This document shows positions 1 to 22,144 of a DNA stretch of 22,144 bases, piece after piece (positions within the stretch are counted from its first letter, which is position 1; each line of letters starts with the position of its first letter). Below the pieces are notes generated by a model that made no database searches, had not been told where the DNA came from, and saw nothing but the letters and a program-made list of their open reading frames with translations. A program made the position numbers and the translations under genes. This stretch comes from a virus: positions 1-22,144 of IMG/VR virus record IMGVR_UViG_3300048004_000010. The stretch is one strand, 5' to 3'.

Positions 1-27
1 ACAGTTCAAACTAAACAGGTAGGCTAA
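1..27 (+). CDS. possible 3' end of an upstream gene (partial)
   Basis: Frame 1 reads open from the window edge for eight codons (TVQTKQVG) and stops with TAA at 25-27, one base before the next ATG. That spacing matches the tight junctions elsewhere on this arm. The other two frames also stop before base 23, so the frame choice rests only on this spacing. The product cannot be named. Confidence 0.3.
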   Translation, partial: TVQTKQVG

Positions 28-28
28 T

Positions 29-271
29 ATGGAACTATCTTCGTATCTGATTTGGAATGCTTTTATAACATTAGTCCTAGCTCCAATACTCTACAACATT
101 CGACAAAACTCTCAAGAAAATAAACGTGTTGATATTTTGTTAAATAAAACTAGAGAAGAAATAGCTAGAGACTATGTTACTAAAAGTGAGTCCAGAGCAG
201 TTATGAAAGACTTAGTAGATAGATTAGATAAATTAGATGAAAAGCTTGACAAACTGTTTGAATTAAGGTAA
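29..271 (+). CDS. small membrane protein with C-terminal coiled coil
   Basis: This 80-aa protein has one hydrophobic segment near the N-terminus (about residues 5-23), followed by a charged helical region. The last 30 residues carry a leucine/aspartate/lysine heptad-like pattern (VDRLDKLDEKLDKLFEL), which predicts a coiled coil. The start ATG lies six bases after an AGG-containing purine run. Small proteins with an N-terminal TM and a C-terminal helix are common among tail and lysis genes of podoviruses, where they are usually annotated only as hypothetical. It sits nine bases before the first large virion gene, so late expression is likely. An inner-membrane spanin-like or holin-accessory role is possible, but no outer-membrane partner is visible and I do not assign a function. 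Confidence 0.7.
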   Translation: MELSSYLIWNAFITLVLAPILYNIRQNSQENKRVDILLNKTREEIARDYVTKSESRAVMKDLVDRLDKLDEKLDKLFELR

Positions 272-279
272 AATAGTAT

Positions 280-2352
280 ATGAAGAAAAAGTACAAAAGA
301 GCAGGTACTAGTTCTGAACGTCAAGACTATCGCAAAGGTGGTCAAGTTTCTAAAGACGGTCCAAGACAAAAGTTATATGGAGGTAGCGGTGGCTATGGAA
401 CTGATTTTAGTAAACAACTTGCTAATGCTTATAGTGGTAATTTTACGATAAGTTTTCCAGATTCATCTGGGAATATTCAAACTGTAAATTTAAACGAATC
501 ACCTAAACCAAGTGAAATAGCAGCAGCACAAATAAAATCAAATACTGGAGCTAATATGGCAATGACAGAACAACAAAAAGCAGCTAATAGAGCTGAATTA
601 GAAAAAGCTAAAGCAGGACAAGTTTCTGCTGCTAGTCAAATACCTGATGTACAACAAGTAGATACTAGTCTTCAACAGCAAAGTACTACTATGGCTGCAC
701 CTACAGGTGTAGGAGAAACTATAGTTAGCCAAGTTCCACAAGAGCCAGTAAGCACTGTAGGAACTTTACAAGTTGCACAAACTCCAACAGTTGCACCTGC
801 AGCTACAATGCAACCTGCTCAAGTTGCACAAGCTCCGACAATAACTGCTGCTCAAACTCAAGTAACTGATGATGCTATAGCTAAAGTTGCTGGTGTAGAA
901 AAAATACCTACAATTGACCCTGCAGAAGTACAAGTTAAAGAAGGAGCAGTAGCTCAAAGAGTAGTTGGTCAACTAAGCCCACAAGCAACAGCCACTGCAG
1001 CTCAAGCAAGTGGCACGACATTAGCACGAGTTACTAGAGCTAAAAAACAATTAAGAACTGCCGGATTAGACGAAGCAACAATTACTGAATTAGGAGATAA
1101 TCCAGAAGCATTAGAAGATAGATTAACTGATTTTACTGAAGCACAAAGAGGTGTTATTGAAGGTTTACCTCAAGAAGCATTAATTAGTAATCAAATGGAT
1201 ACTTTATTAAAAGGTATCGAAAGCGGTGAAATACCTACATGGGCAAGACCTGCAGTATCAGCAGTAGAACAAATGTTAGCACAAAGAGGTTTGGAAGCTT
1301 CTACAGTTGGTAGAGATAATTTAGTAAATGCTATAATACAATCAGCAGTACCATTAGCTCAAGCAAATGCTCAAGCTATTCAACAATCAGTAGCTCAAGA
1401 AAAAACTTTAATAAGTCAAGAATCTTTAGCTAATGCTCAGTTAAGACAACAAACAGCATTACAAAATGCTCAAAATGTATTTAGTTTAAATATGGCTCAG
1501 TTTAATGCTGACCAACAAACAGAGTTAGCTAACAGTAGATTTTTTCAAACAGTATCAATTACCGATGCAACAAATGCACAACAAGCTATAATACAAAATG
1601 CAGTATTGCAATCACAAGCTAATTTAGCAGAAGCAGGTATGAACGAAAGATTAGCAATACAAAATGCTAAAGCTTTTTTACAAACTGATTTAGCTAATTT
1701 AAATACTACTCAACAAACAAATGTATTAAAAGCTCAACAAGAACAACAAAGAATGTTATCTAATCAAGCTGCTAGTAATGCTGCTGCACAGTTTAATGCT
1801 ACTAGTGAAAATCAAACTCAACAATTTATGGCTAACCTAGCAGCACAAATGGAACAGTTTAATACTACTCAAAGAAATGCAACTGCACAATTCAATGCTA
1901 CTCAAGCTAATGCTGCTGCTGCTAGAAATGCAAATAGAATAGCTGATGCTAATAGGTTAAATGCTCAGTTAGCAACTCAAGTAGACCAGTTTAATGCGAA
2001 TCAAGATTTTGCTAGAAATCAATGGAATTCACAGAATGCTGCTGCTGTTGAAGCTAGTAATATACAATGGCGAAGACAAGCTAATACTGCAAACACTGCA
2101 GCACAAAATGCAGTTAATTTACAGAATGCTCAGAATGCTTTTAATCTTAGTACTCAAGCTCAAGCTTTTTTATGGCAAGAATTAAGAGACCAAGCTGACT
2201 ATGATTTTAGAAGTGCTGAAAATGAAAATGAAAGAATAGCTGCTTTAGTTAATACAGCTCTTGCAAGTGACCCAGAAAGTTACAAAAATACTGGAGCATT
2301 AAAAAGTTTAATAGGTGCAATAATAGGCGATATAACATACGAGAGGACATAG
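280..2352 (+). CDS. Ala/Gln/Asn-rich virion protein with QFN repeats
   Basis: This 690-aa protein is probably a structural or internal virion component. The N-terminus is basic and glycine-rich (DYRKGGQVSKDGPRQ near residues 17-31). A low-complexity linker at about 160-200 repeats QVAQxPT-like units rich in Pro, Thr, Ala and Gln. Residues about 318-365 (starting IPTWARPAVSAVEQMLAQRG) resemble a block I recognise from other marine phage virion proteins, although I could not search for it. From about 405 to 640 the chain is almost entirely Ala, Gln and Asn with repeated QFN(A/T)xQ units, typical of long helical or fibrous assemblies. The gene opens a run of virion genes with short junctions. 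No enzymatic motif was seen. Tail or internal-core location is inferred from context only. Confidence 0.75.
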   Translation: MKKKYKRAGTSSERQDYRKGGQVSKDGPRQKLYGGSGGYGTDFSKQLANAYSGNFTISFPDSSGNIQTVNLNESPKPSEIAAAQIKSNTGANMAMTEQQKAANRAELEKAKAGQVSAASQIPDVQQVDTSLQQQSTTMAAPTGVGETIVSQVPQEPVSTVGTLQVAQTPTVAPAATMQPAQVAQAPTITAAQTQVTDDAIAKVAGVEKIPTIDPAEVQVKEGAVAQRVVGQLSPQATATAAQASGTTLARVTRAKKQLRTAGLDEATITELGDNPEALEDRLTDFTEAQRGVIEGLPQEALISNQMDTLLKGIESGEIPTWARPAVSAVEQMLAQRGLEASTVGRDNLVNAIIQSAVPLAQANAQAIQQSVAQEKTLISQESLANAQLRQQTALQNAQNVFSLNMAQFNADQQTELANSRFFQTVSITDATNAQQAIIQNAVLQSQANLAEAGMNERLAIQNAKAFLQTDLANLNTTQQTNVLKAQQEQQRMLSNQAASNAAAQFNATSENQTQQFMANLAAQMEQFNTTQRNATAQFNATQANAAAARNANRIADANRLNAQLATQVDQFNANQDFARNQWNSQNAAAVEASNIQWRRQANTANTAAQNAVNLQNAQNAFNLSTQAQAFLWQELRDQADYDFRSAENENERIAALVNTALASDPESYKNTGALKSLIGAIIGDITYERT
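1498..2004 (+). repeat. degenerate QFN(A/T)xQ repeats inside the 690-aa virion protein
   Basis: Five copies of a short unit encoding QFNADQ, QFNATS, QFNTTQ, QFNATQ and QFNANQ begin at 1498, 1789, 1855, 1888 and 1987. They lie within a longer Ala/Gln/Asn-rich helical stretch. The copies differ in sequence and spacing, so this is a protein-level repeat rather than a recent DNA duplication. Confidence 0.7.
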
Positions 2353-2361
2353 GAGAATATA

Positions 2362-3543
2362 ATGGGAATATTTGATGAAATAAAAAAAGCCGGTAAAAAA
2401 GTAGTTGGCGGTGTAAAAAAACAAGTTAGTAAAGTTGCTAAAATAGTTAAAAAATCTGTTAAAGGTGTAGCCAAAGTTGTAAGAGAAGTAGGTAGAGGGG
2501 TAAAAAAACTAACTAAAAATAAATATGTACGGATGGGATTAATGATAGCTGCTGCAGTTACCTTACCTATGTTTGTACCTGCAATAGCTGCTTTACCGGC
2601 TGTAGCTGCTGGAGCTGTTACTGGTGCTATCACTGGTGGTGCTGGAGCTTTACTTTCAGGTGGAGATTTTAAAGATGTATTAAAAGGTGCTGCATTTGGT
2701 AGTGCTACAGGAGCTGCTTTTGCTAAGATTGGTGAAGCAATTAAAACTGCTAGAGGAGCTACAGATTTTAAAGCAGATACTGTCGGAGGTAAATTAGATG
2801 CTATGGGAGCAGATGTTCCTGACATTCCTGTTACTGATGCTGCTCCAACTATCGATGTTTCTGGAGACATTACTACAGCTACTGCAGAAGGTTCTAAATA
2901 TGCAATGCCACAACCTGACTTTCAATTTGACCCAACTGAAGTAAGTAAGTTTTCTATAGACCCTAATATTAATCCATTGGATTCTCTATCTCCTACAGGG
3001 GTAACGACTACTGCTACTACTAATATTCCAAGTGAAACCTTCGTTTATCCTAATCAGATAATGAAGGCGGGAGCTCCAGCTCAGTCTGTAACATTTACCA
3101 AACCGGGTATTGATACTTCAGTAATTGCTCCTGCTAAAAGTGTACAAGAGTCCATAACAATGAGTCAAAACTTTGCTAAATACGGAAGCACTGACCCTAC
3201 ATTAGGACAAAAAATAGCTGGTGGTTTTAAAGATGCAGGAGAAAGATTAAAAGAATCTTTTAGTCCAGAAAATATAGTAGACAAAGGACTAGAAGTCGGT
3301 GAAACCTTATTAGTAGGTGCTGCTCAAGGAGCTATATCTGAAAGAATGGCAGATGACCAATATGTAGGAGACCCAGCATATGCTCAACAAGAATACGGTA
3401 ATCAACTTCAAGAAGTTCAAGCAATTTATAGAGAGGCTAATATAAACTTAAATGATGCTTACTCACATATGACTTTTGGTTCAGGCGATGTTAATGCTGT
3501 AAGTAATCAATTATTTAGTCAACCAACAATTCAGGTGGCATAA
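2362..3543 (+). CDS. virion protein with cationic amphipathic N-terminus and glycine/alanine hydrophobic segment
   Basis: This 393-aa protein has 19 Lys/Arg and only 3 acidic residues in its first 57 residues, arranged in a KKxxKxxK pattern with valines between (for example KKVVGGVKKQVSKVAKIV). This suggests an amphipathic helix. It is followed by a hydrophobic Ala/Gly/Val/Pro-rich stretch at about 58-125, which suits membrane insertion. The remainder is polar and unremarkable. A clear AGGAG lies six bases before the ATG. The location, between other virion genes and upstream of the 1444-aa ejection-type protein, fits an internal protein that enters the host envelope during DNA ejection. That role is inferred; I recognise no named family. 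Confidence 0.7.
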   Translation: MGIFDEIKKAGKKVVGGVKKQVSKVAKIVKKSVKGVAKVVREVGRGVKKLTKNKYVRMGLMIAAAVTLPMFVPAIAALPAVAAGAVTGAITGGAGALLSGGDFKDVLKGAAFGSATGAAFAKIGEAIKTARGATDFKADTVGGKLDAMGADVPDIPVTDAAPTIDVSGDITTATAEGSKYAMPQPDFQFDPTEVSKFSIDPNINPLDSLSPTGVTTTATTNIPSETFVYPNQIMKAGAPAQSVTFTKPGIDTSVIAPAKSVQESITMSQNFAKYGSTDPTLGQKIAGGFKDAGERLKESFSPENIVDKGLEVGETLLVGAAQGAISERMADDQYVGDPAYAQQEYGNQLQEVQAIYREANINLNDAYSHMTFGSGDVNAVSNQLFSQPTIQVA

Positions 3544-4271
3544 TGGCAAAAGTAAAACCAATGAAAAAATTTATAACAAGAAATTTATCAGAAGCTATTG
3601 AAAGAAGTGTAAATGATGTTGTTGATTCTGGTATAGATATATCTGAGTTTGTAGGTGCAATAGAAAATGAACCTACTGTTATTAAGGCAAAAAACAATTT
3701 TAATCAACTAGATTTTGATGAATTAGTTTCATTAAAAACGAAAGGAACTTCCATGCCGGGTCAATCATTAACTAATGACCCTAGTGCTCCGTATGCGTGG
3801 GAAAAACCTGCAAAGTATTCTAATCCTAGAGAAGCTTTAACAGCAATTACTACAGAGCTATTAGACACTGAAAAAGTTAAACTTGTTATTGCTAGTTTAA
3901 CAGAAGGTATGGCAGTTACTGATATTACTACTGCAGTATTATATGCAAAATTTTTTCAAGGTGACATAAATCCCGATACAATGTTATTATTAGTAGAGCC
4001 AATTATGTATACTATAATGTCTTTAGGTTCAGAAGCAGGAATAGAGTACAATATCGAACCTAACGATATTGAAGAAGAAGACGAAGATGAAATGAGTGAA
4101 AACTTAGCACAATTTAAAAGTGCTGTAAGTAAGTTAACAAATGAAAAAGAAGTAAGTAAAGATAAAGAGCTTAACATTAGAGAAGATGTTTTACCTAGAA
4201 ATTTATTAGATAAAATAAAAGAACAAGGTCCTGAGATTAGGAGCTTACTGACAAAACAAACAGAGGAATAG
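3543..4271 (+). CDS. conserved marine-phage virion-region protein, function unknown
   Basis: This 242-aa protein has a central block PGQSLTNDPSAPYAWEKP (around residues 72-90). A helical, moderately hydrophobic region follows at about 115-165, ending in a segment rich in Met and Leu (MLLLVEPIMYTIMSLG), and then a very acidic stretch (IEEEDEDEMSE). From memory, the NDPxxPYxWEKP block recurs in structural gene clusters of marine podoviruses and myoviruses, but no function is established there that I know of. The start codon overlaps the previous stop (TAATG at 3541-3545), so translation is probably coupled. The gene belongs to the virion operon by position, and a structural or assembly role is the simplest reading. 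Confidence 0.7.
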   Translation: MAKVKPMKKFITRNLSEAIERSVNDVVDSGIDISEFVGAIENEPTVIKAKNNFNQLDFDELVSLKTKGTSMPGQSLTNDPSAPYAWEKPAKYSNPREALTAITTELLDTEKVKLVIASLTEGMAVTDITTAVLYAKFFQGDINPDTMLLLVEPIMYTIMSLGSEAGIEYNIEPNDIEEEDEDEMSENLAQFKSAVSKLTNEKEVSKDKELNIREDVLPRNLLDKIKEQGPEIRSLLTKQTEE

Positions 4272-4272
4272 A

Positions 4273-6015
4273 ATGAGTATTTTTGATGGTTCTAGATTTG
4301 GCGAAGTAGCTGGTTCATTACTAGCTAGAAGAAGAAAAGTTAGTAGTAGAGATAGGAACGAAGCTTTAGTTCTTTCTGCTTTACTTTCAGGATTTACAGG
4401 TAAACAGCAAAGTTTACAAGAAAACTTAACTAATAACTTAACTGATTTACAAGACCAATATCAAGATATTTTTCAAACTAATAGAGATATTTATAACTCT
4501 CAAGAAAATATAAAAGCCAGAGCAGAGTTTAAACAATATCAAGCTGATAAAGAAGCATATTTAAATACTAAATCTATAGAATTTTTTAATCAAGACCCAA
4601 ATATGCAACTTGCTTTAGGAACTAATCCTTATAATACTTTAGCGGGAACTAGGGATTTAAACGAAGACTCTAAACAATTATTTATGGATACATTAAATGA
4701 TAAAAGAAAACTAGCAGAAGAATTTATTTTAGCTAAATCTAAAAGTCCAGTGGTTACAATGCCTACATTTAGTCAATATAATGATGCAGCTAAAGCTGAA
4801 TATCTAGCTGCTAGAAATCAATTAAGAGATGACCCAACTAAAAAATCTGTACTTGCCAATATGTTTGATGGAATATTTGGTACAGGCTCAAGTAAAAAAA
4901 TTGAACTAGAGGGAGCATTAGAAGAATCAAGACTTACTAGAGAAGCACAAGATAACTTAGTAGCTGAAAACGATACTATAGTAGGTGATGTAATGGCTAG
5001 AAATAGGGCAGTTTTAAAAGGAAAAAGTACAGCTCTGACTGGATTAGAAATGTTTGATGCTTTTACTACTACTACACAAGATTTAAAAGATAAACAAAAC
5101 GAAATACAAAATTATTTTAGAGACTCTTCTAATCCTATAACCGAAGAAAAATTAATAGATGCTTATGCAAATGGTGTTAAGATAGATAGATTTCCGGGGT
5201 TGTCAACACTTCAAGAAGCTGACATTGAAGGATTTGCTAATACTTTTACTTATGTACAACAACTTAAAAAAAGAGGAGTGGATGACCCTACAGATTATTT
5301 AACTGTTAGGCAAAGAGATATACATGATTCTGTTTATGGTGTTAGTAGAGAGGAAATAACAAATATATCAGACCAAGTCAAGGATGATGATAAGAGATTT
5401 AATATATCCTCACAAATTCAAATGATGATAGCTAAAGATAATAATTTGTCAGATGCTTTAAAATTTATATCTGGAGATTTTAAATTTAGTGATGATGGCA
5501 CAGAAGATGCTTCGAGTTTTCAATCTCATATATTCATAACTAATGTTATAAAAAGCTCTGTTAAATATCAAAACAAATATGATTTAGATGAAGCAGAAGC
5601 TTTGAAACAAGCTATTCAAGACCAGATAGCAGGAATTATACCAGAATCATCAGAAGAATATGAAAATAAATCTGGCTTGATTGGTTTTGGTCTTTTAAGT
5701 GATGTTTGGAGTACAGGTCGTTATGCAAGTACAGTACAGTATGTAAATCCAGATGTTGTTAATCTGCCAATACTACCAGAAACAGCAGATACATATGTTT
5801 CTAACTTAAATGAAAATGAATGGCAACAAATCAATACAGGTTACAAAGATGAAAATGGTGATAATCAAAATTTTATTCCACGTGAAGGAAAAGAATATAT
5901 TCAAAGAGATGAAGAACAAGGTTATGAACTTACATTTGCAACTAAGCCTGTAGTCAATAACCAAGAAGAAATTATATCATACAAATGGTATCTTGCTGAC
6001 GAAAAAACTTTTTAA
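4273..6015 (+). CDS. helical internal virion-type protein
   Basis: This 580-aa protein has a basic N-terminus with a run of arginines (LLARRRKVSSRDR, about residues 16-28). A long helical, glutamine- and asparagine-rich segment follows at about 40-95, likely to form coiled coil, and then mixed helical sequence. No catalytic motif or membrane segment was recognised. GAGG lies within the last codons of the preceding gene and the ATG follows that stop by one base. Its place directly before the 1444-aa ejection-type protein parallels the order of the middle and large internal core proteins of T7-like phages (gp15 then gp16). I infer the role from size and position, because I cannot see sequence similarity to T7 gp15. 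Confidence 0.65.
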   Translation: MSIFDGSRFGEVAGSLLARRRKVSSRDRNEALVLSALLSGFTGKQQSLQENLTNNLTDLQDQYQDIFQTNRDIYNSQENIKARAEFKQYQADKEAYLNTKSIEFFNQDPNMQLALGTNPYNTLAGTRDLNEDSKQLFMDTLNDKRKLAEEFILAKSKSPVVTMPTFSQYNDAAKAEYLAARNQLRDDPTKKSVLANMFDGIFGTGSSKKIELEGALEESRLTREAQDNLVAENDTIVGDVMARNRAVLKGKSTALTGLEMFDAFTTTTQDLKDKQNEIQNYFRDSSNPITEEKLIDAYANGVKIDRFPGLSTLQEADIEGFANTFTYVQQLKKRGVDDPTDYLTVRQRDIHDSVYGVSREEITNISDQVKDDDKRFNISSQIQMMIAKDNNLSDALKFISGDFKFSDDGTEDASSFQSHIFITNVIKSSVKYQNKYDLDEAEALKQAIQDQIAGIIPESSEEYENKSGLIGFGLLSDVWSTGRYASTVQYVNPDVVNLPILPETADTYVSNLNENEWQQINTGYKDENGDNQNFIPREGKEYIQRDEEQGYELTFATKPVVNNQEEIISYKWYLADEKTF

Positions 6016-6017
6016 AA

Positions 6018-9000
6018 ATGACAAACACTAGAGATTTATTAAATAAAGATACATCACTAGGAGGTATCTCATATGGAAACATTGACTACAATGCTTCTAG
6101 AAAAAAATATAATTTATCTGATTTAAGAAAAAATGAAGAGTTTAATAAAACTACTGAAAGATTTTTAAAATCTATAGGTGAAGGAGATTCAGTATCAGAT
6201 TTATTTTCGTATTTTAGAGGTGCAGATTATAATTTAGCAGATGGATTATCAGTACTATCTCAAAGTAAAAAATTTACTGACCAACAAAAAAGAGACTATC
6301 AATATTTAAGAAGTAAATTTGATAATGCTGATATGGGTGGTTTTGGCGAATGGGTTAGTGGCATAAGTAGTATAGCAGGAGATGTTATAACTGACCCTAC
6401 AGTAATAGCAAGTATGTTATTTGTTCCTTGGACAGGAGGTGCATCAGCAGCAACAAGGTTAGCTGGTAGTAAAGCTGTTCAATTAGGATTAAAAAAGTTA
6501 ACTAATAAAGAAATAGCAGAAGCAACTGCTAAAGGCATATCTAAACTTCCCGGTCAAAAACTAAAAGAACCTTTAAGTAAAACAACTCAGACTGCTTTAG
6601 CGAGTACTGAGGGTTTTTTATATGGTAGTACTAATAATGCAACTACACAAAATATTGATATAAACACTGATAGAAGAAATAATTATAGTCTTGGTGAAAC
6701 ATTAGGTGCTGGTGCGATAGGTGCTGCTTTACCTGCAGTTATTAGAGGAGTGGGTATCGGAGCTTCTAAAGGTTATAATAAATTTAATGATTCTGTCCAA
6801 CAAAGACGAGCTAATCGTATTGATGGTGGTGAAGATTATAAAATGGGTATCTTCGATTATGGTGACGATGTTGTAGATTCTATTGCCGATTATGTTGTAC
6901 ATCCAATAAACAAACGTATAAGTGTTGTAACTAGAGAATTAATAGAAAAACCAACCTCTAGATTTATTGAAAAAATGAAACTTGACAAAGGTTTGGATGA
7001 CTTAATAAAAATTTTTAGATATGACACTGATAGAAGTATGTCGGCAGCAGGGTTTGATGCTAAAATGCCAGTATCAGAACGAAGTTATTATGAGTTAGTA
7101 AATAATGATATTGGTCTTAGAACTGAAAAACTGACAGCTTTCTTAGACCCACTATATAGAAAAGGAAAGATTGATAAACCTACAGTTGGTTCAAGAGATG
7201 CATTTTTTAAAGTACCCGGAAAAGTTAAAAAATATTTTGGTTACGAAGATTTAGAAAAAACTAAAAAAAGTTATGGCTCTTATCAAAGAATATCTAATGA
7301 AACAAATGATGCATTAGCTTATTATTTAAGAACTGGTAGAAAAACTATAAATGTAGATGGTAAACGGGTAAATATTGTTGATGCTTTTAAAGTTACTGAA
7401 AATACTTTAGATGAAATTATTACGGCTGGTAATGGTATTAGGTCTGTAATGACAGAAATAAGAAACGATGCAATTAGTAAAGGTTTAAAAATTGGAAAGA
7501 TAGACAAGTATTTACCTAGAGGTTGGCGATACAATAAAGTTCAAGATGAACTTGATAATTTTAAAAACAATGGAGTTGAAGGTGCACTAATAAAAGAATT
7601 AAAAGCTAAGTATCCTAAATTAGGTAAAACGGTTGATGGTACTACAAGTAAAGACCAAATAATTAATTTGTTAGAAGATTTAGTTGACCCCGCTTCTACT
7701 GCTAATCAATCTTTTCTTGAACTTGCAACTGTTGGTAAAGGTGAAGTAGGTGCAACATTAAAAAGAGCATTTTTTAAAAGTACTCCTGCTTTAACAAAAG
7801 AAAGAAAATTAAGTAAACTTAATGATGCAGTTATTTCTGATTATCTTGATGGTAGTGTAGAAAATTTATTGGCAAATTATGTACATCAATCTGCTGGTTT
7901 TATTAGAAGAAAACAATTATTTGGCGAAGATTTAGCTGAATTTAAAATGAGACATACAGACCCTATTAGAGAAAGATTAAATAAACTTGATAAAGATTTA
8001 ACTTCAAACGAGTTATCACAATTAGAAGATTTGTATTTAGTTACTACAGGTCAAATAAGTCGACCTAAAGGTGCGATAGGAACATTTTTTAATGATGTAG
8101 CTCTTGTTGGTAATCAATTAGCATTACTTCCACTTGCTACGGTTACAAGTTTGTCAGAAGTTGCAGTTCCTTTAGTTAGAGGTGCAGGTAAAAAAGGTTT
8201 TCAAAAAGGCACAACAGAGTCTGGTATAGACAAAGGAGGTGTAAGAATACTTTGGGAAACAGCTAATGACTATCGCAAGATGTGGTGGAATGATGTTTGG
8301 ACTAAAGAACTAAAAGATGCTAGACCTGAAGCAATGCGAGAACTAAATAGATTTAATAGAGCCGTAGGTGCAGCATCTGAAGATAGAGCTTTGGCAATGT
8401 TTGGTCAAGGTTTTAGTAGAAGAGCTACTCGTGCACAGAACACATTTTTTAAATATAATTTATTACATGACTGGACAAGATTTGTACAGCTAACTTCTTT
8501 TAATGTAGGTAAATCAAAAATATACGATAACCTATATGAATTAGCAACTGATAAAGTTATAGCAGGAAGTATTCGTTCTGCAAAAAAATTATCTCCTAAA
8601 CGAAAAATTAGATTAGAAAATGAGTTAAAAGAATTAGGAGTAGATGTCACTGCTGGTATTAAATGGGTTCAAGCTGGTGGAAAAAATACAAGTAAATTTT
8701 ATAACGAAAGTTTACTGCCTAGTGCAGCTAGATATGTAGACGAAGTTATTATGAACCCAACTGCTGCAGCTAATCAAAAACCGTTATGGCATTCAATGCC
8801 GGGAACTAGATGGGCTTTTGGTTTAATGGGTTTCCCTACTGCATTTGGTAATACAGTAATAAAAAATGCATTAAGAGAAGTTAATAAAGATGTAAGACAT
8901 AGAACTATAGGTAAGACTGGTCAGATGGGAGCAGGTGTTGTGACTATGGTAGGTATTGCAATGTTTGGTAATACACTTAGAAGTAGAGGAGGGAATTTAG

Positions 9001-10352
9001 AAAAAATAGAAGAAGGTGAATCTACTTTATTTGAGGAAATAAAAGATGCTGCTATGAGGACAGGTTTAGCTGGACCAACTGAATATGGTATTAGAATAAA
9101 AGAACAAAAACAATTTGATAACTTTATAAAAGCTACTGTTCAAAGATTGACTGGACCAGCAGTATCTGATTTAATGTTTATATTAGAAGATTGGAATGGA
9201 CCAGCATCTTTATTAATTAATAAAGTACCCGGTATTGCAGCTTTAAGGTCAACAAATCCAAAAGCATTTAAAGAATTACAAAAATTAGCTAGAGATGCAG
9301 ATAAATCTATGGGCTTTACTGCCTCTGGTAAGAAAAAAGAAGAACCCGAAATAATACCAAGACCTTTATTTACTGAAGGAGGTTTAGTAGAAGGAGTAGA
9401 AGACATACCTTTTACTAAAGAAAATCCAGCCGATAGAGTAAATCCTTACACTGGCGAACCTTATTCTGGTTTAGTATTAGAAGACTTTCCTTTATTAAAT
9501 AGACTACCGTTAAATGAAGGCGGTTTAGCTGACGAAGAAAAAGCTAGACTAGATTCTGAAATAGAAAGAAGGGGAGGTGTTAGAAGTGGGTCATTACAAT
9601 CTAGTGCACCTGTTATTGAATTATTAGTAGGTGGAAATACTGTTAAAGTAATTGCAGGTCTTGGTAAATCAGGTTATAATTTCATAAAGAATTTAGGCGA
9701 AAGCTCTATTAAAAAAATTAAACCTACCGACTATTATCACGGCAGTCCTTTAAAATTAAAAGAAATATCATCTGATGTTGATAGAGGTGTAGGAGGAGCA
9801 GTTCAAGCAGGAAGTTATATAGCTAAACCTACTGACGAAGGGCTTACTACAGCTACTATGTATGGGCTAATAGGTTCTAAAGGAAGTTCGTCAGGATTTG
9901 TAAACTTAGTAGATAATGCAGTATTCAAGAAAGCTGTTAAAAAAATATACAATCCTGCTAAACCTACTAAAGAAATGTCAGATGCTATAAAGAAAGAAAT
10001 AGTAACTAGACAAAAACTTATTGACTTTGCAAAAAAAACTAACGATAATAAAAACATGAACAAGTTCAGAACTGAGCTGCTTGATTTTCAAACACTATTA
10101 AAACCTCGTCATAATTATTTAAGTGTAACCACAGATACACATAGAAAATTTTTAAAATCCAGAGGCTATGATGCTATTGATATAAGCGAAGACGTAGTAA
10201 GTGTTTTTGATAAATTACCAGTTAGAGAAGCAGTTAAAGGAAAGTTTGCAAAAAGATTGGTAGAAAGAAATTTTGAAAAAGCTAGACTAGAACAAAGAAA
10301 AAAAGCTAATAAAGACTTTTTAAAAAAACTTGACGATGCTATAGAAGAATGA
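6018..10352 (+). CDS. large internal virion (DNA-ejection) protein with C-terminal ART-like domain
   Basis: This 1444-aa protein is similar in length and position to T7 gp16 (about 1300 aa) but shows no N-terminal lytic transglycosylase motif. Hydrophobic, glycine-rich segments that could span membrane lie at about residues 122-148, 225-247, 690-722 and 970-985. Residues about 912-955 (starting MNPTAAANQKPLWHSMPG) match a block I associate with large podoviral ejection proteins. Two (T/N)EGGL motifs at 1119-1123 and 1166-1170 flank a spacer containing NPADRVNPYTGEPYSG. Residues about 1238-1400 resemble an ADP-ribosyltransferase fold of the H-Y-E type: YYHGSP with H1241, a SYIAKP strand with Y1267, and GYDAIDISEDVVSVFD near 1383-1398. 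The start has no clear Shine-Dalgarno. The end overlaps the next start by ATGA. Ejection-protein assignment is fairly safe; the ART reading is tentative. Confidence 0.75.
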   Translation: MTNTRDLLNKDTSLGGISYGNIDYNASRKKYNLSDLRKNEEFNKTTERFLKSIGEGDSVSDLFSYFRGADYNLADGLSVLSQSKKFTDQQKRDYQYLRSKFDNADMGGFGEWVSGISSIAGDVITDPTVIASMLFVPWTGGASAATRLAGSKAVQLGLKKLTNKEIAEATAKGISKLPGQKLKEPLSKTTQTALASTEGFLYGSTNNATTQNIDINTDRRNNYSLGETLGAGAIGAALPAVIRGVGIGASKGYNKFNDSVQQRRANRIDGGEDYKMGIFDYGDDVVDSIADYVVHPINKRISVVTRELIEKPTSRFIEKMKLDKGLDDLIKIFRYDTDRSMSAAGFDAKMPVSERSYYELVNNDIGLRTEKLTAFLDPLYRKGKIDKPTVGSRDAFFKVPGKVKKYFGYEDLEKTKKSYGSYQRISNETNDALAYYLRTGRKTINVDGKRVNIVDAFKVTENTLDEIITAGNGIRSVMTEIRNDAISKGLKIGKIDKYLPRGWRYNKVQDELDNFKNNGVEGALIKELKAKYPKLGKTVDGTTSKDQIINLLEDLVDPASTANQSFLELATVGKGEVGATLKRAFFKSTPALTKERKLSKLNDAVISDYLDGSVENLLANYVHQSAGFIRRKQLFGEDLAEFKMRHTDPIRERLNKLDKDLTSNELSQLEDLYLVTTGQISRPKGAIGTFFNDVALVGNQLALLPLATVTSLSEVAVPLVRGAGKKGFQKGTTESGIDKGGVRILWETANDYRKMWWNDVWTKELKDARPEAMRELNRFNRAVGAASEDRALAMFGQGFSRRATRAQNTFFKYNLLHDWTRFVQLTSFNVGKSKIYDNLYELATDKVIAGSIRSAKKLSPKRKIRLENELKELGVDVTAGIKWVQAGGKNTSKFYNESLLPSAARYVDEVIMNPTAAANQKPLWHSMPGTRWAFGLMGFPTAFGNTVIKNALREVNKDVRHRTIGKTGQMGAGVVTMVGIAMFGNTLRSRGGNLEKIEEGESTLFEEIKDAAMRTGLAGPTEYGIRIKEQKQFDNFIKATVQRLTGPAVSDLMFILEDWNGPASLLINKVPGIAALRSTNPKAFKELQKLARDADKSMGFTASGKKKEEPEIIPRPLFTEGGLVEGVEDIPFTKENPADRVNPYTGEPYSGLVLEDFPLLNRLPLNEGGLADEEKARLDSEIERRGGVRSGSLQSSAPVIELLVGGNTVKVIAGLGKSGYNFIKNLGESSIKKIKPTDYYHGSPLKLKEISSDVDRGVGGAVQAGSYIAKPTDEGLTTATMYGLIGSKGSSSGFVNLVDNAVFKKAVKKIYNPAKPTKEMSDAIKKEIVTRQKLIDFAKKTNDNKNMNKFRTELLDFQTLLKPRHNYLSVTTDTHRKFLKSRGYDAIDISEDVVSVFDKLPVREAVKGKFAKRLVERNFEKARLEQRKKANKDFLKKLDDAIEE

Positions 10353-11551
10353 AAACTGATTTACAAATGGAAAGATTAGGCTTTAAGAAAGGAGGCTACA
10401 CTATTAAGAAAGGCGATACTTTATCAGAGTTAGCCGTGAGATTTGATACTAGCGTTAAAGAATTATTAAAGGCTAATAAAAAAATAAAAGACCCTGATTT
10501 AATTTTTGCTGGTGCTAAACTAAACATACCTGAAAAAGTTGTAAAGTCAGAAATAAAAGAACGTATAACAATGCCTCCTCCTGTACCTAGGGAAGAAATA
10601 AAAGTAGTACCTTTAGAAGAACTAAAAATAAAACCTAGGAAACGTGTAGAAATGCCTACACCTATAAATAGAAATGATGACTCTATTCCTATGCCTACAC
10701 CTATAAATAGAAATGACGACTCTATTACTGTGCCTACACCTATAAATAGAAATGATGACTCTATTCCTATGCCTAGTTTAGGTGCACCTCCTATGTCTGA
10801 TGCTGAAAAAAAGTTTGTTAAAGCTGGAGAAATACCACAAGAAGATTTAAAAAAATTAAAAGAGATAAAAAAAACTTACAGAAATAGAGGTCAAGAAGCT
10901 GAAGCTATACACAAAGATGATGAAGAATTTTATACTGGAATTTTACCTTTAGCAGCAAGACAACTAGCTTCAGATACTAAATATGATTTTCTTAGAAATA
11001 TTTTTACTAAAGATAGGGCAGATAAATTAACACAAAGTTTTTTTGGTGAAGAAGAAAATATAACTAAAAAAGATTTCAGTGAAGAAGAGTTTACACTTTT
11101 AAAAAATATAGTAATGAGAAATATTTCTCAAGATAAATTTGTTGTTGATTATGATGATTGGAGAGATTTTGGTGCAGGAGGAACTTCCACTGTAAGAGAT
11201 AATCCATTTGAACTTATAAACAACCCTGCACGTTCTTTACAATATACTTTTGGACAAGGAAGTATAGCGGTTGAAGACAACGGAGATATTTATTTTAGAG
11301 ACCAGTTTAATTTTAATGATGCTAAATTATCTAATAATCCAAGGCAATATTATGGACCTGAGTGGGATGAAGATGGATATTTAAAAATGGAATATACCAG
11401 AGGGCTAAAAGGATTTTTAAGTAATCAATTTAAAAAGATACGAAACTACAAAACCAGAGTAGGTAGAGGAGAAGGAGAAGGTGCTAAAACTAATATTCTT
11501 CTCGGTAATATAAACGATTTAAAATCTAAAAAATTAATTGCATCCAAATAA
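10349..11551 (+). CDS. LysM-domain virion-associated protein
   Basis: In this 400-aa protein a LysM domain occupies about residues 16-62 (YTIKKGDTLSELAVRF, then LLKANKKIKDPDLIFAGAKLNIP). LysM domains bind N-acetylglucosamine-containing glycans, chiefly peptidoglycan. The extreme N-terminus carries ERLGFKKGG, related to the (E/K)GG motifs of neighbouring proteins. A Pro/Thr/Asp linker with three 13-residue repeats follows at about 102-140. The remaining 230 residues end in a segment of about residues 280-335 (for example PARSLQYTFGQGSIAVEDNG then DIYFRDQFNFND) that looks like a small beta-rich domain but is unassigned. The start overlaps the preceding stop as ATGA, which suggests translational coupling with the ejection protein. 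A cell-wall-engaging virion component or lysis accessory fits best; no hydrolase active site was seen. Confidence 0.75.
   Translation: MKTDLQMERLGFKKGGYTIKKGDTLSELAVRFDTSVKELLKANKKIKDPDLIFAGAKLNIPEKVVKSEIKERITMPPPVPREEIKVVPLEELKIKPRKRVEMPTPINRNDDSIPMPTPINRNDDSITVPTPINRNDDSIPMPSLGAPPMSDAEKKFVKAGEIPQEDLKKLKEIKKTYRNRGQEAEAIHKDDEEFYTGILPLAARQLASDTKYDFLRNIFTKDRADKLTQSFFGEEENITKKDFSEEEFTLLKNIVMRNISQDKFVVDYDDWRDFGAGGTSTVRDNPFELINNPARSLQYTFGQGSIAVEDNGDIYFRDQFNFNDAKLSNNPRQYYGPEWDEDGYLKMEYTRGLKGFLSNQFKKIRNYKTRVGRGEGEGAKTNILLGNINDLKSKKLIASK
10652..10768 (+). repeat. three tandem 39-bp repeats (13-aa unit) in the LysM gene
   Basis: Three in-frame, head-to-tail copies encode (M/V)PTPINRNDDSI(P/T), starting at 10652, 10691 and 10730. 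They are nearly identical at DNA level, differing at only a few positions, which implies recent expansion by slippage or recombination. A fourth partial copy (MPS) follows. The unit probably acts as a flexible spacer between the LysM domain and the C-terminal region. Confidence 0.9.
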
Positions 11552-11916
11552 TGTATAAATACTTTACAGAAGATGAACTTAAATGCAAACACACTGGTCT
11601 ATGTGATATGGACTGGGCATTTATGCAGACAGTTGAAAGGATTAGAGAACGTTGTGGTTTCCCTTTCAAAGTAAGCAGTGCTTATCGTTCTCCAGAACAC
11701 CCCATAGAAGCTAAAAAGAGCTCTCCCGGAGCTCATTCTTCTGGTAAGGCTATGGATATACTAGTCAACGGAGAACAAGCCATGACACTCGTTAAAATAG
11801 CTCTGGAAGAGGGTATTAATAGGATAGGAGTTGCACAAAAAGGAGACCATGCTTCAAGATTTATTCATATAGATATGGATAACTCACGAGCCACTCCTCG
11901 TATTTGGAGCTACTAA
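11551..11916 (+). CDS. M15-family peptidase, probable endolysin
   Basis: This 121-aa single-domain zinc peptidase belongs to the M15 (DUF882/VanY-like) group, which cleaves D-Ala-containing peptide crosslinks of peptidoglycan. The signature is AHSSGKAMDI with H62 and D69 as metal ligands and FIHIDMD with H106 as the third ligand. SSAYRSPEHP at about 42-51 is the usual upstream substrate-binding block. The length fits small phage M15 enzymes. There is no signal peptide, so export would depend on the holin encoded about 600 bases downstream. The start overlaps the LysM stop (TAATG at 11549-11553). A virion-attached depolymerase is an alternative, but the adjacent holin favours the lysis role. 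Confidence 0.88.
   Translation: MYKYFTEDELKCKHTGLCDMDWAFMQTVERIRERCGFPFKVSSAYRSPEHPIEAKKSSPGAHSSGKAMDILVNGEQAMTLVKIALEEGINRIGVAQKGDHASRFIHIDMDNSRATPRIWSY
11906..11909 (+). promoter_or_regulatory. ribosome binding site fixing the start of the 84-aa gene
   Basis: GGAG lies six bases before the ATG at 11916. A TTG at 11904 in the same frame is upstream but overlaps this site, so the ATG is preferred. Confidence 0.6.
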
Positions 11917-12170
11917 TGTTGATATTATACAGAGAAAGAGATTTAGACGAAGCATATAGAATAGATTGTAAAGCTAGAACCAAAGGTGACGAGCCTTGGA
12001 TAAGGCGAGAAGACTTTAGAAACATCTATGAAGCTTTACTAGATACATACTTTACAAATTCTGTAGAAAAAAAACTAGAGAGAAAAGAACAAGACGTTGC
12101 TGAATATGTTATTGAGCAAGTTAATAAAGCTCTAGAAAGAACTATAGACTTTGACCCTGAAATAAAATAA
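11916..12170 (+). CDS. hypothetical protein in the lysis cassette
   Basis: This 84-aa soluble, highly charged, helical protein starts MLILYRERDLDEAYRI and ends in an acidic segment (TIDFDPEIK). The ATG overlaps the peptidase stop by one base (TAATG) and is preceded by GGAG. No membrane segment, cysteine motif or known domain was seen. Small terminase subunits of T7-like phages are about this size and lie near lysis genes, but I see no sequence resemblance to T7 gp18 and do not make that call. Its position between endolysin and MscS-like protein implies late co-expression. Confidence 0.65.
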   Translation: MLILYRERDLDEAYRIDCKARTKGDEPWIRREDFRNIYEALLDTYFTNSVEKKLERKEQDVAEYVIEQVNKALERTIDFDPEIK

Positions 12171-12171
12171 T

Positions 12172-12531
12172 ATGGACTTAGAACAATACTATGTCGAGGC
12201 TATCGGCTTTATAATAACTTTGCTAACTGGTCTAGCTGTGAAAGACTGGTCTATGTCTTTTGTAAAAGGTGCTTCCTTTAGACTTAGCAACTCTTTTAAA
12301 GAAGGAGACAAAGTTATTCTCGATGGACAAGTAGCAATGATAATTAAAATAGGGTTTACCCAGACTGTATTCGGGGTATACTCAGATGATGGATATACAT
12401 GGAGGTATATTCCCAATCAAAAAATAGATTCTATAAAACTTGAAAAAGTTGTAGACCAAGATTTACATGCTGACTCAGCTATGGAGAAAGCAGAAAAACT
12501 TAGAAAAATATTGGAGGCAAAAGATGTTTGA
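12172..12531 (+). CDS. miniature MscS-like membrane protein
   Basis: This 119-aa protein matches only the pore-helix and beta-domain core of the small-conductance mechanosensitive channel family. Residues about 8-35 form a hydrophobic to amphipathic helix (IGFIITLLTGLAVKDW) corresponding to MscS TM3. Residues 43-85 carry FKEGDKVILDGQVAMIIKIG, then the T/DG and YIPNQKI signatures of the beta domain; MscS reads FRAGEYVDLGGVAGTV and IPNGKI at the equivalent places. TM1, TM2 and the C-terminal cage domain (E. coli MscS is 286 aa) are missing, and the protein ends in a short charged helix. It lies between endolysin and holin genes, so a role in membrane permeability or lysis timing is plausible. 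Family resemblance is clear by eye; function is inference. Confidence 0.7.
   Translation: MDLEQYYVEAIGFIITLLTGLAVKDWSMSFVKGASFRLSNSFKEGDKVILDGQVAMIIKIGFTQTVFGVYSDDGYTWRYIPNQKIDSIKLEKVVDQDLHADSAMEKAEKLRKILEAKDV
12513..12517 (+). promoter_or_regulatory. strong ribosome binding site of the holin gene
   Basis: GGAGG sits six bases before the ATG at 12524. This selects that start over an in-frame upstream codon at 12467, which would add 19 residues lacking any such site. Confidence 0.8.
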
Positions 12532-12886
12532 AACATTAATAAAACCAGTGAGTAATTTAGTTGGTAAGCTAGTAAAAGATAAAGACTTACAAGCCCAACT
12601 TGACCACGAACTAAAAACACTATTTCATCAGGCTAATCTAGCACAGGTAGAAATAAATAAACTTGAAGCTAAAGGTAATTGGTTTCAATCTTCATGGCGA
12701 CCACTAACAGGTTATGTTTGTGTTGCCGGATTAGCTATTAACTTTTTAATCTCACCAATAGCAAAAGGTTTTGGTATAGATATACCACAAGCTGATGCTA
12801 GTGTAATGATGCCACTTCTAACCGGCATGTTAGGAATTGCAGGAATGAGAAGCTATGACAAGCTAAAACAAACAGATTCAAAATAA
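12524..12886 (+). CDS. 3-TM holin (gene-transfer-agent holin type)
   Basis: This 120-aa protein resembles the 'holin of 3TMs, for gene-transfer release' family, which permeabilises the inner membrane so that the endolysin can reach the wall. Key features are an N-terminal helical domain of about 50 residues and the signature WFQSSWRPLTGYVCVAGL at about 53-70. A first hydrophobic segment at 62-78 and a second at about 92-107 (MMPLLTGMLGIAGM) follow, with a charged C-terminus (RSYDKLKQTDSK). Only two clear hydrophobic stretches are obvious to me; a third may come from the amphipathic region between. The start was chosen by its GGAGG, and it overlaps the MscS-like gene by eight bases. The family is frequent in alphaproteobacteria and their phages, which supports the inferred host group. 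Confidence 0.85.
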   Translation: MFETLIKPVSNLVGKLVKDKDLQAQLDHELKTLFHQANLAQVEINKLEAKGNWFQSSWRPLTGYVCVAGLAINFLISPIAKGFGIDIPQADASVMMPLLTGMLGIAGMRSYDKLKQTDSK

Positions 12887-12920
12887 TTTTAACCAATGCT
12901 TATGGAGGTAAAAAAAGCTA

Positions 12921-13013
12921 GTGAAAAATGGCAATGGCGAGGATTTCTGTGTCCTCTGTATCCTGTTCTGGATAACAATGACAGTAATGTATGCTTCAAT
13001 TACAGCACTATAA
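12921..13013 (+). CDS. possible 30-aa membrane peptide with CxxC
   Basis: A GTG-initiated frame encodes a 30-residue peptide: eight polar residues, then FCVLCILFWITMTVMYASIT, a single hydrophobic segment long enough to span a membrane. GGAGG at 12904-12908 precedes it with a long 12-base spacing. It fills most of the gap after the holin and stops three bases before the end of the opposing arm. A second overlapping frame from ATG 12902 encodes 41 mostly polar residues without a Shine-Dalgarno; I think it less likely. Tiny hydrophobic phage peptides often act in lysis or superinfection control, but nothing here proves translation. The rest of the inter-arm gap (12887-12920) shows nothing further. 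Confidence 0.4.
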   Translation: MKNGNGEDFCVLCILFWITMTVMYASITAL

Positions 13014-13016
13014 GAA

Positions 13017-13238
13017 CTACTTTATAAAATCTAGTTCACTCTGAAAATAATTATGTAAGGTGGAAAATTTCTTTTTTCCTGCCTGTAGGATAGTCTTAAC
13101 TATTTCATTCTCGTCTCTAGTTTTAAATACCTTATCTACTTCTTCTACCGGTAGCATACTTAACTCCGTAACAATATCGTTGTTAGCAGTAAGCACTACT
13201 TTAAAACTTATTATATTAGCTTCTTTCTTCTTCGCCAT
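13017..13238 (-). CDS. hypothetical 73-aa protein after nrdB
   Basis: This 73-aa protein is the last gene of the right arm. It starts MAKKKEANIISFKVVLTAN, behind a strong GGAGGAGA (complement of 13242-13249), and overlaps the nrdB end by 23 bases, so it is translated in tandem with it. The sequence is mixed alpha/beta with many Lys, Glu and Asp residues and no cysteine or membrane motif. No family was recognised. Co-transcription with ribonucleotide reductase is clear, but a role in that pathway is not shown. Confidence 0.7.
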   Translation of the reverse strand: MAKKKEANIISFKVVLTANNDIVTELSMLPVEEVDKVFKTRDENEIVKTILQAGKKKFSTLHNYFQSELDFIK

Positions 13239-14214
13239 TATTCTCCTCCATGGATGCGAAAGTTATCTGGTCTTGTCTTCCTCTTAATCCTGCCTTCATG
13301 TATGAAGTAGCACGACCCTCAAAAAAGTTTTGATGTTCAACTCCCATAACTTCATCTAACCAACCTAACGGATTCTCCCTCTGGTCAAAGTTTGTTTTGA
13401 GTCCTAGTTGTAGCAGTCTTCTATCTGCTATATATCTATTATAGGCATACATATCTTTCTTAGTTAATCCTTGTATGTCTCCCATATCAAACACTAAGTC
13501 TAAGAATTTATCTTCAAGTTCTACCATGTGTCTACATATATCGTATAATTCTTTTTTAAACTTGTCAGTCCATATTTCTATGTTCTCTTGAATAAACTCT
13601 CTAAAAAGTTTTGTCATGGCTTCAACATGCATTGACTCATCTCTAATAGAATAGGTAACTATCTGACCCATACCTTTCATTCTACCGAACCTTGGAAAGT
13701 TTAACAAGATTGCAAAGCTACTGAACAGTTGTAGTCCTTCAGTAAAAGCTGAGTACACTGCTAAAGTTTTTGCAATACTTTCTTTATCTCTTTTAGTTGT
13801 TTTCAAATTACTAATGTACTCGTGTTTGTTAGACATCTCTTCGTATTCGGAAAAAGCTTTGTACTCTATCTCAGGCATACCGACAGTATCTAACAATAAA
13901 CTATAAGCATGTTGGTGTATAGACTCCATGTTAGCAAATGAACCCATCATCATTCTTGCTTCTGGTTTTTTAAATATTCTCATGTATCTATCTATATAAC
14001 CAGAACCAACATCTACATCGGACTGTGTAAACAACCTGAATATTTGTGTTAATAAGTTCTTTTCAGTATTAGATAACTCTTGCCAATCTTTAACATCTGT
14101 ATGTAAAGGTACAGACTCCGGCATCCAATGCATTTGATTTTGTAATACATAGTAATCAAACATCCATGGGTTATCAAATGGTTTGTAGTAATCTCTTGTT
14201 CCTAATAAGCTCAT
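13216..14214 (-). CDS. nrdB: class I ribonucleotide reductase, beta (radical) subunit
   Basis: This 332-aa protein holds the dinuclear metal/tyrosyl radical cofactor that starts ribonucleotide reduction to dNTP precursors in the alpha subunit. All expected residues are visible. D66 (QSDVD) is the likely first ligand. E97 and H100 lie in MESIHQHAY with Y104 as the radical tyrosine, and E159 is in TEGLQLFSSF. E193 and H196 lie in RDESMHVEAM. Y305 in ATSYMKAG corresponds to the C-terminal electron-relay tyrosine (E. coli Y356). This indicates a tyrosyl-radical class Ia-type enzyme rather than the tyrosine-less Ic type. AGGAGG precedes the ATG by eight bases, and the start overlaps the stop of the preceding gene (TAATG). 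Four genes separate it from nrdA, an unusual split. Confidence 0.95.
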   Translation of the reverse strand: MSLLGTRDYYKPFDNPWMFDYYVLQNQMHWMPESVPLHTDVKDWQELSNTEKNLLTQIFRLFTQSDVDVGSGYIDRYMRIFKKPEARMMMGSFANMESIHQHAYSLLLDTVGMPEIEYKAFSEYEEMSNKHEYISNLKTTKRDKESIAKTLAVYSAFTEGLQLFSSFAILLNFPRFGRMKGMGQIVTYSIRDESMHVEAMTKLFREFIQENIEIWTDKFKKELYDICRHMVELEDKFLDLVFDMGDIQGLTKKDMYAYNRYIADRRLLQLGLKTNFDQRENPLGWLDEVMGVEHQNFFEGRATSYMKAGLRGRQDQITFASMEENNGEEERS

Positions 14215-14423
14215 TAAAAATCCTCCTGTAATATTTCTAATTTTTCTGAAGCACTCGAATATTTTTTTATAAGTTTATCCATAGACTCGACAACATTAGG
14301 GTGGTCTGCTACGGCTACTTTGTGTTCAAAAAATACTTCAAGGTTAGCTTTAGCTTCTGCTTTTTCTGCTTTGTATTTTGTTTCTAGAGCTTTATACAAT
14401 AGTGCTCCTGAATATTTAGTCAT
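14214..14423 (-). CDS. helical 69-aa protein next to nrdB, conserved in marine phages
   Basis: This protein is almost entirely helical: ALLYKALETKYKAEKAEAKA at about residues 7-26, a short HPNVVESMDKL turn-helix at 41-51, and a final helix ending LEILQEDF. GGAG is 10 bases before the ATG. The reading frame overlaps the zinc-ribbon gene by eight bases and abuts nrdB by a TAATG overlap. From memory, similar short proteins with a YKALE..AEAKA helix followed by HPxxVExxDKL occur in other marine phages, but I know of no assigned function. An accessory to nucleotide metabolism is possible only by location. Confidence 0.65.
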   Translation of the reverse strand: MTKYSGALLYKALETKYKAEKAEAKANLEVFFEHKVAVADHPNVVESMDKLIKKYSSASEKLEILQEDF

Positions 14424-14574
14424 AATAATTTTCTCCTCTAGGTAAATAAACTACAACAAAAGCTCTACAATTAGGACAGCTTAAATTTGTTTCCATTGTA
14501 AACTCTTCGTTTTCTTCTTCAATATCGTGGTCTCCACCCCAAATTAATTCTGTATTACAGTGCCAACATTTCAT
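14416..14574 (-). CDS. zinc-ribbon protein
   Basis: This 52-aa protein has two CxxC pairs: CWHC at residues 3-6 and CPNC at 33-36. Between them lies an acidic loop (DHDIEEENEEFTMETN). Four cysteines in two knuckles 26 residues apart are the classic zinc ribbon, used for nucleic acid or protein contacts. The start is set by a perfect AAGGAGGT seven bases upstream; an in-frame codon 14 residues earlier lacks a comparable site. Despite the redox-like spacing of the first CxxC, the paired second CxxC argues against a glutaredoxin donor for the reductase. It lies 13 bases after the TM-protein gene and overlaps the next gene by eight bases. The specific role is unknown. Confidence 0.75.
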   Translation of the reverse strand: MKCWHCNTELIWGGDHDIEEENEEFTMETNLSCPNCRAFVVVYLPRGENYYD

Positions 14575-14581
14575 AATAATT

Positions 14582-14589
14582 ACCTCCTT
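14582..14589 (-). promoter_or_regulatory. consensus ribosome binding site of the zinc-ribbon gene
   Basis: The complement reads AAGGAGGT, seven bases before the ATG at 14574. It is the best Shine-Dalgarno in the window and decides the shorter start. Confidence 0.8.
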
Positions 14590-14812
14590 ATGGTTTAAGA
14601 AATTCTGGTTTGTCAAAAAAAATTAGCATTGTAATGAAAGGTAACAATCCTATACCAATTACAAAAATAGACGGTATTATTACTGCCCAGAGTAAAGGCT
14701 TTTCTGCCATGAAGTCTAAGTCTTTATTATTCATACCTTTCTTTTTATCTTCTTCAGTGTACTCTGGATAAGATAAAGAATCTTCAAATCTCTTAACATG
14801 TCTTGGTTTCAT
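14588..14812 (-). CDS. single-TM protein translationally coupled to the cytochrome c
   Basis: In this 74-aa protein residues 1-35 are charged (MKPRHVKRFEDSLSYPEYTE then DKKKGMNNKDLDF). Residues about 41-67 form one TM helix with internal prolines (PLLWAVIIPSIFVIGIGL then LPFITMLIFF), followed by a short DKPEFLKP tail. The positive-inside rule predicts N-terminus in the cytoplasm and the tail in the periplasm, the same orientation as the cytochrome anchor. Its ATG overlaps the cytochrome stop as ATGA, the only ATGA junction on this arm, which implies coupled synthesis. Small single-TM subunits with this outline occur in respiratory oxidases, but I see no diagnostic similarity to CcoQ, CoxD or any named subunit. 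A membrane partner or assembly factor for the cytochrome is an inference from coupling. Confidence 0.7.
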   Translation of the reverse strand: MKPRHVKRFEDSLSYPEYTEEDKKKGMNNKDLDFMAEKPLLWAVIIPSIFVIGIGLLPFITMLIFFDKPEFLKP

Positions 14813-15240
14813 AAAGTATCAATGTAAGCTTGTAAATTTTTCATATCTTCAGAAGATAAGTTAGCAGCTTGACCCCACATAAGAGCAGACTGTGCACCTC
14901 TAGTTTCTCCGTTTTTATATTGCATTAACATTTTTACAATAGACGTACTGCCAGATAGTTTCGGTCCAATACCTCCTTCTCCTTTCATGCCGTGACACAT
15001 ATTACAGTTAACATATATCTTAGCACCTTTATCAGCAGGTGTTTCTGTTTGCATTGCAACTCTTTTTGCTTCTAGTTGTTCTGTAAATGTACCATACTTT
15101 ACAGTATATTCTTTGTAACATTCACCTCCACAACCATGTACGTCTCCGTACCCAGACACTTCTGCATTTATGATAGTTGTATAGAGTATTCCACCAATAC
15201 CTAGTATACTAACTATTAACATTGCTATACTGTGTTTCAT
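14809..15240 (-). CDS. membrane-anchored c-type cytochrome
   Basis: This 143-aa protein has a hydrophobic signal-anchor at residues about 5-25 (SIAMLIVSILGIGGILY), which sends the rest to the periplasm. The cytochrome c domain spans about 70-143: GAKIYVNCNMCHGMKGEGGI carries the heme motif C79-N-M-C82-H83. A GPKL turn follows at 92-95, and the C-terminal helix (LSSEDMKNLQAYI) lies downstream of M121, the likely distal heme ligand. This is the pattern of small class I cytochromes such as c553/c5, which shuttle electrons between respiratory complexes. The host's own heme-attachment system would be needed. An extra CGGEC at 37-41 lies between anchor and heme domain. The ATG follows the nrdA stop by one base and has GAGGG upstream; a GTG four codons earlier is less likely. 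Heme binding is close to certain by motif; the electron partner is unknown. Confidence 0.9.
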   Translation of the reverse strand: MKHSIAMLIVSILGIGGILYTTIINAEVSGYGDVHGCGGECYKEYTVKYGTFTEQLEAKRVAMQTETPADKGAKIYVNCNMCHGMKGEGGIGPKLSGSTSIVKMLMQYKNGETRGAQSALMWGQAANLSSEDMKNLQAYIDTL

Positions 15241-15241
15241 A

Positions 15242-17137
15242 TTATCCCTCACAAGCTATACATTCCACATCATCTAGCTTTATTCGTGGAACTTTTATAT
15301 TAACATTCTCTGCTGCTCTAGCTGCATCAGACCTAAAATAATAAAGTGATTTTAAATTATGCATACCGTACCAGTGAACATCATTTACATATTGCATATA
15401 TGTATCGTGAGCATCTTGTTCTTCAGTGGCTTTCGGTAACACAAAAAATAAATTTATTGACTGACTCTGACAAAGAAACTCTTGTCTTTTATGGGCATGT
15501 TCAATAATCCATATTTGATTTATCTCATTTGCAGTTTTAAATAATTCTTTTTCAGTATCGTCTAACATAGACAGATGTTGTATTGAACCGTTTTTACCGG
15601 CAATGTCTTTCCAAACGTTGTCAAGTTCTTCTCCTTTCAATCCTTTACTTCTTAAAACTTTTTCTAAGTATTTATTTTTTACTTGATAAGAACCTGATAA
15701 AGTTTTATGAGTAAAGACGTTTGCTCGATAAGGTTCTACTGAGGGAGACGTACCAGCACATATAATACTACTACTAGCGTTAGGAGCAACGGCAAGGAGA
15801 TTAGCATTACGCATCCCAGAACCAGATACATCAGGTGCTTCACCACGAATATCAGCCAGTTCCTCACTAGCTTTCGTAGCTTTCTTTTTAATATGTTTAA
15901 ACGCTTGATAGTTGAATCCCGTAGCTTGGATTCCTTCAAAAGGAATTCCGTTTGATTGTAGATAGGCATGAAAACCCATCGCACCCAATCCCAAAGAACG
16001 TTCTCTGTAAGCTGAGTAAGCAGCTTTTGTAAAGCCTTCTTTACCTTCTTTGACATATCCTTTAAATCTTTTAAAGTTTGCATTATATTCTCCCAGTTGT
16101 GATGTGTCAATAGCATTCTCAATAAAATGTTGTAGAACATTATCTAACATAGTTATTAAATCTTTTATAAAGTAATCGTCTTTAGACCATTCATCATAAT
16201 GCTCTAAGTTAACACTAGACAAACAACATACTGCTGTTCTTTCTTCGTTAGTAGGTAAAGTTATTTCTGAACATAGGTTACTTTGTTTTATTTCTAAACC
16301 TAAATCTTTTTGTCCTTGAGGTAAAGCATCGTTACAGTTGTCTATGTTTATCATGTAAGGCTCTCCTGTTTCTGCTCTTGCATAGATAATCTGCCACCAT
16401 AACTCTCTAGCATTTATAGTTTTAACAGCTTCATTTGTTTTAGGGTCTATCAATCTCCAATCTAAATCGTCTCTTACAGCTTTTAAAAAATCATTAGTAA
16501 TGTTAATACCGTTGTGTAAGTTTAAACACTTTCTATTTATATCGCCACCAGATTCTTTCCTCATGTTAATGAACTCTTCAATCTCTGGATGAGATATATC
16601 CATGTAAGCAGCATAGCTACCTCTTCTAGTAACACCTTGATTAAAGGCTAACATCTGAGAATCAACTACGTGAATGAAAGGAATAGAACCAGTAGAACGA
16701 CTGCCTGAAGAAGTAGAAATACCATTACTCCTAATGTCTCCCCAATATCCACCAATGCCTCCACCTGAACTAGCCAACCATATGTTTTCATCATAGTGAG
16801 CAGATAGACCATCCCTACTATCAGGTACATAATTGAGGAAACAGCTAATAGGAAGCCCACGAGTTGTACCCCCGTTACTAAGTATAGGAGTGCTAAACAT
16901 GAACCAACAATCGGAACTGTAGTTGTAAAGTCTTTGAGCCATTTCATAATCCGTAACACCCTTGAAGGTGGCAGCAAATACTGCAGCCCTTGCGAAAGCT
17001 TCTTGTGCATGTGTTTCTTCCTCCCAGAAATATCTATCTCTTAATGTATCTAAACTAAACTTGTCTAGCTTTTTTTCTTTATCGTAATTTATCTCAATAC
17101 CTAAATAAGGTTTGTGTCCTACTTTATCTTCTACCAT
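15242..17137 (-). CDS. nrdA: class I ribonucleotide reductase, alpha (catalytic) subunit
   Basis: This 631-aa protein reduces ribonucleoside diphosphates to deoxy forms together with the beta subunit. Active-site residues are present: C99 in LPISCFLNY, the N287-L-C289-S-E291 triad, C304/C305 in TAVCCLSSVNL, the radical-relay tyrosines Y599-Y600 in LKSLYYFRS, and a C-terminal pair C626-I-A-C629 that passes electrons from thioredoxin or glutaredoxin. The protein is over 100 residues shorter than E. coli NrdA (761 aa). The missing part is the N-terminal ATP-cone, so the overall on/off control by dATP is probably absent, a common state for phage enzymes. The start lies five bases after the DUF3310 stop and lacks a good Shine-Dalgarno. 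No thioredoxin or glutaredoxin gene is in the window. Confidence 0.96.
   Translation of the reverse strand: MVEDKVGHKPYLGIEINYDKEKKLDKFSLDTLRDRYFWEEETHAQEAFARAAVFAATFKGVTDYEMAQRLYNYSSDCWFMFSTPILSNGGTTRGLPISCFLNYVPDSRDGLSAHYDENIWLASSGGGIGGYWGDIRSNGISTSSGSRSTGSIPFIHVVDSQMLAFNQGVTRRGSYAAYMDISHPEIEEFINMRKESGGDINRKCLNLHNGINITNDFLKAVRDDLDWRLIDPKTNEAVKTINARELWWQIIYARAETGEPYMINIDNCNDALPQGQKDLGLEIKQSNLCSEITLPTNEERTAVCCLSSVNLEHYDEWSKDDYFIKDLITMLDNVLQHFIENAIDTSQLGEYNANFKRFKGYVKEGKEGFTKAAYSAYRERSLGLGAMGFHAYLQSNGIPFEGIQATGFNYQAFKHIKKKATKASEELADIRGEAPDVSGSGMRNANLLAVAPNASSSIICAGTSPSVEPYRANVFTHKTLSGSYQVKNKYLEKVLRSKGLKGEELDNVWKDIAGKNGSIQHLSMLDDTEKELFKTANEINQIWIIEHAHKRQEFLCQSQSINLFFVLPKATEEQDAHDTYMQYVNDVHWYGMHNLKSLYYFRSDAARAAENVNIKVPRIKLDDVECIACEG
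15246..15250 (-). promoter_or_regulatory. ribosome binding site choosing the cytochrome start
   Basis: The complement reads GAGGG, five bases before the ATG at 15240. An in-frame GTG at 15252 overlaps this site and has no Shine-Dalgarno of its own, so MKHSIAML is taken as the N-terminus. Confidence 0.65.
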
Positions 17138-17142
17138 AATTT

Positions 17143-17439
17143 TTATCTGTAATATTCTATTTTGTCTAATAATTCTAATAGTCTTTTTTCATACCATTCT
17201 GCTTTTTTTAAATCTTCAGTACCGTTTTTATATCTAAATCGCCAACGATACTTTAAAGAATTACCTCGTAAGTATCCTATAAATTCTTCTGAGGTTAACA
17301 TAGAGTCAATAGCATCTATACATTCAATCTCTCCTGTATTATAATGTTTAGGATTGTTAACCATGTCTCTTTCTTTTTCTATTTCTAAATCTCTTTCTTG
17401 TTTTATTATTACATCATTAATTGTTTTGTGTTGAGTCAT
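17143..17439 (-). CDS. DUF3310 family protein
   Basis: This 98-aa protein has the full signature of the short phage family DUF3310: NNPKHYNTGEIECIDAIDSM at about 28-47, then FIGYLRGNSLKYRWRF and KNGTEDLKKAEWYEKRLLEL. The family is widespread in phages and is often annotated as 'nucleotide kinase', for which I know no firm biochemical basis. The start at 17439 is supported by GGAGG nine bases upstream (complement of 17449-17453). The frame stays open further upstream inside the endonuclease gene, but those starts lack a site. It overlaps the endonuclease end by 23 bases and directly precedes nrdA, which fits a role around nucleotide supply without proving it. Confidence 0.85.
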   Translation of the reverse strand: MTQHKTINDVIIKQERDLEIEKERDMVNNPKHYNTGEIECIDAIDSMLTSEEFIGYLRGNSLKYRWRFRYKNGTEDLKKAEWYEKRLLELLDKIEYYR

Positions 17440-17866
17440 TTCTCCATTCCTCCGGTAGTGTATCTTCATCAAACCATCTAAAGTTATTTGCTTCAGCCCA
17501 CTCAGCATGGGTTCTTTTAGTTCCGTCTCTACGTTTTTTAGACTGAGGCATAGGTGCTAAAGGTTTTTGAAAAAAGAAAACCAGTTCAGCATTATCTTCT
17601 AACGCATCTCTGACATGTATATATTTACTATACTCTGCATAATCCCAGAATCTTCCTTTAGCTTCTATTAGAATAACTTTATCTTCATCAAATACTTTTA
17701 CAAAATCAGGTTCATATTTTTTAGGAACATTATATTTTATAGTATCGTAATGGTGTAACCAGTCTCCGAACAGTCTTTGATGTATTTCATATTCCCATAA
17801 ACTATCGTATCCTCTAGGTGCATTTTTATCTTTAGGTCTTACCTTTCTAGGTTTTCTACGAGCCAT
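17417..17866 (-). CDS. T7 endonuclease I-like Holliday junction resolvase
   Basis: This 149-aa protein is the same length as T7 gp3 (149 aa). The PD-(D/E)XK core is visible: a glutamate in SLWEYEIHQ (E25 or E27), then YEPDF with D54 and ILIEAKG with E68 and K70; T7 has YTPDF and VETKG at the same places. The C-terminal DEDTLPEEWRND parallels DKLIPAEWIKE of T7. In T7 the enzyme resolves branched DNA during packaging and helps degrade host DNA. The very basic N-terminus (RRKPRKVRPKDK) suits DNA binding. The gene overlaps its upstream neighbour by 11 bases, with GAGGAG before the start. I avoid a symbol because phage names differ. Confidence 0.9.
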   Translation of the reverse strand: MARRKPRKVRPKDKNAPRGYDSLWEYEIHQRLFGDWLHHYDTIKYNVPKKYEPDFVKVFDEDKVILIEAKGRFWDYAEYSKYIHVRDALEDNAELVFFFQKPLAPMPQSKKRRDGTKRTHAEWAEANNFRWFDEDTLPEEWRNDSTQNN

Positions 17867-18110
17867 TCATTATCTCCTCTAATGTAGCATTAGGATTTTC
17901 TTTTACTTTTTTATAGAACCATCTGAGACTATAAGCACTAACCATAAATTTATTATTAGCAAATATGTGAGTATCTTCTGGTAAAAATTCATGTAAATTT
18001 TCTGCAGTAATTTTAGTTGCGTCTTCTCCTTCAGGAGTCATAGACCTAATCCATCTTATTAATAATTGTTTAGAATGTTTACGTAGTCTTTTTGCTTTTC
18101 TGCCATTCAT
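17856..18110 (-). CDS. small basic protein between exonuclease and endonuclease
   Basis: This 84-aa protein begins with a strongly basic segment (MNGRKAKRLRKHSKQLLIRW) and ends in an acidic helix (TLEEIMNGS). The middle, about 47-68 (THIFANNKFMVSAYSLRWF), is aromatic-rich. It overlaps the exonuclease gene by 32 bases and has GAGG nine bases before its ATG. The basic N-terminus and position among DNA-processing genes suggest nucleic acid binding, but I recognise no domain. It may assist the flanking nucleases. Confidence 0.6.
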   Translation of the reverse strand: MNGRKAKRLRKHSKQLLIRWIRSMTPEGEDATKITAENLHEFLPEDTHIFANNKFMVSAYSLRWFYKKVKENPNATLEEIMNGS

Positions 18111-18966
18111 GTGTAACCTCTATAACTTTAGGTGGTTTTGGTGTTTGTGTTAAATAAGTATAACCTCTTGCATATTTAAATACTCTTAGACCAAGTCCAT
18201 CGTTAGCATCTGAATGACATTCAAACTTATGTCTGCAATATACGCATCCTTTAGCAAGTTTCATATTACCAGAGCTGCCTTCTGGTTCTGCATTATAACA
18301 TCTCTGAGGTGGCTTGTCAAGCTTTATTGCTTTCTTAACATCTCTTATTTTCTTTTTAATATTTGGTTTATCAAAGTCAGACGGTCTGAATAAAGCTAAC
18401 TCTCCTGTTTCTTTATTCATGGCTAGGAAGCCTCCTTTATTTGTACCTTCAGCTTCTTCGTAACCTGCAAGTTGTGGAAGATAGCCGAAGGTATCTTGCT
18501 CTGCTAACGTTCCGTCTTTAAATTTCTTGAAAGCAAAGCCTGAAGCAGTCTTAACATCTACTACTTCTCCGTCTATAGTACAGTCCATATGTCCTTTTAT
18601 TCCTGAAACAGTAACCTCTTTCTGTTCGTTATCTACTTCGTGTCCAGAAATCTTTACTAAGAATAATAATACTTCCTCTAGTAGGTGTCCGTATAAAAAT
18701 TTAATAAACACCGGAGGAGGTAAAGACTCAGTAGATTCATTCTCTGATTTTAAATCATACCATAGTTGCCTAGTAGGTTTCCCAATGTTAGACATTCTTA
18801 ACATGTCAGAACTTCTTGGAGACGGGTTAGCCCAGTGATGTAGAACTTCTTTAATACTTTCTCCTAAAGCATCTATATCTTCAGGACTAGCATCAAGAGA
18901 CTTACCTTCTCCTAAAACGGAAAGCTTAGAATAAATATCCTCTACTAAGTTATCTAATTTTTTCAT
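18079..18966 (-). CDS. RecB/Cas4-like PD-(D/E)XK exonuclease
   Basis: This 295-aa protein probably replaces the T7 gp6 exonuclease, degrading host DNA to nucleotides and processing ends in recombination. SNIGKPTRQLWYDL at about 59-72 is a typical start of phage exonucleases of this type. The nuclease core is FLYGHLLEE (E97/E98), GHMDC with D128, VVDVKTAS with D137 and K139, and YLPQLAGY supplying the glutamine helix. Near the C-terminus, C223 is followed by C241-x2-C244-x5-C250. This spacing resembles the iron-sulfur cysteines of Cas4/AddB nucleases, although the usual fourth cysteine is N-terminal to the core there. Cluster binding is thus possible but unproven. The ATG overlaps the preceding gene's stop by four bases. 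Confidence 0.85.
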   Translation of the reverse strand: MKKLDNLVEDIYSKLSVLGEGKSLDASPEDIDALGESIKEVLHHWANPSPRSSDMLRMSNIGKPTRQLWYDLKSENESTESLPPPVFIKFLYGHLLEEVLLFLVKISGHEVDNEQKEVTVSGIKGHMDCTIDGEVVDVKTASGFAFKKFKDGTLAEQDTFGYLPQLAGYEEAEGTNKGGFLAMNKETGELALFRPSDFDKPNIKKKIRDVKKAIKLDKPPQRCYNAEPEGSSGNMKLAKGCVYCRHKFECHSDANDGLGLRVFKYARGYTYLTQTPKPPKVIEVTHEWQKSKKTT

Positions 18967-19283
18967 GATGTGTGATTAATAAATCTTAATTTTCTAGTCT
19001 TAGAATTAAACTGTAATATCTTAACGCCCATGTTTACTTGTTCTTTGCTTCTACTACCAGATTTGGTAACATTGTTACCTGTCTCTTTATGTAGTTGGGG
19101 TTGAGCACATTTAACATCTATTAGACTAATGTTACCATCTTTGTCTCTAGCTATTAAATCTACTGGACCAGTACAGCCGCAGTTTTTAAAAACTTCGTAC
19201 CCATTATCCCATAGCCAAGTAACTGCATAGAACTCTGCCATGTCTCCTTTTCTACTACTATCATTTGGTTTAATGTGTCTCAC
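18963..19283 (-). CDS. small PD-(D/E)XK endonuclease-like protein
   Basis: This 106-aa minimal nuclease fold has KGDMAEFYAVTWLWDNGYEV with E17 in the first helix, then GPVDLIARD with D42 and ISLIDVKCAQ with D56 and K58. That is the E...D...(D/E)xK arrangement of resolvase- and homing-endonuclease-like members of the superfamily. Upstream, GGAG lies about nine bases before a GTG start; the next in-frame ATG would remove E17, so GTG is preferred. The gene overlaps the polymerase end by 14 bases. It lies between DNA polymerase and the exonuclease and is distinct from the endonuclease I homologue. Its substrate is unknown; a second resolvase or a nicking enzyme are the obvious options. It could alternatively be a remnant of a free-standing homing endonuclease. 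Confidence 0.7.
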   Translation of the reverse strand: MRHIKPNDSSRKGDMAEFYAVTWLWDNGYEVFKNCGCTGPVDLIARDKDGNISLIDVKCAQPQLHKETGNNVTKSGSRSKEQVNMGVKILQFNSKTRKLRFINHTS

Positions 19284-21000
19284 TCCAGTTATCTCCTATT
19301 TTGTATTCGCCATCTAAAGGACAGCGAAGATTAAAATGTTCTCCTGCTTCTGTTATAGCTTCGACTGCACGAAGTCCTACAAAGTCTGCCTGAGATTCCC
19401 TCACTTCAACTTGCCATTCGTCATGTATATTTGCAACGAACTTATAGTCAATAGTATTTAATTTTAGTTTGTTATTTAATAAAGATAATGCTTTCTTCAT
19501 AACGATAGCACCTGCTCCTTGTAATAAGGTATTTAAAGCAGCATGATTATTTCTAATGTAAAGCTTTCTACCGTCTATACCCTTGAGGTACTTCTTAGCT
19601 GCTGCTCTCTGCACTCTATCTCTAAGAGACTTAAATTCTGGTTTATTATCAAAGAAATATTGTCTAGCTCTTTTACCATCTGATGTATTTCCTCCAACCA
19701 CTTTGCCAAGTTTTTCATCTCCTGCTCCGTACATGAGGGCGTAGATGAAAGTCTTTGCCTTATCTCTTGATTTAAGTTTTGCAAGTTTTTGATTAGCGGT
19801 GTGTATGTCTCCGTTAATGATTTCATTTATAAACTCCTTGTCATCCATATAGTGTGCTAACATTCTTAATTCTAAGCCACTAGCATCTATACCTACTAAT
19901 TTATTTCCTTCTTCTACTATCCAACAAGACCTGCATTCTTTACCATACGGACTAGAACTACTAGGTACTTGTGCCATGTTAGGATTCCTATGTGTCATCC
20001 TTCCGGTTATAGCTCCGTTAGGAATAACAAAGCCATGTACTCTACCGTCTTCTTGAAGAGACTCAAGCCACGACTCTATTTGTGCTATTCTTTTTTGTAG
20101 TAATAAAAACTTAGCAATAAGATTAGCTTCATGTATATGAGTTATCTCTGATAAAGTTTTCTCATCTACAATAGGCTGACCTGTAGGTGTAAATCTATCA
20201 GGCTTCCAACCAAAGTCAGTAAGATACTCACCAATCTGTTTACGACTGCCGAGGTTAAACTCTTGTAAAGTCTGTCTCATAAATGGTCTATAATCGGAAG
20301 TGTTTAAACATCTTTCATACTCTTCGTCAGTAAGTCCTCTCTTAGAAAGAACTCCATCTTTTCTAATATAAGGTGTAACTAACTTATCATCTACCCACTT
20401 AGGTTGAAATGTTTCATGCACTTCATCTTCAATAGACTGCATCTCTTGTCTAAGTTCTGCTAATAAAAGATTCGCATTAATCTCGTGAAACTTAAAGCCG
20501 TCTTGCTCCTGTCGTTTCATTATGTCAGCAATGTCATGTTCTAAACATACTGACTCTTTTGAAAATCCTTTTGCTTCTTTTTTTAATTCTTTAAGAACTA
20601 AAGTATTAAGCTGTACATCACGAACACAATAGTTCAACATATCTGCCGAATAGTTTTGATAGTCTTCAAACTCAATCTTATTAAAACCTAATTTGTATCC
20701 CCATTTTTCTAGCGAATGTCCACCTTCACGAGTAGGATTAAATAGCCTTGATAAAACTAATGTATCAAGAAGTTCTTTATTAGTTAAGTCAACATCAAAA
20801 AACTTTTTAATCATTGGTACATCGAAACCTATAATGTTATGACCTATTAATCTATCTGCCGATTGTAAAAGTCTTACACCGTCATCAAGTTTATTAGGCG
20901 GGAACTTAAATATTTCATTTGTGTCTACATCTTGAGCAACAATACACCAAACCTTAGTGGCTTTTAAATCGTCTGTTTCTATGTCAAATACTAAATCCAT
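19270..21000 (-). CDS. T7-like family A DNA polymerase with 3'-5' exonuclease
   Basis: This 576-aa protein is the replicative polymerase. Proofreading domain: D6 and E8 (FDIETD), D60 (IIGFD), and Y124/D128 (NYCVRD). Polymerase domain: motif A IDASGLELRMLAHY (D372), motif B RDKAKTFIYALMYGAG (K416, Y420, Y424) and motif C IHDEWQVEV (H526, D527, E528). Y420 aligns with T7 Y526 and E. coli F762, the site that affects dideoxynucleotide discrimination. At 704 aa, T7 polymerase is longer; its 76-residue thioredoxin-binding loop is replaced here by about 46 residues (202-247), so the processivity partner may differ. The start follows the helicase stop by two bases with only a weak GGA. Assignment is firm. 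Confidence 0.96.
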   Translation of the reverse strand: MDLVFDIETDDLKATKVWCIVAQDVDTNEIFKFPPNKLDDGVRLLQSADRLIGHNIIGFDVPMIKKFFDVDLTNKELLDTLVLSRLFNPTREGGHSLEKWGYKLGFNKIEFEDYQNYSADMLNYCVRDVQLNTLVLKELKKEAKGFSKESVCLEHDIADIMKRQEQDGFKFHEINANLLLAELRQEMQSIEDEVHETFQPKWVDDKLVTPYIRKDGVLSKRGLTDEEYERCLNTSDYRPFMRQTLQEFNLGSRKQIGEYLTDFGWKPDRFTPTGQPIVDEKTLSEITHIHEANLIAKFLLLQKRIAQIESWLESLQEDGRVHGFVIPNGAITGRMTHRNPNMAQVPSSSSPYGKECRSCWIVEEGNKLVGIDASGLELRMLAHYMDDKEFINEIINGDIHTANQKLAKLKSRDKAKTFIYALMYGAGDEKLGKVVGGNTSDGKRARQYFFDNKPEFKSLRDRVQRAAAKKYLKGIDGRKLYIRNNHAALNTLLQGAGAIVMKKALSLLNNKLKLNTIDYKFVANIHDEWQVEVRESQADFVGLRAVEAITEAGEHFNLRCPLDGEYKIGDNWSETH

Positions 21001-21002
21001 AA

Positions 21003-22144
21003 TTAAAATCCATGTTCGTCTTCGTTAACTTGTATATCAGACATGTCAACTTCTGATAACCTGCCGGTATCTTTATCATAAAGTAAATGAGAAGCTAGTC
21101 CTACATCTCCAGTATATCTAGATTTAAGTACTCTCATTTTAGTAGTTCTGGCTTCATCAGCATCGTCTGATTGTTGATTTCTTTCTAATGCTATCACACA
21201 ATCTGATAATTGTCCAATACTATTTGAACCTCTTAGATGAGATAAGGATACTTCAATACCATTCTCGTGTCCTTTGTTACCATCAACTCTACGAAGATGA
21301 GAAACTAAAACAATACCTGCTCCGGTTTCTTCTACTAAACTTCTAAGCTTTGTCATAATAGAATCTATAGCTCTACGTTCATCGCCTTCGTGGACAGCAC
21401 TGACTAGCATATGTAAGTGGTCTACTACTACCCATTTACATTCACAACCAATAATCATATATCTTAGTTTTGAAAAGATGTCATCAATGTCATTAGTTCC
21501 AAAGTGAGAATGTACCCAGACTCTGTTCTTATTGTCTCCATCATAAAGAACATCAAAGAATTTATCTAGTTCTTCTTTACTGAAGTTCTCTCGTTCTTGG
21601 TCTATGTAAAGTCTAGCGTTAGCTTCAATAGACAAGATGCCATCGATAGTCCTTCGCCAGTCTTCTTCAAGAGCAATCACTCCGACATTATCTGTCGTGC
21701 TTTTTATTAAGTGATGTTCAAGCTCTCTAGTTACTGAAGACTTACCAAGTCCTGTACCACCTGTAAGAGTTACAAGTTCTCCCTGTCTAAGACCATAAAG
21801 TTTTTCATTGAGTCCTTCCCAAGGATAGGGTATGCTTGTTTTCTTTTCTCTGTTGTGGAACTTGTCTCGTTGTTCAGATACATTTATGACACCAGAAGGT
21901 GTATAAACTTTAGATGCCCACCAAGATTCGACAAACTCTTTATGCCTATTACTCCTAAGCATATCGTTAGGGTCTTTCCAACCGTTAGGTAAAGAAAGTA
22001 TCTTAGCCTTGCTAGGTTTAAACAGTCTAGCTACTTTTTGCGAAGCTTCTTTACCTGCTTTGTCATTATCAAATGCGATAATAACATTTTCAAAATCATC
22101 AAAGAACTCTAAACTTTCTTTAATATCTTTGACTGCTCCAGAAG
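21003..22144 (-). CDS. T7 gp4-like primase-helicase (5' end outside window)
   Basis: The frame is open to the window edge, giving 379 codons plus two bases; an internal ATG at 21962 is not the true start. The first 60 codons hold the end of a TOPRIM primase domain (VIIAFDNDKAGKEASQKVAR, with acidic D-N-D) and the KDPNDML linker seen in phage primases. The rest is the hexameric RecA-like helicase: Walker A GGTGLGKSS, Walker B VVVDHLHMLVSA (T7: ILDHISIVVSA), then VSHLRR and a GSNSIGQLSD segment. It unwinds DNA and primes lagging-strand synthesis for the adjacent polymerase, as in T7. The zinc-binding primase part must lie to the right of the window. It is the first gene seen on the right arm. 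Confidence 0.95.
   Translation of the reverse strand, partial: SGAVKDIKESLEFFDDFENVIIAFDNDKAGKEASQKVARLFKPSKAKILSLPNGWKDPNDMLRSNRHKEFVESWWASKVYTPSGVINVSEQRDKFHNREKKTSIPYPWEGLNEKLYGLRQGELVTLTGGTGLGKSSVTRELEHHLIKSTTDNVGVIALEEDWRRTIDGILSIEANARLYIDQERENFSKEELDKFFDVLYDGDNKNRVWVHSHFGTNDIDDIFSKLRYMIIGCECKWVVVDHLHMLVSAVHEGDERRAIDSIMTKLRSLVEETGAGIVLVSHLRRVDGNKGHENGIEVSLSHLRGSNSIGQLSDCVIALERNQQSDDADEARTTKMRVLKSRYTGDVGLASHLLYDKDTGRLSEVDMSDIQVNEDEHGF

Follow-up and report, generated by a model that had tools for sequence, protein, structure and literature searches.

The probable ejection protein gene and its neighbours

The window, by which we mean the whole 22,144-nucleotide stretch of viral DNA analysed here (IMG/VR record IMGVR_UViG_3300048004_000010), carries a long gene whose 1444-residue product is, to judge from its sequence, a probable large podoviral ejection protein. 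A LysM protein gene and an endolysin gene follow directly:

6018..10352, + strand: gene for the large ejection-type protein, 1444 aa (ORF; similarity to PaP3 orf19 and Slicky01; phrog_7348, 8e-46)
7365..9320, + strand: conserved backbone core, PaP3/LUZ24-like, residues 450-1101 (alignment A2 and 80 viral loci retrieved with it)
10349..11551, + strand: LysM protein gene (PF01476, 1.1e-14; BLASTP against locus L019, 4e-19)
11551..11916, + strand: M15 peptidase (endolysin) gene (PF08291, 1.3e-10)

Residues ~471-1074 of the ejection protein resemble orf19, a virion structural protein of Pseudomonas phage PaP3, and also a protein of Pseudoalteromonas phage Slicky01; both of these proteins stop shortly past the matching region. 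Because of the homology with a PaP3 virion structural protein and the place of the gene ahead of the endolysin gene, we infer that virions contain the protein and eject it. Phage ejection proteins are usually viewed as DNA conduits and peptidoglycan hydrolases.

The start of the LysM gene overlaps the stop of the ejection gene (ATGA). The LysM domain is fused in frame to the ejection protein in loci L019 and L020; in the window it is encoded by a separate, overlapping gene. A three-TM holin of the gene-transfer-agent type (12467-12886; PF11351, 4.4e-16) adjoins the M15 endolysin. Further downstream, between the two ribonucleotide reductase genes of the phage, lies a c-type cytochrome gene with a CNMCH motif (14809-15252, - strand; PF00034, 1.3e-7, above cut-off), which is unusual for a phage. 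The nearest relatives of the window DNA polymerase are those of Pelagibacter phages (52%); judged from that gene alone, the host would be marine and possibly SAR11.

A linker marks the junction between core and cargo

The region past the conserved core contains the following features:

9369..9467, + strand: core/cargo junction linker, residues 1118-1150, FTEGGLVEG...PADRVNPYTGEPYS (found in ejection-type ORFs of >100 viral contigs)
9525..10349, + strand: cargo insertion relative to L019, residues 1170-1444 (collinearity with L019)
9606..9716, + strand: hydrophobic lead-in APVIELLVGG..., residues 1197-1233 (kept in all close cassette homologues)
9717..10229, + strand: ART-PolyVal-like domain, residues ~1234-1404 (profiles; alignment-based AlphaFold model; Foldseek BFVD and VIA matches)
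9732-9749: YYHGSP, residues 1239-1244
9738..9740, + strand: H1241, predicted strand 1 (the same in every cassette homologue; all 20 ORFs of the cargo cluster have H)
9810-9830: GSYIAKP, residues 1265-1271
9816..9818, + strand: Y1267, predicted strand 2 (kept by all close homologues; in the wider cargo cluster 10 ORFs have Y and 10 have F)
9852-9866: ATMYG, residues 1279-1283
10164-10211: GYDAID...SEDVVSVFD (GYDAIDISEDVVSVFD), residues 1383-1398
10191..10196, + strand: D1392-V1393, putative third residue of the active site (all close homologues keep D1392; register uncertain by one residue)

A sequence-only reading of this DNA had placed an H-Y-E class ADP-ribosyltransferase (ART) domain at the C-terminus of the ejection protein, with a domain boundary near an EGG-flanked spacer. 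The ORF translation puts the motifs where that reading had them, with H1241 and Y1267 correctly numbered, and the C-terminal location holds, the protein itself being a probable ejection protein. EGG-flanked spacers occur at residues 1118-1126 and 1166-1174, and the boundary is real: residues 1170-1444 form an insertion relative to L019. Residues 29-1169 of the window protein align with residues 27-1120 of L019, and the LysM ORF aligns with L019 from residue 1110 on. Since the flanks are collinear through residue 1169 and collinearity resumes in the LysM ORF, the 275-residue ART block is an insertion between the linker and LysM.

The linker consensus, GG..V...R(V/I)(D/N)PxTGxPY, marks the core/cargo junction in many marine ejection-type proteins (L011-L090, L241-L357). 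Where the cargo precedes the linker or is missing, the linker stands at the C-terminus; in L048 it is near the N-terminus of a separate ORF. The linker is conserved and connects the body of the ejection protein with exchangeable cargo.

Profile evidence for an ART relationship

Residues ~1234-1404 are almost certainly an ART-superfamily domain, which standard searches miss. The C-terminal 233 residues of the ejection protein have no match in Pfam or NCBIfam, and a PDB-sequence search with them gave nothing useful. The ART-PolyVal model PF18760 does not match the window protein or the domain at its curated cut-off, and the close cassette homologues match none of the Pfam ART models, PF18760 included. 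Searching phage records by tblastn with the domain yielded nothing at E<=0.1 and chance matches only at E<=10. The single match in genome contigs (L010) was fortuitous, lying inside a Mur-ligase-like ORF.

Relatives were collected with a degenerate DNA motif, YHG[ST]P-x-GxYx-x-A..Y[AG], which found at least ~119 viral stretches; 118 of those listed are in frame inside ORFs. (A stricter motif, non-F after Y plus AxP as in YIAKP, gave chance matches, mostly outside ORFs.) All 21 other domains in the resulting alignment A5 match PF18760. A profile of these 21 domains, built without the window sequence, was run against 5,000 shuffles and the window sequence; it aligns with the whole window domain at 31.4 bits (E 6.8e-8 in that set), the best shuffle reaching 12.5 bits. 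Here, as in most of the profile controls, there is the caveat that window-derived motifs had served to find the 21 domains. The same profile places the window protein at the top of the 3,975 ORFs taken from related loci. Comparison of the window domain with the 21 domains by hhalign gave 79%, shuffles giving <1% and other segments of the ejection protein, none of them spanning the full domain, <=11%.

Two controls bear on the motif bias, both with smaller margins than the 21-domain profile. In the first, 10 domains without the main window-derived motif made up the profile, and the window domain still came first, if narrowly (15.2 vs 13.0 bits). The second profile was limited to the C-terminal halves, on which the motif selection had no influence; with it the window domain came 2nd of 5,001. 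When the alignment of cassette homologues was compared with the 21 ART-PolyVal domains, the hhalign probability was 95.2% with a score of 55.3, the highest score among 40 column-shuffled controls being 20.8. The profile check that the sequence-only reading had proposed thus finds the domain homologous to PF18760-positive domains, and the claimed ART-superfamily relationship stands, both kinds of profile comparison scoring well beyond the shuffles. As there is no match to the PF18760 model at its curated cut-off, we call the domain a divergent relative of ART-PolyVal rather than a member; the nearest described group is H-Y-D (ART-PolyVal/Tox-ART-HYD2).

Predicted structure

A single-sequence AlphaFold model of the domain was uninformative (pLDDT 37). 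With alignment A5 as input the model reached pLDDT 70.6 and pTM 0.63, and its strands (10-14, containing H; 37-40, containing Y; 65-69; 157-159; 164-167; 171-178) follow the ART strand order; strands 3 and 4 are separated by a long, helical insert of ~80 residues. The model is consistent with an ART fold but is no independent proof of one because the input alignment consisted of ART domains. Foldseek against BFVD ranked an ART-PolyVal protein first (3.2e-4) and placed several more in the top 11. The best VIA match was Tpt1/KptA (Z 7.6 over 83 residues), followed by PARP10 (Z 6.7 over 111 residues), with PARP12 and tankyrase below; Z values <8 are middling, and several helical proteins score alike, but over the helical insert only. 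Foldseek against the PDB gave nothing significant and no ART chain among the matches listed. The comparison with ART folds that had been proposed came out in part: the alignment-based model fits and its best viral matches are ART-PolyVal proteins, while the single-sequence model and the PDB comparison lent no support.

The predicted active site

Ordinary scans for relatives of the domain returned near-identical copies only. True cassette homologues were retrieved by scanning with the junction linker, and alignment A6 extended the set to five, L360-L363 (43-48% identical) and L364 (39%). H1241, Y1267, D1385, D1388, S1390 and D1392 are invariant in these five homologues (39-48% identical). Loss of H1241 and Y1267 among homologues was the result that the sequence-only reading had named as telling against it; both residues are kept in all five. 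In a wider cargo cluster of 20 ORFs, H is present in 20/20, the second position is Y in 10 and F in 10, and the third column holds N, D, T, H or G.

The assignment to the H-Y-E class did not survive. The third position in the window is D1392 or V1393 and not glutamate, and neither E nor Q occurs there in the close homologues. Nor is the domain of the R-S-E kind (Alt/VIP2 ARTs), its strand-1 position being an invariant H, not R. D1392 adjoins strand 5 of the model, and the register between D1392 and V1393 is ambiguous by one residue. The predicted active site is therefore H-Y-D (through D1392) or H-Y-hydrophobic (through V1393), not H-Y-E. The ART-PolyVal family has been described as H-Y-D (Iyer et al. 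2017, PMC5512222), and among the 49 ART-PolyVal-type domains gathered in this analysis the column that corresponds to the glutamate holds N in 21, E in 11, H in 6 and V in 4. PARPs of the H-Y-hydrophobic type are active mono-ARTs through substrate-assisted catalysis, and some PARPs with altered triads (Q-Y-T, Y-Y-V) are inactive (PMC9189837).

Cargo diversity and exchange between backbones

Relatives with the PaP3-like backbone have highly varied tails, extending 16 to 1,349 aa beyond the conserved core. Cargo types on related backbones include tail lysozyme, glucosaminidase, LysM, phage lysozyme, SLOG and other ART-type domains, and simple clustering separates 14 cargo clusters behind the linker. 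ART-type domains other than that of the window are carried independently by related ejection proteins (L035, L038, L048, L062, L081; also L262, L248, L254, L277). L058 and L061 have further distinct ART-PolyVal-like C-terminal domains besides those of L035, L038, L062 and L081; the L048 example is the separate linker-bearing ORF. One ejection-type protein has a SLOG-family domain as its cargo (YAcAr, PF10686, 1.8e-17; seen in the alignment A3 tails, L037/L045 group by sequence). SLOG and ART are both components of nucleotide-signal conflict systems.

The linker+ART cassette occurs on three backbones: the PaP3-like one (window, L362), that of L360/L361 and that of L363/L364. L360 is 99.5% identical to the window over 11547-15815 (4,269 bp) and 72% identical over 9378-10226, the linker and ART region; between 4266 and 9378 it has no similarity to the window ejection backbone. 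The L362 and L363 cassettes are 75% identical despite bodies without detectable similarity. An M15 endolysin gene directly follows the cassette in L360-L363 and, at the contig end, in L364. Outside the cassette the three backbones give no BLASTP match to each other at E<=1e-4, and hhalign between them gives a probability of ~1%. Calling the backbones unrelated refers to these direct BLASTP and hhalign comparisons; a coarser single-linkage clustering joined two of the three through other sequences, and very distant homology among them is possible. Exchange of the cassette among ejection bodies is well supported by these sequence comparisons.

A possible but doubtful extension of this picture is that the linker defines, for marine podoviral ejection proteins in general, a slot in which cargo can be exchanged. 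The linker would then work as a delivery or processing tag for effectors (ART families, SLOG, lysozymes, LysM, unknown domains) that sit on unrelated bodies and are released into the host. If it is such a tag, the loading and release of effectors by short-tailed phages becomes testable. The linker is in any case a useful sequence handle: scanning with it retrieved new cargo types as well as ART homologues that ordinary searches missed. That ART cargo missed by Pfam is present on three backbones without detectable similarity suggests that podoviral ARTs are undercounted, and that early host takeover can be delivered by a swappable C-terminal module.

Proposed role and alternative explanations

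The explanation that we favour, and hold with reasonable confidence, is that a divergent ART domain rides as C-terminal cargo behind the linker of a podoviral ejection protein and acts on the host early. The ejection protein would be packaged in the virion and would leave it with the genome, and its C-terminal part would reach the host cytoplasm; delivery of the ART domain with the phage DNA is likely on the homologies set out above. There the domain would bind NAD+ through H1241 and Y1267 and mono-ADP-ribosylate a host macromolecule at the very start of infection, the transition state being stabilised by D1392 or by an acid of the substrate as in the H-Y-hydrophobic PARPs. Immediate mono-ADP-ribosylation of a host macromolecule is the most likely role by analogy with T4 Alt, as regards route only, and from what Iyer et al. 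proposed for ART-PolyVal. We lean toward the domain being catalytically active; the chances that it acts on a host protein are about even.

Could the domain be an ART-fold pseudoenzyme that has kept the fold, lost catalysis and become a binding or structural module, for example one that binds NAD or ADP-ribose, or plugs or anchors the ejection complex? An acidic third residue is not assured, the third column is variable, 10/20 cluster members have F for Y, and the inactive altered-triad PARPs (Q-Y-T, Y-Y-V) provide a precedent (PMC9189837). The third column varies, however, in the 49 ART-PolyVal-type domains counted above as well, and the H found in 20/20 cluster members together with the Y invariant in all close homologues is what a retained NAD site would be expected to give. 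We consider this explanation unlikely. Less likely still is an active ART-superfamily enzyme with a non-protein substrate, be it RNA or DNA (KptA/Tpt1-like, DarT-like) or NAD itself, the enzyme then being an NADase directed, for example, against NAD-based host defence. The top VIA match, Tpt1/KptA at Z 7.6, fits such an enzyme, and viral NADases and KptA-type ARTs have been described (PMC9503650); but the Tpt1/KptA and PARP10 Z values differ by <1 and are both middling, and the nearest sequence relatives are the ART-PolyVal domains, which are predicted protein modifiers (PMC5512222).

That the region is no ART at all but an unrelated structural tail with chance motifs is strongly disfavoured and very improbable. 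The missing Pfam match, the uninformative single-sequence model and the chance matches of the stricter YIAxP motif would agree with it. Against it stand the wide margins over shuffled controls in the profile and profile-profile comparisons, the independent signal from the C-terminal half, the invariance of H and Y in homologues, and best structural matches that are viral ART-PolyVal proteins.

Comparison with known systems

The closest parallel to the favoured early-acting ART cargo is ART-PolyVal (PMC5512222), with which the window domain shares, in the same order, an HG(S/T) strand 1 with the H, a GxY strand 2, an A..Y helix, GYD(G/A)I and the hydrophobic-F(D) strands, and likewise a place towards the C-terminal end of a phage protein that is very large and of virion type. 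Unlike ART-PolyVal, it is missed by the Pfam model, has a helical insert of ~80 residues between strands 3 and 4, and has D or V as its third residue; the linker that joins it is not described in the literature consulted. Virion-borne ART-PolyVal fusions are already known (PMC5512222, PMC9503650). Among them, the fusions of ART to N4-like virion RNA polymerase, as in Roseovarius Plymouth podovirus 1 (PMC5512222), also join an ART to a giant injected podoviral protein and are predicted to act on the host immediately; the window backbone, in contrast, is PaP3/LUZ24-like, no RNA polymerase match was found in it, and the cassette moves between backbones.

The likeness to T4 Alt is confined to the proposed route and timing, a virion-packaged ART that enters with the DNA; Alt belongs to the Alt/VIP2 clade of R-S-E ARTs (PMC5512222), and we claim no homology. 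PARP10 and PARP12, mono-ARTs of the H-Y-hydrophobic kind, share the H and Y, possibly the hydrophobic third residue, and a weak structural match; they are, however, eukaryotic, and the window domain does not belong with them at the sequence level and may have D1392 in the third position. Mosaicism of ejection proteins is likewise known, and the swapping of enzymatic domains between podoviral proteins such as T7 gp16 and K1-5 gp35 (PMC8954989) resembles what we describe. In that swap the activity concerned is lysozyme, whereas here unrelated bodies carry an ART that follows a recurrent linker at the C-terminal end. What is new, as far as our searches and the literature consulted show, is a divergent family of ARTs that Pfam does not recognise, its form as a linker-bounded cassette, and the movement of that cassette among ejection bodies.
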